In this document: one piece after another, positions 1-64,000 of the stretch
Numbering within the stretch: the first letter of the stretch is position 1
How the letters are laid out: each line of letters opens with the position of its first letter
DNA from: Thermoplasmata archaeon
GTDB taxonomy: Archaea > Thermoplasmatota > Thermoplasmata > RBG-16-68-12 > SOIM01
Length of the DNA: 64,000 bases
Direction of reading: 5' to 3'
Assembly: GCA_023140195.1 (NCBI GenBank)
Contig: JAGLME010000015.1
Span: 186,001-250,000, forward strand
Made by a program: the position numbers and the translations under genes
Notes under the pieces: model-generated
Databases searched by the model: none
Seen by the model: the letters and a program-made list of their open reading frames with translations, nothing else
What the model was told of the DNA's origin: nothing

Positions 1-840
1 TATGTCAGCCGGCATGGCGATGTCCACCAGGGTCAGTGGCTTCTCACGGCCTGCAACCGCGTTTCCCACCATTTCCTTGGTGACCAGCACCCTTGGACAT
101 GAAGTTGCTGAGAATAGGATATCCGCATCTTTGAGCTCTGTCTGAAGCGCAGCGAAGTTCTCGGAACGGCCTGAATACACCTGGCAGAAGTCCTCCAGCT
201 TCTCCGGGGTCCTGCCGATCACAACCAGTTCGTTCTTTCCGAACCTGTTGAGGTATTCGGCCACCAGGGAGCCCATGTTCCCTGTGCCCACCAGGAGCAC
301 CTTCTTGTTCTCCAGCGGGTTGTGCTGATGCGCTAGGTCCATGGCTGCTGATGCTATCGACACCTTACCCTGGGATATCTTGGTCTCGGTCCTGACCCTC
401 TTGCCCACGGACAACGCCTTCTGGAACAGAGGCTCAAGGACCTTCCCAGAGTACTGTCTCGTAGAAGAGAACTCTAACGCTCCCCGGACCTGACCCAGGA
501 TCTGGGTCTCCCCGACGATCATGCTGTCCAGAGAGGAAGAGACCTTGAAAAGATGCTTCAGCGTCTCTATGTAAGCGGTAACGACCAAGTGCTCCGAAAT
601 GTGTGCACCGTACCAGTCCAGCATGACCTTGCGGGCCTGGGACTTGCCTCGTTCTTCATCCTTTCCCGAGATGTAGAGCTCAAACCGGTTGCATGTCTGG
701 AGGACGATGACCTCGCCTATATCGCTCTTGGACAAGAGCAGTTCACAGAACTCCCGCCTTTTGGGTTCCGTCAGGACCATGCGGTCAATGACTTCGATGG
801 GGGCGGTCCTATGGGTCACTCTCAGATTTGCAACATACAT
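1..840 (-). CDS. hemA: Glutamyl-tRNA reductase (3' part cut by window edge)
   Basis: Catalyses NADPH-dependent reduction of glutamyl-tRNA(Glu) to glutamate-1-semialdehyde, the first step of C5-pathway tetrapyrrole synthesis. About 280 codons are visible. The N-terminus MYVANLRVTHRTAP carries the family start pattern, and LQTCNRFELY holds the catalytic cysteine of the TCNR motif near residue 50. A Rossmann-type segment (VLLVGTGNMGSLVAEYL) follows near residue 180. The ATG at 840 overlaps the end of the upstream sirC-like gene by 32 bp, so the two are very probably co-transcribed as the last visible genes of the heme operon. The C-terminal dimerisation domain lies outside the window. Confidence 0.93.
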   Translation of the reverse strand, partial: MYVANLRVTHRTAPIEVIDRMVLTEPKRREFCELLLSKSDIGEVIVLQTCNRFELYISGKDEERGKSQARKVMLDWYGAHISEHLVVTAYIETLKHLFKVSSSLDSMIVGETQILGQVRGALEFSSTRQYSGKVLEPLFQKALSVGKRVRTETKISQGKVSIASAAMDLAHQHNPLENKKVLLVGTGNMGSLVAEYLNRFGKNELVVIGRTPEKLEDFCQVYSGRSENFAALQTELKDADILFSATSCPRVLVTKEMVGNAVAGREKPLTLVDIAMPADI

Positions 841-1441
841 TGTAGACCTCCCAAGCCTTCGCCTGGGCACCCTCCAGATCGTTCTCCCTCACCCTACCAG
901 CCACATCCGGATCTCCATATATCGCAGAAAGAACACGGTTCTTCTCTTCGGATCCGATGAGCTTCTCCCTTATCGGGCCAAGCACTTCGAGCCATCTTGC
1001 CTTTTCGGGTATCCAGATGTCAACTTCCTCCCTGATCCTGCGCGCAAGGAAGGGACATTCACCCGAGGTCGATACCGACACGCTGAGTTTGCCATCATGT
1101 GATAGAGCTGGAAAGAGAATGGTGGATGATTCAGGATCATCAACCACATTGACCAGTATCCCGCGGTCCCTGCAGAAATCCCCTATGGCTCTGTTCATCT
1201 CATTGTCCGAAAGAGCTCCTATCACGAGTGAGGCGTTCGCAGGAATGGATCCTGGTATGTCCTGGGGTTTCAAGTCAGTGATACTAAGCTTCACATGATC
1301 CGGCATCGGGAGGGAATCTTTGGCAACAACTGTTATGTCCTTGGTAAAATTGGAAATATACTCCACCTTTCGATGACCTACTCGACCTCCTCCGAAGACG
1401 ATGACAGGCCCTTCCAGTTTCAGTACAGTGGGCAGACTCAT
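809..1441 (-). CDS. sirC: Precorrin-2 dehydrogenase / sirohydrochlorin ferrochelatase (Met8/CysG-N type)
   Basis: 210 aa. Makes siroheme from precorrin-2 by NAD-dependent oxidation, and in Met8-type proteins also iron insertion. The N-terminal Rossmann motif GGGRVGHRK is at about residues 17-25. The stretch VNVVDDPE near residue 95, containing the Asp used by the family, is followed by FPA and a Ser-Gly-rich STSGECP segment. There is no uroporphyrinogen methyltransferase domain, so this is the short archaeal form. It sits between ahbB (33 bp gap) and hemA (overlap). The gap holds a dyad, ATAACG-N9-CGTTAT (1458-1478), that could form a hairpin in the operon mRNA. Whether this protein also does the chelatase step cannot be told from sequence. 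Confidence 0.88.
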   Translation of the reverse strand: MSLPTVLKLEGPVIVFGGGRVGHRKVEYISNFTKDITVVAKDSLPMPDHVKLSITDLKPQDIPGSIPANASLVIGALSDNEMNRAIGDFCRDRGILVNVVDDPESSTILFPALSHDGKLSVSVSTSGECPFLARRIREEVDIWIPEKARWLEVLGPIREKLIGSEEKNRVLSAIYGDPDVAGRVRENDLEGAQAKAWEVYNVCCKSESDP

Positions 1442-1474
1442 TCCCCTTCCTCGAATAATAACGCTGTTAAGTCG

Positions 1475-1945
1475 TTATCTGATATTATTCTCTTTCGGTA
1501 TCTCGAACGGAATCTTCTTGAACTCCTTTATGGAGAACATGATGCGGTAGCCCTGAATGCCGGTGGTGCTTACGATTTCATGGGCCCGGTCCAGACCCTC
1601 TTCTCTTGTCCTTGCGTGTATCATGAAGAACAGATTGTAGTCCCAACCCGACCGAGCGTAGCAGTGGGTGACGTCTGGTTCCGACGCAATCTCGCGACCA
1701 ACATCATCTAGTTCCTCTTCCGGGACATTGAGAACTGTCATGGGATTCCCTGCGAATCCTACCTTCCTGTGTGAAATCGAAGGGCCAAAGCGGCGTATGA
1801 CTCCTCTGTCCAGCAGATCATTGCACATAATCATAACTCCCTCTTCCTTCATGCCCAGACGGTCAGCTATCTCTGCGAAGGGTCTTTTGGTCAACGGTAG
1901 TCGTTGCACTTCTCTCAGGAGGTCCTTCTCTTCTTCAGATATCAA
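1475..1945 (-). CDS. ahbB: Siroheme decarboxylase subunit AhbB (Lrp/AsnC-like)
   Basis: 156 aa. With AhbA it decarboxylates siroheme to 12,18-didecarboxysiroheme in the alternative heme pathway. An N-terminal wHTH of Lrp/AsnC type (IADRLGMKEEGVM) is followed by an RRFG..ISHRKVGF segment and the AhbB-like patterns DVTHCYAR and YNLFFMIHA, ending in IMFSIKEFKK. These match the AhbB half rather than a transcription regulator. The start is TTG at 1945; the overlap TTGATATCTGA with the stop of ahbA indicates translational coupling. Confidence 0.88.
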   Translation of the reverse strand: MISEEEKDLLREVQRLPLTKRPFAEIADRLGMKEEGVMIMCNDLLDRGVIRRFGPSISHRKVGFAGNPMTVLNVPEEELDDVGREIASEPDVTHCYARSGWDYNLFFMIHARTREEGLDRAHEIVSTTGIQGYRIMFSIKEFKKIPFEIPKENNIR

Positions 1946-2390
1946 GTTTCACACCTATCTTGAACATCTTTGTCACTGGCATTTTGATAGCCGACAAGCC
2001 GATGTTCTCCTCGATCTCCGCCAGATGCTTCTCCAGTGTTGCCTGATCCGGCTCGGTCATGGTGAACCAAAGGTTGGGTCTCCCTTCCCTCTGGTAGTTG
2101 TGGGTAACGCTGCTGTATTCGTTTATCACTGATGCTGTTCCGTCCAGACTTTCTTCAGGAACGTCCAGGGCGGCAAGAACCGAGACATACCCCATCTTCC
2201 TTGGATTGAGTACTGCGCCGAGCTTGCGTATTACTCCAGAATCTGTCAGAATCCTAATTCTTGAGATTACTTCCTCTTCGGTCCACCCCATCCTCTCCGC
2301 AATCTCCTCAAACGGCCTTTCGGTAACTGGGAAATCCTCTTGGAGCGCTCTCAGCAATTCCGGGTCCTTCGGATCCAGTTCACTACTCAT
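1935..2390 (-). CDS. ahbA: Siroheme decarboxylase subunit AhbA (Lrp/AsnC-like)
   Basis: 151 aa from the ATG at 2390. Partner of AhbB in siroheme decarboxylation. It shows the wHTH (IAERMGWTEEEVISRI), then VIRKLGAVLNPRKMGY, SSVTHNYQREG and NLWFTMT, all typical of the AhbA half; the C-terminus VTKMFKIGVKLDI is likewise family-like. The open frame extends further upstream, but the ATG at 2390 is preferred. It overlaps the stop of the radical SAM gene (ATGAGTAG) and has a GAGGG Shine-Dalgarno-like run about 10 nt upstream. Confidence 0.88.
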   Translation of the reverse strand: MSSELDPKDPELLRALQEDFPVTERPFEEIAERMGWTEEEVISRIRILTDSGVIRKLGAVLNPRKMGYVSVLAALDVPEESLDGTASVINEYSSVTHNYQREGRPNLWFTMTEPDQATLEKHLAEIEENIGLSAIKMPVTKMFKIGVKLDI

Positions 2391-3615
2391 GTCCAGACGA
2401 CCCTCTCTTGTACGAGCACCAGGGCTCATGAGCCATGTAATCGTCGAAGTAGAAGTAGGCTCTCGCTCGACACCCACCACAGGTCTCGGTGTAGTCGCAG
2501 TTCCCGCACTGGCCCGTGTATTCCATGGAACGCATCTTCTGGAAGACCGGGCTGTTGGTCCATATCTCTGAGAAAGGCGTCTCCCTCACATTACCCACCT
2601 TGATGGGCAGGTACGGACACGGCCAGACATCCCCGCTGGGAATTATTGAAACATAGCTGATCCCGGCCAGGCAACCACGAGTGTACCTCCCGGTGTCTAT
2701 ATCGAGTTGATCGGCAATCCGCATGAACTGGGGCGCGCAGGTGGGCTTTATGTCAAACTCCATCTCCTCACGTTTCTTCAGGAGCTTTCGGATAAGTCTC
2801 TCATACTGGACCTCTCTGAGGGTCTCCTCCTCGATGTTCTCCCCCCTCCCAGTAGGCACCAGGAATAGCACGTGGTGGCTCTTGGCCCCCATGTCCTTGG
2901 CCAGCTCGCATATCTGTTCCACATCCTCAATGTTCCTGTCGAAGACGGTCGTATTGACCTGGAAGGCTAGGCCGGCTTCTTCGCAGTTCTTCATTGCCTG
3001 GATCGACCTATCGAAAGTGTCGGGCGCCCTGCAAAACTCATCCATCTTCTCCTTATCCATCATATGGAGGGAGATGGCCACGGTGGAACCTCCCGCTTCC
3101 TTGATTCTCTTCACCATGTCCAATGTCAGAAGTGTACCGTTGGATCCGTATACGGGCCTGAGTCCAATGGAAGCGGCATGCTTCGTAAGATCCAGGATGT
3201 CTTTTCTCATGAAAGGCTCGCCACCAGAGAACACCATCAACTTGAACCCTGCCTTGGCGATCTCGTCCAGAAGCGCGAAGCCCTCTTCGGTGGTCAGCTC
3301 GTGCTCAGATTCCTTGCCGGCTTCTCTGTAGCAGTGCTCACAGAAGAGGTTGCATTTGTTGGTGACATTCCACGAAGCTATCAAGTTGTGACCCCAGGTG
3401 TCCAGACACGTTCTTCTGTTGGATATCCATGAAGACCTATTTGCTTTTTCGTTCTTTCGGTCGCAACCGCCCAAATCCTCCCGAGGAAGGCGCAGATCGA
3501 GATCAGGGAAGATCGCGAGTACTTCTTCAGCGAGTTGGAAACGGTTCCTGGATATCCCAAGTGATGATCTTTCGACGGAATTGTATGTCCCATCAACTTT
3601 CTCCGAATGAGCCAT
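2383..3615 (-). CDS. ahbD: Radical SAM/SPASM heme-biosynthesis enzyme, AhbD-like (AhbC possible)
   Basis: 410 aa. Expected to convert Fe-coproporphyrin III to heme b (AhbD), or less likely didecarboxysiroheme to Fe-coproporphyrin III (AhbC). The radical SAM motif CNLFCEHC is at about residues 87-94 and MVFSGGEP follows. HHVLFLVPTGRG, TRGCLAG and the C-terminal SPASM-like cluster CGNCDYTETCGGCRARAY...EPWCSY resemble AhbD as I know it. The ~80 residues ahead of the radical SAM core are unrecognised and basic, and the true start could lie further in. The gene overlaps the nitroreductase upstream (23 bp) and ahbA downstream (8 bp). Only one radical SAM enzyme of the pathway is in this operon. Confidence 0.82.
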   Translation of the reverse strand: MAHSEKVDGTYNSVERSSLGISRNRFQLAEEVLAIFPDLDLRLPREDLGGCDRKNEKANRSSWISNRRTCLDTWGHNLIASWNVTNKCNLFCEHCYREAGKESEHELTTEEGFALLDEIAKAGFKLMVFSGGEPFMRKDILDLTKHAASIGLRPVYGSNGTLLTLDMVKRIKEAGGSTVAISLHMMDKEKMDEFCRAPDTFDRSIQAMKNCEEAGLAFQVNTTVFDRNIEDVEQICELAKDMGAKSHHVLFLVPTGRGENIEEETLREVQYERLIRKLLKKREEMEFDIKPTCAPQFMRIADQLDIDTGRYTRGCLAGISYVSIIPSGDVWPCPYLPIKVGNVRETPFSEIWTNSPVFQKMRSMEYTGQCGNCDYTETCGGCRARAYFYFDDYMAHEPWCSYKRGSSGHE

Positions 3616-4162
3616 AGAAGAATTTCTCAGCTATCGGCTTCCTCACCCTTTCCCTTTGGGCCTTGGCTCTCATCCTATCATCCAGGTCGTTCCATACTAC
3701 ACTTGGATCCTCTTCATAGCCGAGTGCAAAAAGGACCACAACCCTGTACTCATCAGGAAACCCCAGGGCGCTCTTTACGGTGGACTCGTCCCAACCTGCC
3801 ATTTGATGGACTCTGAGACCTTGATGTTCTGCCTCGATGACCAGTGACATCACGCTCAGTGCGACATCGTAAGCGTAGTAGGGAATACCGTTCACCTGAC
3901 ACGCCTCTTCAGGGATCGCCCCCACTGCTATGAGGTAAGGAGCCTCCTTTGCCCATGCGTTGCCTCGGGACAGTCCCTCTTCAAGAGCGCTTCGAGTGGA
4001 AGCTTCCTTGTTCACGATTACATAGTTCCAGGACTGATTGTTCATGCAAGATGGCGCCCACCTTGCCGCTTCGATCAACATGTCCATCTTCTCTCTTTCC
4101 ACGACATCCTTCTTGAATATCACCGGGCTCAATCTCTTCTTTATCTCTGGAAGAATCTCCAT
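3593..4162 (-). CDS. Nitroreductase-family FMN protein
   Basis: 189 aa. NAD(P)H:FMN oxidoreductase fold; substrate unknown. Family features seen: RLSPVIFKKDVV near the N-terminus, AARWAPSCMNNQSWNYVIV (FMN-phosphate region, residues 33-51), and LRVHQMAGWDESTVKSALGFPDEYRVVVLFALGY in the C-terminal half. It starts 27 bp after the sugar-phosphate isomerase and overlaps the heme radical SAM gene by 23 bp. Co-transcription with heme genes makes a role as a redox partner conceivable, but this is inference. Confidence 0.85.
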   Translation of the reverse strand: MEILPEIKKRLSPVIFKKDVVEREKMDMLIEAARWAPSCMNNQSWNYVIVNKEASTRSALEEGLSRGNAWAKEAPYLIAVGAIPEEACQVNGIPYYAYDVALSVMSLVIEAEHQGLRVHQMAGWDESTVKSALGFPDEYRVVVLFALGYEEDPSVVWNDLDDRMRAKAQRERVRKPIAEKFFYGSFGES

Positions 4163-4189
4163 TCTCCGCCCCCCGTCTACTTGATCCAG

Positions 4190-5230
4190 CTAAGCTGAGT
4201 AAACCTTCTTCTTGACCTCTTGAATCGCGTGGACCGGCATCGGGTCAACACCCTTCAGAACGGCCAGATAGAAGCTGACGTAATCTCCAAGATACATGTT
4301 GTGGAGCATTCTTGACAGGATGGTCGTCCCTTGAGCCCATACCTCGTGGGTCTTCGCCTTTTTGCCCAGCATCTCAACGGCCACCTTCACCTGGTTCCTG
4401 GTTACATTGTTCTCGTGCCTGTCCCTGAGGAATATCGCTGCGAACTTCTTCCCCCTGGAATCCCTTGCCCATCCTTCGATCTCGTTGTGGGTCATCTCAG
4501 GGATCTCGCTGTTCCACGCGAGCGTTTTGGCGTTCTCGTTTATCTGGGTCTTCCACCTTCTGGCGACCGCGTTGTAGAATGTGTGACCGTAGATTATGGG
4601 TGTCCTCTTCTCCAGGAGCTTGGCGATCTTCTTGGCCTCGTTGTTCTTGGCCTCCACGTTAGCGGTCCAGCCGTGTTGGATCTCCTCCAAGAAGCCTCTG
4701 GCTTCGCGCATATCCTCCTCCACCCTGACGAGGGCAGTCTCCTGCAAAAGATAAGCTATGGAGGAAAACAGGTATCCTATCGCACCTCTTGGCGGCATCC
4801 CTGGAGGCAGCAGGATACAGGGGAAGTCCCTCGATCTGCACAGCTTCTCGAGCCTTCCTCCGGACGTCACACCAACTATCCTGCAACCCCTCCTGAGAGC
4901 GTGTTCTGTACAAGCCAACGTCTCATGAGTGTTCCCTGAGTAACTCACCATTATTGCCAGAGTGTCCGGGCCAGCGAACCTGGGCAGTCCAGAGGTCCTG
5001 TTTGCCATTATTGGGATATGCATCTTATCGCTCAACCAGTCCCTGATGAGTTCTCCCCCCACCGAGGACCCTCCCATTCCGGAGACTATTACCGATGATG
5101 GATTCTGCTTCGGAAGGTCCAGTCTGCTAACAAGTGATTTTGTTCTATCGATCTGTGACGGCAAGGACGAGATGACCGCCAGCATGTTTGATTTGTCCAC
5201 TGCGTGTATCTTCTTGATGTCGTCGAGCAT
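4190..5230 (-). CDS. Bifunctional phosphoglucose/phosphomannose isomerase
   Basis: 346 aa. Interconverts glucose-6-P or mannose-6-P with fructose-6-P. Two SIS domains: the first contains SGMGGSSVGGELIRDWL (residues ~50-66) and MVSYSGNTHETL (~94-105). The second contains IIYGHTFYNAVARRWKTQINENAK and the catalytic-region pattern EIPEMTHNEIEGW (~240-252). The C-terminal PVHAIQEVKKK is typical of the family. A TATA-like AGTTATAAT lies about 30 bp upstream of the ATG at 5230, so the mRNA leader is very short or absent. It is first in the leftward transcription unit that leads into the heme genes. Confidence 0.92.
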   Translation of the reverse strand: MLDDIKKIHAVDKSNMLAVISSLPSQIDRTKSLVSRLDLPKQNPSSVIVSGMGGSSVGGELIRDWLSDKMHIPIMANRTSGLPRFAGPDTLAIMVSYSGNTHETLACTEHALRRGCRIVGVTSGGRLEKLCRSRDFPCILLPPGMPPRGAIGYLFSSIAYLLQETALVRVEEDMREARGFLEEIQHGWTANVEAKNNEAKKIAKLLEKRTPIIYGHTFYNAVARRWKTQINENAKTLAWNSEIPEMTHNEIEGWARDSRGKKFAAIFLRDRHENNVTRNQVKVAVEMLGKKAKTHEVWAQGTTILSRMLHNMYLGDYVSFYLAVLKGVDPMPVHAIQEVKKKVYSA

Positions 5231-5325
5231 TCGCCGACTAATGACCCCATCGGGATTATAACTTTTCTCTATCCCAACCTACTATTTTTCTGGTAGCTAC
5301 AATAAAGTTAATATGTTCGACGAGC
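5231..5325. promoter_or_regulatory. Divergent promoter region between isomerase and rib operon
   Basis: A 95-bp spacer between two divergent starts. On the minus strand AGTTATAATCCC (about 5256-5267) is placed as a TATA box for the isomerase. On the plus strand the AT-rich CAATAAAGTTAAT (about 5300-5312) is placed for ribB. Both predict leaderless or near-leaderless transcripts. I see no riboswitch-like structure here. Confidence 0.5.
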
Positions 5326-6026
5326 ATGGAGAGTCGTATGGAATCCCACATACAGAAGGCGATCGAGGAGCTGAGGGGGGGTAATGTCGTCCTGATCTAT
5401 GACGCTGACGGAAGGGAAGAGGAGACCGACCTGGTCGTGGCTTCCCAATTCATTACGCCCGACAAGGTCAGAACAATGAGAAAGGACGGCGGAGGGCTCA
5501 TTTTCATGATGGTCCACTCGGACGTGTGGAAGAAGTTCAAGCTACCGTTCCTGACCGACGTCTATACCGATAACTGGGAGAAGTACCCGGTATTCAAGGC
5601 CCTGGTACCCAACGACATACCGTACGACACCAAATCATCCTTTTCCTTGACCATAAACCACAGAAAGACCTTCACCGGCATCACGGACGTGGACAGAGCG
5701 ATGACCATGAAGGAGTTCGCCAGGGTGGCCGCAGAAGCGTTCGAGCTTCATGACGGACACGCACTGGACATGTTCGGTCAGGAGTTCAGGTCGCCAGGTC
5801 ACGTTCCGATATGCTCGGCGTCCACCAACGTATTGGAGAACCGGTTCGGACACACAGAACTGAGCGTGGCACTCATGACGATGGCCGATCTGATACCGGT
5901 TGCGACTGGATGCGAGATGATGGCCGATGGAGGCTATGCGCTCTCCAAAGAAGAGGCGATGGCCTATGCAGAGGAACACGGATATGTTTATCTCGAGGGG
6001 CGGGAGATAGTAGAGGCTTGGAGGAA

Positions 6027-6039
<13 letters not shown>
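5326..6039 (+). CDS. ribB: 3,4-dihydroxy-2-butanone 4-phosphate synthase
   Basis: 237 aa. Forms 3,4-dihydroxy-2-butanone 4-phosphate from ribulose-5-phosphate for riboflavin. The motif DADGREEETDLV (residues ~26-37) carries the acidic metal-binding residues. Also seen are GGGLIFMM, DRAMT and SPGHVP, and the HTELSVALMTMADL segment typical of RibB. No GTP cyclohydrolase domain follows, as in archaea. First gene of a ribB-ribL-ribC-ribH operon with overlapping ends. A second in-frame ATG lies 12 nt downstream; the first fits a leaderless start better. Confidence 0.94.
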
Positions 6040-7353
<1,314 letters not shown>

Positions 7354-7442
7354 CCAGTTACAATATCATTCAGGTACTTGTTGAGTGGTCGCGGGATCTT
7401 CCCTGTTCAGGGCTCTTGAGGATTAGCACACTCAAACTTGCT

Positions 7443-8174
7443 CTAACTCACTTTCCTTCCTTTTAACATGAAACCAGGTGAGAAGAGAATCCCCATCCTT
7501 CTGCGTTTCTTCATCATCCTCCAGAAGTCCTTCCTGAAGCCCCTTAACTCCGAAGGAAAGATGTATGGCGCGACTTCTATGTCCTCAACATTGAGGTTTC
7601 GCAATTCTGCACTAATGAAGAATGGGTTCACTGGATACTCAGATACGTTCTGGAAGTGCTTGAGTTTCCAACTCCTGTATATCATCCTTGGATTCATGCC
7701 GTTGTTGAAATCCAAAACATAAATGGTCCCTTTCTTTCTCAAGACCCTTACAGATTCTCCTAGAGCTCTCGGAGGATCTTCCATGTGGCTTAGCGATTCT
7801 ATTTGGAATAGGCAGTCAAAGCTATTGTCTGGAAAAGGCAGTCTATCACCATCGGCATGAATTGACTCTATGTTGTCAAGACCGATCTTCTTCACAATCT
7901 TTCTCATGTATTGGACCTTGCTGGGAACAACATCCACTCCAACTATATCTTCGATTTCACTGTTCATTTCCTTCATGAGGATCTCATTTACTCCAAATCC
8001 ACATCCAACGCTCAGTATCCGGCCATAAGGTTCCACGAAATCCGATGCATCACTCACATACTTCAATTGGGTCTTCCACTCTATCTCTTTGTAGTATTTC
8101 GGGAAATAGGAATCTGTTCCAATCTCCTTCTCCACCAGATCGAACAGATTCGTGTCTATTAACTTGCCCTGCAC
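7443..8174 (-). CDS. SAM-dependent methyltransferase, class I
   Basis: 243 aa. The SAM-binding motif ILSVGCGFGVNE (about residues 53-64), the acidic VGVDVVPSK (motif II) and SFDCLFQIESLSHMEDPPRAL (motif IV region) define a class I methyltransferase. The C-terminal third is basic (FWRMMKKRRRMG). The substrate is unknown. Codon use is noticeably more A/T-rich than in its neighbours, and it stands alone on the minus strand between the rib operon and a roadblock gene, so recent acquisition is possible. Confidence 0.82.
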   Translation of the reverse strand: MQGKLIDTNLFDLVEKEIGTDSYFPKYYKEIEWKTQLKYVSDASDFVEPYGRILSVGCGFGVNEILMKEMNSEIEDIVGVDVVPSKVQYMRKIVKKIGLDNIESIHADGDRLPFPDNSFDCLFQIESLSHMEDPPRALGESVRVLRKKGTIYVLDFNNGMNPRMIYRSWKLKHFQNVSEYPVNPFFISAELRNLNVEDIEVAPYIFPSELRGFRKDFWRMMKKRRRMGILFSPGFMLKGRKVS

Positions 8175-8256
8175 AAGATTGCCAACGTCAATGGACTATT
8201 TATTCGCTATGCCCACGAGAGATATCATTTTCAATTTCGAAACTGATAACCAAAGG

Positions 8257-8312
8257 TTTATAGTCGATAGCATTCGTCTTCCGCTTGATATACTGGAATG
8301 TTGATATTCCAG
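8257..8312 (+). promoter_or_regulatory. TATA box and 5'-UTR hairpin of roadblock gene
   Basis: TTTATA at 8257-8262 predicts transcription from about 8285. The leader then contains the perfect dyad CTGGAAT-GTTGAT-ATTCCAG (8293-8312), ending about 20 nt before the ATG at 8333. It could form a 7-bp hairpin in the mRNA. There is no T-run after it, so it is not a terminator. Function unknown. Confidence 0.45.
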
Positions 8313-8332
8313 AGAATCAGCAAGGGATTGAA

Positions 8333-8692
8333 ATGGCAGACATAACGTCCATCGAAGAGGTCTTGAGCGACCTGGAGAACTACCCAGGTGTAAACGAAGC
8401 TGTCCTGATTTCCAGGAGTGGTATGCACATTGCGGGGACCGTTCCCGATGGCGCCCATCCGGAGACATACGTGGCAATGTTCGCTATCCTTCTTGGCGCG
8501 GCTGAGACTGCCATATCCGAGCTCAAGGAGAAGTTGGACGCAGTTCTCATCAATCTTGAGGAATCCAAGGTGATGGTCGTCAACGATGGTCCCAAGGCGC
8601 TCTACGTCCTCAGACTTGATGGCGATGTCGATCTTCACGGACTGGAGACCAAGTTGCTTGAGACTTCAAAATCCATCGAGCAGCACCTCTAG
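8333..8692 (+). CDS. Roadblock/LC7 domain protein
   Basis: 119 aa from the ATG at 8333. Small roadblock/LC7 fold: LSDLENYPGVNEAVLISRSGMHIAGTVP, then TYVAMFAILLGAAETAISEL and VMVVNDGPKALYVLRLDGDVDLHGL. In archaea these proteins usually partner small GTPases or KaiC-like ATPases; no such partner is adjacent here. Its end overlaps the end of the convergent PHP gene by 4 bp. The leader contains a short hairpin. Confidence 0.8.
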   Translation: MADITSIEEVLSDLENYPGVNEAVLISRSGMHIAGTVPDGAHPETYVAMFAILLGAAETAISELKEKLDAVLINLEESKVMVVNDGPKALYVLRLDGDVDLHGLETKLLETSKSIEQHL

Positions 8693-9354
8693 ATTCTCTT
8701 CATTCCTCTTCCGAACCACTCGGAAACGGTTTTTGCCACATATTTAGGAGAACCAGCTGGCCTGCTCTTCCCGTAGACCTTCGACCTGCCCTTCACGATC
8801 TCTTCGAGAGCCTGTTCTTCCGTCTCAATGTTCGATTTGAAGACGGTCACCCCTGTCCCGATATCCTCTATCTTGTGGGCGTCGCTTCCGCCTGTGACCC
8901 CCAGGTCCAATTTCTCTGCGAGAGCTATCGCTTTCTCGTTGGTGCTCTTGGGGGAACGCGCGTTAAGGCCTTCGATCGCGGAGAACCTCGTATTGAGGAC
9001 CACCCTCTCCCCCACGCCGGACCAGAATCTGTATGGATGAGCCACCACAGGCGTTCCACCCACCCTTCTGATAGCCTCCACAGTGTCCTGGGGTGTCATG
9101 TCCCGGGGGATCTTCTTATCCACTCCATACGCGATTATATGCCCCTCTGATGACGAGACCTCTGTCGCCCTTATCACCACAAAACCCTCCATCTCCTTTG
9201 CCAGTTCGAAAGCTTCTAGGGAGCCTGCTATCTCGTTGTGGTCCGAGATTGCCAGGCCATCCAGGTTCCTTGCCTTGGCTGTCTTGAGAATGTCCTTGAT
9301 TTCAACATCTGTATCCACTGAGTGGGCGGAATGAACGTGAAGGTCCATCATCAT
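8689..9354 (-). CDS. PHP-domain metal-dependent phosphoesterase
   Basis: 221 aa. PHP motifs in order: DLHVHSAHS (residues 4-12), AISDHNE (~35-41), RATEVSS (~65-71), VVAHPYR (~102-108) and GGSDAHKIEDIG (~154-165). They supply the His/Asp/Glu residues for a trinuclear metal site. The start ATG follows the metG stop by 4 bp, so it is expressed with MetRS. Substrate unknown; such proteins hydrolyse phosphoesters such as histidinol phosphate or nucleotides. Confidence 0.86.
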   Translation of the reverse strand: MMMDLHVHSAHSVDTDVEIKDILKTAKARNLDGLAISDHNEIAGSLEAFELAKEMEGFVVIRATEVSSSEGHIIAYGVDKKIPRDMTPQDTVEAIRRVGGTPVVAHPYRFWSGVGERVVLNTRFSAIEGLNARSPKSTNEKAIALAEKLDLGVTGGSDAHKIEDIGTGVTVFKSNIETEEQALEEIVKGRSKVYGKSRPAGSPKYVAKTVSEWFGRGMKRI

Positions 9355-9358
9355 TTAA

Positions 9359-11551
9359 TCACGTGATCTTTGAACCTGGGCTTACTTCCTTGTCCAATGA
9401 GACATAGGCGTCTCCCACCTTGAACGGGAACACCTTGTCATCCCCTGCAAAGAACATAGCCACCAGCTTCCCTTCGGGGGTCTCCATGTCTATGAAATGA
9501 TTGGGAGCCACCTGCACACCTTTCTCAGTTCCCAAACCTATCCGCAGCCTGAGCTTCTTGAACTCTTCGAACTGAAGTATGGGCGCATCCTCGGTCCCCA
9601 TGACCCTCGTCCCGGGTTCCGCGCCGGATCCGTCCACAAGCAGTGAAACAACTTCACCGTCTTCCGCAGCCAGGAGCATGCCTCTTGATTCGATACCCCT
9701 CAACTTCGCAGGCTGAAGGTTGCACAGGACGATGATGTTCATGCCGTCCAGTTCCTCGTTCTCATAATGCCCCTTCAACCCCGAGACTATGGTCCTCTTC
9801 TCCGTTCCAATGTCGATCCTCATCACCTGGAGCTTGTCCGCATTCGGATGATCTTCCACGCTCAGGACCTTTGCCACACGGATATCCATCATGTTGGTTT
9901 CCTCCTCTTCTTCCTCCTCCAATTCCATTTCCAGTTTCTCGAAGAGCGGCACTGGTCTGGTCAACTTCGTTCCGACGGACACATCCTCTAGGGCGTCTTC
10001 CCAGCCGTGTTCTTCGATCGTATCCTCATTGCCTAACATCTTCCACAGACATTCAGAGGAGTGCGGCAGGAAAGGATATGCCGTTATGCCCAGGGCCTGG
10101 ACTATTCTCAGACAGACATATAAGGTCGTCCCACACGCTTCCCTGTCCTCCTTTATCTGCGACCACGGCGCCTTGGTGTCCATGTACTGGTTTCCCGCCC
10201 TTGCCAGCTCCAACAATGATTTGATACCCGCCTTGAACTCGCATACCTCGAGGTGATCACCGACCTTCTTCCATTGCTCCTCGATCTTCGCCAGGGCTTT
10301 CTTGTCCACATCTTTCAGATAACCTGGTTTTGGTATCTCCCCGTAGTTCTTGGCTGTGAAGCTCAAGGCCCTGTGCACGAAGTTACCGTAAGTCGCCACC
10401 AGCTCTCCGTTGTTCTTGGCGATGAAGTCGGCCCACCCGAAGTCCGCATCCCTTATCTCGGGCATGTTGACAGTCAGATAATACCTCAGCGAGTCCACCG
10501 GGAACTTATCCAGCAGCTCATCGATTGTGAGCGAAATGCCTCTGGACTTGGAGAACTTCTCCCCTTCGATCCTCATGAACTGGTTCGCGGGCACATTATA
10601 AGGGAGGTTCAGGTCCCCGTGCGCCAGCAGAACGGCCGGCCAGAATATCGTGTGGAAAAGAACGTTGTCCTTGCCCAGGAAGTAGTAGTGCCTCACATCT
10701 GGATCTTGCCAGTATTCCTTCCATTTGTCGGGTTCTCCCTGCCTCCTCGCCCATTCGACGCTCATGGTGAAATAACCCATGAACGCCTCGAACCAGACGT
10801 ATATCTTCTTATCCTCGTGACCCTCGATGGGAATGTCTATGCCCCAGTCTATGTCCCGGCTCACGGGCCTGTCCCTGAGCCCGCCTTCCAGCCAGGCTTC
10901 GGTGGCCTTGATGACAGGCGTCCTCCAGAACTCCTTGTCCTTGAGGTACTCCCACAGAGGCCTCTCGAAGGCCGAGAGCCTGAAGAACAGGTGCGTCCTC
11001 TTTTTCATCACGGGGGTCTCACCGCAATTCAAGCACCTGGGATTGGCCAGATCTTCCGGGTCGAGTAGCTTCCCGCATTCATCGCAGTTGTCTCCCCTGG
11101 CGGCATCATAGCCGCAGTGCGGGCACGTGCCTTCCACGTATCTGTCCGGCAGGTACTTCCCGCATTCCTCGCAGAATGGGAGAACCATCTCCTTCTCGTA
11201 GATGTGGCCTTTCTCGTACAGCTTCTTGAACATGTCTCTTGCCACTTCCTTGTGAGTTGGATCTTCGGTGCTGAGGAAGAGACTGTAAGAAGAACCCAGT
11301 TTCTGCAAAGACTTCCAGTTCAGTTCGTGATACTTATTGGCTAATTCAACGGGTGTGACGCCCTCCTCGTCCGCCTTTATCGTTGTTGGGGTGCCGTGCA
11401 TGTCCGATCCCGACACCATCAGGACCTCGTTCCCTTTCATCCTCTGGAATCTCGCAAATATGTCAGGAGGGAGGTAACAGCCAGCAACTCCCCCGATGTG
11501 TATGATGCCGTTCGAATATGGCCATGCGACTCCGATGAATATCTTAGCCAT
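9359..11551 (-). CDS. metG: Methionyl-tRNA synthetase with C-terminal tRNA-binding domain
   Basis: 730 aa. Charges tRNA(Met). The class I Rossmann core begins at MAKIFIGVAWPYSNG. The usual HIGH motif reads HIGG here (about residues 18-21), which is unusual. A long zinc knuckle region (CEECGK...CPHCG...CDECGK...CLNCG, ~145-200) and KFSKSRG (KMSKS motif, ~330-336) are present. After an acidic linker, residues ~570-675 form an OB-fold tRNA-binding domain (DIRVAKVLSVEDHPNADKL), fused as in many bacteria and some archaea. A TATA-like CCTTTAAATCC lies ~28 bp upstream of the ATG. The downstream PHP gene is co-transcribed. Confidence 0.94.
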   Translation of the reverse strand: MAKIFIGVAWPYSNGIIHIGGVAGCYLPPDIFARFQRMKGNEVLMVSGSDMHGTPTTIKADEEGVTPVELANKYHELNWKSLQKLGSSYSLFLSTEDPTHKEVARDMFKKLYEKGHIYEKEMVLPFCEECGKYLPDRYVEGTCPHCGYDAARGDNCDECGKLLDPEDLANPRCLNCGETPVMKKRTHLFFRLSAFERPLWEYLKDKEFWRTPVIKATEAWLEGGLRDRPVSRDIDWGIDIPIEGHEDKKIYVWFEAFMGYFTMSVEWARRQGEPDKWKEYWQDPDVRHYYFLGKDNVLFHTIFWPAVLLAHGDLNLPYNVPANQFMRIEGEKFSKSRGISLTIDELLDKFPVDSLRYYLTVNMPEIRDADFGWADFIAKNNGELVATYGNFVHRALSFTAKNYGEIPKPGYLKDVDKKALAKIEEQWKKVGDHLEVCEFKAGIKSLLELARAGNQYMDTKAPWSQIKEDREACGTTLYVCLRIVQALGITAYPFLPHSSECLWKMLGNEDTIEEHGWEDALEDVSVGTKLTRPVPLFEKLEMELEEEEEEETNMMDIRVAKVLSVEDHPNADKLQVMRIDIGTEKRTIVSGLKGHYENEELDGMNIIVLCNLQPAKLRGIESRGMLLAAEDGEVVSLLVDGSGAEPGTRVMGTEDAPILQFEEFKKLRLRIGLGTEKGVQVAPNHFIDMETPEGKLVAMFFAGDDKVFPFKVGDAYVSLDKEVSPGSKIT

Positions 11552-11600
11552 TATCGGTAGAAAAGTCTCAAAGGATTTAAAGGTTCAGTGTTGGAATTGC

Positions 11601-12128
11601 TCAGTCGACCCTCTTCAGCCCCTTCCTGTAGACGGTTCTCGCCAGTTCGGGATACCAGCTCTTGTACTCGGTCCATGTTTTGATGTACTCTTCTTTGACG
11701 TCGGAAATCACCTTCGCCGGAACGCCCACGGCCACCTTCCTGCCGGGAATGCTCCTGCCGTGAGGTACGACCGCTCCCTCTCCTACGACCCCCCACTCCC
11801 CCACCTCTGCCCCTTGACCAACAATGGCTCCCATGCCTATGAGGGCCCAATCGTGAATCGTGCATCCGTGAAGTATGGCACCATGTCCGACCGTGACCCT
11901 GTTCCCAATTCTGCACGACCCGTCCGGTTTGGCGTGGATCACACAGTTGTCCTCAATGCACGTCTCGTCCCCTATGAAGATCGCACCGTAATCCCCCCTG
12001 ATGCTGGCACCTGGTCCTATCCAGCTAGCCTCCCCGATCGTCACCTCCCCGATGACACTGGCCGTCTCGTGAACGTATGCATCCTTTCCGATCACCGGGA
12101 CCTTCCCTTCCAGCTCGTATACCGCCAT
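11601..12128 (-). CDS. Gamma-carbonic-anhydrase-like hexapeptide-repeat protein
   Basis: 175 aa. Left-handed beta-helix: successive hexapeptide turns (VIGEVTIGEASWIGPGASIRGDYGAIFIG...) are followed by a C-terminal helix. The RGD of the trimer interface, and histidines in NCVIHAK, TVGHGAILHGC and related turns, match the zinc-binding pattern of the gamma-CA family. Whether it is an active carbonic anhydrase or a ferripyochelin-binding-like relative cannot be decided. A TATA-like TTTTAAGG is ~40 bp upstream on the minus strand. Confidence 0.85.
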   Translation of the reverse strand: MAVYELEGKVPVIGKDAYVHETASVIGEVTIGEASWIGPGASIRGDYGAIFIGDETCIEDNCVIHAKPDGSCRIGNRVTVGHGAILHGCTIHDWALIGMGAIVGQGAEVGEWGVVGEGAVVPHGRSIPGRKVAVGVPAKVISDVKEEYIKTWTEYKSWYPELARTVYRKGLKRVD

Positions 12129-12184
12129 TGATGACCCTTCCTCTCGCCCCTAACGACTTCCTGCCTTAAAATCTGAATGGAATC

Positions 12185-12207
12185 CGGGTGGCCAGGCACA
12201 CCACCCG
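12185..12207. other. Strong inverted repeat in divergent spacer
   Basis: CGGGTGG-N9-CCACCCG forms a perfect 7-bp stem in the spacer between the divergent gamma-CA gene and the M3 peptidase gene. No T-run follows on either strand, so it is not an intrinsic terminator. It lies upstream of the AAGGTTAAAG element that probably serves the peptidase gene, so it could be an operator or part of a leader. Function unknown. Confidence 0.4.
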
Positions 12208-12269
12208 AGAACCTATTCGCATGGGTAAGGTTAAAGCCACCTTACGCATTTGCCCAACCGGGGCCTTCT

Positions 12270-13748
12270 ATGATTGACCTGGAGCAGATAAGAAGGGACG
12301 TCGAAGCCTGTGAGCGTGGAATGAACGAGGAGTACTACCTGAACTGGTCAGGTCAGAAGGATGATCTTGACACCGCATCTGTGTTGAACAAGTGCCCGAA
12401 TTTGGGCAGCCGTGAGACGGTGGATCACATTGCGGCCAGGAGGCAGATAGCCGAGCCAGAAGAAGAGAGGAAGCTCAAGTACCTGCACGGGGTCACAGCC
12501 GGATTCTACCTGGCCAGCTTGGTCAAGGACCTGAATGACGCGAAGGAGACCGAAGAGGCCAAGCTCACGATCGATGTGGACGGAGAGGAGATGGCTTACA
12601 GGATGTCCGGCGTGCACATAGTGAACGAGGACGACAGGGCAAAGAGACACGCCATCCACAACGCCCGAATAAAGGCATCCGATGGACTGAACAAGATCCT
12701 GGTGGAGAGATGGGGAAAGCTGCACAACACCGCGGTCGACCTCGGATACAACAACTACACCATGCTCTACAGGAACCTCAAAGGTATCAACTTCACATCA
12801 CTTCTCAACGAGATCAAGGAGTTCAAGCAGAGGACCGACAAGCTGTACAGGGAGAAGATGGGCGAGATGACCGATTCGCTGGGTGTGAGTCTGGAGGAAG
12901 CGGAGAAGCACGATATAGCTTACCTTCTGAGGGCGAAACAGTTCGATCCCCACTTCAAGAAAGGGAACTCTCTTCCGGCGCTCAAAGCGACCCTCAAGGG
13001 ACTTGGGATTGACATGGACAGCCAGAAGAACATCATTGTGGACATAGAGGAGAGGGAGAAGAAGACGCCAAGGGCTTTCTGCGCCCCGTTGGACATCCCC
13101 AGCAAGATCATGCTCGTCACCATGCCTAAGGGAGGCTATTCGGACTACTCTTCACTCTTCCACGAGGCAGGTCATGCCGAGCACCTTGGAAACGTGAATC
13201 CCGACGAGCCCATGGAGTTCAAGTATCTGGGAGACAACTCTGTCACCGAGTCCTTCGCGTTCACCCTCGATTACCTTCTGACCGACAGGAACTGGGTCAA
13301 CGAATACATCAAGATGCCCAATGTTGACGAGTACATGCATCACGCGTTTGTGGAGAAGTTGTACTTCGTCAGGAGGTACGGCTCGAAGCTGGAGTATGAG
13401 ATGAAACTGCACACCGACGGTCTTCCGGGAATGGATCAGGTGTACAAGTCGGTCATGGAGGACGGCATGGTATTCAAACATCCTATGGAAAACTACCTTC
13501 TGGACCTGGATGATGGATTCTACTGTGCCCAGTATCTCAGGGCTTGGATATTCCACGCCCAGTTGATCGACCTCCTGAAGGAGAAGTTCGGAGAGAAGTG
13601 GTTCCTGAACACCAAGTCCGGCAATTACCTGACCGATCTTTGGTCTGTGGGCCAGAAGTACGATGTCGTTGAGCTGGCTCAGAACGAGGGATTCCAGGGA
13701 CTCGATATCGAACCCCTGACCGAGGAGATCCTCGCCAACCTCGAATGA
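12270..13748 (+). CDS. M3-family zinc metallopeptidase (oligoendopeptidase-like)
   Basis: 492 aa from the ATG at 12270. The zinc motif HEAGHAEH (about residues 297-304) fits the M3 HExGHxxH pattern. SVTESFAFTLDYLL supplies the third ligand Glu about 25 residues later, and YGSKLEYEMKLH and the C-terminal DGFYCAQYLRAWIFHAQL are typical helices of the clan. It is shorter than bacterial OpdA or PepF (~600-680 aa). No signal peptide is seen, so it probably acts in cytosolic peptide turnover. The open frame extends upstream, but that part is not protein-like. Confidence 0.85.
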   Translation: MIDLEQIRRDVEACERGMNEEYYLNWSGQKDDLDTASVLNKCPNLGSRETVDHIAARRQIAEPEEERKLKYLHGVTAGFYLASLVKDLNDAKETEEAKLTIDVDGEEMAYRMSGVHIVNEDDRAKRHAIHNARIKASDGLNKILVERWGKLHNTAVDLGYNNYTMLYRNLKGINFTSLLNEIKEFKQRTDKLYREKMGEMTDSLGVSLEEAEKHDIAYLLRAKQFDPHFKKGNSLPALKATLKGLGIDMDSQKNIIVDIEEREKKTPRAFCAPLDIPSKIMLVTMPKGGYSDYSSLFHEAGHAEHLGNVNPDEPMEFKYLGDNSVTESFAFTLDYLLTDRNWVNEYIKMPNVDEYMHHAFVEKLYFVRRYGSKLEYEMKLHTDGLPGMDQVYKSVMEDGMVFKHPMENYLLDLDDGFYCAQYLRAWIFHAQLIDLLKEKFGEKWFLNTKSGNYLTDLWSVGQKYDVVELAQNEGFQGLDIEPLTEEILANLE

Positions 13749-13807
13749 TTTCACCGCCTGAGAGCCGAATAGAAACGGTTATTACAGAGAAGCCTAATTT
13801 CGCCCCG

Positions 13808-14275
13808 ATGGTCGGACGATCGAAGAAGCGCAACAAGAACGCAGCAGCCGAGTCCGTCGAGATGGGTGAGTGCCCGACATGCGGTTCGAGCATACCGCTG
13901 GACGCGAGCGAATGTCCCGATTGTGGCGAGGTTTTTGATCTCGAGGAGTTCGGGATTGCACCTGGTGAGGCGATAGTTGAGAAGGGTGGAAGAAGGGAGA
14001 AGTTGCTTTTCTACCTCGGTGTCATTCTCATTCTTGTCGGTGGTCCCGGTGTCGCAATGGGCTCCTGGGTCCACGACTGGTTTAGGATACCTTTCCCCGG
14101 CCCGGAATATCACGCTTACGACGTTTTTGGTCCTGTGAACCGCCTCGTTGCCATGCTCGGACTGATCATACTGATAATCGGGATTGTTTTCCTCATTCTC
14201 TCGCTGAGGTCCAGCAAGGTCGTCACCGACGAGGACTATGAGGTTGGGATCGATAGGAGCGAACCTCTGAGATAG
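13808..14275 (+). CDS. Zinc-ribbon membrane protein, two transmembrane helices
   Basis: 155 aa from the ATG at 13808. Basic N-terminus, then a zinc ribbon CPTCGSSIPLDASECPDCG (about residues 21-39). Two hydrophobic helices follow, LLFYLGVILILVGGPGVAMG (~73-92) and LVAMLGLIILIIGIVFLILSL (~118-138), with a short acidic tail. No enzymatic motif. An upstream in-frame ATG at 13745 would overlap the peptidase gene; the later ATG gives a cleaner N-terminus. Family not recognised beyond the architecture. Confidence 0.7.
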   Translation: MVGRSKKRNKNAAAESVEMGECPTCGSSIPLDASECPDCGEVFDLEEFGIAPGEAIVEKGGRREKLLFYLGVILILVGGPGVAMGSWVHDWFRIPFPGPEYHAYDVFGPVNRLVAMLGLIILIIGIVFLILSLRSSKVVTDEDYEVGIDRSEPLR

Positions 14276-14320
14276 TCCCGTGGCGTAAAGGTAATATTCT
14301 ATGATTCAATAGCTCCAGCC

Positions 14321-15319
14321 ATGAAGCCTGAGATCGCTGCCAAGAACGTGCTCACTTATGTTCTGGAGGCCCTCGCGGGGGAGAGCATCATAGTCATTCA
14401 TGACGATGTTCTATCGAAGGTCGGGGAGGCCTTTGGTGAGGCGGCTCTTGATATGGGAATGTGGGTGAGGTCCATCCGCTTGGAGACCGCCAAGACTAGG
14501 AAATCGATCCCGCCAGCTCTGAAAGAGGTTCTTGTACGGGAGCGCCCCGACATCTACGTCAACATCTTCCGAGGCCCAAGCGAGGAGACCCCTTTCAGGA
14601 TATCTGTCACCAAGCTTCAGACGCGCAAGAAGCTCAGGCTCGGCCACTGCCCTGGCATCTCATTGAGCATGCTGACCGATGGGGCCATGGCCTTGACCGG
14701 GAAGCAGTATGAGAGGATGCAGAACTTCTCCAGGAAGTTGATGCGCACGGTGTCCGGGGTCGAGAGGGTCAGAATAACAAGTCCCAAAGGTACCGATCTG
14801 ACCATGAGCATCAAGGACAGGGATTGGTTCTCTGACACGTTCTTCGATTGGAGGACGATGAAATGGATTAACCTCCCGGTAGGCGAGGTCGTCGTGGGGC
14901 CGATCGAGAACTCCATGGAGGGGAAACTGGTCTCCGATGGGGCCATCGGTGGTGTCGGACTCATCAAGGAACCTGTGAGAATCAAGGTGTCCGGCGGCAG
15001 GGCTGGTAATCCAAAAACGACCGAGGCTGGTGTGAAGAAGAAGGTGACGGCGGCGCTGGATACCGACGATTGGTCCAGATACATCGGGGAATTGGGCATC
15101 GGGGTCAACCCTGGAGCCCGTCTTTCAAAGGAGTTCCTCGAGATCGAGAAGATCAAGGGTACCTGCCACGTGGCCTTTGGTAACAACCTGGACTATCCTG
15201 GAGGTCAGAACCCCTCGGCCAACCATATGGACCTTCTCATCACCGAACCCACGATCGAGGTTGAGGGACCTGAAGGAAAGAAGGTCGTGTTGAAGGATGG
15301 GAAGTTTCAACTGGGCTAG
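14321..15319 (+). CDS. M29-like aminopeptidase (leucyl aminopeptidase family)
   Basis: 332 aa. Resembles archaeal proteins of the thermophilic metalloprotease (M29) family. The C-terminal half carries ELGIGVNPGAR (residues ~252-262), GTCHVAFGNN (~278-287) and GGQNPSANHMDLLIT (~292-306). These place Glu, His, His and Asp ligands for a two-metal site. The N-terminal ~120 residues form the nucleotide-like alpha/beta part of the fold. No signal peptide. Probably a cytosolic aminopeptidase; exact specificity unknown. Confidence 0.82.
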   Translation: MKPEIAAKNVLTYVLEALAGESIIVIHDDVLSKVGEAFGEAALDMGMWVRSIRLETAKTRKSIPPALKEVLVRERPDIYVNIFRGPSEETPFRISVTKLQTRKKLRLGHCPGISLSMLTDGAMALTGKQYERMQNFSRKLMRTVSGVERVRITSPKGTDLTMSIKDRDWFSDTFFDWRTMKWINLPVGEVVVGPIENSMEGKLVSDGAIGGVGLIKEPVRIKVSGGRAGNPKTTEAGVKKKVTAALDTDDWSRYIGELGIGVNPGARLSKEFLEIEKIKGTCHVAFGNNLDYPGGQNPSANHMDLLITEPTIEVEGPEGKKVVLKDGKFQLG

Positions 15320-15377
15320 TCGGGAATAGTTAAATAACCTTCAGTCCATCATTGCAAGTGCGTAAGGAGAATGTAAC

Positions 15378-15590
15378 TTGGCGGACGAACCCGATACAAC
15401 TGAAGGTGTTCCTTTGGAAACGGGGAAGGTCTATCTGGCCAGAATTGAGGATTCGGGCGAAACTGGGGAAGGTCTTGCCAATCTGGCTGGTCATCTCGTT
15501 TTCGTTCAAGGTGCTCGACCCGGGCAAGATGTCAAGATAGAAGTCACCAAGGTATTCGGGCGGTTTGCCTTCGGGAAGATTGTCAAGTAG
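15378..15590 (+). CDS. TRAM-domain protein (stand-alone RNA-binding)
   Basis: 70 aa. The whole protein is a TRAM domain: TGKVYLARIEDSGETGEGLA...LVFVQGARPGQDVKIEVTKV...FAFGKIV. Single-TRAM proteins in archaea act as RNA chaperones and are often abundant. The start is TTG at 15378, with an AAGGAGA Shine-Dalgarno 7 nt upstream. After the stop, a CCCC-TTTTT run (15595-15601) may end the transcript. Confidence 0.85.
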   Translation: MADEPDTTEGVPLETGKVYLARIEDSGETGEGLANLAGHLVFVQGARPGQDVKIEVTKVFGRFAFGKIVK

Positions 15591-15741
15591 GGCCCCTTTT
15601 TAGAGTGGCGCTGAATCGGTCAAAGTGTCATTTCAACGAGGGGACTTTTTCCGCCTTGGGTTTTTGTCATAAGTCCTCGAACTTGGTAATCTTACACACT
15701 CATAACACCCTAACATGCCAACAAACTGCATTATCGAAAAG

Positions 15742-15852
15742 TTTATATCCGCATGCCCTAATTATCATTTGCTTATCTAAGCATCCCTCCACAACGAGGC
15801 CGTTCAGCTTCTTTTCTTTCTGAACGGCCAACTTTTTTTCTTACTGTTTGAT
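15742..15852 (+). ncRNA. Candidate small RNA, copy 1 of an exact 82-nt repeat, with promoter and terminator
   Basis: A consensus BRE/TATA, CGAAAAGTTTATAT (TATA at 15742-15748), lies 25 bp before 15771, exactly where an 82-nt sequence repeated at 22580 begins. The predicted RNA (15771 to about 15840) starts with GCTTATCTAAGC, which can form a small hairpin. A single-stranded ATCCCTCCACAACGA follows, then a perfect 10-bp stem GGCCGTTCAG/CTGAACGGCC (15798-15807 and 15820-15829, 12-nt pyrimidine loop) and TTTTTTT (15833-15839). No open reading frame fits. The CCCTCC stretch could pair with Shine-Dalgarno sequences. It might instead be the end of a decayed mobile element. Confidence 0.6.
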
Positions 15853-16010
15853 TAATTCACGGCTCTCTCTAATTCGTGTGTGGTCTCAGCGATCACCAAA
15901 TTGGCAAACCATGAAACGGCTTCGAGGTCCTCTCTACCTCTCTTCTGACTGGTGTACTTCTTGTTCGTCATTGTTTTCATCTTAAGTGGGGTTGCGTCAA
16001 CAATTGACAT
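15852..16010 (-). pseudogene. Possible relic of a coding region next to repeat copy 1
   Basis: An open frame of 52 codons on the minus strand (MSIVDATPLKMKTMTNKK..., ending ...HELERAVN) ends exactly at the edge of the 82-nt repeat. Weak similarity of about 70% continues for ~30 nt past the repeat at both copies. In copy 2 the stop codon is lost and the frame runs on. This could be the tail of a decayed gene, for example a transposase, or chance. No family recognised. Confidence 0.22.
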
Positions 16011-16035
16011 GGGTACTGATTGACATAACAGCTGA

Positions 16036-16069
16036 GAGTATATATCCGTTGTTTTTCCCGTTTTGGGAA
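16036..16069 (+). promoter_or_regulatory. TATA box and dyad operator of the wHTH-TPR gene
   Basis: GTATATATCC (TATATAT at 16039-16045) predicts transcription from about 16067. The perfect dyad TTCCC-GTTTT-GGGAA (16055-16069) overlaps that start site, the position of a repressor operator. Related dyads with the same 5-bp spacing occur at 17830 and 18082, suggesting one regulator, possibly the adjacent wHTH protein. Confidence 0.5.
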
Positions 16070-16109
16070 TATCTACACTTTTTATACGAAAGAGGGATTG
16101 AACCAAACG

Positions 16110-17462
16110 ATGGTCGGTACCGTTCTCGATCTTCTTCGCGGACCTCCAAAGACCCTGGACATCTTGGTTCACCTGTCTGACAAGGACGAGGAAGAAGAAG
16201 TTGGCAAGGTGATGTCCTCTCTCGATCTCTCATCCAGTAGCTTCTATCCGGCCATAGACAGATTGGAGTTGCTGGGATTCTTGTACAAAAGGAGAGAGAA
16301 GGGCTTTCCTCCCCATACACATGTCATCCTCACCAACAAAGGGAGGGAAGTTGCCAAGTTGCTGTTCCCGCTCGCCGAGGTGGTGGGGAGCACCATCCAG
16401 GGACTGAGGCTGGACCTTGAGGAATTGGAAGGAAAGGAGAGGACGGAAGAGGACAACAGGAGAATGGTCGAAGTTCTCAGAGACCTCCAGGACATCAGCT
16501 TCACTCTGGGTGAATGGGACGAGGCGGAAGCTCACGCGAGGAGGATCGTGGACATCGCCTTTGCTTCCGGTGACGACGAGAACCTCTCCAAGTCCTACAG
16601 GATCCTTGGCGAGATACACTTTCAGAGGGGCGAGTATGAGAGGTCGAAGTCTGAGCTGTCGAACAGCCTGAAAGTGTCGAAGAAGACGGGCGATGTGAAA
16701 GGTGAGGCGGAGGCCCGATATCTTCTTGGAGCGAATCTCGAGGACGGAGGAGAATTCAAAGAAGCTCTGAAAGAATACGATAAGGCTGTCAAGAAAGCAA
16801 AATCCACGGAGAGTGAGATCCTTGAGGCCAGAAGCAAGCTGGGTCTGGGTAGGATGCTTGACAGGGAGGGCAGGTACGAGAACTCGCTGAAGATGATGGA
16901 GGAATCGGTGACCGCCTTCGAAAAGCTCGGGCAGGACGACGAGCTCCCAAGGGCGTATGCTAACGCTGGAGCCACCTCCTTCTACATTGATCTGGACGAG
17001 TCCATTGGATGGCACACCAAGTCCATGAACGCCGCGGTTGGGAACAGCGACCTGAGGATGCTCGGATACAGCCTCATGAACCTTGCGGGCTGCATGAACA
17101 AGAAGGGCGAACTGAAGAAGGCCCTGGACTATCTGGAAAGGGCGTCCGAGATCTCCGAGAGGATCGACGAGAAGAAGCTGATCTGCAGCATCAACATTCA
17201 AAAGGGATGGATGCACAGGCTTGAAGGAAAACTGGAGGAATCGGATAGCTGCTTCCGTCGGGCGGTTCGGGTCGCGGAAGAGTACGACCTGCCGTACTAC
17301 CTCGGGGACTCGCTTCTCAACTGGGCTCAAGTGGATGCCGAGAGGGGCGAGAAGCGCGAAGCCAAGAAGAAGCTCAAGAAGGCGCTGGCAATCTTCGATG
17401 GACTCGGCTCCAAGGCACGAATGAGCAAAGTTAGGAAGATACTGCGTAAGCTCAGTAGGTGA
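16110..17462 (+). CDS. wHTH-TPR regulatory protein
   Basis: 450 aa. Residues ~1-80 look like a PadR/MarR-type winged helix (STLDLSSSSFYPAIDRLELLGFLYKRR, then VILTNKGREVAKLL). The rest is about eight tetratricopeptide repeats (DISFTLGEWDEAEAHARRIVDIA, ILGEIHFQRGEYERSKSELSNSLKVSK, and so on) with few insertions. Such proteins sense or bind partners through the TPR array and regulate transcription. The start is uncertain: ATG at 16110, or TTG at 16098 in the same frame, where a GAGGG run is too close to serve. It lies at the head of the accessory region with dyads around it. Confidence 0.75.
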   Translation: MVGTVLDLLRGPPKTLDILVHLSDKDEEEEVGKVMSSLDLSSSSFYPAIDRLELLGFLYKRREKGFPPHTHVILTNKGREVAKLLFPLAEVVGSTIQGLRLDLEELEGKERTEEDNRRMVEVLRDLQDISFTLGEWDEAEAHARRIVDIAFASGDDENLSKSYRILGEIHFQRGEYERSKSELSNSLKVSKKTGDVKGEAEARYLLGANLEDGGEFKEALKEYDKAVKKAKSTESEILEARSKLGLGRMLDREGRYENSLKMMEESVTAFEKLGQDDELPRAYANAGATSFYIDLDESIGWHTKSMNAAVGNSDLRMLGYSLMNLAGCMNKKGELKKALDYLERASEISERIDEKKLICSINIQKGWMHRLEGKLEESDSCFRRAVRVAEEYDLPYYLGDSLLNWAQVDAERGEKREAKKKLKKALAIFDGLGSKARMSKVRKILRKLSR

Positions 17463-17766
17463 ACCTCGCCACGATTCCGTTGGGCCAACCCTGATGATCG
17501 CCCCCATCGTTTATCACAATGCTATCATCACCGCTGACCTTCATGGGAAGAGTGGTGGGATTCTCGCTCGGATACGTGTCTGTGGGTATTATCACAAGTC
17601 CGTTAGGATACTCGCTCTTCAAGACGGTCACTGGACTCGACACTCTATGCTCAAGGGGGAGACTGAACGTGGACGTATTCGGATAGGGGGGTTTCGGGGT
17701 GACATCCGCGGTACCGTCTTCGTCCCATGGCTGGTCTGCCTTAACTTCTGCTTCATATTCCGTCAT
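17452..17766 (-). CDS. Hypothetical protein, 104 aa
   Basis: Not recognised. An acidic, Pro/Thr-rich soluble protein (DQPWDEDGTADVTPKPPYPN near the N-terminus, GDDSIVINDGGDHQGWPNGIVARF at the end). It has its own credible signals: AGAGGT 7 nt before the ATG and GGTATATCG about 30 bp further upstream on the minus strand. Its stop overlaps the end of the convergent TPR gene by 11 bp. The composition suggests an exported or disordered protein, but there is no signal peptide. Confidence 0.5.
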   Translation of the reverse strand: MTEYEAEVKADQPWDEDGTADVTPKPPYPNTSTFSLPLEHRVSSPVTVLKSEYPNGLVIIPTDTYPSENPTTLPMKVSGDDSIVINDGGDHQGWPNGIVARFTY

Positions 17767-18255
17767 ATGGATACCTCTGAGAAAGCGATATACCCTGGGT
17801 ATCTAGTGGTTTACCCTCGACCTGCGTTTTTCCGAAATTCGGAAGAACAAAGAATATATACGAGTTGTTGGCGAAGAGGGGTGTTGGAGAAGCTCGAGGC
17901 CATCCCGTTCTTGTCGCAGAGACACCGTTCCCTCAGAGGATTTGATGTGAGAGCCATACGTCTCTCAACATCAGTCTTCGATTCGGATCCTTGTCGCCAA
18001 GTGCCGGGTCTAGCAGCTCAAGATCCATCAGGATTTGACAACTCTCACCCACTTCTACTTAAATACTGGAGGCCCACGTTTTTCCGAAAAGCGGAATAAT
18101 TTGTGTTCAAATAGATCGTTCGATGTAGAGGGAACCAGTGGCAAATGAACCTGCTGACGGTCTCGTGGAGGCACTAGATGGGCCATTTGTGACGCCACCT
18201 GGGGCGTTGTGTAGTACCAATGGAACCTTCAAAGGAAGGAGGGGGTGAAAGAAGA
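17767..18255 (+). promoter_or_regulatory. Long spacer with two TATA boxes and two TTCCG-N5-CGGAA dyads
   Basis: No convincing gene in these 489 bp. TTCCGAAATTCGGAA (17830-17844) sits just upstream of a TATA box (TATATA 17855-17860, predicted start ~17882). A second dyad, TTCCG-AAAAG-CGGAA (18082-18096), overlaps the predicted start (~18087) of a second TATA (TTAAATA 18059-18065). The first transcript would contain an open frame of about 73 codons from a GTG at 17881 to 18099, or could be an RNA; I cannot decide. The second gives a ~170-nt leader to the secreted protein gene at 18256, with a small hairpin near 18192. Confidence 0.5.
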
Positions 18256-18708
18256 ATGAAATCGAGAATAGCTATTCTTTCCTGCCTTGCTGTAGCTGCC
18301 ATGATGATCCTGCCGACTGTATCCGCTGGCGATATGGATATACACGCGTCGACTGACAAGTCGTCCTACCAGGTGGGTGAAGAGGTCCAGATGGCTGTCG
18401 ACTGGATTGTCACTGACCCAAACGACTTCGACCACGACGAATGCCATGTCCTAATGGACATCTCATACGGCCATACGCATTGGTATTTCCAGGGTCATTA
18501 TGATGTTCCCGAAGAGGAGGCAACCGGCGCAGTTCCTGTCTGGTGTGGGGGCGCGGATGGCTTTGCGAATTACTGGTGGGACACCACAACAAAAAATCCA
18601 GGATCTTACCAAGTCAAGATTACAGTAACGGCGACGGACGACAGCCAGAGCCCACCGAATAATCAGATCATCAAAGATGACACCGCCTATTTCACGCTCA
18701 CCACCTGA
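18256..18708 (+). CDS. Small secreted beta-sandwich protein
   Basis: 150 aa from the ATG at 18256, which has a strong GGAGGGGGTGA Shine-Dalgarno region. The signal peptide KSRIAILSCLAVAAMMILPTVSA has a predicted cleavage after about residue 24. The mature part reads like an Ig/bacterial intermolecular domain (DIHASTDKSSYQVGEEVQMAVDWIV...PGSYQVKITVTATDDS), with two cysteines that could pair. No membrane anchor, so probably released or surface-associated. Function unknown. Its promoter carries the dyad described for the spacer upstream. Confidence 0.7.
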   Translation: MKSRIAILSCLAVAAMMILPTVSAGDMDIHASTDKSSYQVGEEVQMAVDWIVTDPNDFDHDECHVLMDISYGHTHWYFQGHYDVPEEEATGAVPVWCGGADGFANYWWDTTTKNPGSYQVKITVTATDDSQSPPNNQIIKDDTAYFTLTT

Positions 18709-18815
18709 TGCATCGAAACCGACTCGAAGTCATGAGCCACCAACCTTTTCTCTCTTTTCTTGATACATGAGGAGTCATCGACCGAAAGTACTTAGCGACG
18801 GAGGAAGATGTGAAT

Positions 18816-21800
18816 ATGGGATGTGAGGGAATGGAAGTTAAGATAAGGAGTCTAATCGTTGTCGTCATTGTACTTACTAGCACTTTCTATCTGGCTTTAG
18901 TAATCCTACCAGTAAATGTGATGGCCACCACTCGCTACGTGGGCGGAACCGGTCCCGGGAACTACTCGAAGATACAACTCGCAATTGATGCTTCAAGTTC
19001 TGGCGATACGGTCTATGTCTACAGCGGGACGTATAACGAGGATGTCTCTATCGCAAGACAACTGACCCTGATCGGGGAGAATGCAAACACAACAATAATC
19101 CACGGATCTGGATCGGGGGATACTGTTCTTGTCATTGCTGATGGTGTGAGGATTACAGGGTTCACAGCAGAGAACGGCGGGACAGGGATTAGGCTCTTCT
19201 TTGTCCAGAACTGCTACATCGCCAACAGTATCGTTACGAACAATCTCTATGGAATCTCTGTTTGGCAATCCAGCTTCAACACGGTCCAGAACAACACCGT
19301 TTCGAACGATGAAAGGAGCGGCATCTATGTTTGGCTATCCAGCTTCAACACCATCCAGAACAACACCGCTTCCAGCAGTTGGAGAGGCATCCATGTGCGG
19401 CAGTCATCCGATAATTGGATCGCCAACAACACAGTCTCAAACAACACTGCCGGTATCTACCTGGAACGAGCCCATAACAACACCATCGCCAACAACACAA
19501 TCACCAACAATAGTGACGGAATAATCCTCTTCAATTCCAGTTACGCCGTCCTGGCCAATAATTTGATGACGGGGGGTGGAGTGTTTTTGTACGGCGGATC
19601 CATTGGATTCTGGAACAATCACTCTATCGACACATCCAACACGCTCAACGGCAAACCTGTCCACTACTGGAAGAATGTCACTGGAGGGTCGATCCCATTG
19701 GGTGCAGGACAGGTGATACTTGTCAATTCCAGCAACATAGTCATCAACAACCAGGATGTCAGCAATGGTTCTGTAGGAATCGCAGTCACATTTTCTTCAC
19801 ATGTAACGATCACAAACAGCGTATCATCATGGAACTATCATGATGGCATCTACATCTACAGCTCCGATAACATCACGATAGCCGACAACAACATGTCAAA
19901 CAATGGAAACGACGGCATCTTCATGGGCCACTCCATTACAAATGCTTTGACGAACAACATAGCTTCTTCAAATGGCATAAATGGCATACACTTGTTTGCA
20001 AGTGACTTAAGCACCATAACCAAGAACGGCATTTTTCTGAATGGCCCACCCAGTCCTCCCGGCCGCGTCGAGCATTGTGCCATCCACCTGAGCTATTCCA
20101 ATCACAGTGTGATCACTGAGAACTCTGTCCTCTCCAACTTGGATTGTGCTTTTTCACTAGTTGACTCCGACTTCAACAACGTCCACAATAACAACTTCTC
20201 GAACAACAAATTTGAGGATAATGGGATTGGTGTGGTCTTTGGTGGCGCCGATGGCAACAGATTCACCAACAACACCATTCACGGCAATGTAGGTGCGGCC
20301 ATCTCTGTGGGAGCATCCTCACACAATGTATTTGCTCTCAACACGATAGGACTTCATAGGTTCGGCATGATCTTTAGCGGATCCCAAGACAATACAATCG
20401 TCGGCAACCACGTTTCATCCAAGTACGATAATTCCCGCCTTGGCGGCATCACCATCTCGGCTTCAACCAGCCACGTATTGTCAGACAACGTGATGGTTGG
20501 TGATGGGCTCATCGTTGAAGGTGGGTTCTTTGGTAGTGGTGGCAGTCTACCGCAATGGAACACCCATGTCATCGACACATCCAACACCGTCAATGGAAGA
20601 CCAGTCTACTATTGGAAGAACGTTACTGGAGGCACGGTGCCTCTTGGAGCGAGTGAGGTTATACTCGCCAACTGCACTGGCGTCATCGTGCAGAATCAGA
20701 ACTTGGACACTGGCACTGCAGGAATCGAACTTGGTTTCTCGTCGAACAACACTGTGTCCAGCAACACGGTGAAGGGCAGTAAGAGGGGAATCTATCTATA
20801 CAGCTCTGACGACAATGTAGTCGCTGGCAACACTGTCACTCTTGCCAACGCGCGTGGCATTTATATCCAACGATCGAACCGCAACACCATCTCCGGCAAC
20901 GATTTGTGGGGCAATAAATTCGGTATCGCTTTCGCCAACTCAGACAATAGCTCCGTCACTGACAATAACGTCTGGGACAACACTAAGGTGGGCATCTCAA
21001 TATCCCACTCGGGCGACTTCGTGTTTGGTTCCTACTACGGTTCCTTCAACAACACTATAATCAACAACACTGTCTTCAACAACGGAAAAGGCATCAGCAT
21101 TTATGGATCATCCAACAACACTGTCGCCTATAACAGTGTTGTCAACAGCGCGAATGGCCTGAGCATAGAATTTTTCGGCCCGGGTGGCGTGCCCGTTGAG
21201 TATTCCAGGAACAACAAGATACATCACAACAACGTTATTGACAACGCAGAACAAGCATACGACAACCAAGGCTTCAATCAATGGGACGATGGCTATCCTT
21301 CTGGTGGAAACTATTGGGGTGACTACGCTGGTGTTGATGTGTTCAGTGGTCCGAACCAAGACATCCCGGGAAGCGACTGGATAGGAGACACTCCCTACAT
21401 TATAGATTTCGACAGCCAGGACAGATACCCGCTCGTGAATCCTGTGGGAACATATCCTCCATCAGCACCCTTGAACTTATCAGCAACCGCAGGAGACCAA
21501 CAGATAACCCTAACCTGGAACACTCCCTCTTTCGACGGTGGTCTTCCGATCACGAACTACCGAATATATCGAGGAACCACATCAGGCGGGGAGATCTTCT
21601 ACGCTCAGATCGGCATTGCGCTTACATTTCCCGACTTCGGCCTTACGAACGGACAGATGTACTGTTACAGAGTCTCTGCACTGAACGGAGTGGGAGAAGG
21701 GCCCATGTCGAATGAAGTGTGTGCGACACCGACGACCACACCAGGAGCCCCAGTGATACTGCAAGCAGATTTGAGTGGCAATGGCCTGGAGAACGTCACA

Positions 21801-22538
21801 ATCACATGGGATCTCTCTTCTGATGATGGAGCTGGCCAGGATTCCGTTGTAAGGTATTCGATCAACAGGGGCACAACTTTCGATGTCAATGCAGTGGGAT
21901 ATCAGCCAGTTGCTACTGTTCCCAGTGGAACTATCCAATACAATGACAATATGACCGGGGAGGGCGACCCGAACAACTACTTCTACAGGATATGTGCGGT
22001 GGATCTCAACAATCTGACCAACTGCTCTGCGAACCAGGCCGGGAAGTTCACGCTTTCCCTAATGAATGGGCCCAATCTCGTGTCAATCCCGCTGATGCAA
22101 TCTGATGAGAACATCGAGACCGTCCTCCAAACGGTGAAATGGGACAAGGCCTGGACATACAACTCATCGGACCAGAAATGGAAGTCACATATGATATTCA
22201 AACCATACAAAGGAGAACTCGAAGAAGTGAACACGAGCATGGGCGTCTGGATCAATGTCATGCAACCTTCCAACCTGACCTTCGCGGGGATTGTGCCATC
22301 CAGCACACCTATCTATCTCCATGCAGGATGGAATCTCGTGGGCTTTCCCTCATTCAATGGGACCTACGCAGTCTCTGACTTGAACGCGGCTGTAGGGGTG
22401 GAGATAACGGAGGGGTTTGAAGCTTTGACGCCACCGTACTTCCTCAGAGCGCTAGCAGATGGAGAGATCCTGCAGACTGGATTCGGTTATTGGATTAGAA
22501 CGTTGACCAACGGTCTGTGGACAGTAATCAACTCCTAG
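18816..22538 (+). CDS. Large secreted parallel beta-helix (NosD-like) surface protein with FnIII and shared C-terminal module
   Basis: About 1240 aa. N-terminal hydrophobic signal (SLIVVVIVLTSTFYLALVILPVNVMA), then ~800 residues of right-handed beta-helix built from NxTxxNNT-type turns with very many Asn-X-Ser/Thr sites. A ~60-residue segment, IDTSNTLNGKPVHYWKNVTGG, is repeated internally (IDTSNTVNGRPVYYWKNVTGG). Near residue 890 a fibronectin type III domain (PSAPLNLSATAGDQQITLTW) follows, then a ~260-residue C-terminal module also found in the protein at 43502 (ends ...GYWIRTLTNGLWTVINS). No C-terminal membrane helix. Start ambiguous: GTG 18810 or ATG 18816 after GGAGGA. Probably a glycosylated cell-surface protein binding polysaccharide; substrate unknown. 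Confidence 0.8.
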   Translation: MGCEGMEVKIRSLIVVVIVLTSTFYLALVILPVNVMATTRYVGGTGPGNYSKIQLAIDASSSGDTVYVYSGTYNEDVSIARQLTLIGENANTTIIHGSGSGDTVLVIADGVRITGFTAENGGTGIRLFFVQNCYIANSIVTNNLYGISVWQSSFNTVQNNTVSNDERSGIYVWLSSFNTIQNNTASSSWRGIHVRQSSDNWIANNTVSNNTAGIYLERAHNNTIANNTITNNSDGIILFNSSYAVLANNLMTGGGVFLYGGSIGFWNNHSIDTSNTLNGKPVHYWKNVTGGSIPLGAGQVILVNSSNIVINNQDVSNGSVGIAVTFSSHVTITNSVSSWNYHDGIYIYSSDNITIADNNMSNNGNDGIFMGHSITNALTNNIASSNGINGIHLFASDLSTITKNGIFLNGPPSPPGRVEHCAIHLSYSNHSVITENSVLSNLDCAFSLVDSDFNNVHNNNFSNNKFEDNGIGVVFGGADGNRFTNNTIHGNVGAAISVGASSHNVFALNTIGLHRFGMIFSGSQDNTIVGNHVSSKYDNSRLGGITISASTSHVLSDNVMVGDGLIVEGGFFGSGGSLPQWNTHVIDTSNTVNGRPVYYWKNVTGGTVPLGASEVILANCTGVIVQNQNLDTGTAGIELGFSSNNTVSSNTVKGSKRGIYLYSSDDNVVAGNTVTLANARGIYIQRSNRNTISGNDLWGNKFGIAFANSDNSSVTDNNVWDNTKVGISISHSGDFVFGSYYGSFNNTIINNTVFNNGKGISIYGSSNNTVAYNSVVNSANGLSIEFFGPGGVPVEYSRNNKIHHNNVIDNAEQAYDNQGFNQWDDGYPSGGNYWGDYAGVDVFSGPNQDIPGSDWIGDTPYIIDFDSQDRYPLVNPVGTYPPSAPLNLSATAGDQQITLTWNTPSFDGGLPITNYRIYRGTTSGGEIFYAQIGIALTFPDFGLTNGQMYCYRVSALNGVGEGPMSNEVCATPTTTPGAPVILQADLSGNGLENVTITWDLSSDDGAGQDSVVRYSINRGTTFDVNAVGYQPVATVPSGTIQYNDNMTGEGDPNNYFYRICAVDLNNLTNCSANQAGKFTLSLMNGPNLVSIPLMQSDENIETVLQTVKWDKAWTYNSSDQKWKSHMIFKPYKGELEEVNTSMGVWINVMQPSNLTFAGIVPSSTPIYLHAGWNLVGFPSFNGTYAVSDLNAAVGVEITEGFEALTPPYFLRALADGEILQTGFGYWIRTLTNGLWTVINS

Positions 22539-22579
22539 ACCTGAGAAATCATTATCTACTCAGCGACGTATTCAAAGTC

Positions 22580-22661
22580 GCTTATCTAAGCATCCCTCCA
22601 CAACGAGGCCGTTCAGCTTCTTTTCTTTCTGAACGGCCAACTTTTTTTCTTACTGTTTGAT
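22580..22661 (+). repeat. Copy 2 of the 82-nt repeat; terminator or second small-RNA copy
   Basis: Identical over all 82 nt to 15771-15852. The 10-bp stem (22607-22616 and 22629-22638) followed by TTTTTTT (22642-22648) lies about 70 nt after the stop of the beta-helix gene and would serve as its terminator. A weak TATA-like CATTATCTA lies ~25 bp before the repeat, so independent transcription is possible but less convincing than for copy 1. Downstream similarity falls to ~70% over ~30 nt and then ends. Confidence 0.65.
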
Positions 22662-22720
22662 GAATACATGGCTCTCGCTCGTTCATTTGCTTCAACACAA
22701 TTCAGAGAGCGCTTTCAGGC

Positions 22721-22900
22721 TTAGTCCGAAAGGAGATTCCCTGATTGGGCCCAATTGTCTGGTGAGAGATCCTCGAAGATTATTGTGATTTTGTCAGGAG
22801 GAGCCTTCGCAATTCTGACAATATCATCCGTGATCGCTTTCGCAAGCTCTCTTTTGACATCCTCTGTCCTTGGGAACATGGTCACTCTGACAACAGGCAT
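22721..22900 (-). CDS. 4-oxalocrotonate tautomerase family protein
   Basis: 59 aa. Starts MPVVRVTMFP: after Met removal the N-terminal Pro1 is the catalytic base of the family. REELAKAIT-like helix (VKRELAKAITDDIVRI) and the strand KITIIFEDLSPDNWAQSG complete the small beta-alpha-beta unit. A Shine-Dalgarno AGGAGTGA lies 5 nt upstream, and a TATA-like GAAATAAACC about 45 bp upstream on the minus strand. Substrate unknown; homologues act on dienols or haloacrylates. It is convergent with the beta-helix gene and separated from it by the repeat. Confidence 0.82.
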   Translation of the reverse strand: MPVVRVTMFPRTEDVKRELAKAITDDIVRIAKAPPDKITIIFEDLSPDNWAQSGNLLSD

Positions 22901-23075
22901 TTAGGTCACTCCTTGTATGAGGGCGGTATTCGGCGCGGTTTATTTCAAAGTGTCGAAGACACATCGCCCGGCAGTCGCGGCACTTCGGTTGAACCACATT
23001 CACCTCCGATCATAGTGTAATTCCACTACCATTTCCAGTCTGAGCCAGTCCTCTTGGCGTGGTGTCGAAGAAAGG

Positions 23076-23168
23076 TTTAAATAGATTCTTCTCTAATATG
23101 TTAACCGGGTGTTTGAATGGGCAATCTCCCCCCTCCTAGAAGATTTCCCCGTTCAACACCACTTTTTT
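23076..23168 (+). ncRNA. Candidate small RNA: hairpin with C-rich loop, promoter and oligo-T end
   Basis: BRE/TATA GAAGAAAGGTTTAAATAG (TATA 23076-23083) predicts a start near 23104. From 23108 a long imperfect hairpin forms: GGTGTTTGAA/TTCAACACC (23108-23117 with 23152-23160, one bulge), then GGG/CCC and AATCT/AGATT. The 13-nt loop CCCCCCTCCTAGA (23128-23140) tops it, and ACTTTTTT follows directly (23161-23168). The ~60-nt RNA would present CCCUCC, able to pair with Shine-Dalgarno sequences, like the RNA at 15771. purD has its own TATA further on, so this is not simply its leader. No open frame fits. Confidence 0.55.
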
Positions 23169-23258
23169 CTCACTCTACTGGCGATTCTCTGCCGATTGCA
23201 AACCAAGAAGAGACCAAAATCTATAATTCTCCCAACGGATATTAGGCATAGTGATACC

Positions 23259-24590
23259 ATGAAGGTTTTGAGCGTGGGAGGAGGAGCAAGAGAGCATTCG
23301 GTCGTCGAGGCTCTCAAGAGAAGCAATGCTGAGATATTCTCGGTCATGAAGAACAAGAATCCCGGTATCGCAAGCGCTTCCGTCGAGTTCGTACTCATGG
23401 ACGAATGCCTAGTTGAGCAGGTTGCCGACTGGGCGGTCTCCAAGGGAGTGGATATCGCGGTCATCGGGCCCGAGGGCCCACTGGGAGAAGGTCTCGTGGA
23501 TGTTCTGGAATCCAGGGGGATTCCGTGCGTCGGTCCCTCAAGGGCTGCATCCCAGATCGAGATATCCAAAGAGTATGCCAGGGACCTCATGAAGAGGAAC
23601 AACATACCTGGCTACATTGAGCACCGGGTGTTCGACAACATCGATGACGTCATGCCGTTCCTGGAGGAGTTCGGGAAGGACGTGGTGGTGAAGCCCATCG
23701 GACTCACTGGAGGCAAAGGTGTCAAGATCATGGGAGAGCATCTGCACAGCCTCGATGACGTTGTGGAATACTGCAGGGAAGTACTGGAGAACAAGATTGG
23801 CGGTGAGGCCAGGGTGCTCATAGAAGAGAAATGCGTAGGTGAGGAGTTCACACTTCAGGCGTTCTGCGATGGCAAGACGCTATCCCCGATGCCAGCTGTC
23901 CAGGACCATAAGAGGGCCTATGAGGGCGATGAGGGACCCAACACAGGTGGAATGGGCTCCTATTCAGAGTCAGGCGGTCTGCTTCCGTTTCTTTCCAGGG
24001 CCGAGTATGACGAGGCTGTCGGGATAATGCAGAGGACCATCGATTCGATGAGGGAGGAGGGCACTCCATACAAAGGGATCCTCTACGGCCAGTTCATGTT
24101 GACGGCTGACGGGATGAAGTTGATCGAATACAATGCCAGGTTCGGTGACCCCGAGTCGATGAACGTGCTTCCGATACTCCAGGACGATTTCCTGGCCATC
24201 TGCCAGGACATTGTCAACGGCAGCCTGAGCGCGGCGGTCCGTTTCGATAACAAGGCGACCGTCGTCAAGTACGTGGTCCCGATCGGTTACGGCATCGAGT
24301 CACGGTCGGGCGAGAAGGTGCATCTGGACGAATCATCGATCAAGAACACGGGTGCGGAGCTCTATTATGCATCGGTCAACGAAGAGGGCGGACAGATATA
24401 CACGACCACATCCAGATCGCTCGGGATCGTTGGCATTGCCAGCACCATAACGGACGCTGAGTTCATTTCGGAGGAAGGTCTCAAGTTCGTCGGCGGGAAC
24501 GTTTTCATGAGGCACGATATCGGAAAACCGGACAGCATCAGGAAGAAGGTCGAGAGGATGGAGAACATCAGGGGGAGTCGATCAGCATAG
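23259..24590 (+). CDS. purD: Phosphoribosylamine-glycine ligase
   Basis: 443 aa from the ATG at 23259. ATP-grasp enzyme of purine synthesis (5-phosphoribosylamine + glycine to GAR). MKVLSVGGGAREHSVVEAL is the typical N-terminus. VAVIGPEGPL-type residues (IAVIGPEGPLGEG, ~67-79), VVKPIGLTGGKGVKI (~147-161), IEEKCVGEEFTLQAFCDG and TGGMGSYS are ATP-grasp and substrate motifs, and EYNARFGDPE (~289-298) holds metal ligands. A TATA-like CTATAATTCT at about 23220 predicts a short leader; an upstream extension of the frame overlaps the candidate RNA and is not protein-like. Confidence 0.95.
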   Translation: MKVLSVGGGAREHSVVEALKRSNAEIFSVMKNKNPGIASASVEFVLMDECLVEQVADWAVSKGVDIAVIGPEGPLGEGLVDVLESRGIPCVGPSRAASQIEISKEYARDLMKRNNIPGYIEHRVFDNIDDVMPFLEEFGKDVVVKPIGLTGGKGVKIMGEHLHSLDDVVEYCREVLENKIGGEARVLIEEKCVGEEFTLQAFCDGKTLSPMPAVQDHKRAYEGDEGPNTGGMGSYSESGGLLPFLSRAEYDEAVGIMQRTIDSMREEGTPYKGILYGQFMLTADGMKLIEYNARFGDPESMNVLPILQDDFLAICQDIVNGSLSAAVRFDNKATVVKYVVPIGYGIESRSGEKVHLDESSIKNTGAELYYASVNEEGGQIYTTTSRSLGIVGIASTITDAEFISEEGLKFVGGNVFMRHDIGKPDSIRKKVERMENIRGSRSA

Positions 24591-24595
24591 ATGTA

Positions 24596-25666
24596 TTGGC
24601 GCTCACCAAGGGACTCATTCGTATTCCCAGCGTTTTAGGCGATGAAAGCGAGATCGGTGAGTTCATCTCATCCCAACTTGGCGAGGAAGCGTTCTTCCAG
24701 GAAGTACCTGGGTTTCCCCCCAATGTGGTTGCCGAGAGGATTCATGGGAAGGACTTGCCCACCATCATCCTCAATGGGCATATGGACACAATAAGACCCT
24801 TGGTCGGCTGGGTCGGAGACCCCTTCAAGCCCAGGGTGAAGGGCAACATACTTCGCGGGCTGGGCGCCTCTGACATGAAAGGCGGGCTTGCGGTCATGAT
24901 GAACGTCTTCAAGAAGGTCAGGAACAATCGGATAAATCTCATATTCGTGGGGACCGTTGACGAAGAAGGCGTTTGCACGGGAGCGTACGAGTTCGTCAAG
25001 AAGTGCAAGGGGGATCTCTGCATAGTTGGAGAGCCCTCAGGTGAGAAGTTGGTCCTCGGTGCTCGAGGGAGATACGTTCTCGACATCACTGTCAAGGGAA
25101 AGGCAGCTCACGCGGCGAAGCCAGATCTCGGTATCAACCCCATCGAGGATATGGCAGAAGTCATCCAGGCATTGAGTGAGGTCAGGACCCGGAAACACAG
25201 GTCCATCGGGGCTGGGTCCATCGCTCCACTGGAGATCCAGAGCGGGGAAGGCTCTCTCACCGTTCCCGAGGTCTGCAGAATGCAGGTGGACAGGCACACC
25301 GTTCCCGGGGAGACCCAGAGCATGATCAAGAACGATTTCAGTTCTGTTCTTGACAGGCTCCACATCGAGTCCAAGGTCAGTGTCTCGTTTGCAGAGAGAA
25401 GCACCCCATTCCTCGAACCCTATCTGACGGACAGAAGGAACAAGTATGTTCGCCAGTTCATCCATCTACTCGGTGCCCATTACAGGAGAGAACCGGACAT
25501 TGCCTTCGCCAAGTCCGTTGGGGATTACAACGTGTTCGGATCTCGAATACCCACCATGACTTTCGGACCTTTGGGGAAAGGATCCCACTCCACGGATGAG
25601 AGGCTGGATGTACGTTCTTTGTACAGGTGTGAGAGCTTCCTCACAGGCTTCCTGGAATCGCTATAA
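24596..25666 (+). CDS. M20-family zinc peptidase/deacylase
   Basis: 356 aa from TTG at 24596. ArgE/DapE/LysK/CPG2 family: NGHMDTIRP (His and Asp ligands, residues ~59-67), GASDMKGG (bridging Asp), DEEGVCTGA (catalytic and ligand Glu), GEPSGEKLVLGARG, a dimerisation lid domain (~165-270) and GSHSTDERLDV (last His). Substrate cannot be assigned. The start is odd: coding similarity seems to run upstream through codons for IDVLALTKGL, but no ATG, GTG or TTG occurs before 24596. An ATA overlapping the purD stop (ATAG, 24587) is a possible non-standard start. Close behind purD. Confidence 0.85.
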   Translation: MALTKGLIRIPSVLGDESEIGEFISSQLGEEAFFQEVPGFPPNVVAERIHGKDLPTIILNGHMDTIRPLVGWVGDPFKPRVKGNILRGLGASDMKGGLAVMMNVFKKVRNNRINLIFVGTVDEEGVCTGAYEFVKKCKGDLCIVGEPSGEKLVLGARGRYVLDITVKGKAAHAAKPDLGINPIEDMAEVIQALSEVRTRKHRSIGAGSIAPLEIQSGEGSLTVPEVCRMQVDRHTVPGETQSMIKNDFSSVLDRLHIESKVSVSFAERSTPFLEPYLTDRRNKYVRQFIHLLGAHYRREPDIAFAKSVGDYNVFGSRIPTMTFGPLGKGSHSTDERLDVRSLYRCESFLTGFLESL

Positions 25667-25703
25667 CCCAAAGAACCTTATAAGCATTGAAGAATCAGCC
25701 ATC

Positions 25704-26321
25704 ATGGAGAATCTCGACGAAATCGCAAAGGAAATCGAAGCCGAATTGGACGAGAAGGACGAGGTCCGAGAAGTTGCCCTTAAGTCCTCAAGGGCCATCG
25801 CAAGATTGTCCGGTTCTGCACTCAGACAGATTCTAAAGGGGGAGGACGAATCCGAGAATCTTGAAGCGGCCAGAAATGAGGCTCACAGGCTCACAGGTGT
25901 TCTCTCTGGACATCCAGACATATACTATTCCGGTTTCGTGGAGAACGCTTTCCAGGAACTCACCGAGGTCAACATCCTCATAAGCATTCTGAGGAACGAG
26001 CCTCTCAGGGGGCCCAAGGATATCGGAGTTCACTCGGTCTCATACCTGCTGGGACTGGGGGACGTGGTCGGAGAGCTCAGGAGACTGGCATTGGACTCCC
26101 TCATCGAGGGGGATGTGGAGAACGCGCAGGACTTCTTGAGAAAGATGGAGATGATATACGACACAATCATTCAGTTCGATTACCCCAGCGCGCTCGTGTC
26201 CATCAGGAGGAAACAGGACATCGCCAGGAGCTTGATCGAGAAGACAAGGGGCGAGATCGCGGTAACTTCCAGGGGCAGCGCATTGGAGAAGAAGATAGAT
26301 GATATGGAGAAGAGGCTCTGA
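25704..26321 (+). CDS. Translin family protein
   Basis: 205 aa. All-helical nucleic-acid-binding fold related to eukaryotic translin/TRAX; archaeal members bind RNA or DNA, and some have RNase activity in RNAi-type or tRNA processing complexes. Recognised by ENAFQELTEVNILISILRNE, IGVHSVSYLLGLGDVVGELRR (~113-133), AQDFLRKMEMIYDTIIQFDYPSAL and RRKQDIARSLIEKTRGEIA. A TATA box CTTATAAG is 25-27 bp before the ATG, so the message is leaderless. Convergent with the pair of minus-strand genes next to it. Confidence 0.88.
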   Translation: MENLDEIAKEIEAELDEKDEVREVALKSSRAIARLSGSALRQILKGEDESENLEAARNEAHRLTGVLSGHPDIYYSGFVENAFQELTEVNILISILRNEPLRGPKDIGVHSVSYLLGLGDVVGELRRLALDSLIEGDVENAQDFLRKMEMIYDTIIQFDYPSALVSIRRKQDIARSLIEKTRGEIAVTSRGSALEKKIDDMEKRL

Positions 26322-26322
26322 G

Positions 26323-26766
26323 CTATCTGTGGAATGTGACTGTCAGGCTTTCCACGTGTGAGATGGGTTTCTTATCCTTGCCCCTGCGTGGAAGGGACAC
26401 CAGTCCCCAATCCTCCAGGGCTTTCAGGTCATCATAGACATTCTTGTAGTTCCTCTCCAGTTCATGGGCGAGGTCCTTTATCGATCTTACATCCTGCGTC
26501 CTGATGTGCTCCAGAAGCTCCAGCCTCTTGGGCGTAAGGTCACCAAATATGTTGGATGAGTCGACCGTTATCTTCTCCACGAATTCACAATTCTGCGTGG
26601 CTATTGCTTTCCATATCATGTGGTCGTCCACTGACGACGGATTCCCGCACTTATCTCTCATGACCTTCTGGTGTAGCTTCTCAGCCGTACCATGCTTGCT
26701 CTTGAGGTTATCCAGCTCGTTCTGGATGTCCTTTGGCCTATGTTTCTTCTCTATCTCCACCAACAT
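26323..26766 (-). CDS. wHTH DNA-binding protein, HVO_A0114-like (antitoxin-like partner)
   Basis: 147 aa. The C-terminal half is a winged helix (ELLEHIRTQDVRSIKDLAHELERNYKNVYDDLKALEDWGLVSLPRRG, residues ~84-130) of the type called HVO_A0114 family. The N-terminal half is charged and helical. It lies 9 bp downstream of the small TumE/DUF7718-like gene. In many archaea and bacteria such proteins are paired as toxin and antitoxin; here that role is inferred from the pairing. The direct repeats upstream of the operon promoter could be its binding sites. Confidence 0.68.
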   Translation of the reverse strand: MLVEIEKKHRPKDIQNELDNLKSKHGTAEKLHQKVMRDKCGNPSSVDDHMIWKAIATQNCEFVEKITVDSSNIFGDLTPKRLELLEHIRTQDVRSIKDLAHELERNYKNVYDDLKALEDWGLVSLPRRGKDKKPISHVESLTVTFHR

Positions 26767-26775
26767 GACCTCACC

Positions 26776-27105
26776 TCATAGTTCCGATATATCCATGGTC
26801 ACCAAGTTCCGTCTGAACTCCTTAGCCAGCCTGGCCACCTCCCCAAATGTTCTCTTTGGACACTGCTGCTGGGTGACCAGGGAACCATTCTCGTCGTACT
26901 TGTCATAGTGAGAGCCGATCTCCCAGTTGTCAAACCTAACGACTGGGACCCAGGAGCCCTCGATCATGACCTTATAGGTGTAGCTGAAGAACTCCAGTTT
27001 GTTCTCATTGAATGTCTCTATCGCGTCCACGACCTCATTCCTGTGGATCCAAACACGCTCTTTTGTTATCCTCAACTTATCGTCCGCAAAACGAGGAAGG
27101 GGCAA
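26776..27105 (-). CDS. TumE/DUF7718-like small protein (toxin-like)
   Basis: 109 aa from TTG at 27105. The core YTYKVMIEGSWVPVVRFDNWEIGSHYDKYD resembles the VRYDN-H pattern of the TumE/DUF7718 group, which pairs with HVO_A0114-type wHTH proteins. Start options are TTG 27105 and TTG 27075. A TATA box on the minus strand (CTATAAAAAAG, 27165-27174) predicts transcription from about 27145. This leaves room for 27105, with AAAGG a few nt upstream. Toxicity is not demonstrated; it could also be a non-toxic partner in a regulatory pair. Confidence 0.6.
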   Translation of the reverse strand: MPLPRFADDKLRITKERVWIHRNEVVDAIETFNENKLEFFSYTYKVMIEGSWVPVVRFDNWEIGSHYDKYDENGSLVTQQQCPKRTFGEVARLAKEFRRNLVTMDISEL

Positions 27106-27164
27106 TAAAACCTTTTTGATGTGAAAACCTGCTTTCGATTCTGATAATACCGCGTTTTTCGGTC

Positions 27165-27250
27165 TTTTTTATAGCCAGTGTTTCATTTACTAATTGAACC
27201 ATACATAATTGCCCTAGGCACTGGCCAATTCATTTACTAATTGCACCATA
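27165..27250 (-). promoter_or_regulatory. TATA box and paired 22-bp direct repeats upstream of the toxin-antitoxin-like pair
   Basis: The perfect minus-strand TATA (TATAAAAAA, 27165-27173) is followed upstream by two 22-bp repeats at 27182-27203 and 27229-27250. They share CATTTACTAATTG and differ at one base; their start-to-start spacing is 47 bp. GCCAGTG (27174-27180) and CACTGGC (27219-27225) form an inverted pair, one beside each direct repeat. On the plus strand ACCG-N7-CGGT-CTTTTTT (27149-27171) could also act as a terminator. The rest of the spacer to 27346 holds the promoter of the V4R operon (CTTTAATC near 27294). Confidence 0.5.
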
Positions 27251-27346
27251 TTATCGTTTTCGTGTTCCACTTTTGATATTCAGGTCGAAACGTACTTTAA
27301 TCAAAAATCGGAATCAAACCGGCTCTTAGAGCAGGAAGACTCCTAT

Positions 27347-28282
27347 ATGGGAAATCCTAACTATGCAGGAAACAGGGACGGAGAGGGCTCCCAGCCCGGT
27401 CCAGACGACCCTGAAGGGAGCTGCTTCGGTGGCTTTGCCCAGGCTATCTCTGCGCTGGAGAAACTTAACCGCCTGGAATCGGATATAGCCACGATCCTTT
27501 CTACATGCAAGGTTCCTGTGAAGGAGACCAGGAAGTTCCTGAGATGCACCACGCCAGAACAGGTCGCCAACATCTCGCTTTTCCAGTACATGAGGGCGCT
27601 CTTCATGCAGCTGGGCGTGGATATCGAGGTCTCCAGGATCGAACCGTACAATTACCGCTTCGTGGTGAACAACTCCGCCATTTCTGACCTTTACTCAGGC
27701 ACGTCTGGCCGGACTTGTCACCTGATCAGCGAGGCCATTTCCAGGTTCTTCAACCGCGATCTTGACCTGGGTTGCACCGTTGAAGAGATCGAGTGCGTCA
27801 ACGCCGGAGATCAATCGTGCGCGTTCAAGATATCGGTGGACAGAGAAGATTACTGCAGGGTCACCCTGAGCGATGACGAGAAGAACATCCTGAGAGAACT
27901 CGGAAGCTCGGAAAGTGCGCAACGCCTGGAAGTCTACACTGGTATGACTCCCGTAGAGAAGGAGTTCCACTTGTCCTTGTTCAAGAAGCTGGAATTGGTG
28001 GGCGAAGACGGAAGATCGACCGAACTGGGTGTCAAGTGCTCGACGCAGCTCCAGACAGAGGATAATGCCGAAACTCCCTGGAAGGATATGGGAGAATTGT
28101 CGTCCGCGATATCAAGCGCGGTATCATTTGCGGAAGCCAGCCATTTGTCGCTTCCGCCAGATTCAGAAGATACATCTCAAGATGGGAAAGCCCCGGATCG
28201 AAGATCGGTCAGGGCCTACAGGAGCTTTGCCGAATTGCTGGCAAAGCAGGTAGACAAAGAATCCGAATCGGAGGGATTCTGA
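27347..28282 (+). CDS. V4R-domain sensor-like protein
   Basis: 311 aa. Residues ~55-170 form a V4R (4-vinyl reductase-like) small-molecule-binding domain. Its typical end GCTVEEIECVNAGDQSCAFKI contains the conserved CxxxxxECxxxGxxxC-like pattern. Then a ~60-residue segment (SDDEKNILRELGSSESAQRLEV...HLSLFKKLELVGEDG) resembles a winged helix, followed by a Ser/acidic low-complexity tail. Three cysteines precede the V4R domain (CFGG, STCKVP, FLRCTTP). V4R domains bind hydrophobic ligands or metals in signalling proteins. First gene of an eight-gene operon, 1 bp before a KaiC-like ATPase gene, so it is probably the sensor input. Confidence 0.72.
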   Translation: MGNPNYAGNRDGEGSQPGPDDPEGSCFGGFAQAISALEKLNRLESDIATILSTCKVPVKETRKFLRCTTPEQVANISLFQYMRALFMQLGVDIEVSRIEPYNYRFVVNNSAISDLYSGTSGRTCHLISEAISRFFNRDLDLGCTVEEIECVNAGDQSCAFKISVDREDYCRVTLSDDEKNILRELGSSESAQRLEVYTGMTPVEKEFHLSLFKKLELVGEDGRSTELGVKCSTQLQTEDNAETPWKDMGELSSAISSAVSFAEASHLSLPPDSEDTSQDGKAPDRRSVRAYRSFAELLAKQVDKESESEGF

Positions 28283-28283
28283 A

Positions 28284-29156
28284 ATGGGAAGAATAGAAAC
28301 CGGAATATTTGGGCTCGATCAACTGATCGAGGGTGGTCTGAACGAAAAGAGTACCACTGTGATAGTGGGCTCTAGTGGGACTGGAAAAACTACGTTCGGA
28401 GTACAGTTCTTGATGCACGGCATCGAGAATGGGGAGCAAGGGCTGTTCGTTTCTCTCGAAGAGACCCCTGAACAGATAATGAAAGAAGCGGAGGCCATTG
28501 GAATCGATCTGCGCAAGCACTACGAGAAGGACCTGTTCTTCATTCATCTGAAGGGTAAGAACTTCAAGAAGATGGTCGAGGAGCAGCTGCCGCAACTGGT
28601 CAAGGCTAGGAGCGACTACGACATCAGAACTAGGGTGGTAATCGACCCCATAACGCCAGTTCTATGGGCGACCGAGGACAAGCTTGAACAGAGGGAGCTC
28701 ATTGGGAGGCTCTTCTACACACTCAGGGAACTGGGCGTCGTGATCTCAACGGTCGAGGAACACACCAAACCTGGAGAGGCAGTCGGAGAGGACGTTCTTC
28801 TGCCCATATATCTGGCGGACGGAGCGCTGCATCTGGAGTACTACCCCATCGGCGGAGCATTCAACCGGACCCTCAAAGTGATCAAGATGCGTGGGACGCA
28901 CCACGGAGAGGGCGTGTATCCGTACATGTTCGTGCGGGGCATGGGTGTCATCGTTAGGGCATCTGGCACCGACATCGCCGTGGAGCCGGGGCAGGAGTAC
29001 AACGAGATCTTCGACAAGGCGATCCAGACAGCTGAGACCGGACAGGCGCCAAAGCCACTGCTGAGCAGATTGAAGAAGATGAAGGAGTCCTGGGACTACG
29101 ATTACTCACCTGAAGAGGCCCTGCACATAGTCTTCGACTCCTACAAGGTCAAGTAG
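28284..29156 (+). CDS. KaiC/RAD55-like RecA-fold ATPase
   Basis: 290 aa. A single RecA-like domain: TGIFGLDQLIEGGL (residues ~6-19), Walker A GSSGTGKTT (~31-39), FVSLEETPEQIMKEA, and the Walker B-like strand TRVVIDPITPV (~113-123). STVEEH and LKVIKMRGTHH are typical of KaiC-like archaeal proteins. A C-terminal extension of ~50 residues (KPLLSRLKKMKESWDYDYSPEEALHIVF) is not part of the core. Circadian function is not implied; such ATPases act as signalling switches. Start ATG one base after the V4R gene stop. Confidence 0.85.
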   Translation: MGRIETGIFGLDQLIEGGLNEKSTTVIVGSSGTGKTTFGVQFLMHGIENGEQGLFVSLEETPEQIMKEAEAIGIDLRKHYEKDLFFIHLKGKNFKKMVEEQLPQLVKARSDYDIRTRVVIDPITPVLWATEDKLEQRELIGRLFYTLRELGVVISTVEEHTKPGEAVGEDVLLPIYLADGALHLEYYPIGGAFNRTLKVIKMRGTHHGEGVYPYMFVRGMGVIVRASGTDIAVEPGQEYNEIFDKAIQTAETGQAPKPLLSRLKKMKESWDYDYSPEEALHIVFDSYKVK

Positions 29157-29167
29157 GACGTGCTTCG

Positions 29168-29959
29168 ATGGTTGGGAAAACGAAGGATATCGACAAGCGT
29201 ATGGAGGCCGGAACGGCGACCATGCTCAAGCACATGCTGGACATCGAACTCAGGAACGTCAAGGAGAAGGACGGTGTTGACGCGGTGTTGTTCATGGGAG
29301 TCGACGGCAGAATCTTCAGTTCGAACATCCCCTTTGACCTGTCGCCCCCGCAGTACAGGCTCCTGAACCTGGTCAAGGCGCACATCCCCCACATATGTGG
29401 GCAGCTCAGCTCCGAGAACCTGAAGATCTCTGTCCAATATTACGGTGATGGGACCATAGTCATCGCCGGCGTCGGTGACAGCGCCTTCATGGTGCTCCTT
29501 TTTGCCAAAGGCATCAAGTTCAACGACATGGAGAAGATACTCGACCACGCAGAGGACGCCGGAACGATCTTGAACCATCTGTTCGAATCCAGACCCATCA
29601 CGCCCGGGACGTTGAAAGGCTACAACAAGAAGGTGCAGGCCGAACTGACAGCGCTGTCCAGACAGCTGTTCGTTGAACGCTTCGAGGAGACCAGGGAGTT
29701 CCAGAAGAACATGGAGATACTCAAGTTCGTTAAGCAGAAGATCCAGGACACCCTGGGCATCGGAGTGGTGGATGAGATAGTTACAATCTCGTTCAACGAG
29801 TTGGGTACATCTGCAGCCTATATGAACGACGATCTGTGGAAGAAGTTCGTTGAGAGTGTGGTTGAACGTATTGGAGAGATGGGCGGAGAGGTGACTGCCG
29901 AGAAGTTCGCATCTACCTCCGTCCCGGAGATCGAGAAGAAATTGAAGTCATTCGTGTGA
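29168..29959 (+). CDS. Roadblock/LC7-like protein with C-terminal helical domain
   Basis: 263 aa. Residues ~15-135 resemble a roadblock/LC7 fold: DAVLFMGVDGRIFSSNIP, LVKAHIPHICGQLSSENLKIS, YYGDGTIVIAGVGDSAFMVLLFAKG. The C-terminal ~120 residues are helical and charged (ERFEETREFQKNMEILKFVKQKIQDTLG) with no recognised domain. Roadblock proteins often act as GAP-like or scaffolding partners of P-loop switches, so pairing with the KaiC-like protein 11 bp upstream is plausible. Its stop overlaps the next start (GTGA). Confidence 0.65.
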   Translation: MVGKTKDIDKRMEAGTATMLKHMLDIELRNVKEKDGVDAVLFMGVDGRIFSSNIPFDLSPPQYRLLNLVKAHIPHICGQLSSENLKISVQYYGDGTIVIAGVGDSAFMVLLFAKGIKFNDMEKILDHAEDAGTILNHLFESRPITPGTLKGYNKKVQAELTALSRQLFVERFEETREFQKNMEILKFVKQKIQDTLGIGVVDEIVTISFNELGTSAAYMNDDLWKKFVESVVERIGEMGGEVTAEKFASTSVPEIEKKLKSFV

Positions 29960-31617
29960 GGCCTTTGGTCATGATTGAGGACAAGCGGGTTGTGGACGCT
30001 CGGAAGGATGTAGCCGATGCTCAATGCCAGTATTGTGATAGGACCTTCAAATCTCCAAGGGGTCGAAGTATCCATGAGCGTGCCTGCAAAGAGAAGGAGC
30101 GCGCCGATGGAGCGACACGATCTGGTACAGAGAGCTTGGCCGAACCTCCCCCATCCGCACGAGCACCAGCATCTATGGAAGCAGCCGAGATTTCTGAGGA
30201 ATTTGCCGTTCCTCCCGCTGAGGATGAAGGTGGCGGTCTCAAGGTGGATCCTAGGATGCCCGATGCAAGGTATGCCTCCGATCCCTCCCTCGAAATCAAG
30301 CAGCTGATTGCTCAGATGGAGGAGGAGAGGAAACGATGGGAAGACGAGAGAAAAAGGTTCATTCAACAGACCGAAGGCCTCCTGGTGGATGAGGAACCTC
30401 ACACTGCCCAAGGCGTCCCTGAACCCAAGATCAAGAAGGGTGCAGGAGCGGAAGAGATGTTGATGTCAGAGATGAGAATCGCCGCAGAGCTGGACGACCT
30501 CAAGAGCGAACTTCAGGGGAAGGCGAACGTCGAGACCATGAAGGACCTCGTGGAATCCGGGCAGGACGCCACAAGACAGTTGGACTATCTGGACGAGAAC
30601 GTGGAAACCCTTACCACTGTTCTTGGTGAGTTCAGCGCTCGCACCATGGACGACCTTTCATCTTTGAGCAAGAAGCTAGGAGTGAAGGCCGACGAGGGCG
30701 CACTGGAAGCTTTGAGAGAGCTGATCAAGCGCCTCGACGGGAAGCTGGAGGATGTCATTGAAGTGGTGGGATACGAGGAATCATTGAACCTGAGCAAGAT
30801 ACCTCCGAGGATTCTCGAACTCGTTTACCAGACCACCCTTGACGATGTCACCGCAGCCCTGGTTCAGACCTTGGGAGAGGTGGAGACCGAAAGACTGGTC
30901 AGGCAGGTCATGGAAGAGGTCAGGATCAGGACCAGCGGCAGTGAGATGTTCCGTTACCAGTACTCGCGCTTCAAGATCAAGGGTGTTGCGTCGTCGATCG
31001 AGAAGGGACTGATATCCGCCAAGCAACTGCAGATGACCTACGATGAAATCCTCAAGAGGCTGAAGGAACAGGTCCCACATCACCAAACCAAGAACTTCCG
31101 CGCCATGATAAAGGTCAAGAGCCAGGAGTTCGCGATCGAGAAGACCACCCAAGTTGCGAGGGAACTTGTGTCCATGCAGGCCGAGGTCCAGGCCCTTAGG
31201 AAGTCCATTTCAGAGGTGGCGAACAGCATGTCGCACGAGATCGCAGAGATCGCATCGAAGTTATCCGAGATCAATGGAAAGGTGAAGGAGTTCGAACCAG
31301 CCGTTGATGGGAAGAAACTTGACGGTGCTGGAAGCACATCCGAACAACCAAGCCCAGAAATTCCCCACGAAACGGTGGAGGAAGCGGACGACGGTACCTC
31401 CACAGAGGAAACCGAGAAGCAGGTCCTTGCTCTGATCCCAGCCAAGGGCACCACCCTCACCAAACTGAAGAAATCTGATCTACCGGACGGGGACCTGCAA
31501 TCAACTCTCGATTCTCTGGTCCAGAAGGGGACGATCGAGAAGAAGAAGAGAGGCAAGGGGTTCGTGTATCTTCCCAGGGAGGATGAGGAAGAAGGAGGTG
31601 GTTCTGATAATGAATGA
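29956..31617 (+). CDS. C2H2-like zinc finger, coiled-coil and C-terminal wHTH protein
   Basis: About 553 aa. N-terminal CQYCDRTFKSPRGRSIHERAC (about residues 24-44) matches a single C2H2/C2HC zinc finger. A low-complexity acidic linker leads to long helical regions (EEERKRWEDERKRFIQQTEG, and ~190-440 with heptad-like LDDLKSELQGK, LSSLSKKLGVKADEGALEALRELIKRLDGKLEDV). A final ~55 residues look like a winged helix (VLALIPAKGTTLTKLKKSDLPDGDLQSTLDSLVQKGTIEKKKRGKGFVYL). It could be a DNA-binding scaffold of the operon's system. Start GTG 29956, or ATG 29971 in the same frame. Confidence 0.6.
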   Translation: MRPLVMIEDKRVVDARKDVADAQCQYCDRTFKSPRGRSIHERACKEKERADGATRSGTESLAEPPPSARAPASMEAAEISEEFAVPPAEDEGGGLKVDPRMPDARYASDPSLEIKQLIAQMEEERKRWEDERKRFIQQTEGLLVDEEPHTAQGVPEPKIKKGAGAEEMLMSEMRIAAELDDLKSELQGKANVETMKDLVESGQDATRQLDYLDENVETLTTVLGEFSARTMDDLSSLSKKLGVKADEGALEALRELIKRLDGKLEDVIEVVGYEESLNLSKIPPRILELVYQTTLDDVTAALVQTLGEVETERLVRQVMEEVRIRTSGSEMFRYQYSRFKIKGVASSIEKGLISAKQLQMTYDEILKRLKEQVPHHQTKNFRAMIKVKSQEFAIEKTTQVARELVSMQAEVQALRKSISEVANSMSHEIAEIASKLSEINGKVKEFEPAVDGKKLDGAGSTSEQPSPEIPHETVEEADDGTSTEETEKQVLALIPAKGTTLTKLKKSDLPDGDLQSTLDSLVQKGTIEKKKRGKGFVYLPREDEEEGGGSDNE

Positions 31618-31840
31618 CAGCGAGAAGAAGGACGTCATGGACCTTCGTGACAAGGAGTTGCTTGTCTACGGGGTTCTGACACAGGAAGGGCTTACGATGA
31701 GCGCCATAAGGAATGAGGTCGGGGAGAAGGCCGAATACACCGAGATACTGGACGCGCTCAAATCACTACTTGACGGTGAACTCGTGTCGGTCACCACACA
31801 TGGTGCACACACGGTTTACAGAAGGACAAAAAAAGACTGA
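31610..31840 (+). CDS. Small winged-helix protein
   Basis: 76 aa from the ATG at 31610, overlapping the previous stop. The whole protein looks like a winged helix: KELLVYGVLTQEGLTMSAIRNEVGEKAEYTEILDALKSLLDGELVSVTTHGAHTVYRR. GGAGGTGG lies ~10 nt upstream of the start, within the preceding gene. It resembles the C-terminal wHTH of the preceding protein in arrangement. Possible transcription factor of the operon or structural adaptor. Confidence 0.6.
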   Translation: MNDSEKKDVMDLRDKELLVYGVLTQEGLTMSAIRNEVGEKAEYTEILDALKSLLDGELVSVTTHGAHTVYRRTKKD

Positions 31841-31853
31841 GAGGTGAAAAGAA

Positions 31854-32474
31854 ATGCTTGACGTAGCATTGGTGTCGCTCATCACAGATATGAGCGAGAA
31901 AGCAGGTGTGGAAGGTACAATCGAGTACTGGATGCGCGTCGGCGAGAACATGGCCAAGAGGATCGGAAAGGAAGCCTACGTAGGTTGGCCTTCCTTCAAC
32001 GTCGCCCTGAGAGAGGGTAGGACCGGGTTCTCCATCGAGGGAGATATCCAGGCGTTGACCGATCTTGCCATAACCGATGTGGATGGAGACGTGGTCGGAT
32101 ATCTTTACGCGCTCAAAGAGTGCTGCTTCGTTCCGACGATCGAAAGAACGAGGCTCAGTGTTGGAGCACTTCCCAGAGCTGACAAGGCTGTGGCGGAGGA
32201 GTACAACAACAGCGTTCACGATATCGCGGTCTGCAATTTCTGCGTCATCCACGAGAAGTTCAGGCAGGAGGCCTCCAAGAACATTACCATCGCGGGCCAA
32301 GTCTTGGATTGTTTGATGCTGGCAACCAGAGGGTTCAGCGGGGAGACCAAGATCTCTGAGGATAACCTCAAGAAAATCGCCATGAACCCGGAGTACGTGA
32401 GGAGCCTTCTTAGGAACTACGATTGTGTGTACGCCGTCCTGATGAAGGGCGCAAGACTGGACAAGGAGGCATAG
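31854..32474 (+). CDS. Unrecognised protein, paralogue of the next gene
   Basis: 206 aa. I do not recognise the family. Mostly helical by eye. It aligns along its length with the protein at 32477. Shared elements are an N-terminal helix pair (IEYWMRVGENMAKRIGKEAYVGWPSFNVALREG), a Cys-containing middle (LKECCFVP), and VAEEYNNSVHDIAVCNFCVIHEKFRQEASKNITIAG; both end in LLRNYDCVYAVL or a similar segment. The conserved EYYNS...C-I-H...ITIAG pattern with Cys and His may bind a metal or heme, by inference. GAGGTGAAAAG lies just upstream of the start. Confidence 0.55.
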   Translation: MLDVALVSLITDMSEKAGVEGTIEYWMRVGENMAKRIGKEAYVGWPSFNVALREGRTGFSIEGDIQALTDLAITDVDGDVVGYLYALKECCFVPTIERTRLSVGALPRADKAVAEEYNNSVHDIAVCNFCVIHEKFRQEASKNITIAGQVLDCLMLATRGFSGETKISEDNLKKIAMNPEYVRSLLRNYDCVYAVLMKGARLDKEA

Positions 32475-32476
32475 AG

Positions 32477-33091
32477 ATGAGCGTGACTAAAGACCACCTG
32501 AAAGAGAGCAATCCCTTCGTTGATGTGGCAACACATCTCTTCCTGGAGGACATTGCCGACAAACAGGGCGCAGCCGGTCTCAACAACTATCTCATGAGCC
32601 TGGCCACGTCGCTTGCCAAGAGCATGCCCGAGGAGGAGTACAAGACATGGGACGAGTTCCTCGTGTCGCTCAAGAACGGACAATCGATTCTGTCAGCGTT
32701 CGAGACGATCGAGACTCCCACCAAGAACTGCGTGGTGAACCCGGTCTGTCCCTTCGCTCGAGGCTGGACCGAGTACAGCAAGCGGATCGGCAGCTTCTCG
32801 CAGATCCACAACGAGGTGGCCGAGTACTATAATTCCACAATAAAACCGGCAGCCATCAATTCGATGTGCATCATTCACCAGACCTTCCGAATCGCAGCCG
32901 CAGATCGTATCACGATTGCAGGGAAGCGGCTGAGGGTCGCACAGATTGCTGCGATCTGGACCGACGGTGACAAGAGAATGGTGCCGGACGAATGGAAGGA
33001 CATAGTACTTCAGAAGGCGGGCATCAGCAACACGAATCTCAATATGATTTTGAGGAACAACGCCTGCGTTTGGGTCATCTACATCGATTAG
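32477..33091 (+). CDS. Unrecognised protein, paralogue of the previous gene
   Basis: 204 aa from the ATG at 32477, 2 nt after the previous stop, with AAGGAGG within the preceding gene's end. Same architecture as its neighbour: LNNYLMSLATSLAKSMPEEEYKTWDEFLVSLKNG, then NCVVNPVCPFARGWTEYSK (extra Cys pair), VAEYYNSTIKPAAINSMCIIHQTFRIAAADRITIAG, and ILRNNACVWVIYI at the end. The tandem copies have diverged strongly, suggesting an obligate heterodimer or two functional states. Family and function unknown. Confidence 0.55.
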   Translation: MSVTKDHLKESNPFVDVATHLFLEDIADKQGAAGLNNYLMSLATSLAKSMPEEEYKTWDEFLVSLKNGQSILSAFETIETPTKNCVVNPVCPFARGWTEYSKRIGSFSQIHNEVAEYYNSTIKPAAINSMCIIHQTFRIAAADRITIAGKRLRVAQIAAIWTDGDKRMVPDEWKDIVLQKAGISNTNLNMILRNNACVWVIYID

Positions 33092-33134
33092 GACCGGACG
33101 ATCGCCCATTTGCCTAGTCGGGGCAGTGATGTAA

Positions 33135-33680
33135 GTGAAGGAACTTTGGAAAGACCAGAACTATTCATATCTCAAGCTGGAGCATCCCGAAGAGGTTGAC
33201 AACTACATCATCAGGGGGGTCGAAAACGAAGAAGGAGGGTTCGATTTCTTCAAAGGTCTCGGCATCATCGGATATCCTTCCACCTTCAAGGCTTGGCTCC
33301 GGAAGTTCCCCCGTCCCATATTCCTGGTCGCGTCCAAGAAGAACGAGATCGTCTCGTGGATCTTCGTGGAGGAGTGGGAAGAGCCCGGAAACGACGGCTT
33401 CCCCGTCTACGTTCTCAGAGCGATAGAGACCCTCCCGGGGATGAGGAGGAAGAGGATAGGGTTCAGGTTGTTCCTCCTGTTGCTAAAGGAGACCGCTGGA
33501 TATCTTATCACCAAACCTCTCACGCCTGATGCCATGCGGTTCTTCAAAAGACTTGGTTTCCTGGAGGAGAACGAGATCACCCGGCCCCCCATAGATCTGT
33601 CCCACAGGTCCAACTACCTTGTATTCCCGGTGCATTCCAGAAAAGAGATGCTGGAGACCTTCTCCGATTATCTCGTCTGA
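33135..33680 (+). CDS. GNAT-like acyltransferase
   Basis: 181 aa from GTG at 33135. The GNAT core is suggested by FLVASKKNEIVSWIFVEEW (strands 2-3), VYVLRAIETLPGMRRKRIGFRLFLLLLKE (strand 4 and the acetyl-CoA pyrophosphate loop, R-R-K-R-I-G in place of RxxGxG/A) and PDAMRFFKRLGF (typical GNAT helix 4 pattern FYxxxGF). The C-terminus has no special features. Last gene of the V4R-KaiC operon, convergent (3-bp gap) with the AglB-linked surface protein. Target unknown. Confidence 0.68.
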   Translation: MKELWKDQNYSYLKLEHPEEVDNYIIRGVENEEGGFDFFKGLGIIGYPSTFKAWLRKFPRPIFLVASKKNEIVSWIFVEEWEEPGNDGFPVYVLRAIETLPGMRRKRIGFRLFLLLLKETAGYLITKPLTPDAMRFFKRLGFLEENEITRPPIDLSHRSNYLVFPVHSRKEMLETFSDYLV

Positions 33681-33683
33681 GCC

Positions 33684-34469
33684 CTATCTTCTCCTTTTCC
33701 GGCTCAATGTTGATGGCAGAAGCAGTAGGATAGCGATCACGAATATGACCAAGAGGACAGTGACAAGCAGTCCAGGTCCTTCGGAGGGCCCGTAGAAGTC
33801 CTTTGTGTAGAACGTCTCTCCCCTCGTCTCGTCTATTATCCCATCGCCGTTGAGGTCTATCTCGATACCCAGTTCGTGTTTTCCTGGCGATATGCTCTTC
33901 GTAATCCAGCTGAAAGTGGCAACGCCCTCGCTGAGGGGGCCTATCTCTTCAATAGGCTCACCGCTACCGATCAGCTCACCATCCACCTTGAAATTGACCA
34001 GTACGTTCTTCAGCGTGGAGTTGGTCGGGTTCTTCACTGTCGCCCTCAGGCTGATCGGGTCCACCACGGCTATCTCGTATGTGTCGCTGACAAGGGAGAT
34101 GTTCGCTCCGAGCAGGGAGGCAGCTTCTACGTTCAGTTTCATGCCCTGGGGGACGGAGGGCGCTGTGACATCGATATGGAAGATGTTGCTCTCATTGGTC
34201 TCGTTGAACGCATTACCCAGAGTGGGGCTAGCGTCGGTGATGTTCTTACCGGTAAGATGGGCCCCGACTCTCCATTTCCCTCCTTCCTCAGCGGGACCGC
34301 CCACGACCGTTACCGTGTAAACAGCATTGTCGCTGATCCCCAGGGCGTCGGGTCCGACGATGAACACCCTCACCTCGGTCTCTTCCTGGGCCGTCACGGG
34401 CTGCCAAACCAGTTGCAAGGGGAGAAGCATCGACAAAGCCAGTATCAGTATCAATAACCTCTTCATCAT
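33684..34469 (-). CDS. Membrane-anchored surface protein, CARDB-like domains
   Basis: 261 aa from the ATG at 34469. A signal peptide (KRLLILILALSMLLPLQLVWQPVTA) and a C-terminal transmembrane helix (GLLVTVLLVIFVIAILLLLPS) with a basic stop (RKRRR) mark a type I surface protein. Between them lie two beta-sandwich stretches. The second (SLRATVKNPTNSTLKNVLVNFKVDGELIGSGEPIEEIGPLSEG...SPGKHELGIEID) looks like a CARDB/NEW3 adhesion-type domain. Several Asn-X-Ser/Thr sites are present. It overlaps the aglB stop (ATGA) with a GGAGGAG Shine-Dalgarno, so it is translated with AglB and could be a partner or a substrate. Confidence 0.7.
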   Translation of the reverse strand: MMKRLLILILALSMLLPLQLVWQPVTAQEETEVRVFIVGPDALGISDNAVYTVTVVGGPAEEGGKWRVGAHLTGKNITDASPTLGNAFNETNESNIFHIDVTAPSVPQGMKLNVEAASLLGANISLVSDTYEIAVVDPISLRATVKNPTNSTLKNVLVNFKVDGELIGSGEPIEEIGPLSEGVATFSWITKSISPGKHELGIEIDLNGDGIIDETRGETFYTKDFYGPSEGPGLLVTVLLVIFVIAILLLLPSTLSRKRRR

Positions 34470-37400
34470 CTCCTCCTCCTTCCTCTTATGAATCTGTATG
34501 CGATCATCAGCCCCAGTATCGCCCCAAGGGCGAACACGGCGTAGGTCCACGTATCGGTCTCCTGCGTGAGGGAGACTCCCCTTCCAGACATGATGATGTC
34601 CTCGACCTCAAGGCTGAAGCTTGGCAGGAGTGCCGGGACCGTCAGAACCTTGTCCGTCGTCCTGTCGTCCTCCTCATAGCTGAGTATGGTCGCATATGTG
34701 GACGCCACCGGTCCTTTCACGGTGAACCTAAGTACGATCTTCTGGGTGGTGTTCCCGTCAACCTCCACACCCTCCAGCCTGCTTGAATAAGTCAAATTGA
34801 TGGGATTCTGCAGTTCGGCCGTCCATCCAATCAGTTCCAGGTTCTCGCTGTTGAGTATTTCCAGGACGAACTTCTCCTTGCTGTTCCCTTCGTTGGCAAG
34901 CTCCAGTTCATAATTCACGTGAGTTCCATCATACGCTGCTGGCAGTGTGGTCAGTATGAGGTCCATTCCCCTGATCTTCTCTATATCCACGAACACCTGG
35001 ACGTTGTCCAGCGTTGAGGAACTGTTCTCAGAGCGCGCCGTGAGCGTCAGCGTGCCGTGGTCCACGGATGCGTTCGCCGGCGTGCTGATGGTAACGTCAA
35101 TTGTCGTGCTGCTACCCGCGTCGCCGTAGTCCAGGACCACCTTTTCGGGTGTGAATTTGAACTCCCAGTCCTCGGATGGGCCGAAACCCTGCATGGTGAA
35201 CGTATCCTCCACATTCCCCTCATTGGTGATGGTGACCGTGTAAGTCACAGATCCTCCCTGGGGTATCTCTTCCCTGTTGTCCAGGTCCCATTCGATCTTG
35301 ACTTTCCTCTCCATGTTCTTGGTCAGTTCCAGATTTACCGCCGCGACATCGTCTATCAAAATGCTCTCGGTGGCGCTGTAGGTCACATCTGCCCCCTTCT
35401 CAACGACGATCGTGCTGGCCTGGACCAGATAATCTCCTGGAGGGAGATAGAGCTCATAATGGCCTTGGTCATCCGTCAACAATTCCATGGTTCCGTCGCC
35501 AAGGAAGTTCACCTCCGTGACCTGCCTTTCGCCGTCCTTGAACGTGATGACACCGGACACCCTGAATCCCTGAACAAGCACTATTTCGTATTGCATCGGA
35601 GTGTCATAGGCCACCGAGATCTCGCCCAGATGGGTGTAGTGTCCTGCCTGTTTGTGAATGTAGACCGTGTACTGACCCGGCATCATGTCGACCGTGTAGT
35701 TGCCGTCCGGCTGTGAGAAGGCCGAGATGTTCATTGCGGATGGGTTCACGGCGATGAACTGTACCTGCGCGACCGCGCCCACTCCGTCTATCGTCACCGT
35801 CCCCGAGACCGTCGAGTTCTCGAATGTCTTTGTGATCTGGAGGTCATATATCTCCTGGGCCTCGCCTTGATCGATGTGCAGTGCGGACATGTGTGTGTAC
35901 TTCAGATACCTCACAACATCGTCCTCTTCCTCGGTCGTGCTGTGGTCAACGCTAACGGTATAGTCGCCCCAGAGCAGATATCCCTCATACCTGCCACTGT
36001 CCTCGGTGGAGATGGTCACTGTGCCCCCGACCGTTCTTTCGAACCTGATGTCCAGAGCTTCTCTCACGATCGTTCCCTTGTACCTCAATAGGCCGGTGAT
36101 CTTGGTGGATTCCTCGAAGTTCAGGTCAAGAGTCGTGCCGCCTGCCACGTGGAAACCCTCAATGAGGGCGTACTGGTCCTCGTCATGTTCCTTCAGAGAA
36201 GAAGCGGTGTAATCTCCCACCGCCAAGAAGAGCTCGAAGTCGTCGTCGACAACCTCTATCGTTGTGACATCCGGGCCGTCGAAATCTATGCTGGCGTTCG
36301 TTGGAGCGCCCTGAAGGTTGACCGTCCCGGTAACGAGCCCTCTCATGACGACATCCAGGTCGTAGTCCAGATCATCCTGGCCGATGGTCAGGAGAATCTC
36401 TTCCGTTTCCTGCAGCTGATACCTCAGGTCACCCGATACCGAGATGTTCTGGTCGATCACGATGCTGTACTCCCCTGGTCTGAGGCTTACCGAATACGCC
36501 CCATTGGAGCTTCTGGTCCCGGTCGAGATGGAACCCGAGCCGAGAGCCTGGAACTCAACGTCTAGGTTGTCTCCGATCAGTGGAACACCATCCAGCGACA
36601 GGAGTCCCGAAACGCTGATGTTCCTCGGGGTCAAGGCATGGACCGCATCACTTTCCAGGTCCTCGAACGAGGACAACGGCCTCGTGACCGTATCGAATCC
36701 GATTGATTCCACAGCCAAAGAATAGTCAGTATCAGGCAGGAGCCATGCTTCGTACTCCCCCTGCTCGAATGTGAAGAACGCCAGCTCATCGCCGGCATCG
36801 TTGGAGAATCGCAGAATCGCGTCCACCAATCCCTCCTCGGATTGTCTGTCATCAGATCCATCCATATCGTAGTAGACAAAGCCAGACAGTTTGACGTCAC
36901 CCTCCAGGACAATGTCATGGACCACATCCTCGGACAGGATGATCTGCGAGGAGTAGACCCCCTCTCGGAGTCCGAACGATATGACCTGGTAATTGTCAGG
37001 GGGCAGTATGGCGGTGTACACTGCAAGGTTGTTCGACTGTGACTTGAACCTTCCCCTGTCGCTCTCCAGGAAGACCGTCGTCTCGTTGTTTTTCTCACCC
37101 TGGTAGGATACCGTCCCGCTGATCTTCACGGCCGGCTCCATCGGAATGTCCAGGGTCATGTTCTTGGCACCCTTTACCAGGATCGACCCCAGATAGACAT
37201 ATCTACTTCCCCCGGTGCTGTACACGCTGTAAACGTCGTGCAATCCTCCTTGGAGCATCACTGAATACCTGCCCGTCTCGTCCGATGTTATGAACCTATC
37301 CCTCGGAACCGTGGATCTGGACCTGAACTCCAGATACGTGTAAGGAGCGGTCTTCCCACCGGCGAGCGTTCTTCCGGAAACCGTTCCGGCTGGTACCAGG

Positions 37401-40400
37401 CTGATGTCCGCGGTGATGTTCTCCGACATCTTCAGCAATACCCTGACAGGAAGACTGGATTCCTCTCCGGTGGATATCTCGATGGTCAGCTCTCCAGGCA
37501 GAAGGTCCTGGTAAGTGAAGTTCCCTTCAGAGTCCGTTCGGGTCAAAACGGTGGTCTTGTTGGACTCGTCATACAGACTTGCGGTGGCATTGCCAGCAGG
37601 TTCGCCATCATGTTTGCGGACAGTGCCAGTGATGGAGGTCGCTGTTACGTTCATGTTCTTCGTGAGCACCTTCTCTCTCTCCACGGTGACCATCTCAAGT
37701 CCCAGCAACCTCCCTTCAGTTTCAAGGGTGACCTCGTAATCCCCGGGGAATGCTCCCTCGAGCTTGTAAGTGCCATTCTCGTCAGTCATCATCTCCAAGG
37801 TCTCGTTGACGGCGGTGTGGTCGAATGTCAGGAGCGCGTTGGGGAAGACCAGCTCATCCTCGTCGTATTCGTTGTTGTAGTTCCTGTCCAGATAGGCAGT
37901 TCCCGCCAATGAACCCCCTTCGACATCGATGTTCTTGGTGATCAGGTAATCCAGCTTGCCGTCGCCGTCGGAATCGAGCGGTCTTCTCATCGCCTGGTCC
38001 TCGGTGACGTTGAATGTGACCACGTTAAGTTCCGTCGATCCCAGGTTGGTGAGATCCTGGAGGGGACCGACCGAGACCTGCAGTGATATCCCTCCGAACG
38101 GTGCCAATACGCTGTATTTGCCCTCGGAATCTGTCTTGGTCAGATAGTGCACGACCTGGAGTTCATCCCTGACCGTGATCCAGGCACCTGATAATGGCGA
38201 TACACCGTCGACCGTCACTGTTCCATTGACGTATGCCCCGTCGTAGTACTGCATGATGACAACGCCGTTGAACATGGTGGACCTCGGGCTTGCGTCCACG
38301 ACCCCCTCCATCTCACCGCTGTTGATTTTCTGCGAGTAATCTATGGCGGTCTCGAAATTGATGGCGGTCCAGGCATCAGTGTGGTTCGCCAACTCTTCCT
38401 GAGGATAGGGATTGAAGTATGCGGTCTTGTAAGTGACCCTGTAATGGGAGAGGTTCCATCCCTGGATGGGTGTCTGTTCTTCCAGTTCACCGCTGACCCC
38501 TGGGATGCCCATGTTCTGATCCTCGCCGGCATCCACTGGGCTGTAACCAACGAACGTCCTGTAGAGCATGGAATCGTAGAACATGTCCTTGTACTCTATT
38601 CGAACGTCCGTGACCTGCGCCCCTATCGGGACCTCGTGCGGCCAGAAGACCCCTTGATCTGTCTCCGCCTTGATCTCAAAGAAGTCAATGGGCATGTTCT
38701 CCTCCATCCGATGGTCGGAGAGCTTGGCAGGTGCGTAGAAGATACCTGTCTGGGACCCAGAGAACGGGAACAGTCTCGAATCCACCGCGAAGTACTTTAT
38801 CTCCTTCCCGGTGACCTCGCGTATATCATGATAGAAGTCGGCCATCTGGTCGACGTTCAGTTTGCTGGTGAACAGTTGCCTCATGATGATGTACATGGCG
38901 TTCTGAATGTCCATGTTGGCGTCATATGGGTCATAGATATCCGGGTTGTCGATGATCGTTCTGATGTAGCTGCCAGGACCCTTCAGATAGTCCTCCACCT
39001 CGCTGTAGTTGAAACCGTGCCTTGTTATGACGTCCCTGACCGGATCGCTCAGTCTTCCCAGGGCCACGTTCTCGACGTAATCTCCCTCTATGAGTCTGGC
39101 GACCAGAAGTGAGACAGCGTCGTTCTCACCCCGGGCCATTAGCCAGCTCCCGGCCAGTTGATAACCGTTCAGGAAGTTGTCTGCCACCGTCGGGTGTTCT
39201 CCAGCGTTGACCGCTTCGAACCCGTAGTCCCACCAACTGAGGAATGCGGGTCTGTCGCTGACCGGCATTATATCGGCATCCTGTTGAGCAAGCCAGTTCC
39301 ATGCCGCGGGCCAGTATCTGGTCTCCAGGGGCAGTGAATAACCGAACGCACCAAGATAGAAGTTCCTTCCTTCTTCGATCCCTTCCGGCCTCAGGGCCTC
39401 GGGAAGCATGTCAACGATCGCCTGGTCGTACTTGCGCTTCTCTTCGTACGGCATTCCAGCGTCCAGGCCATACCAGACGTTTGGCAGGAGTATCATGCCG
39501 GTGATGAACAAGGCGCCAACGATGTGCCTTATCTTGATGCTCTTCCTGATGGCGTACAGCTTATTGGACCGCCTCTCATCGTACGATTTCCTGATGCCTT
39601 TGAAATCCAACTTATCGACAACTATTATCAATGCCCAACCGGCGGTCATGGCGATTGCCGGCGCCGCGTTGAATATGAACCTGGCTGCCGACATGGACAT
39701 GAAGATGGAAGCGCCGCTCCAAATGACCAAGAACAGGTAGAAGGGCTCCAGCCTCTTCGGGATCTGGATGAAGGAATACGCCAGCCCTGCCAAAGACAGG
39801 TAGAACGAGACAGCACCAAAAGCCAGAGCTAATTGGCTGAAGTTGGGGGCCTGGGCCTCTGCGATGGTCTCGTACGTCTTGGTTCTCAGGAAATAACCCG
39901 CACCGCTCACGAAGCTCTGGGCGATCGCGGGGTAGACTATGGCAAGTATCACGAAGGCCACTCCGAAGGTGATGAAGACCGTCGGGATGACTAAGGCCCA
40001 AGGATAATCTCGGGTTAAGGTGAATATGAAGCCAATGGCAATGGCCACCAAGAACAGGATCACGGGAGCGTCGAACCAGGTGGCAATGAAGTTGTAGGTG
40101 TAGTACCACGGGAAGGACACGAGCAAGGCCACCCCCACCGTGATGGCAAAACAGATCATGATCCCCATCGGGTCCCTGCTCCTCAATCTGGTGACCAGCA
40201 ACTGGAATCCGAAGTAGACCAATATGATGACTATGATGTATGCGAAACCCTTCCACGCCAGGGCTATCGCCGCTATCGAGAATGCGGCCATCACCGAGTA
40301 CAGAATGGGTCTTGTGTTGTTGGTGAAGAAGTCGGCCAGACCGCTCTTGACGTCCCCCAACTTACGCCATCTTTTGACCCATTTCTTATCTTCCAGCAGG

Positions 40401-40969
40401 TGCAGCGCCCTCAAGAAGAAGAAGAACGCGGCAACGGCGAAGAACAGCGCGTACGCGTCGTGGTCTGCGTTTGAGAACGGACTACGTTGTATGTGTGCTG
40501 GCATAATCGCCAGGAAGAAAGCGGCAACCAGTCCAGCTCTCCTTCCGAAAGCCTCCTTGGTCAGGAAGTACAGTGGGAAGATGGTCAGGCTTCCCCAGAC
40601 CGCCGTGGAGAACAGGAACGAATACCATACCGATACCTCCACGTTCGGGAAGAGCGGGGAGAAGACTATTCCGACGACCGCCACCGACCAGTCGTACAAA
40701 GGCGGCCTGCCGGATCGCAGTCCTATCGGATATCCAAGTAACGGATCGTATATCAGATGCTCTCCGGTGTTCACGACATAATCGATGATCCTCTTGTGGT
40801 AGTACGAGTCAGAACCGCCGGAGACCAGGAATGCCGGGTCCGTTGCTGGTCCGAAACCGAACCATGTCCTGAGAAACATCGCAAGGACAAAGATCCCAAA
40901 AAGAAGGCTAAGAGTAATCCAGTTCTCACTGAACCATGCTTTTGTCTCATCTAATGTACGTGATGCCAT
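34466..40969 (-). CDS. aglB: Giant oligosaccharyltransferase AglB/STT3 with ~1300-residue extracellular extension
   Basis: About 2167 aa. Residues ~15-500 hold about 13 transmembrane helices with GGSDSYYH (first acidic motif, ~54-61) and NADHDAY (second, ~170-176). TIAEAQ is the probable external loop 5 Glu, and SWWDYG at ~580 is the WWDxG catalytic-site signature. This part transfers lipid-linked glycan to Asn-X-Ser/Thr. After ~900 come roughly a dozen carboxypeptidase-regulatory-like beta-sandwich repeats (pattern ISGTVxxxGxPxxxAxVxL...GxYxxxLxPGxYxV). Two NEW3-like domains, a single transmembrane helix and RRRR follow. Usual archaeal AglB is 700-1000 aa. Start ATG 40969 or GTG 40978; a minus-strand TATA GATAAATA is at 41013-41020. 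Confidence 0.88.
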   Translation of the reverse strand: MASRTLDETKAWFSENWITLSLLFGIFVLAMFLRTWFGFGPATDPAFLVSGGSDSYYHKRIIDYVVNTGEHLIYDPLLGYPIGLRSGRPPLYDWSVAVVGIVFSPLFPNVEVSVWYSFLFSTAVWGSLTIFPLYFLTKEAFGRRAGLVAAFFLAIMPAHIQRSPFSNADHDAYALFFAVAAFFFFLRALHLLEDKKWVKRWRKLGDVKSGLADFFTNNTRPILYSVMAAFSIAAIALAWKGFAYIIVIILVYFGFQLLVTRLRSRDPMGIMICFAITVGVALLVSFPWYYTYNFIATWFDAPVILFLVAIAIGFIFTLTRDYPWALVIPTVFITFGVAFVILAIVYPAIAQSFVSGAGYFLRTKTYETIAEAQAPNFSQLALAFGAVSFYLSLAGLAYSFIQIPKRLEPFYLFLVIWSGASIFMSMSAARFIFNAAPAIAMTAGWALIIVVDKLDFKGIRKSYDERRSNKLYAIRKSIKIRHIVGALFITGMILLPNVWYGLDAGMPYEEKRKYDQAIVDMLPEALRPEGIEEGRNFYLGAFGYSLPLETRYWPAAWNWLAQQDADIMPVSDRPAFLSWWDYGFEAVNAGEHPTVADNFLNGYQLAGSWLMARGENDAVSLLVARLIEGDYVENVALGRLSDPVRDVITRHGFNYSEVEDYLKGPGSYIRTIIDNPDIYDPYDANMDIQNAMYIIMRQLFTSKLNVDQMADFYHDIREVTGKEIKYFAVDSRLFPFSGSQTGIFYAPAKLSDHRMEENMPIDFFEIKAETDQGVFWPHEVPIGAQVTDVRIEYKDMFYDSMLYRTFVGYSPVDAGEDQNMGIPGVSGELEEQTPIQGWNLSHYRVTYKTAYFNPYPQEELANHTDAWTAINFETAIDYSQKINSGEMEGVVDASPRSTMFNGVVIMQYYDGAYVNGTVTVDGVSPLSGAWITVRDELQVVHYLTKTDSEGKYSVLAPFGGISLQVSVGPLQDLTNLGSTELNVVTFNVTEDQAMRRPLDSDGDGKLDYLITKNIDVEGGSLAGTAYLDRNYNNEYDEDELVFPNALLTFDHTAVNETLEMMTDENGTYKLEGAFPGDYEVTLETEGRLLGLEMVTVEREKVLTKNMNVTATSITGTVRKHDGEPAGNATASLYDESNKTTVLTRTDSEGNFTYQDLLPGELTIEISTGEESSLPVRVLLKMSENITADISLVPAGTVSGRTLAGGKTAPYTYLEFRSRSTVPRDRFITSDETGRYSVMLQGGLHDVYSVYSTGGSRYVYLGSILVKGAKNMTLDIPMEPAVKISGTVSYQGEKNNETTVFLESDRGRFKSQSNNLAVYTAILPPDNYQVISFGLREGVYSSQIILSEDVVHDIVLEGDVKLSGFVYYDMDGSDDRQSEEGLVDAILRFSNDAGDELAFFTFEQGEYEAWLLPDTDYSLAVESIGFDTVTRPLSSFEDLESDAVHALTPRNISVSGLLSLDGVPLIGDNLDVEFQALGSGSISTGTRSSNGAYSVSLRPGEYSIVIDQNISVSGDLRYQLQETEEILLTIGQDDLDYDLDVVMRGLVTGTVNLQGAPTNASIDFDGPDVTTIEVVDDDFELFLAVGDYTASSLKEHDEDQYALIEGFHVAGGTTLDLNFEESTKITGLLRYKGTIVREALDIRFERTVGGTVTISTEDSGRYEGYLLWGDYTVSVDHSTTEEEDDVVRYLKYTHMSALHIDQGEAQEIYDLQITKTFENSTVSGTVTIDGVGAVAQVQFIAVNPSAMNISAFSQPDGNYTVDMMPGQYTVYIHKQAGHYTHLGEISVAYDTPMQYEIVLVQGFRVSGVITFKDGERQVTEVNFLGDGTMELLTDDQGHYELYLPPGDYLVQASTIVVEKGADVTYSATESILIDDVAAVNLELTKNMERKVKIEWDLDNREEIPQGGSVTYTVTITNEGNVEDTFTMQGFGPSEDWEFKFTPEKVVLDYGDAGSSTTIDVTISTPANASVDHGTLTLTARSENSSSTLDNVQVFVDIEKIRGMDLILTTLPAAYDGTHVNYELELANEGNSKEKFVLEILNSENLELIGWTAELQNPINLTYSSRLEGVEVDGNTTQKIVLRFTVKGPVASTYATILSYEEDDRTTDKVLTVPALLPSFSLEVEDIIMSGRGVSLTQETDTWTYAVFALGAILGLMIAYRFIRGRRRR

Positions 40970-41012
40970 AGTCTGCACCGTGGAGAGCGAAAGGGAACAT
41001 ATACAGACCGTC

Positions 41013-41102
41013 TATTTATCAGTTATTGCCAGGTTACGCCTGTGAGGTAGGCGTGGAGAAGGCATCTGAATACGCTCCAGACCTTTTTTCTGCCCACTTT
41101 TT
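41013..41102 (+). ncRNA. Weak small-RNA candidate in aglB upstream spacer
   Basis: On the plus strand TATTTATC (41013-41020) could direct transcription from about 41038. The following sequence forms a hairpin ACGCCT-GTGAGGT-AGGCGT (41036-41054) and a second pairing GGAG...CTCC, then TTTTTT (41084-41089) and a further TTTTT (41098-41102). The same TATA is more likely used on the minus strand for aglB, and no BRE is seen, so this is a low-confidence candidate. Confidence 0.25.
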
Positions 41103-41141
41103 AGACAATAATGTGAGGTTTTGGATATATTCTCTTTGGAT

Positions 41142-41846
41142 TCATCTTGTCCTCTTTGATCCGAGGATGGTCATGTATGCTGCGTACTTCCGCAACTTCG
41201 GCATCGTTCTGAGGGCCTTCTCGTCCAGACTGTGGACCATCCTCCCTTCAAGTCTTCCGAGGCCTTTCAGGGCTTTTGGTAATCGAAAAACGATGTGGGG
41301 ATAGAGATATGAAAGCAAGAAATGATGTTCTTGCCATTGGAGATCGAACCTCCCCCCAACACTCCTCTCCAGGAAGTCCGGATCCAGAGGTCTCTCTCCA
41401 GTCTCATGTCTTTCTGTGGAGAAGTATCGCCTAGCCATGTTCGCAAAGCAGTTGTTCGCCAACGGTTCCTGTGCAAGGAACAGCCCCCCGTTCTTCAGCA
41501 CCCTGTCCACCTCCGCAAGACATCCGTCCAAGCTCTCCGGGAAATGATGAAGTATCGCTCTGGCCGTGACCGCGTCGATCGATGAGTCCTTGAAAGGGAG
41601 GTTGGTTGCATCCCCCAGAACGGCCTGAATTCCTTCGATCCTGTTCTTCAGAACATCCAGATCTGAATCCAATGTGATCACGGTTGTGCTATCTGTTTTC
41701 AGCGGGCTGGCGAAGTCACCCGTGCCCCCGCCGAGGTCCAACACTATCTTTGGTTCCGTTTTGCCGATGAGCTCTCTGGGAAGGAGAGAAAGCCTCTCCC
41801 AGAGCACCTTGTTCACCACCGGATCAACGTTCCATTCAACCTTCAA
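41142..41846 (-). CDS. SAM-dependent methyltransferase, UbiE/COQ5-like
   Basis: 234 aa. The SAM site KIVLDLGGGTGDFASPL (motif I, residues ~33-49), VITLDSDLDVL (motif II) and DAVTARAILHHFPESLDGCLAEVDRVLKNGG (~91-121) define a class I enzyme of the UbiE/arsenite-MT-like type. Substrate unknown. It overlaps the preceding methyltransferase by 11 bp, so the two form one operon. A Trm112-like gene is divergent nearby and might partner one of them. Confidence 0.82.
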   Translation of the reverse strand: MKVEWNVDPVVNKVLWERLSLLPRELIGKTEPKIVLDLGGGTGDFASPLKTDSTTVITLDSDLDVLKNRIEGIQAVLGDATNLPFKDSSIDAVTARAILHHFPESLDGCLAEVDRVLKNGGLFLAQEPLANNCFANMARRYFSTERHETGERPLDPDFLERSVGGRFDLQWQEHHFLLSYLYPHIVFRLPKALKGLGRLEGRMVHSLDEKALRTMPKLRKYAAYMTILGSKRTR

Positions 41847-42558
41847 GCGACGACCTCTTCTTTCCGATTATCTGAAAGGCGTTGGAGAAGTTCCAGAAGT
41901 AAGATGTCAGTTTCACCATCCCGGAACCCATCTTGTAGATGAACTTGTCAGGGTTCCTGGGCGCCTTGAACTCGTACTCTATCGGATACTTGGACAGCAG
42001 CTGCTTCAAGTTCCCGTAGGACAGCGGATAGATGTTGTAGACCTTTCCCTTACCTTTTCGAATGACCCTTCTCAATGCCTTCTCTCTGGACTGGTATGAG
42101 AGGAACAGCAGACCGTAATGTCCTTCCATCGGCCAGCATTTGTTGTTCGTGGTCAGGTAGAAAACTCCACCGACTTTCAACGTCCTGACTATGTTCCTGA
42201 GAACTCCTTCTTGGTCTTCTACGTGTTCAAGGACATCACTGCACAGGACCACGTCATAGGCGTCCTTCTCGTCAAGATCGAACAAGGACTTGACTTCAAA
42301 TGTGGCGTTCGTCAATCCCTTCTCCTTTGCACTCTGTTTACATATTGATATATACGATTCGTCGACATCGATCCCTCTGATCTCTTTGACCCTGAACGAT
42401 GCAGGTATTGAAAGACCACCCACCCCGCAGCCCATGTCCAGGACGGTACATTCGTTGAGAGGCTTGGTCAATTGAGGATAGAGAAGCGACAGGATGTCAT
42501 CGATGTGCCCCTCCCTGTACTGCATCCGTTCATAGCAATCCCTTTCCAATCTGGACAA
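41836..42558 (-). CDS. SAM-dependent methyltransferase, UbiG-like
   Basis: 240 aa from TTG at 42558. TVLDMGCGVGGLSIPASF (residues ~38-55) is motif I; IRGIDVDESYISICKQSA, DAYDVVLCSDVLEHVEDQEGVLRNIVRTLKVGG and FYLTTNNK follow in UbiG-like order. The C-terminal part is basic with an amphipathic helix near YLW-like FWNFSNAF. Substrate unknown; it could be a small lipid or surface component. A TATA-like ATATTTAG lies ~40 bp upstream on the minus strand. Confidence 0.8.
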   Translation of the reverse strand: MSRLERDCYERMQYREGHIDDILSLLYPQLTKPLNECTVLDMGCGVGGLSIPASFRVKEIRGIDVDESYISICKQSAKEKGLTNATFEVKSLFDLDEKDAYDVVLCSDVLEHVEDQEGVLRNIVRTLKVGGVFYLTTNNKCWPMEGHYGLLFLSYQSREKALRRVIRKGKGKVYNIYPLSYGNLKQLLSKYPIEYEFKAPRNPDKFIYKMGSGMVKLTSYFWNFSNAFQIIGKKRSSLEG

Positions 42559-42663
42559 GAATAAGACCTCGACTTGACCGCTATTGAGTATTGTTATCTA
42601 AATATTGTTGTCTCTGCAGCGAATTATTAATAGAACCTTTTACGTTCTTGGCTCGGTGTTCCA

Positions 42664-42843
42664 TTGAAGAGGACGTTGATGGAGATCATACGCTGTCCGG
42701 TCTGCAAGACGGAACTGGAGTTGAGCGGTGTCAAAGAAGAGGGCGATGAGATCATCGAAGGGACCCTAACATGCACCAAGTGCGGACACCCCTACAAGAT
42801 AGAAGATGGGATACCGAATCTCTTGCCACCAGACTCTAAATGA
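42664..42843 (+). CDS. Trm112-like methyltransferase-activating zinc protein
   Basis: 59 aa from TTG at 42664. KRTLMEIIRCPVCKTELEL at the N-terminus and LTCTKCGHPYKIEDGIPNLLPPD at the C-terminus form the Trm112/UPF0434 zinc-ribbon architecture. It has two CxxC pairs and the terminal hydrophobic IPNLLP motif. Trm112 proteins stabilise and activate several class I methyltransferases for tRNA, rRNA and release factors. A TATA-like TTATTAATA (~42623-42631) predicts a near-leaderless message. An ATG at 42679 is an alternative start that would remove the first five residues. It overlaps the tsr3 end by 8 bp (convergent). Confidence 0.82.
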   Translation: MKRTLMEIIRCPVCKTELELSGVKEEGDEIIEGTLTCTKCGHPYKIEDGIPNLLPPDSK

Positions 42844-43336
42844 ACTGCTTCTGGGCCTCCACGATCTCCCTGCTGTTATTGGCATTGGCATAATCTTCCA
42901 GCGGTTCTGCATTCAGTTTCAGGAATTGCTCCCCCCATGCGAACTTGCTCAGGACCAGTTCTGCCTGATTCTTCTCCCCCAGGATTATCAACGCCGCAGC
43001 GATCGCTTCCACGCTGGAGAGCTTGAAGGGCTTTCCGTAGTTCACTGGGTTTGCCGCGACCAGGAATGGCAATGCCCTCTCTGTGATCCTCGGTATCTTG
43101 GGGAATGTAGCCGCCCTCCATGAGACGTCGAGGACAACTATCCCTCTCTTCTCTGCCCTCTTACGGTCCTTCTTAGAAAGCGCCCTTTCGGCTTCCGGAG
43201 TGAGGAGTACCGAACCTGATGGGATCTTCTGCGTAGTCGGTATTAGTCTCAGCAACCTGAATCGTGCCAGCTTCCTGGACGTGCACTTCTTGGGGTCGCA
43301 TTCCTTCGCGTCATAGGCGAAGAGCTTGATTGTCAC
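42836..43336 (-). CDS. tsr3: 16S rRNA aminocarboxypropyltransferase Tsr3-like
   Basis: 166 aa from GTG at 43336. Archaeal/eukaryotic Tsr3 (former DUF367) transfers an acp group from SAM to a conserved pseudouridine in small-subunit rRNA. Seen: YDAKECDPKKCTSRKLARF (N-terminal family signature, ~8-26), LLTPEAERALS, VVLDVSWRAA (~78-87), RALPFLVAANPVNYGKPFKLSSVEAIAAAL (~97-126) and WGEQFLKLN. A TATA-like ATTTATCC is ~25 bp upstream on the minus strand; a longer hydrophobic upstream extension of the frame is not part of the family. Confidence 0.88.
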   Translation of the reverse strand: MTIKLFAYDAKECDPKKCTSRKLARFRLLRLIPTTQKIPSGSVLLTPEAERALSKKDRKRAEKRGIVVLDVSWRAATFPKIPRITERALPFLVAANPVNYGKPFKLSSVEAIAAALIILGEKNQAELVLSKFAWGEQFLKLNAEPLEDYANANNSREIVEAQKQFI

Positions 43337-43370
43337 AGATGCCGAAATGCGGAGGAAGGATAAATCCTTA

Positions 43371-43390
43371 GGGATTCGAAGAACAAACCA
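43371..43390 (+). promoter_or_regulatory. 20-bp promoter-proximal element, copy 1
   Basis: GGGATTCGAAGAACAAACCA is repeated exactly at 46593-46612. In both places it lies upstream of a large surface-protein gene, with a TATA-like sequence 7-8 bp after it (GTATAATATC at 43397 here). A shorter version, ATTCGGAAGAACAAA (17837-17851), lies directly before a TATA box in the accessory region. Probably a shared BRE/activator site; the alternative is a remnant of gene duplication. Confidence 0.5.
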
Positions 43391-43501
43391 GAAGAAGTAT
43401 AATATCAGAATCCATGATATCACAGTCACGGACAGGAATTAACTTCAAATAATGGAGTTGAGATTGTCAAATGGACGTGATCAATCAATGGAGGAAAGCC
43501 C

Positions 43502-46500
43502 ATGGATCTGATTGGTGGAGATGCTAATAGGCTGGTGAGCTTGTCAGTTGTCCTGATTATGGTTCTTCCGTTGGGAGGATTGCCATCGTTGCTTCCTGAC
43601 GACGCTTCTTCAAATGACGCAAGGTCTTTTGATGTACAATTACAGACCGTTGGCTCATACGCCGAGAAGTCCAATGACTCCAATCACCCAACACAAGCCA
43701 GCATTGAAATTACGAGTGGTCCTTCTCCGAGAGCTAAGTCTCCACATCTCAGTGGGTTTGAAACCCGAAGCGAGGAGAATGATCCAGTAAACCTTGAGAC
43801 CTCCCCAATTCCTGACCCTCTTGATACCCCATTTCTCGTCAACGATGTCGTAGTCTATGATGATTCATACATCCAGTCGCGTCCTTCTCTTGGTAGTGAC
43901 GATGCTGGAAAGCTCTACACGGCCTTCGAGCACACGGTACCAGGAAACTCAGACATTTATCTCGCTACTTCGATCAATGGGGGTGCTTCATGGACCTCAA
44001 TACCTCTTGCCAATACGTCAAAGAATGAAAGTTGCCCATCTATCGCCATTGACTACTCTCCCACCGCTGGAAGTGAAATGAGGTACGTATTCTTCGAGGC
44101 AGATGAATTGGAATTTGCATGGTCGGACGATGGGAGTACGTGGAATAATGAGAACTTCGGGGGTGGGCAGACCTGGTGGGGGAGGATGATATGCCCTTAT
44201 GTTGCTACCAAGGGTGATTTGGTGGTCATCGTGGGCCAGTACGACGGGCAGAATATGTCTGAGGATAAGCTCTATATCTTCTACACAATGGACGGATTTC
44301 AAAATACGACCGGTTATTCGTTAGGTTTGTCAATAGTCGACTTCATATCCCAGCCGAGGGTCACGATCATCGACGACGATGAGATTTTCATCGGAATGGA
44401 CATACAAAATCGAACTGACCCAGATCCGGGCAAGTGGTGGCATGATTCCATGTTCACCCATGCAATTCTGACGGGAGATTCAGGAACCGACGACTGGGAC
44501 TATTGGGCGTGGGGCTCAGGTTTGTTCAGCACAATGCCCACATCTCCAACGATCGAAGCCTCTCTTTATGAAGTGGTTCTTGCTCAGGAGGTCCTAGACC
44601 CCAATACCGGTCCACCCACAGCACCTCCATCCAATACCAGCTGGCTCTTTTGTGCCTGGACCGATGACGTTCGTCACATCATAAACGGAAGTGCTTGGAA
44701 TGAATGCACTGACTCCGGACCATTCCTCGCCTTCGACGATTCAAACACATCCCACCAGAGGTTCCCCAAGTTCTACAGAATGGGAAAAACCGTTCACGCC
44801 GTATGGCTCAATGCCACAAACGTGAATTATAGGTATTCAGGGGACAGTGGGGCAAATTGGGTAGGAGATCCTGCGACAGGCGACCCCATGAAGGTTAATG
44901 AGGCTGGAACCGGTACAGCCATGGAAGCTTGGCATTCCCCCGATTTCACATTCGCAAACGGAAAACCCAGTGTCGTCTGGCATGACAATAGAGGCAATGG
45001 AAGCATCTTCTTCCAAACCTTCGGGAATGTTGTCATCTTCACCATTGATACACTGCCAAGGATTTGGGAACTCTGGGTTGGAGAAGTCGGGGATGCATGG
45101 CACCCGCCACCGTTCTCGTATCTATGGGAGGTTGGAACCCACCATGACGTTGAGTGTATTGGCACCTTCGAGTCTCCAAATGGTACTAGATATGTATTCA
45201 CCAATTGGGACGATGGAAGCACTCAGAATCCGCACACCATCACCGTTGATGGCGTTGACAATGATATCGTATGCGTATTCAATGGAGACTTATGGCTTGA
45301 GATGATTAATCCAGGCGGCGTCACAATCCCGACTTCAGGGTACCAGCCATTTAGCTCTAATGTTACAATCGAGGCCTTTTCACCGCCTGCGCCACCGGGT
45401 GGACAGTACATCTGGTTGGGATGGACAGGAACAGGCAATGGCAGCTATGCTGGCCCAATGAATCCCTGTGTAGATTGTGTGACCATGAACGAATCGATCA
45501 CTCAGACAGCCAACTGGCAGCTTCAATGGGCTGTAACGGTCGACACTGTCCCTTCCGGATTGGTGGTCGAGATCAACGGTCAGCCGTACGTTGCTCCGCA
45601 TAGCCACTGGTTCAATGATTCCCAGTCATACACGATACTCGCACCCAGTCCCCAGGCCGGTGGCCCCGGTTCACGGCACGAGTTCTCACACTGGAGCGAC
45701 GGTGGTGCCCAGGAACACAACGTGAGCGTGACATCCCCCAACAATACGTTTATTGCCTATTTCATAGAGGTCAATCCTCTTCCAGGACCGCCCGGTGTCT
45801 CGGATTGCCAACTGACAGGGCTCGGATTGGAAGATGTCACAATTAACTGGTCATTATCCCTAGATGACGGTGCCGGAGAAGACGATGTTGTGTCCTATGA
45901 GGTCCACTACGGGACAACCTACAACTCGAACGGTTCCGGCTATCTCTTGCTGAATATTCTCTCGCCAGGTGTCACGTCCTATGTGCATGTCGGCGCAGGG
46001 CACGGAGACAGCAACTCATATTTCTACAGAATCTGTGCGGTTGACGCCATCGGTCAGAAGGCCTGTGACCCTCAACAGGCCTCCAAGTTCAGCAAGCATC
46101 TGAAAGCCGGCATGCAGTTGTTGTCAATACCAGTATCATTATCTAACACCAGCATACCGAAGGTCCTGCAAACGGTGGACTTTGAGAGGGTCATCTACTA
46201 CGATGCGATGGCAGGAAAGCGACATAACTGGAGAACCTTCGATACAAGGAAACCATACAGTGATTTGAAGCATATCAACAACACAATGGCAGTCTGGATC
46301 AAGGTGAACAGCGACAGTCACCTCTCTGTGGCAGGATTGGTTCCGTTGCAGACAACGATCCACCTCGTTGTTGGTTGGAATCTTGTGGGATATCCATCAT
46401 TCATCGATAGGACAGTCGCTGATGCACTGGCGGGAGCAATATATCAGAACGTCGAGACTTTCGATCCGACGGATCCTCCATGGTTCCTGAAGAGACTCAG

Positions 46501-46579
46501 TGATACGGACCTGATGTGGGCCGGTGAAGGCTATTGGATTCACGTTTCAAGTGACTTCGTTTGGGTTCTAACGAACTGA
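43502..46579 (+). CDS. Large secreted surface protein: Asp-box propeller, InlB-like repeats, shared C-terminal module
   Basis: 1025 aa. Signal peptide NRLVSLSVVLIMVLPLGGLPSLL; GGAGGA lies 6-7 nt before the ATG. Residues ~110-520 contain Asp-box-like turns (SINGGASWTSI, SDDGSTWNNE, SGDSGANWVG), suggesting a BNR/sialidase-type propeller. Residues ~520-760 hold InlB/Flg_new-like repeats (WDDGSTQNPHTI, GWTGTGNGSYAGPMNPCVDC, HWSDGGAQEHNVSV). The last ~260 residues (GLGLEDVTINWSLSLDDGAGE...GYWIHVSSDFVWVLTN) match the C-terminus of the protein at 18816. No transmembrane anchor. N-terminal two thirds are paralogous to the protein at 46718. Confidence 0.8.
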   Translation: MDLIGGDANRLVSLSVVLIMVLPLGGLPSLLPDDASSNDARSFDVQLQTVGSYAEKSNDSNHPTQASIEITSGPSPRAKSPHLSGFETRSEENDPVNLETSPIPDPLDTPFLVNDVVVYDDSYIQSRPSLGSDDAGKLYTAFEHTVPGNSDIYLATSINGGASWTSIPLANTSKNESCPSIAIDYSPTAGSEMRYVFFEADELEFAWSDDGSTWNNENFGGGQTWWGRMICPYVATKGDLVVIVGQYDGQNMSEDKLYIFYTMDGFQNTTGYSLGLSIVDFISQPRVTIIDDDEIFIGMDIQNRTDPDPGKWWHDSMFTHAILTGDSGTDDWDYWAWGSGLFSTMPTSPTIEASLYEVVLAQEVLDPNTGPPTAPPSNTSWLFCAWTDDVRHIINGSAWNECTDSGPFLAFDDSNTSHQRFPKFYRMGKTVHAVWLNATNVNYRYSGDSGANWVGDPATGDPMKVNEAGTGTAMEAWHSPDFTFANGKPSVVWHDNRGNGSIFFQTFGNVVIFTIDTLPRIWELWVGEVGDAWHPPPFSYLWEVGTHHDVECIGTFESPNGTRYVFTNWDDGSTQNPHTITVDGVDNDIVCVFNGDLWLEMINPGGVTIPTSGYQPFSSNVTIEAFSPPAPPGGQYIWLGWTGTGNGSYAGPMNPCVDCVTMNESITQTANWQLQWAVTVDTVPSGLVVEINGQPYVAPHSHWFNDSQSYTILAPSPQAGGPGSRHEFSHWSDGGAQEHNVSVTSPNNTFIAYFIEVNPLPGPPGVSDCQLTGLGLEDVTINWSLSLDDGAGEDDVVSYEVHYGTTYNSNGSGYLLLNILSPGVTSYVHVGAGHGDSNSYFYRICAVDAIGQKACDPQQASKFSKHLKAGMQLLSIPVSLSNTSIPKVLQTVDFERVIYYDAMAGKRHNWRTFDTRKPYSDLKHINNTMAVWIKVNSDSHLSVAGLVPLQTTIHLVVGWNLVGYPSFIDRTVADALAGAIYQNVETFDPTDPPWFLKRLSDTDLMWAGEGYWIHVSSDFVWVLTN

Positions 46580-46592
46580 TTCTCACGCAACG

Positions 46593-46612
46593 GGGATTCG
46601 AAGAACAAACCA
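46593..46612 (+). promoter_or_regulatory. 20-bp promoter-proximal element, copy 2
   Basis: Exact copy of 43371-43390, followed by a weak TATA (GTATATCC at 46619) and 57 bp further on by a consensus TATAAATA (46669-46676) that better predicts the start of the next gene's message. Similarity between the two upstream regions ends at this element apart from scattered A/G matches. Confidence 0.5.
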
Positions 46613-46717
46613 AAAAGGGTATATCCGCCAACAGACTTGGGATAGTCAGTGCATTCGGAAAGAGAATGTATAAATATTGGTTAACTGATGAGCAGAAACA
46701 GCTTCAAGGTGTTATGT

Positions 46718-49700
46718 ATGGATATTGAGAATCGCAAAGGGAAAGAGCTAGTGGGCAAGGAAAACAGGAGGGCGGGACTTTCGAGGATTTTCGCAATCGC
46801 GGTCTTCGTGTCACTCGTAGCGGGAATTCCTTCGGTTTCCATCACCGGCATAGCTTACTCGGATGCCAATGCAGATACCGAGCTGGCTATGACAGAAGAG
46901 AACATGGAAAGCCAAGGCACAAGTGTAACTCAAGCGCCTCAAATGCCAGGTCTGGATCCAGTCACGAACAAGTTTGATGCGTCAGGAATTCGTTCACATG
47001 ATGCTACGCCTATGGGTGGTATGTTGCTGGAGTCTCTGAACTTCGGGAAGCCGACCCAGGAGATGACCGACAACGGGGTAAACCCCTCTCCGCAAGGTTC
47101 CCCCGATCCTGAGCCTATGGACCCACCGTTCATGGGGGCTGATATCCTCGTCTTCAATGATGCTGCCAACAGCCAGAACAATCCCAGCATCACTAACGTT
47201 TCGAACGGGGAATTGTATACAGCATACGATCACGATCCTGGAACTGGTCTCCGAGACGTCCATGTCTCTAAGTCCATTGATGGTGGCATGAACTGGATGC
47301 AGAGGGACATCGCTACAACTGTTGGTGAGGACGAATCCTGTCCTTCCATTGATTCAACCATTACCTCCGGTGGGGAAGAGATGCAAGTGTGGTACAATGC
47401 GGATGACCTGGAGTATGCGTATTCAAGCGACGGCAATACGTGGACTGTTGACACCTTTGGAGGGGGCAATACTTGGTGGGCAGATGTGAACTGTCCCAAC
47501 GTGGCCATGAAAGGTGATACCACAGTCGTCGTTGCGGAGTTTTATGATTCCTCTACCCCCATAGACACATGGAGGATTTTCTATACAACGGGCGGAGGCT
47601 CTTGGACATCGTACTATTTTGGGATGTGGCCAGGTGCATGGATATACAGACCCAGAGTATCAATACAGGACGATGATGAGATCGTTGTCATATTGGATGT
47701 CCAGGACCGGACCAGTCCCAATCCTGCAGATTGGACGTTCCAAGCTCACGTTTCCCGTGCTTTTATTGCAAATACTGGGGATTGGTTTGATGATTCCTGG
47801 ACCTCGTTCTACTATTTCCTTGGTGATGATTCACTGGAAGCCACCAATCCAACCATAGCAGCGAATGGTGTTGAAATAGTCTGGGCACAAGAGCTGAACA
47901 TTCCTCCTCCAGCAGGTCCATTGAACACTCACTTCGTCTATTGCCTTTGGACGGATGATTTGCTTGGGAGTCCTGGCAATGCTACTTGGTACGGGTGCGC
48001 AGGCACAGCTTTTCTTGCCTATGACCCCTTGGATACGGATGACCAGACTTACCCGATGTTACACATGGTTGGGTCCACTGTTCTCGCTGTTTGGTTGAAC
48101 GGAACAAACATAAACTACTACTTCTCACCAGATATTGGAAACAGCCTCATAGGCAATCTCACCACAGAAACTCCCCATAAGGTCAATCAACCCGGCGTTG
48201 GCACCGTCTTGGACATCTACCATCCTCTAGATGTCACCAGTGCTGGCGGCAAACCCTGCGTGGCTTGGCAAGACACTAGGGGTTCCGAGTCCATCTACTT
48301 CAACACGTTTGGAAACGTAGTGCAGTATACTATCGACACCCTACCGAGGGTAGATGACCTGTGGGTTACGGAGGTTGGTGACCTCGCCGGACCGTGGCGC
48401 CCACCACATGTCTATACATGGCCTGGCGGATCCAGCCACGATATCGAAACTATAGGTAATTTTGAGATCGCGCAGGATACGAGGTATACCTTCAGCCAGT
48501 GGGATGATGGTAGCCTCACGAATCCCACCATCATCACCGTAGGCGGCGATCCTGGCATCGTTGCGATTTACGACGTCGAATACTATCTGACGATGGTCAA
48601 CCTTGGCACGACCACGCCGACATCCGGCTATCAGGTCGCGGGAGCCTTGGTGACCATTGAGGCTTTCGCGCCTGTAGCACCTCCAGGCGCACGGTACATC
48701 TGGGCAGGGTGGACGGGAACCGGGTCCGGAAGCTACACAGGACCACTCAATCCTTGCACAGATTGCGTTCAGATGAATGGCACGATCACTCAGACCGCCG
48801 CTTGGCAACTCCAATGGGGAGTCACGATCAATACGACCCCAGTAGACCTGGATATCATGGTGGATGGAGTCACACTACCAACACCATACGTCACCTGGTT
48901 CAACGACTCCCAGATCTATATCCTGAATGCCCCCAGCCCGCAGGTGATCTCGCCAGTGAGGTATGTGTGGAGCAATTGGTCGAATGGAGAAGCACAAATG
49001 CACAATGTATTCGTCACGGGTGCTCGGACGTTCACAGCGAACTACACATCCGAATTCTGGTTGACGGTAGATACGAATCCATCAGGTCTGACAATCGCAG
49101 TGGAAGGTTTGAACTATACTGCACCTTATTCGTTCTGGTGTGTAGATGGTGAAAGCTACTGGCTCAATCCAAACTCAAACCAACCAGGTGCTCCGGGTGA
49201 GAGATGGGCCTGGAGAGACTGGAGCGATGGCGGACCTCAGATCCACCTGTATACTTGTACGGGTCCGGCCACTGTCACTGCCAGCTACACATTGCAGAAC
49301 TCAGTGAGCATAAGGACCAATCCTGGCGGCTACGACGTGATAGTGGATGGAATGTCGGTTCCTACGCCTGTACAGTACTGGTGGGATGACGCTTCGGCAC
49401 ACACTTTAGAAGCTCTCCCGGCGATTGACTTTGGTAGTTTCCGATATAGTTTCACAGGTTGGTCAGACGGCGGGGCCCGTATTCATACCTACTACGCCAA
49501 CGTAAGTAATGATGAAGTGATCGCCAACTACCAGCTCCAGTACAACGTGACGTTGCTGGCGAACCATCCGGGCCTGAGCATCGACTTAGACAGCTCACCC
49601 GTTGCCCTGCCATATTACTACTGGTGCAACCAGGACACCCAACATGTCTTGAGCGCTCCTCAGTACCAGCAATTCGGAGACACGAGATACGAATACACAA

Positions 49701-51211
49701 GCTGGAGCGATGGTGGTATTCAGGCACACGTGATAACGTGTACTGGTGCCATGGTCATACGGGTTGACTATACTAAAGAATACAAAGTGCGCGTCAACTC
49801 CACCCTCATGGGTGTTGGCGCCGGGACCTTCAACGTGCTTATTGGAGGCAATAGCTACTCTACACCAGCCGAGGTTTGGTGGCTTGCGGACACGATGATG
49901 ACACTGGACACCGATGAGTTCCAGCCCGAGGTGAATCCATTGACCGACACAAGGTACAGGTTCGTGGATTGGGATGATCCGGCGCCAAAGACCAGGTCAG
50001 AACTCATCGGCGCAGCTGGTCTAGAATTCGTGGCCAACTTCATCGCGCAACACAAGCTCACGTTCGTTGACGACCAAGGGACCTCGACAACCACTCCTGC
50101 CGGATATCCGGTTGCCGACGGAATCTACTTTGACGAGGCAACAAGCGTCGACATTCAGACGGATGACATAGTTGCTGATACTGCCACTCACAGGTGGCGA
50201 TTTGGTGGGTGGACGAGCGGAGACTTGGGTGGCTATTCTGGTCCCAACAACCCAGGAGCAGTCACAGTGGTCGGACCGATTACTCAGACCGTTACGTGGG
50301 TGGAACAGTATCTGTTCACGGTGGTCTCACCGCATGGTACCCCAACCGTGGCCGGCGAGGCATTGAAGGTGACCGACTTCGAGTACTGGTTCGACGCGGG
50401 CACACAGGCAACGTTCTCAATTGAAGCCGAGATCTTCACCAACTCACCGACCGACACCGAGAAGGCCGTCTTCGACAGCTGGACCGGTGGCACAAGCCCT
50501 GAAACGATAAACGCTCCGCTGGAAGTAATTGCGAACTGGCATGACGAGTATCTCGTTACCATGGTGAGCACTCAAGGAACGGTCAAGACGCCCGAGTGGA
50601 TCGTGAAAGGCCAAACATATGCCTTGACCATCGAGGACATCGTCACATCCGGTGACACCCGGTACGTGTTCGCCTCCTGGTCGACCACGGACACAGCAAA
50701 TGGCGGCTACCACGGAACCATCAGGGTGTCCACAACACTGCCCGTTACCGGTGCGATCACCGAGACGGCGTTATGGACGACCGAGTACCGCCTGACCATC
50801 GTCTCATCGAGCGGATCTGAGGTCGAAATAGGCGACCCACGAACGATTCCGCCCGCCCAGGAATGGGTGGTGGAAGGCACCACGGTCGACATAGAGGTCG
50901 ACAAGACGATTGAGATAGGCGATACGAGGTACAAGTTCAAGAACTGGGTTGGCGCAGTTGCCGATCCGAACTCGCCTGCGACCACAGTGACAGTCAACGG
51001 CCCAACAGCTCTCACAGTTGAGTGGGACAGTGAACCAACGTTCAGCATCATGGACCTGTGGTGGTTGTTCGTCGTGATAATCATCGTGGTCGTGGCGCTC
51101 GTTGCAGTGCTTCTGATGAGGAAGAAGAAGCCAGTGGATGAGGAGGAGATTCCGCCCCCGGAGGAAGATGAATTCCCCGAGGAGGAGGAAGCTCCTTCTC
51201 CCCCCGAGTAG
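46718..51211 (+). CDS. Very large membrane-anchored surface protein: Asp-box propeller and ~10 InlB-like repeats
   Basis: 1497 aa from the ATG at 46718. The TATA at 46669 places transcription after the earlier in-frame ATG at 46688, and AAGGTG is 6 nt upstream. Signal segment LSRIFAIAVFVSLVAGIPSVS. Residues ~120-540 resemble the Asp-box region of the protein at 43502 (SIDGGMNWMQR, SSDGNTWTVD). Then about ten ~70-90-residue repeats follow, each with RYxFxxWSDGGxxxH and xxxANYxxQYxVT motifs, typical of divergent InlB B-repeats. The C-terminus has one helix (LWWLFVVIIIVVVALVAVLLM), a basic stop RKKK and an acidic Pro-rich tail facing the cytoplasm. Confidence 0.82.
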   Translation: MDIENRKGKELVGKENRRAGLSRIFAIAVFVSLVAGIPSVSITGIAYSDANADTELAMTEENMESQGTSVTQAPQMPGLDPVTNKFDASGIRSHDATPMGGMLLESLNFGKPTQEMTDNGVNPSPQGSPDPEPMDPPFMGADILVFNDAANSQNNPSITNVSNGELYTAYDHDPGTGLRDVHVSKSIDGGMNWMQRDIATTVGEDESCPSIDSTITSGGEEMQVWYNADDLEYAYSSDGNTWTVDTFGGGNTWWADVNCPNVAMKGDTTVVVAEFYDSSTPIDTWRIFYTTGGGSWTSYYFGMWPGAWIYRPRVSIQDDDEIVVILDVQDRTSPNPADWTFQAHVSRAFIANTGDWFDDSWTSFYYFLGDDSLEATNPTIAANGVEIVWAQELNIPPPAGPLNTHFVYCLWTDDLLGSPGNATWYGCAGTAFLAYDPLDTDDQTYPMLHMVGSTVLAVWLNGTNINYYFSPDIGNSLIGNLTTETPHKVNQPGVGTVLDIYHPLDVTSAGGKPCVAWQDTRGSESIYFNTFGNVVQYTIDTLPRVDDLWVTEVGDLAGPWRPPHVYTWPGGSSHDIETIGNFEIAQDTRYTFSQWDDGSLTNPTIITVGGDPGIVAIYDVEYYLTMVNLGTTTPTSGYQVAGALVTIEAFAPVAPPGARYIWAGWTGTGSGSYTGPLNPCTDCVQMNGTITQTAAWQLQWGVTINTTPVDLDIMVDGVTLPTPYVTWFNDSQIYILNAPSPQVISPVRYVWSNWSNGEAQMHNVFVTGARTFTANYTSEFWLTVDTNPSGLTIAVEGLNYTAPYSFWCVDGESYWLNPNSNQPGAPGERWAWRDWSDGGPQIHLYTCTGPATVTASYTLQNSVSIRTNPGGYDVIVDGMSVPTPVQYWWDDASAHTLEALPAIDFGSFRYSFTGWSDGGARIHTYYANVSNDEVIANYQLQYNVTLLANHPGLSIDLDSSPVALPYYYWCNQDTQHVLSAPQYQQFGDTRYEYTSWSDGGIQAHVITCTGAMVIRVDYTKEYKVRVNSTLMGVGAGTFNVLIGGNSYSTPAEVWWLADTMMTLDTDEFQPEVNPLTDTRYRFVDWDDPAPKTRSELIGAAGLEFVANFIAQHKLTFVDDQGTSTTTPAGYPVADGIYFDEATSVDIQTDDIVADTATHRWRFGGWTSGDLGGYSGPNNPGAVTVVGPITQTVTWVEQYLFTVVSPHGTPTVAGEALKVTDFEYWFDAGTQATFSIEAEIFTNSPTDTEKAVFDSWTGGTSPETINAPLEVIANWHDEYLVTMVSTQGTVKTPEWIVKGQTYALTIEDIVTSGDTRYVFASWSTTDTANGGYHGTIRVSTTLPVTGAITETALWTTEYRLTIVSSSGSEVEIGDPRTIPPAQEWVVEGTTVDIEVDKTIEIGDTRYKFKNWVGAVADPNSPATTVTVNGPTALTVEWDSEPTFSIMDLWWLFVVIIIVVVALVAVLLMRKKKPVDEEEIPPPEEDEFPEEEEAPSPPE

Positions 51212-51314
51212 CCGAACCTTCTTCGTCTGAGATTCGGACTGAAACACAGACATCAGCGTGAGCGATGTCCTCAGAACCGCAACTAATATCATCAATCACA
51301 ACAATCCATGTACT

Positions 51315-51373
51315 GCCACAGTGATGACAGTTACATCTCTGAACCGTGATGAATGATGGGCGATCTGAGTGGC
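51315..51373 (+). ncRNA. C/D box small RNA (2'-O-methylation guide)
   Basis: All elements are present in order: terminal stem GCCAC (51315-51319) with GTGGC (51369-51373); C box GTGATGA (51321-51327); 11-nt guide CAGTTACATCT; D' box CTGA (51339-51342); 3-nt spacer ACC; C' box GTGATGA (51346-51352); 12-nt guide ATGATGGGCGAT; D box CTGA (51365-51368). Box spacing and guide lengths are canonical for archaeal dual-guide sRNAs bound by L7Ae, Nop5 and fibrillarin. The guides would pair with AGAUGUAACUG and AUCGCCCAUCAU, modifying the nucleotide opposite the fifth position upstream of D' and D. I could not assign the target RNAs. It lies in the 223-bp spacer between a surface-protein gene and an RDD gene. 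Confidence 0.88.
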
Positions 51374-51434
51374 TCACCCGGTTCCAGTCCGATTAACATT
51401 TTTATACTAGGAATCCGATACAGGGAAGGAAGGG

Positions 51435-51929
51435 ATGGGTGATAGTTTGGTCACTGGACTCGACCTTATAGGACACAATAGACCTCTTCAACGACATTGG
51501 ATGAAACGAACAGCGGCTTTCATAGTGGACGCGGTACTGGTACTGTTCCCTCTCTGGATCGTCCTGGAACTTCTGCAGGTCCAGGCCATCCAGGTCTATG
51601 GCTTTGCATCGGGGATGTTCTTCTTCCTCTACTCGGCCATCTCAGAGGGGCTGTGGCAAAGGACGCCTGGCAAGGAACTGCTCGGTCTCAAGGTCTACTC
51701 GCTTGTTGGCAACATGGACCTCCACAAGGGAATGGTCAGGAGCGTGGCGAAGTTCTTCTGGTACATTCTGCCACCACTGGACACGCTCATTGGCCTGGCC
51801 ACGAGCGGGGATCCAAGACAGAGGCTTTCGGACAGGATAAGCGGGACGACAGTGGTCGGCGCTACCGTCCCCACGTCGGTGCAGATGGTCGCGGACAAGA
51901 ACCTGGTGAAGGCTGTTAGAAGGGAATGA
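51435..51929 (+). CDS. RDD-family membrane protein
   Basis: 164 aa. RDD domain: WMKRTAAFIVDAVLVLFPLWIVLELL (helix 1 with the family Arg and Asp), GFASGMFFFLYSAISEGLWQRTPGKELLGLKV (helix 2 and the TPGK motif), and VRSVAKFFWYILPPLDTLIGL...DPRQRLSDRISGTTVV at the end. Probably a small transporter-like or ion-homeostasis membrane protein; function in archaea unknown. A TATA-like TTTTTATACT is ~30 bp upstream of the ATG. Confidence 0.85.
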   Translation: MGDSLVTGLDLIGHNRPLQRHWMKRTAAFIVDAVLVLFPLWIVLELLQVQAIQVYGFASGMFFFLYSAISEGLWQRTPGKELLGLKVYSLVGNMDLHKGMVRSVAKFFWYILPPLDTLIGLATSGDPRQRLSDRISGTTVVGATVPTSVQMVADKNLVKAVRRE

Positions 51930-51995
51930 TCCGAACCGGCGTTTCACGCCTGGGAACTGGACATTCTTTATATATCCCAATCCAAATGCTGCAGT

Positions 51996-52400
51996 GTGGG
52001 AAAGATCCTTGTGGGGTATGATGGCTCGGAGGGGGCCAAGAAAGCACTTGACAGGGCAGTGACCATGGTCAAGGAGGATGACGAGATTGTTGTTGTGTTT
52101 GTTGTTCCTCCTGCCAAGATAAAGGAGTTCGTTGGATTCGACACCGACCTGACCGTGGAAAAGGCCGAAGAGGTTCTGGACGAGGCTGTGGGTTCGTTGA
52201 AGGAATCCGGTATCACGGTCACGAGCTTGGTCAAGGAAGGCGACGTTGCTGGGGAAATAATCGAACTGGGTGCGGAACTCGGGTGCGATCTCATTGTGGT
52301 AGGTTCCTACGGGCTTTCCAAGGTGGGCGCCTTTGCACTCGGTGATGTTGCTGAAGAGGTGGCGAAAAGGGCAACAAGACCCGTCCTTCTGATAAGGTGA
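51996..52400 (+). CDS. Universal stress protein (UspA family)
   Basis: 134 aa from GTG at 51996. KILVGYDGSEGAKKALDRAV at the N-terminus, then IIELGAELGCDLIVVGSYGLSKVGAFALGDVAEEVAKRATRPVLLIR. The ATP-binding signature G-x2-G-x9-G-S/T is nearly met but ends in GD rather than GS, so nucleotide binding is uncertain. CTTTATATATCCC lies 25-30 bp before the GTG, giving a leaderless transcript. Confidence 0.9.
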   Translation: MGKILVGYDGSEGAKKALDRAVTMVKEDDEIVVVFVVPPAKIKEFVGFDTDLTVEKAEEVLDEAVGSLKESGITVTSLVKEGDVAGEIIELGAELGCDLIVVGSYGLSKVGAFALGDVAEEVAKRATRPVLLIR

Positions 52401-52449
52401 TGACTACCTTAAAATACTACAACCACCTTATAATCAGCCTGGTGAAAGT

Positions 52450-52704
52450 GTGCTTTTTGTAACCGTTATGAAGGCTCTTCCAGGCAAGTATGAAGAGGCA
52501 ACCAGACTGTGCCGGCACCCCAAGATTCCGGACGCTGTCGAGGTCAAGATGTTCCTGGGGCTGTTTGGCAAGCCAGATGCAATCGTCATCTTCGAGGCCC
52601 CTGACGCCACCACCGCCGCCGACTTCGCCATGCAGTTCGGGCGCGTCGCGGAATCCTCGACCTCGTTGGCTCTGCCTATTGAAGAGTTCAAATGGACTTG
52701 GTAG
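52450..52704 (+). CDS. Small GYD/DUF3303-like dimeric alpha-beta barrel protein
   Basis: 84 aa from GTG at 52450. LFVTVMKALPGKYEEATRLC, VEVKMFLGLFGKPDAIVIFEAPDATTAADFAMQFGRVAESSTSLALPIEEF is the ferredoxin-like alpha/beta pattern of GYD-type domains, with PDAIVIFEAPD as the diagnostic strand. Function unknown. TTATAATC lies ~20 bp upstream, and GGTGA just before the start. Follows the UspA gene by 49 bp. Confidence 0.7.
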   Translation: MLFVTVMKALPGKYEEATRLCRHPKIPDAVEVKMFLGLFGKPDAIVIFEAPDATTAADFAMQFGRVAESSTSLALPIEEFKWTW

Positions 52705-52718
52705 TCCGATCCAAAGGA

Positions 52719-52889
52719 CTAAGGCTTCTCCTCGCTTTCTTCTTCTGGTGGTTTTTCCGGTGGGGGCGCTGTCTTCTTCTCATCCTTGCGCCTTTGATAC
52801 ATAAGGTACACCAGAAGGGCCATCGAAAACCCTTGTATTATGACGGCAAACACGATTGCCCAAATCACTATGTCAGGTATCTCAGCCAT
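52719..52889 (-). CDS. Small single-pass membrane protein
   Basis: 56 aa. Starts MAEIPDIVIWAIVFAVIIQG: one N-terminal transmembrane helix (about residues 7-31, through FSMALLVYLMY), then a basic QRRKDEKK stop and an acidic, Pro-rich tail (PPPEKPPEEESEEKP). AGGAGA is ~9 nt upstream of the ATG, and the gene follows the pilin-like gene by 24 bp on the same strand, so it belongs with the pilins. Not recognised as a family; could be an assembly or scaffold peptide. Confidence 0.68.
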   Translation of the reverse strand: MAEIPDIVIWAIVFAVIIQGFSMALLVYLMYQRRKDEKKTAPPPEKPPEEESEEKP

Positions 52890-52913
52890 TCCAAGATCTC
52901 CTAATATCCCATC

Positions 52914-53393
52914 TCATCCCGGCAGGTCTATGCTCTTGGTGACTATCATTCCTCCGGTCGTGGCATCCAGTACGTACACCTTGATCACGGATCCCGATGG
53001 AACGTTGCTCACTCTCAAGAAGTCACCGGTGCTCACGTAACTGTCGTCCGCATTATCCGTGTAAACGATGTCGCAAATGTCGGTGCCGCCGGCGAATACC
53101 AGTTCGCCGTCACCGTTCGTCTGGAAGCTGTAGGTGCCTTCACTTGTGTTGAACTCGATTATGATCTCGAGGTCCATCGGCCTGGCCGTAGGTTCGATCT
53201 TGTTGAATATGGCGTCGAACGTGGTATCATCGACTATTTGAAGCTTGACGGATCCCCATCTTGTGCTTCCCCCGATATCCCCTCCGGTCATGCCAAGGAC
53301 CATGACATAAAGAAGTGCGGTCAGGACCACGGTCATCGCGACCATGAGAATCGTAGCTACAACGGGTGAAACTGCCTCTGTCCTCTTCCTCAA
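52914..53393 (-). CDS. Archaeal type IV pilin-like protein
   Basis: 159 aa as read from TTG at 53393. The N-terminus RKRTEAVSPVVATILMVAMTVVLTALLYVMVLG is a class III signal peptide: a charged leader, a cleavage region before VSPVV, and a hydrophobic assembly helix as in haloarchaeal/DUF1628-type pilins. The C-terminal ~110 residues are a beta-rich head. The start is uncertain: the frame extends three codons to a CTG with ideal GGAGGAG spacing, whereas TTG is 14 nt away. Paralogue of the next gene; head domains share the PxPxDLExxI pattern. Confidence 0.82.
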   Translation of the reverse strand: MRKRTEAVSPVVATILMVAMTVVLTALLYVMVLGMTGGDIGGSTRWGSVKLQIVDDTTFDAIFNKIEPTARPMDLEIIIEFNTSEGTYSFQTNGDGELVFAGGTDICDIVYTDNADDSYVSTGDFLRVSNVPSGSVIKVYVLDATTGGMIVTKSIDLPG

Positions 53394-53461
53394 CCTTCTC
53401 AGTCAATCTCCTCCGATTGATGCGAACAAAAAAAAAGAAAAAGGGTGTGGAACTAGTCCAC

Positions 53462-53959
53462 TTAGGCGGATGTTGAGAACGTCGTTGAAGTTATCTGGTC
53501 ACCAGATGATGTCCAGATCATCTTCAGTGTGTAGTCCGAATTGGGGTACAGATTGGTCATTTTCAGCTGATCGCCGATGTTGACCTTCTGGTTGTCTGCT
53601 AGGTCCGAGTATGTTAGAGTTCCGACATCCACACCGTCGGCATGGGTCAGAAGTCCGTCGTTGTTGCCGTTGAAGGAGTATTTGCCCTCATCCGTGCCAT
53701 TCCTGATCAGAAGGAGCTCCAGATCTACTGGCTTCGGCTCAGGATTTACCTTTCCGAAGTCGATGTTATACGCGGAGTTGCTGATCGGGGTCTTAGCTCC
53801 CCATGTCCCTGTCGGGATAACGGAGCCAGTCGGGGCAAGCCCGATGACCATGATGTACAACACGGCCGCCAATACCACGGTGATTGCGACCATCAAAATG
53901 GTAGCAATAACCGGAGACACACCTTCCTCATCCTTTCGGATGAAAGACTTTCGTTTCAT
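53462..53959 (-). CDS. Archaeal type IV pilin-like protein
   Basis: 165 aa. FIRKDEEGVSPVIATILMVAITVVLAAVLYIMVIGL: the prepilin peptidase site is before VSPVI (EEG/VSP), followed by the conserved hydrophobic helix. The head contains KVNPEPKPVDLELLLIRNGTDEGKYSF, similar to the 53393 protein. GGAGTGA lies ~9 nt before the ATG, and a strong minus-strand BRE/TATA AAAACCTTTATAT is at about 54012-54024. A hairpin ATCTGG-ATTTCG-CCAGAT (around 54051-54068) lies between this promoter and the upstream KaiC-like gene. Confidence 0.85.
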   Translation of the reverse strand: MKRKSFIRKDEEGVSPVIATILMVAITVVLAAVLYIMVIGLAPTGSVIPTGTWGAKTPISNSAYNIDFGKVNPEPKPVDLELLLIRNGTDEGKYSFNGNNDGLLTHADGVDVGTLTYSDLADNQKVNIGDQLKMTNLYPNSDYTLKMIWTSSGDQITSTTFSTSA

Positions 53960-54101
53960 GTGTTATGTCACTCCTGTAGGTTTTCCTACGAGGATAGTTT
54001 ATCTCCCAGGCAATATAAAGGTTTTGGTCAGAGCATCCATTCCTGATTACTATCTGGCGAAATCCAGATGCTTCAATTCGAGAACCAGGCATGATTCTGG
54101 G

Positions 54102-54833
54102 CTATAATGGCGTTATTCCTTCCTTGGTGATGGTGTAGGGGTGGATCCAGGTCTTCTCAGGGTGATTCCTGACCTTCCTGATCAGCAGGTTCCTCTTGAA
54201 CTCGTCGTCCACCCTCTGGCGCTCCAGTTCGATGATTACGTCCACTATCTCCTCCACGCCGCTCTCGGTCCTGGTGTCGTGCACGTCCGTCAGCATGGTC
54301 AGCAACGCAATGCTCCTGTTGTGCTGGATGTGCGCCTTGATCGTCCTGAGGGCCGAGAGAACGTTCCTGTCTGCGTAATACTCCAAGAAGAAGTCCAGGG
54401 AATCTATTACGATTCTGAATGGTGGCTTCAGCCTTGACACCTCATAAGTGAGCGAGGTCAGTAGGTTCACGCTCCTCCTCATCTCCCCCTCTTCGGTCTC
54501 ATACCTCTTGATGTCCTTGGTCTTGAGTCCTTCCTGCCTGTATTTACTGATCTCGAGTTCCCTTGCCAGTACCTGTTCGTAATACTGCTCTCCGATGTTC
54601 ACTATTTGCATTTCCGATTTCCAGCCGAAATGCTCCAGCGTGGATGTGACATCCTCGTCCCTCTCGGTGGTGGTGAAATAAACGACGCTCTCCTTGCCAG
54701 AGGCGGTACTGGCGAACTGCTTTGCGAACAGTTCTGTGCCGGCTCCCGGTGAGCCCGTGACCAATATCACCAGCCCATCTGGTAGCCCCTCCATCAGCGA
54801 TTTGTCAAGAGCTGGTATCCCTATTGACGTCAT
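54102..54833 (-). CDS. KaiC/RAD55-like protein with degenerate Walker A
   Basis: 243 aa from the ATG at 54833, which has GGAGGTG 5 nt upstream. RecA-like fold: IPALDKSLMEGLPDGLVILVTGSPGAGTELFAKQFA. The P-loop reads GSPGAGTE, replacing the catalytic Lys-Ser/Thr of GxxGxGK(S/T). FRIVIDSLDFFLEYY is a Walker B-like strand, and IALLTMLTDVHDTRTESGVEEIVDVIIELERQ is family-like. Probably a non-hydrolysing or altered nucleotide-binding paralogue. Third gene of a three-gene operon with the genes at 55404 and 56169. Confidence 0.78.
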   Translation of the reverse strand: MTSIGIPALDKSLMEGLPDGLVILVTGSPGAGTELFAKQFASTASGKESVVYFTTTERDEDVTSTLEHFGWKSEMQIVNIGEQYYEQVLARELEISKYRQEGLKTKDIKRYETEEGEMRRSVNLLTSLTYEVSRLKPPFRIVIDSLDFFLEYYADRNVLSALRTIKAHIQHNRSIALLTMLTDVHDTRTESGVEEIVDVIIELERQRVDDEFKRNLLIRKVRNHPEKTWIHPYTITKEGITPL

Positions 54834-54834
54834 A

Positions 54835-55404
54835 TCACACCTCCGCTGCCGAGATAGTCTCATCACACACCAGGTTCAAGATGTTCCTTATCTCATCCGA
54901 TTCGTACTCTTCCATGGAGAACACCAGGGTATAGGACTTCTTGGCCCTCAGGTTGTTGACCAGTGTGTGGAAGAACTCTGACAGCATCTTGGTGCTGTTG
55001 TGAATGGCCATGGAGTTGATGGAATCCAGTATCACCAGGTTGTTGCGGCCCTTGGTCTTTCTGATCAAATACTCGACCTTTAGCATCACGTTCTCCAGCA
55101 TCGTCGGACTTTCCACATATATGGCGTGGCCGTGTTTGGTGGACTCTCCCATCATGAACTGGGAGACAGAGTCGACGAAGTAGATGTGTTCCAGGTCTAT
55201 CTCCAGCACCTCGAGCGCGTTTATTATCGACGACGCCGGTATGGTGGATGTGACGTATATCGAGTCCAGGTTCTTGTTTGGTGCGAAGGAATCGAGTATA
55301 CCTCTGATGGTATCGAAGTAATTGTCCGCTCTGATCCTCAGGGCTATGGCCGATGATTCCGGAAGGCTCTCCAGTCTCTGTGCAACTCTCACTGAAAGAC
55401 TCAA
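54835..55404 (-). CDS. RecA/KaiC-like protein without P-loop (DUF7504/DUF835-like)
   Basis: 189 aa from TTG at 55404, directly after the previous stop. The alpha/beta RecA-like topology is visible: SAIALRIRADNYFDTIRGILDSFA, NLDSIYVTSTIPASSIINALEVLEIDLEHIYFVDSVS, NNLVILDSINSMAIHNSTKMLSEFFHTLVNNLRAKKSYTLVFSME. The ILDSIN segment sits where Walker B would be, but there is no Walker A. A GTG four codons in is an alternative start. Its position between two KaiC-like genes suggests a ring or regulatory partner. Confidence 0.65.
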   Translation of the reverse strand: MSLSVRVAQRLESLPESSAIALRIRADNYFDTIRGILDSFAPNKNLDSIYVTSTIPASSIINALEVLEIDLEHIYFVDSVSQFMMGESTKHGHAIYVESPTMLENVMLKVEYLIRKTKGRNNLVILDSINSMAIHNSTKMLSEFFHTLVNNLRAKKSYTLVFSMEEYESDEIRNILNLVCDETISAAEV

Positions 55405-56169
55405 TTAACCACCAGCCACACTTCCACCTTTCAGCAGCGGTACCAAGAGCACGCCGCAATGGGTCAGGTCCAGCACGTACTTAGCTCTGGAATGCATCGT
55501 TCCCCTCATCTTGACCACCTGTAGCGTTCTCAGAAGGTCGCCTCTCCTCTCCAGGTTCCCCATGAATATGATGCCGTCAGCGATCGCCTCTTCGACCCCG
55601 AAAAGGGAATATCGCTCCTCAGCCGGAGATATCTCCGAAACCAGCAGGCTCGTGCAGCCCTTGGATGACAACACGGCCCCAAGCCTCAATATGAACTCCC
55701 TGATCTTCTCCTGGGTACGAAGTCGGTAGCAGACCGATGTAATGGAATCTATCACCAATCTGGAGGTCTGGAGCTCGGTGACTATGTCGCTTATCGCGTC
55801 CACCAGAACGTCCACCTCCTCCATATCGAACTCGAGCTGTTCCAGGCCCAGCTGGGAATAGATGACTGGCATGTCCAGAAAGACGAGCTTCCCTTCCCTG
55901 ATCAACTTCTCATCGAAGAAATCGTACGGGATGATGTTGTTCATGAGCTTCTCGCAGCTCTCGGTGACCGAGATGAAAAGGCAGTTCTCACCCTCCAAAG
56001 CTCCGTGGACAAGGAACTCCATCGAAAGCGTGGTCTTGCCCGTTCCGACGCTTCCTGTGACGAGTACGGTGTTCCCACGGGGTATGCCGCCATCGACTAT
56101 GCTGTCCAAGGCGTCTATGCCCGTTACGCATCGGTCCCGCTTTCTCTCTCCGGTGATGTCATCCGGCAT
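55405..56169 (-). CDS. KaiC/RAD55-like RecA-fold ATPase
   Basis: 254 aa. TGIDALDSIVDGGIPRGNTVLVTGSVGTGKTTLSMEFLVHGALEGENCLFISVTES carries a canonical Walker A (GSVGTGKTT, residues ~39-47); SRLVIDSITSVCYRLR is Walker B; ADGIIFMGNLERRGDLLRTLQVVKMRGTMHS is the KaiC-family end. It is the only intact ATPase of the three-gene operon. A TATA-like CATATAAG lies ~30 bp upstream on the minus strand. Role unknown; pilin genes lie downstream, and archaellum/pilus systems use a KaiC-like protein (FlaH). Confidence 0.85.
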   Translation of the reverse strand: MPDDITGERKRDRCVTGIDALDSIVDGGIPRGNTVLVTGSVGTGKTTLSMEFLVHGALEGENCLFISVTESCEKLMNNIIPYDFFDEKLIREGKLVFLDMPVIYSQLGLEQLEFDMEEVDVLVDAISDIVTELQTSRLVIDSITSVCYRLRTQEKIREFILRLGAVLSSKGCTSLLVSEISPAEERYSLFGVEEAIADGIIFMGNLERRGDLLRTLQVVKMRGTMHSRAKYVLDLTHCGVLLVPLLKGGSVAGG

Positions 56170-56556
56170 CTCAACCCCCTATGACAACCGTTCTTATATG
56201 AGTTTTCTTTCCCATTGTGAATGTCTTGAAGTGGTTTTGACCTGAAGGAGGGCTGGCGAGAGGGTGGGATCCGATGGAAATCTATCAGATTCACGCTTCT
56301 TATTGATTGCTTTTCTGGGAACGCGACCGACTAATATGTTCATAGGTTCTCAAGCTCAGCATATGATAGGACTTCCTTCTTGTCCACTGGTCCATTGTGG
56401 TGCTTCATTGCGACAAACAGTCGAACGTTCAGATATTTCCTACAATAGTGTATCTGAGGAATTCCTTCGGAACATTATTATATCAAAACACTCATTGCGT
56501 TTTGCCCAAATAGATTTTCGGAACTTGGGGCGGAGGGAAAAAACGGAGGAGATGAA
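56170..56556. other. 387-bp divergent spacer
   Basis: Between the KaiC-like operon and the DNRLRE-like gene. It holds the minus-strand TATA near 56192, and a plus-strand TATA-like ATTATTATATC (~56471-56481) followed by a GGAGGAGA Shine-Dalgarno just before 56557. An open frame of 98 codons (56264-56560) does not look like protein. Nothing else recognised; the middle ~200 bp are A/T-richer than the surroundings. Confidence 0.4.
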
Positions 56557-57951
56557 ATGAAAGAATATAGGAAGAGAGCAATTGCTTTGGCAATTGTTGT
56601 GAGCTTTGTACTGCCAGCAACACTTATGTTGTTGCCAAGAAACGCGGAAGCCCAACCGATTGTACTGCAACCGAGCATAATGGATACAATGATAGACCAG
56701 GCCGACCCAGACACTACTCGCGGTCAAAACACTTGGATAGGTCCTATTTCGTGGCCAAATGAGAACTCAAGAATGCTAATAAAGTTTGACCTTACAGGGG
56801 TCACCATTCCAGCCGGGGATGAGGTCACCACTGCTACGTTGGATCTGTCCCTGGCGGCTGTGTCAGACAATGGATTTGACCATCCAAAGGACGTAGATGT
56901 ATACCGTGTGAGGACGTATTGGGGCGAGCATTCAGCCACATGGCATAAAGAACCGGACTATGCGTCAGAACGAACATCCAGCAGCACCACTCATTCTTGG
57001 GACGTGACGAACGTTGTCAAGGAGTGGCTGTCCGGAGAGTATGACAACTATGGCATGATGCTTCGTTTCAGATACGAAGATGGAGACCCGGACGGCGATC
57101 ACCTGGGCTACGCGTATGTATCCAGGGAATGGCCTATGCCACCACCACCCACATGGGAACGACCAAAACTGACCATCAATCACGCAGAAATCGCTGACTT
57201 CGTAGACATCGAGCTTGTTGAACCACAGGATGGCTATACCATCTCTGAGGATTGTGGATGTCCGGTGCTGAGGTCGACGCTGGAATACGACGGGACGCTC
57301 AACTTCGTCCAGTACGAGATTGTGGGCACAGGACTAACAGAGACTATTCCTGCATACTACGACTTCCACACGGATTTGTGGGTTGCTTCTCTCGATTGCT
57401 CCAAACTAAGGAACATTGGACCAGTGGGGTATACAGTGACAGCAAGAGCTGAGGTCGCCGGGATTCCCCAGGACACAGATCAGATAACTCTCTACGTTGA
57501 GAACACATTCCATCTACCAAGAATGGCGTACATCTATTACTATTCCGTGGTACCAGATCCAAATTACAACAATTTCCATGACCCACCAGGCAATGTCTAT
57601 GCTGAGTTCGAAGAATTCGATGGCCAGTATGAAATATTCAGGGTCGACATAGAGACTTCAGAACTCAACTTCCCAGGCGGTATGACCATGCCCAATACAC
57701 CCGTGGCAATTGTCGTGGCCGTGCCCGAAAACTGGATAATCGCAACGGATCTCTATAACCGAAAGATAACGAATCTCCCTGAGGCAGTTGTCACAGGTCC
57801 CGGTATTGTACCGACCTTCATACCCTACGAACCTCCGCCGGGATATACGGCGTATGAGATCACAGACTTCTTAATGCCGTATTTTACACCGCTGTACACA
57901 GACGTGACCTACCAACTCTGGTTCAAGGTCCAGAATCCATGGTATGGGTGA
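56557..57951 (+). CDS. Secreted DNRLRE-domain protein
   Basis: 464 aa. Signal peptide KRAIALAIVVSFVLPATLMLLPRNAEA. Residues ~35-205 resemble a DNRLRE/disaggregatase-related carbohydrate-binding domain: TMIDQADPDTTRGQNTWIG, SRMLIKFDLTGVTIPAGDEVTTATLDLSL, WKEPDY-like HATWHKEP, WDVTNVVKEWLSG, GMMLRF. The rest is beta-rich (Ig-like ~215-310, then an unrecognised domain) without a membrane anchor. Very strong GGAGGAGA Shine-Dalgarno. Probably a surface or released polysaccharide-binding protein. Confidence 0.75.
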   Translation: MKEYRKRAIALAIVVSFVLPATLMLLPRNAEAQPIVLQPSIMDTMIDQADPDTTRGQNTWIGPISWPNENSRMLIKFDLTGVTIPAGDEVTTATLDLSLAAVSDNGFDHPKDVDVYRVRTYWGEHSATWHKEPDYASERTSSSTTHSWDVTNVVKEWLSGEYDNYGMMLRFRYEDGDPDGDHLGYAYVSREWPMPPPPTWERPKLTINHAEIADFVDIELVEPQDGYTISEDCGCPVLRSTLEYDGTLNFVQYEIVGTGLTETIPAYYDFHTDLWVASLDCSKLRNIGPVGYTVTARAEVAGIPQDTDQITLYVENTFHLPRMAYIYYYSVVPDPNYNNFHDPPGNVYAEFEEFDGQYEIFRVDIETSELNFPGGMTMPNTPVAIVVAVPENWIIATDLYNRKITNLPEAVVTGPGIVPTFIPYEPPPGYTAYEITDFLMPYFTPLYTDVTYQLWFKVQNPWYG

Positions 57952-57952
57952 G

Positions 57953-57980
57953 ATTCCCACCCTCTTTTTCCTTTTTCTTA
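57953..57980 (+). terminator. T-rich terminator
   Basis: After the stop at 57949-57951 the sequence reads CCACCCTCTTTTTCCTTTTTCTT, two T5 runs typical of archaeal oligo-U termination. No strong hairpin is required in archaea. Confidence 0.55.
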
Positions 57981-58062
57981 GCGTAGGAAATCGAAGTTCT
58001 CTTAATCATCATTGCTCCCAAATCGATACGTTTTTATGTGGAGTCTATGCTTTTCTTTCCCC

Positions 58063-59361
58063 ATGCCAGATAAACCCGTGCTCCAGGTAGCACTGGACCT
58101 GATGCACCTGAAACGTGTAATCAAGATAGCCGAAGAGGCCGTCGAGGGCGGAGTGGATTGGCTCGAGGCCGGCACACCCCTCATCAAGAGCGAGGGCATG
58201 GACTCGGTCCGGGAGTTGAAGAAGAGGTTTCCGGAGAACAAGATAGTCGCAGACATGAAGACCATGGACACGGGAACTTACGAGGTCGAGATCGCTTCGA
58301 AGGCCGGGGCCGATATCGTCATAGTAATGGCCCAGGCGGACGACAGTACGATCAAGGAGTCCGTCAAAGCTGGCAGGAGATACGGCTCTGAGATCATGGC
58401 TGACCTGATCGGCGTGGAGAGGAAGGCGGAACGAGCGGAGCAGGTCCAGGAGCACGGAGTGGATTATCTGTGCGTTCACGTGAGCATCGACGAGCAGATG
58501 GTTGGAAAGGACCATCTCACCGAACTTAGGGAAGTCGCCAAAGTCGCGAATATACCCATTGCCGTGGCTGGAGGATTGAACTCGGAGACCGCGGTGCCAG
58601 CTCTCGAAGCGGGCGCCTCCATCATAATTGTGGGTGGAGCCATAACCAAGGCGGCGAAGGTGGCCGAGGCAACCCAATCGATACGAAAGGCCATGGATCA
58701 GGGCAAGGCCGTTAAGACCGAGCTGTACAAGAAGTACAAGGAGGACGAGCTTCACGAGGTGTTCTCGAAGGTGTCAACTCCTAACATCGCCGACGCAATG
58801 CAGAAGAGGGGGACCATGTTCGGTATCCTGCCCCGGATCAACCACGGGACCAAGATGGTCGGGCGTGCCCTTACGGTCAAGACCGCCAACGGTGACTGGG
58901 CGAAACCTGTAGAAGCAATCGAACACGCCAAGGAAGGTGATGTGATCGTCGTGGACGTCGGGGGAGGGAACATAGCCATCTGGGGGGAACTGGCATCCTG
59001 GAGTTGCAAGCAGAAAGGCGTCGCGGGCGTGGTCATTGATGGGGCCGCGAGAGACATTGATGAGATACTGAACATCGATTTCCCGGTATTCTCCAGGCAC
59101 ATCGTTCCTAGGGCTGGGGAACCAAAGGGACATGGCGAGATCGGATGCGAGATCGAGGTCGGAGGCCAGCTGGTCCGGAATGGTGACTGGATAGTCGGGG
59201 ACGAGAGCGGCGTGATAGTCGTTGCCCAAGAAGAAGCGGTGGAGATGGCCAACCGTGCCCTGGATGTTTTTGAGAGGGAGAACCGGATTAGAGAAGAGAT
59301 CAAGAGGGGAAAGACGCTCTCGGACGTTCTCGAGCTCGAGAAGTGGGAGACCGTGGACTGA
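58063..59361 (+). CDS. 3-hexulose-6-phosphate synthase fused to RraA-like domain
   Basis: 432 aa from the ATG at 58063. Residues ~1-210 are HPS of the OMP-decarboxylase fold: VLQVALDLMHLKRVIKIAEEA, VDWLEAGTPLIKSEGM, IVADMKTMDTGTYEVEIASKAGADIVIVM, IPIAVAGGLNSETAVPALEAGASIIIVGGAIT. It condenses formaldehyde with ribulose-5-P, or runs in reverse to make ribulose-5-P. Residues ~235-415 are RraA-like (TPNIADAMQKRGTMFGIL, GDVIVVDVGGGNIAIWGELASWSCKQKGVAGVVIDGAARD, GDWIVGDESGVIVV). The fusion is known in archaea; the RraA half may be an aldolase or regulator. CGTTTTTATG lies ~28 bp upstream, giving a leaderless transcript. Confidence 0.9.
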   Translation: MPDKPVLQVALDLMHLKRVIKIAEEAVEGGVDWLEAGTPLIKSEGMDSVRELKKRFPENKIVADMKTMDTGTYEVEIASKAGADIVIVMAQADDSTIKESVKAGRRYGSEIMADLIGVERKAERAEQVQEHGVDYLCVHVSIDEQMVGKDHLTELREVAKVANIPIAVAGGLNSETAVPALEAGASIIIVGGAITKAAKVAEATQSIRKAMDQGKAVKTELYKKYKEDELHEVFSKVSTPNIADAMQKRGTMFGILPRINHGTKMVGRALTVKTANGDWAKPVEAIEHAKEGDVIVVDVGGGNIAIWGELASWSCKQKGVAGVVIDGAARDIDEILNIDFPVFSRHIVPRAGEPKGHGEIGCEIEVGGQLVRNGDWIVGDESGVIVVAQEEAVEMANRALDVFERENRIREEIKRGKTLSDVLELEKWETVD

Positions 59362-59367
59362 GCGTTC

Positions 59368-60033
59368 TCAGTACAAGTACAACATCACGAAAAGAGCGAC
59401 AGCGGCGGCCACTAGCGATATGTAGACGCCCATGTTCCATCTGTAGATCTTGGAGCCATCCAGCGGTGGGAAAGGTATCAGGTTGAACCCACCAAGGACC
59501 ACGTTTATCCAGGCCAGTATGAAGAATATCCCTCCGAGTTCGAAGACACCAGGGAAGACCTGGATATCAAGGGGAGTCGTTACGAAGTACAGTGCTGAGA
59601 AGGTAGCTCCAAGCGTGAGATTGGTCGCTGGCCCAGCAGCGCTTATCTTGCCGTTCTGCTCCGGGGTTATGCGTCCTCCGATTATCACGGCGCCTGGTGC
59701 TGCGAATATGATTCCCACTGCAGATGTCGCCAAAGCGAAGACCAGTCCCAAGAGACTGTAATTGAACTCGGCCCAACACCCGTACTTCTGAGCCAGGAAC
59801 TTGTGGGCCATCTCGTGGAAGAAGAACGCGGTCAATACCGCCAGGAACGATATGATGAAGTAATAGGCGAAGGTCATGTCGCCGATGGCGGCAGGAAGTC
59901 CGTCCAGTCCTCCGGAAAACAGTATGGTGAACGCCAGTGTCAGTACGAGAACCGATATCGCAATCTCTTTCAGTTCTCTGCCGCTAAAACGAAAACCCCT
60001 GGCCTCTGGGTAATTGAAGGGAGGGTACGACAC
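59368..60033 (-). CDS. Site-2 protease-like membrane metallopeptidase (M50)
   Basis: 221 aa from GTG at 60033. Zinc motif FFFHEMAHKFLAQKYG (HExxH in a membrane helix, ~72-87) and NLIPFPPLDGSKIYRW (NxxPxxxLDG, ~182-197) with about five transmembrane helices. There is no PDZ or CBS domain, so it is the minimal archaeal form. Cuts transmembrane substrates in regulated proteolysis; target unknown. TATA GAAATAAATACC lies ~25 bp upstream on the minus strand. Convergent with the HPS-RraA gene, 6 bp apart. Confidence 0.88.
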   Translation of the reverse strand: MSYPPFNYPEARGFRFSGRELKEIAISVLVLTLAFTILFSGGLDGLPAAIGDMTFAYYFIISFLAVLTAFFFHEMAHKFLAQKYGCWAEFNYSLLGLVFALATSAVGIIFAAPGAVIIGGRITPEQNGKISAAGPATNLTLGATFSALYFVTTPLDIQVFPGVFELGGIFFILAWINVVLGGFNLIPFPPLDGSKIYRWNMGVYISLVAAAVALFVMLYLY

Positions 60034-60063
60034 AATTCTTCTATTCTGCCTCGGTATTTATTT

Positions 60064-60927
60064 CTATGCTTCTTCGAACCGGGCTCCGCAGTTGTAGCAG
60101 AAATGCGCATTCTTCATCACCTCAGCATTGCACAGGGGGCAGACCATTACAATCTCCTGGGGCTCTGGCACCTCTTCAAGTGCCGTTTCCTCGATGGGTC
60201 CATTCTCGAGCTCCGCAAGGTCGGAGTCCAACTCTTCCCAGAAAACGTCAACGTAATCTTCGATCTCCTCGAGTTCAGAATCTTCGGCCTCAATAAGCAC
60301 CCTGGACAGCTCCTCCTGGAAGTCCTTGGGCATCTCCCTGAATGCCGCGTCCCAGCATATCTTCTCGCTTATCTTCCCCATGAGCGGATCCAACTCGCTC
60401 TCGGGTTCACCCTCGGGAACATCCAGTCTGATCCTCGTGAAGTGGCCGCATATCTCGCATTCGTCTGAGAGGGCGTCGATCATGCTCTTGCAGATGGGAC
60501 ATTCCATCTCTTCGATGACCCGCACTTCATGGTCTGTATCCAGCACATCCATGAGCATGATCCGCCTGGCGATCACATGATGCAAGCCATTCGTCCTCTG
60601 GGGTTCAGTCAGTGCCATTCCGACCAGGGATGCAAAATCCTCCACACCCTCGTCATACAGGTCCTCAGCAGTTTCCTCTGACAGGCCCGGGACCATCATG
60701 AAATGGTGAATGGCCTCCCTCTTCTCGTGACTCCTTTCGGGTTTGGACGTGTCCTCCCTGGATGACCCGCAAGAATAACAAACGATGGAATAAGCATGCA
60801 ATGGGTCCCCGCACTCTCTACACTGGACCTTCCCCTCGACCAGGATGGTGCCGCAGATATCACAGCACCCGCTGGCGCCTGCGTGCGATCCGCAGACGCC
60901 ACACATGGACAAAGCTGCCTGGCTCAT
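60064..60927 (-). CDS. Multi-zinc-ribbon protein
   Basis: 287 aa. CxxC pairs are distributed as ribbons: CGVCG/CDICG (residues ~9-25), CRECG/CYSCG (~36-54), CPICK/CEICG (~143-160) and CPLCN/CYNCG (~264-282). Between them, FMMVPGLSEETAEDLYDEGVEDFASLVGMAL (~76-107) looks like a helix-hairpin-helix of the kind found in DNA-binding or scaffold proteins, and a long acidic helical stretch (~185-260) follows. No catalytic motif. It may be a nucleic-acid or ribosome-associated scaffold; function unknown. Confidence 0.65.
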   Translation of the reverse strand: MSQAALSMCGVCGSHAGASGCCDICGTILVEGKVQCRECGDPLHAYSIVCYSCGSSREDTSKPERSHEKREAIHHFMMVPGLSEETAEDLYDEGVEDFASLVGMALTEPQRTNGLHHVIARRIMLMDVLDTDHEVRVIEEMECPICKSMIDALSDECEICGHFTRIRLDVPEGEPESELDPLMGKISEKICWDAAFREMPKDFQEELSRVLIEAEDSELEEIEDYVDVFWEELDSDLAELENGPIEETALEEVPEPQEIVMVCPLCNAEVMKNAHFCYNCGARFEEA

Positions 60928-61109
60928 ATCCCATCCCTGAGAACAGATGGACTTTGCTATCTCTCCTCTATGTGACCTCCAGGGGTTTCAAAGAGAATAA
61001 AGATATGTTTTAGATTATCACTTCAAGAAAGGCGTTTCCGGAGCACTGGCTGTACATTCACCCACCTCCCGCACAAAGTGTAGTATATTCTCCCGCGGTT
61101 TCCCTCATC

Positions 61110-63023
61110 ATGGCATCCACTCTCCAGTCCAAGACATCTATGGAGGAACCTCTAGAGAGGGGGCTGTTCCCGTTCGAGAAGGTGAGGGAGGGCCAGAAGG
61201 GCGTGCTGGAGGATGCCAGGATTGCCCTCGGGGAAGGAAGACATCTGCTGGCCAATGCTCCCACCGGCCTGGGAAAGACGGTCGTTGCGCTCACTGCCTC
61301 CCTGGAGGTCGCGCTGGACCAGGACAAGCTCGTTCTCTTTCTTACTTCAAGACAGTCCCAGCACAAGGCTGCCATTGATACCATACTTCTCATGAACAAG
61401 GCTGGGACCAGGGTCACGGGCGTGGACGTCATCGCCAAGCAGGCTATGTGCCAGTTGCCCGAGGCCAGGAAGTTCAGGAGGGCGTTCTACGATTACTGCT
61501 ACTTCAAGGTGAAGACGAAGTCATGCCCGTGGCACAACCGGGACCACGAAGCGGTTGCAGAGATGATCTCAAGGGAGACCATGCATGTCCACGAGCTCAT
61601 AAACGTGTGCAGGAGGTTCGGAGTGTGCCCCCACAAGACCGCGATGACCGCTGCGGGAAGAGCCCATGTCCTGGTGTGTGACTACAACTATATCTTCTCG
61701 GACGTCAGCAAGCAGGTTCTCAAGTCGATGGACAGGGACCTGAGTGAGATCATTCTCGTCGTTGACGAGGCTCACAACCTTCCCGACCGCGTTCGGAGCC
61801 ATTTGTGTGGAGATCTCAGTCCGCGCGACCTGAAGAGGGGAATCAAGGAGTCGAAGCCATATGACAAAGCATTGTCGAAGTTGCTGAGGTCGATCCTCAT
61901 CAGCTTCCTGAAGACATTCAGAGATGGAGAGGGGGAGGAGAAGGCGGAGAGGGCGCTGTTCCTGGACCTGGTCCAGAAGGCCATGCGGAAAGTGTCGGGA
62001 GAGGACCTGCGGATAATGGACCTTATCGTACATCTGGAGGAGGTAGGCCAGGCAGTCGTCAGAGATGGGGGATCTTCCACTCTGATGGAGATAGCCAACT
62101 TCATGAAGAAATGGAACGAGATGGACGACGGGATGGTGAGGATACAGACCCACGGGAAGGACAAGAAGATCTCCTACAAACTGCTGGACCCATCCATTCT
62201 GAGCGCGCCCATATTCAAAGAACTGCATTCTTCAATCATCATGAGCGGCACCCTCCACCCGGTCAACATGTACAGGGACCTACTGGGTCTGGAACCCGAA
62301 AGGACGATGTCTGGTAACTACCCTTCGCCTTTTCCCAAGGAGAACAGGTCGGTTGTGGTGACTCCAAGCCTAACAAGTTTGTACGCCAAGAGGACCGAGA
62401 GCATGTATGCTTCCTACGCCCAGAACATCATGTGGATCGCAGATGGCCTGCCAGGGAACATCGCAGTGTTCTTTCCGTCCTACGCCTTTCTGCAGAAGAT
62501 CAAGGAGGGAATGGGACAATGGAAGGGCAAGGACCTGCTGCAAGAGAGGTCGAGAATGAAGAAGGAAGAGAAGACCGCCCTGCTGGAGGAACTGAAGGTG
62601 AAGAAGGAGAAGGGTGGAGCAATCCTCATGGGCGTCCTGGGAGGTTCGCTCTCCGAAGGTATCGATTTCAAGAACAACCTGCTGCACTCGGTCGTGGTCG
62701 TCGGTCTTCCCCTGAGCCCACCCAGTATAGAGAACCAGGCCCTCAAGGACTATTATTCCGATAAGTTCGGTCCCAGGAAGGGATTCGAGTATTCGGTCAT
62801 CCATCCGGCTCTGAACAAGGTCCTCCAGGCCGCCGGGAGGTGCATCAGGAGCGAGAAGGACAAGGCGATCATATTCCTCATGGACTCCAGATACACGCAG
62901 GACCGGTACTCGAAATGCATGCCCCTAGGCTTCGATTTTGACGTGTCCAGGGACGTGCGTGGGAACGTCTCCAGGTTCTCCAAAAGGGCCTTCCCGGAAC
63001 TGGTCACGGTCAGAGTATCTTAA
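61110..63023 (+). CDS. XPD/DinG-family Fe-S DNA helicase
   Basis: 637 aa. Superfamily 2 helicase: Walker A NAPTGLGKTVVAL (residues ~49-61) and VVDEAHNLPDRV (~216-227). Motif IV-VI regions are TGTLHP-like SGTLHPVNMY, GVLGGSLSEGIDFKNNLL and QAAGRCIRSEKDKA. Cys residues at about 114, 130, 139, 167 and 173 supply the four ligands of the XPD Fe-S cluster domain. 5'-3' DNA helicase of nucleotide excision repair type. GTAGTATATTC lies ~27 bp before the ATG (leaderless). Bud32 follows at 33 bp. Confidence 0.92.
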   Translation: MASTLQSKTSMEEPLERGLFPFEKVREGQKGVLEDARIALGEGRHLLANAPTGLGKTVVALTASLEVALDQDKLVLFLTSRQSQHKAAIDTILLMNKAGTRVTGVDVIAKQAMCQLPEARKFRRAFYDYCYFKVKTKSCPWHNRDHEAVAEMISRETMHVHELINVCRRFGVCPHKTAMTAAGRAHVLVCDYNYIFSDVSKQVLKSMDRDLSEIILVVDEAHNLPDRVRSHLCGDLSPRDLKRGIKESKPYDKALSKLLRSILISFLKTFRDGEGEEKAERALFLDLVQKAMRKVSGEDLRIMDLIVHLEEVGQAVVRDGGSSTLMEIANFMKKWNEMDDGMVRIQTHGKDKKISYKLLDPSILSAPIFKELHSSIIMSGTLHPVNMYRDLLGLEPERTMSGNYPSPFPKENRSVVVTPSLTSLYAKRTESMYASYAQNIMWIADGLPGNIAVFFPSYAFLQKIKEGMGQWKGKDLLQERSRMKKEEKTALLEELKVKKEKGGAILMGVLGGSLSEGIDFKNNLLHSVVVVGLPLSPPSIENQALKDYYSDKFGPRKGFEYSVIHPALNKVLQAAGRCIRSEKDKAIIFLMDSRYTQDRYSKCMPLGFDFDVSRDVRGNVSRFSKRAFPELVTVRVS

Positions 63024-63056
63024 CTTATTTCTATTCGGTCGGCGATTAGTGCGCCG

Positions 63057-63665
63057 ATGCACATTCGGACCGGGGCGGAGGCCGAGATACACCTGGATGA
63101 ATGGGAAGGCCGCAAGGTCGTGAACAAGATCAGGGTGAAGAAGGGCTACCGGGACCCGGAACTGGACGAAAGGCTCAGGTCGAAGAGGATCAAGACAGAA
63201 GTCAAGCTCATGAGGGAGTGCAGGAAACTGGGCATATCGGTCCCGATAATCTATGATGTAGACCTCACTGGCAACAAGATCATGATGGAATTCGTGGAGG
63301 GCGAAAGGGTCAAGGACATCCTGGATTCCGACCGGAAGGACAAGAAGGGTCTGTGCTGGGAGATAGGGGAGAAGGTCGGCAGGATGCACAGAGAAGGCAT
63401 TGCACATGGGGATTTGACCACCTCAAACATGATACTGAATGGAGAGAGACTGTATTTCATCGATCTCAGCCTGGGGGAGAAGTCGGAGGAACTGGAGGTT
63501 CTGGGTGTGGACCTTCACCTTCTGAGGGAAGCGTTCTTGAGCGCCCATTCCAAGGTCTTCGATCTGTTCGAGGAGGTTCTCAAGGGGTACCTCGCCTCAT
63601 ATCCAGAAGGGTCTGATGTGATACAGAAGATGAAAGACATCGAATCCAGGGGGAGATACACCTGA
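63057..63665 (+). CDS. bud32: KEOPS complex kinase/ATPase Bud32 (stand-alone)
   Basis: 202 aa. Small RIO-like kinase fold: RTGAEAEIH, VVNKIRVKKGYRDPELDERLRSKRIKTEVKLM (Lys and the R-x-x-R-E helix), MEFVEGERVKDIL, IAHGDLTTSNMIL (catalytic loop, ~118-130) and LYFIDLSLGEKSEELEVLGVDLHLL (~136-160). Works with Kae1 in t6A tRNA modification. In many archaea it is fused to Kae1; here it is separate. The next gene overlaps its stop. Confidence 0.93.
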   Translation: MHIRTGAEAEIHLDEWEGRKVVNKIRVKKGYRDPELDERLRSKRIKTEVKLMRECRKLGISVPIIYDVDLTGNKIMMEFVEGERVKDILDSDRKDKKGLCWEIGEKVGRMHREGIAHGDLTTSNMILNGERLYFIDLSLGEKSEELEVLGVDLHLLREAFLSAHSKVFDLFEEVLKGYLASYPEGSDVIQKMKDIESRGRYT

Positions 63666-64000
63666 TACGGTTCGTGACCACCAATGAAGGCAAGTTCAGA
63701 GAGGTCTCCAGGATGCTGGCTGAGGCCGGGATCGAATCCGAGATGGTCGATCTGGATTACCCTGAGATTCAATGCGATACACTGGAAGAAGTGGTCAAGA
63801 ATGCCTTGAACTGGTTATCTGGCAAGGTGGAAGGGGATTTCTTGATAGATGATTCGGGATTGTTCATATCTTCTCTGGGGGGCTTTCCTGGCGTGTATTC
63901 CTCGTACGTCTTTCACACCGTTGGTTGCGAGGGCATACTGAAGATCCTTGAGGGCGTGGAGGACAGAGATGCTGAATTCAGGTGTTGCTTTGGTCTGCAC
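63662..64000 (+). CDS. rdgB: Non-canonical purine NTP pyrophosphatase (RdgB/HAM1), 5' part
   Basis: About 113 codons visible; cut by the window end. RFVTTNEGKFREVSRML is the family N-terminus (TNxGKxxE), VDLDYPEIQCDTLEEVVKNAL follows, and FLIDDSGLFISSLGGFPGVYSSY holds the metal and substrate residues (DDSGL). Hydrolyses ITP, XTP and dITP. The best start is a CTG at 63662 (CTG ATA CGG TTC GTG), overlapping the Bud32 stop as CTGA; the only conventional start, GTG at 63674, would delete most of the first beta-strand. Confidence 0.88.
   Translation, partial: MIRFVTTNEGKFREVSRMLAEAGIESEMVDLDYPEIQCDTLEEVVKNALNWLSGKVEGDFLIDDSGLFISSLGGFPGVYSSYVFHTVGCEGILKILEGVEDRDAEFRCCFGLH

Follow-up and report, generated by a model that had tools for sequence, protein, structure and literature searches.

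A widespread archaeal operon with a proposed signalling switch of the KaiC type

The operon and its proteins

We analysed a 64-kb window (the whole stretch of DNA considered here, positions 186001-250000 of its contig) from an archaeal genome of 2.98 Mb that is 95% complete. Near relatives have been deposited as Methanomassiliicoccales/Euryarchaeota MAGs, and the wider group is the Thermoplasmata. The window carries a row of eight forward-strand genes, together with two reverse-strand genes of an extended module and a candidate operator:

26323-26766, reverse strand: HTH regulator, extended module (PF25212, E = 3.3e-20)
26776-27105, reverse strand: DUF7718 protein, extended module (PF24839, E = 2.5e-8)
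27182-27243, forward strand: candidate operator, two copies of TTCATTTACTAATTG as a direct repeat in the divergent promoter region
27347-28282, forward strand: V4R sensor protein of 311 aa, in which a wHTH-like segment and recurring SFAE-type motifs accompany the V4R domain
28284-29156, forward strand: KaiC-like RecA-fold ATPase (290 aa, single domain)
29168-29959, forward strand: Roadblock/LC7 domain protein with C-terminal helical bundle (263 aa)
29956-31617, forward strand: scaffold protein with zinc finger, coiled coils, central helical domain and C-terminal wHTH
31610-31840, forward strand: stand-alone wHTH protein, from its ATG (the longest ORF begins at 31583)
31854-32474, forward strand: paralogue A (pA; 206 aa)
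32477-33091, forward strand: paralogue B (pB; 204 aa), directly 3' of pA
33135-33680, forward strand: GNAT acetyltransferase, the last gene (181 aa; PF00583, E = 1.1e-5)

A sequence-only reading had proposed eight same-strand genes with tight junctions, and all were found in place, the longest overlap being 8 bp and the widest gap 43 bp. The V4R and KaiC genes are 1 bp apart and the KaiC and roadblock genes 11 bp; the roadblock and scaffold genes share a 4-bp GTGA overlap, and the scaffold and wHTH genes overlap by 8 bp. Gaps of 13, 2 and 43 bp follow between wHTH and pA, pA and pB, and pB and GNAT. The two exact copies in the candidate operator lie at 27182-27196 and 27229-27243, 47 bp apart, and a sister genus preserves this spacing, with the two copies altered to TTTACCAA. 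The gene at 34466-40978 on the reverse strand, beside a CARDB-type gene, encodes a 2170-aa oligosaccharyltransferase of the AglB type that contains a very long repetitive stretch; AglB adjoins the operon in many lineages.

The family assignments proposed from sequence for the V4R, KaiC, roadblock and GNAT proteins held, the last through the PF00583 match listed above. The window's V4R protein scores 24.5 bits against PF02830 (E = 2.9e-5), under the curated cut-off of 31, and 24 of 24 orthologues match this family, the best at 8e-10. Cys124, Cys150 and Cys158 are invariant, with spacings of 26 and 8, and an invariant glutamate stands three residues ahead of the second cysteine. The sequence is thus that of a predicted V4R domain with the cysteine spacing of a zinc site, a spacing identical to that in the phenol sensor DmpR, whose zinc ligands are Cys151, Cys177 and Cys185 (PMC7264223). 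Short SFAE-type motifs occur at the N-terminus, in the middle and at the C-terminus of the protein, the last being near-invariant (SFAEL); these are possibly docking motifs.

The ATPase matches PF06745 (E = 2.7e-46) as well as KaiC in the PDB. It has the RecA-fold domain, Walker A motif and catalytic glutamates of KaiC-like ATPases: Walker A (GSSGTGKTT) and LEE are intact and conserved, as is the C-terminal tail WDYDYSPEEAL, and mean column identity is 82% within the order. A second KaiC-like gene in the window (55471-56133, reverse strand) encodes a protein 35% identical to it.

Searches of Pfam and NCBIfam found no family for pA, pB, the roadblock protein or the scaffold, and PDB sequence profile searches with the first three gave no significant match. 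The roadblock assignment comes instead from an AF2 model (pLDDT 84.6), in which residues ~17-139 have the predicted element order alpha-beta-beta-alpha-beta-beta-beta-alpha of a Roadblock/LC7 fold. Foldseek returned 47 PDB matches at E<=1e-3 (best 1.8e-5); the matches listed are all either roadblock proteins (MglB, MglC, Asgard roadblocks) or Rag/Ragulator chains, and the best, to Asgard roadblocks and MglB, have a probability of 1.00.

For the scaffold and the small gene after it, a zinc finger, coiled coils and a wHTH had been proposed. The scaffold alignment bears out the coiled coil and shows a wHTH, but the zinc finger, at the N-terminus, occurs in some lineages only. The best conserved part is the central helical domain (residues ~265-400), which is retained into Methanosarcinaceae (E ~1e-28).

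Gene order and a four-gene core

We find that the arrangement is conserved far beyond chance, because its order is kept both in sister genera and in deep Thermoplasmata lineages. Among 80 loci outside the order, deep lineages included, at least 19, all from Thermoplasmata, carry the unbroken run V4R-KaiC-roadblock-scaffold-pA-pB-GNAT, and the case that would have spoken against a unit, genes that are neighbours in no relative, did not occur.

The unit is a real conserved operon, but its membership is not fixed at eight. Across 20 loci of the order, compared by tBLASTn for each protein, most of those from families f1, f3, f4 and f5 share a constant KaiC-roadblock-pA-pB block, flanked by purD-translin upstream and CARDB-AglB downstream. 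The V4R, scaffold and GNAT genes are present in f1 and f5 and lost in f3 and f4, and the separate wHTH gene is confined to f1. As f3 and f4 retain only KaiC, roadblock, pA and pB, these four genes are the invariant core. Other lineages have a wHTH at the scaffold C-terminus, and the stand-alone wHTH clusters with the scaffold gene of locus L094; its probable origin is the wHTH that ends the scaffold protein.

The eight-gene composition was also incomplete, as a CheF-like/wHTH protein and an HDAC-family enzyme often belong to the unit too. In the 80-locus set, a CheF-like/wHTH gene precedes the unit in 18 loci and a shorter CheF-like gene in 7 more, and an HDAC-family gene likewise stands ahead of it in 16. 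The window has no CheF-like gene before V4R. HDAC was considered and rejected as an operon member there: the source genome does have two HDAC genes at other places on this contig, of which the closer lies ~51 kb upstream. Outside f3 and f4, most Thermoplasmata loci have GNAT as the final operon gene. The HTH and DUF7718 genes, inverted in the window (26323-27105), lie upstream of V4R and co-directional with it in other lineages.

We detected pA in 62 of 250 Thermoplasmata genomes. In 29 of 31 relatives, the KaiC orthologue and full-length pA are either present together (21) or missing together (8); in the remaining two, pA is represented by fragments at the ends of contigs. A record titled Leptolyngbyaceae cyanobacterium (L057) carries pA-pB-GNAT with a pA 76% identical to that of the window, and is probably a contaminating contig.

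Paralogues and chemotaxis clusters in methanogens

The paralogy of pA and pB, proposed from sequence, is upheld by their profile alignment (hhalign 99.8%, E = 4.9e-29), and the pair did not turn out to belong to a well-described unrelated enzyme family. Mean column identity of pA is 84% within the order, and orthologues are at least 50% identical out to Methanosarcinaceae. The pA-pB order is retained in the loci examined. In the tree the two paralogues are fully separated, so the duplication is older than the split of Thermoplasmata and Methanosarcinaceae; the Methanosarcinaceae rows form a group in both halves of the tree, with weak support (80/72) in the case of pA.

The AF2 model of pA (pLDDT 69.8, N-terminal part poor) has as its best 21 PDB matches TRAPP subunits, PoxR, MopR, DmpR and H-NOX, all weak (E>=7e-3, TM ~0.26). 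Homology between V4R and Bet3/TRAPP is established (PMC2253512), and a similarity of V4R to H-NOX-type and ATC-hydrolase domains has been reported (PMC5847659), so these matches represent one superfamily. Comparison of V4R with pA, with pB and with both together by hhalign was negative, and a viral structure library gave no consistent match to the pA model. We put the chance that pA and pB are V4R-like at slightly better than even.

In Methanosarcinaceae the module occurs as two halves at separate loci. The first reads archaellins-HDAC-HDAC-GNAT-CheF-like-V4R-Sm-like-KaiC-roadblock-scaffold-GNAT, the archaellins being identified by PF01917 (7e-30). The second reads CheA-CheC-FtsA/PilM-like-CheR-CheC-CheC-CheD-x-CheC-x-pA-pB, with pA-pB as the last genes of the che operon. 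In Methanosalsum both halves form one run, KaiC-roadblock-scaffold-x-CheY-CheB-CheR-CheC-CheD-CheC-x-pA-pB, in which the names CheY and CheB come from the sequences themselves and CheC from Pfam; CheR and CheD cluster with genes of a Methanolobus locus (L098) that were checked by Pfam. The che operon at that locus also includes a 706-aa FtsA/PilM-like actin-family protein (L098:1963-4083), and at another Methanolobus locus a tandem pair of histone-deacetylase-family genes adjoins archaellin genes (L124:2124-5281).

Of 247 Halobacteriota genomes, 15 have a full-length roadblock orthologue (E<1e-86), and precisely these 15 also have full-length pA, counts that are not independent since the carriers look like one related group; in most of the 15 the two genes are at separate loci. 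Core proteins thus co-occur even when unlinked, which, with the fixed order and the che/archaellum placement, supports a single signalling machine. The sequence-only reading was right about the unit and partly right about its roles, but it missed these chemotaxis and deacetylase links. In methanogens that have archaellum genes its relatives sit in chemotaxis and archaellum clusters, so we conclude that the operon is probably a regulatory module not described before, and not a set of genes placed together by chance.

Proposed mechanism and relation to known systems

We consider it likely, with moderate confidence, that the operon encodes a cytosolic signalling module in which the KaiC-like ATPase is the hub, the V4R sensor and the roadblock partner set its state, and pA/pB read it out. 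The V4R protein, which spaces its zinc cysteines as phenol sensors do, would bind a small hydrophobic or redox-active ligand and so shift the state of the KaiC ATPase. Roadblock proteins set or read the nucleotide state of other P-loop switches, and here the roadblock protein, whose gene adjoins that of KaiC, may do the same as a direct KaiC partner. The coiled-coil scaffold would hold the complex together, with winged helices able to act on DNA, and the readout is probably a V4R/TRAPP-like heterodimer of pA and pB. The GNAT and linked deacetylase-family enzymes probably set the acetylation of a component or target; their occurrence in both Thermoplasmata and Methanosarcinaceae may point to reversible acetylation, but small molecules, too, can be substrates of HDAC-family enzymes.

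In Methanosarcinaceae, where Che proteins are linked to the module, the readout would feed the CheC/CheD/CheA-archaellum pathway, and the neighbourhoods point to motility as the output in methanogens. Such linkage is absent from the source genome, in which we found neither CheW nor archaellin. As CheW occurs in only 3 of the 62 pA-bearing Thermoplasmata genomes and archaellin is clear in 6, motility cannot be the general output. Thermoplasmata probably have another, possibly surface filaments or glycoproteins; the position of AglB hints at the latter, as a lead only. Tentatively, we also suggest a more specific reading, in which pA/pB are a new archaeal chemosensory family, a TRAPP-like V4R heterodimer that with KaiC-roadblock and GNAT/HDAC acetylation forms a second CheC/CheD input, with a different output in the Che-less Thermoplasmata.

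The same scarcity of CheW and archaellin makes it unlikely that every carrier uses the operon as a dedicated motility regulator, with pA/pB and KaiC-roadblock as undescribed archaeal chemotaxis adaptors and the Thermoplasmata copies still controlling a motility or pilus motor. Such a role would suit the Che and archaellin neighbourhoods of Methanosarcinaceae, and a CheF-like protein belongs to the operon in both groups, but its similarity to CheF is weak: against CheF-arch (PF04283) the best E is 0.003, 2 of 16 members match, and the upstream gene of relatives does not reach the cut-off (17.7 versus 25 bits). A PF00482 pilus platform gene is found in 59 of the 62 pA carriers, but it is present in 206 of all 250 genomes and was discarded as a motility marker because it is not diagnostic. 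An operon mainly for transcription regulation, with the V4R-wHTH, scaffold wHTH and HTH proteins controlling surface or metabolic genes and KaiC as a gene-regulatory hub, would account for the presence of wHTH domains in V4R, in the scaffold and in additional genes, and for the conserved direct repeat in the promoter. We regard it as improbable, as the minimal f3/f4 unit lacks the wHTH parts and the che-operon position of pA-pB is left unexplained. The KaiABC circadian clock uses a double KaiC (CI+CII) with KaiA and KaiB, and KaiC family membership would speak for a clock or timer here. We consider this very improbable and reject it on the single 290-aa KaiC domain, which lacks the second, phosphorylated CII domain, and no KaiA or KaiB homologue was recognised among the operon genes.

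The role of KaiC-like ATPases in archaea is largely open, and a fixed four-gene core with its partners is now defined. Relatives of the proposed signalling module in named methanogens (Methanolobus, Methanosalsum), within motility and chemotaxis clusters, make its function testable by deletion and biochemistry. If the proposal is true, a RecA-fold ATPase works with a roadblock protein; to our knowledge, roadblock pairing is otherwise known with Ras-like GTPases.

Signalling hubs built on KaiC-like ATPases are already known from archaea (Makarova, Galperin and Koonin 2017, as cited in PMC5847659) and, as described in that citation, resemble our operon in that sensory and output domains are encoded together with an ATPase of the KaiC family. 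In the literature searched we found no description of the roadblock/V4R/coiled-coil-wHTH/pA/pB/GNAT/HDAC/CheF-like composition, though one may exist elsewhere. The operon resembles archaeal chemotaxis systems (CheA, CheC, CheD, CheR, CheB, CheF) in that pA-pB close Methanosarcinaceae che operons, but it exists without CheW in the source genome and most Thermoplasmata carriers. With Roadblock/LC7 proteins such as MglB and the Asgard roadblocks, the operon protein shares the fold of its N-terminal domain; it differs in its additional C-terminal helical bundle and in adjoining a P-loop gene for a RecA-fold KaiC rather than a Ras-like GTPase. Finally, in DmpR a V4R domain likewise controls an ATPase (PMC7264223), but unlike in DmpR, PoxR and MopR, the V4R and ATPase are separate proteins here, and the ATPase is KaiC-like rather than AAA+.
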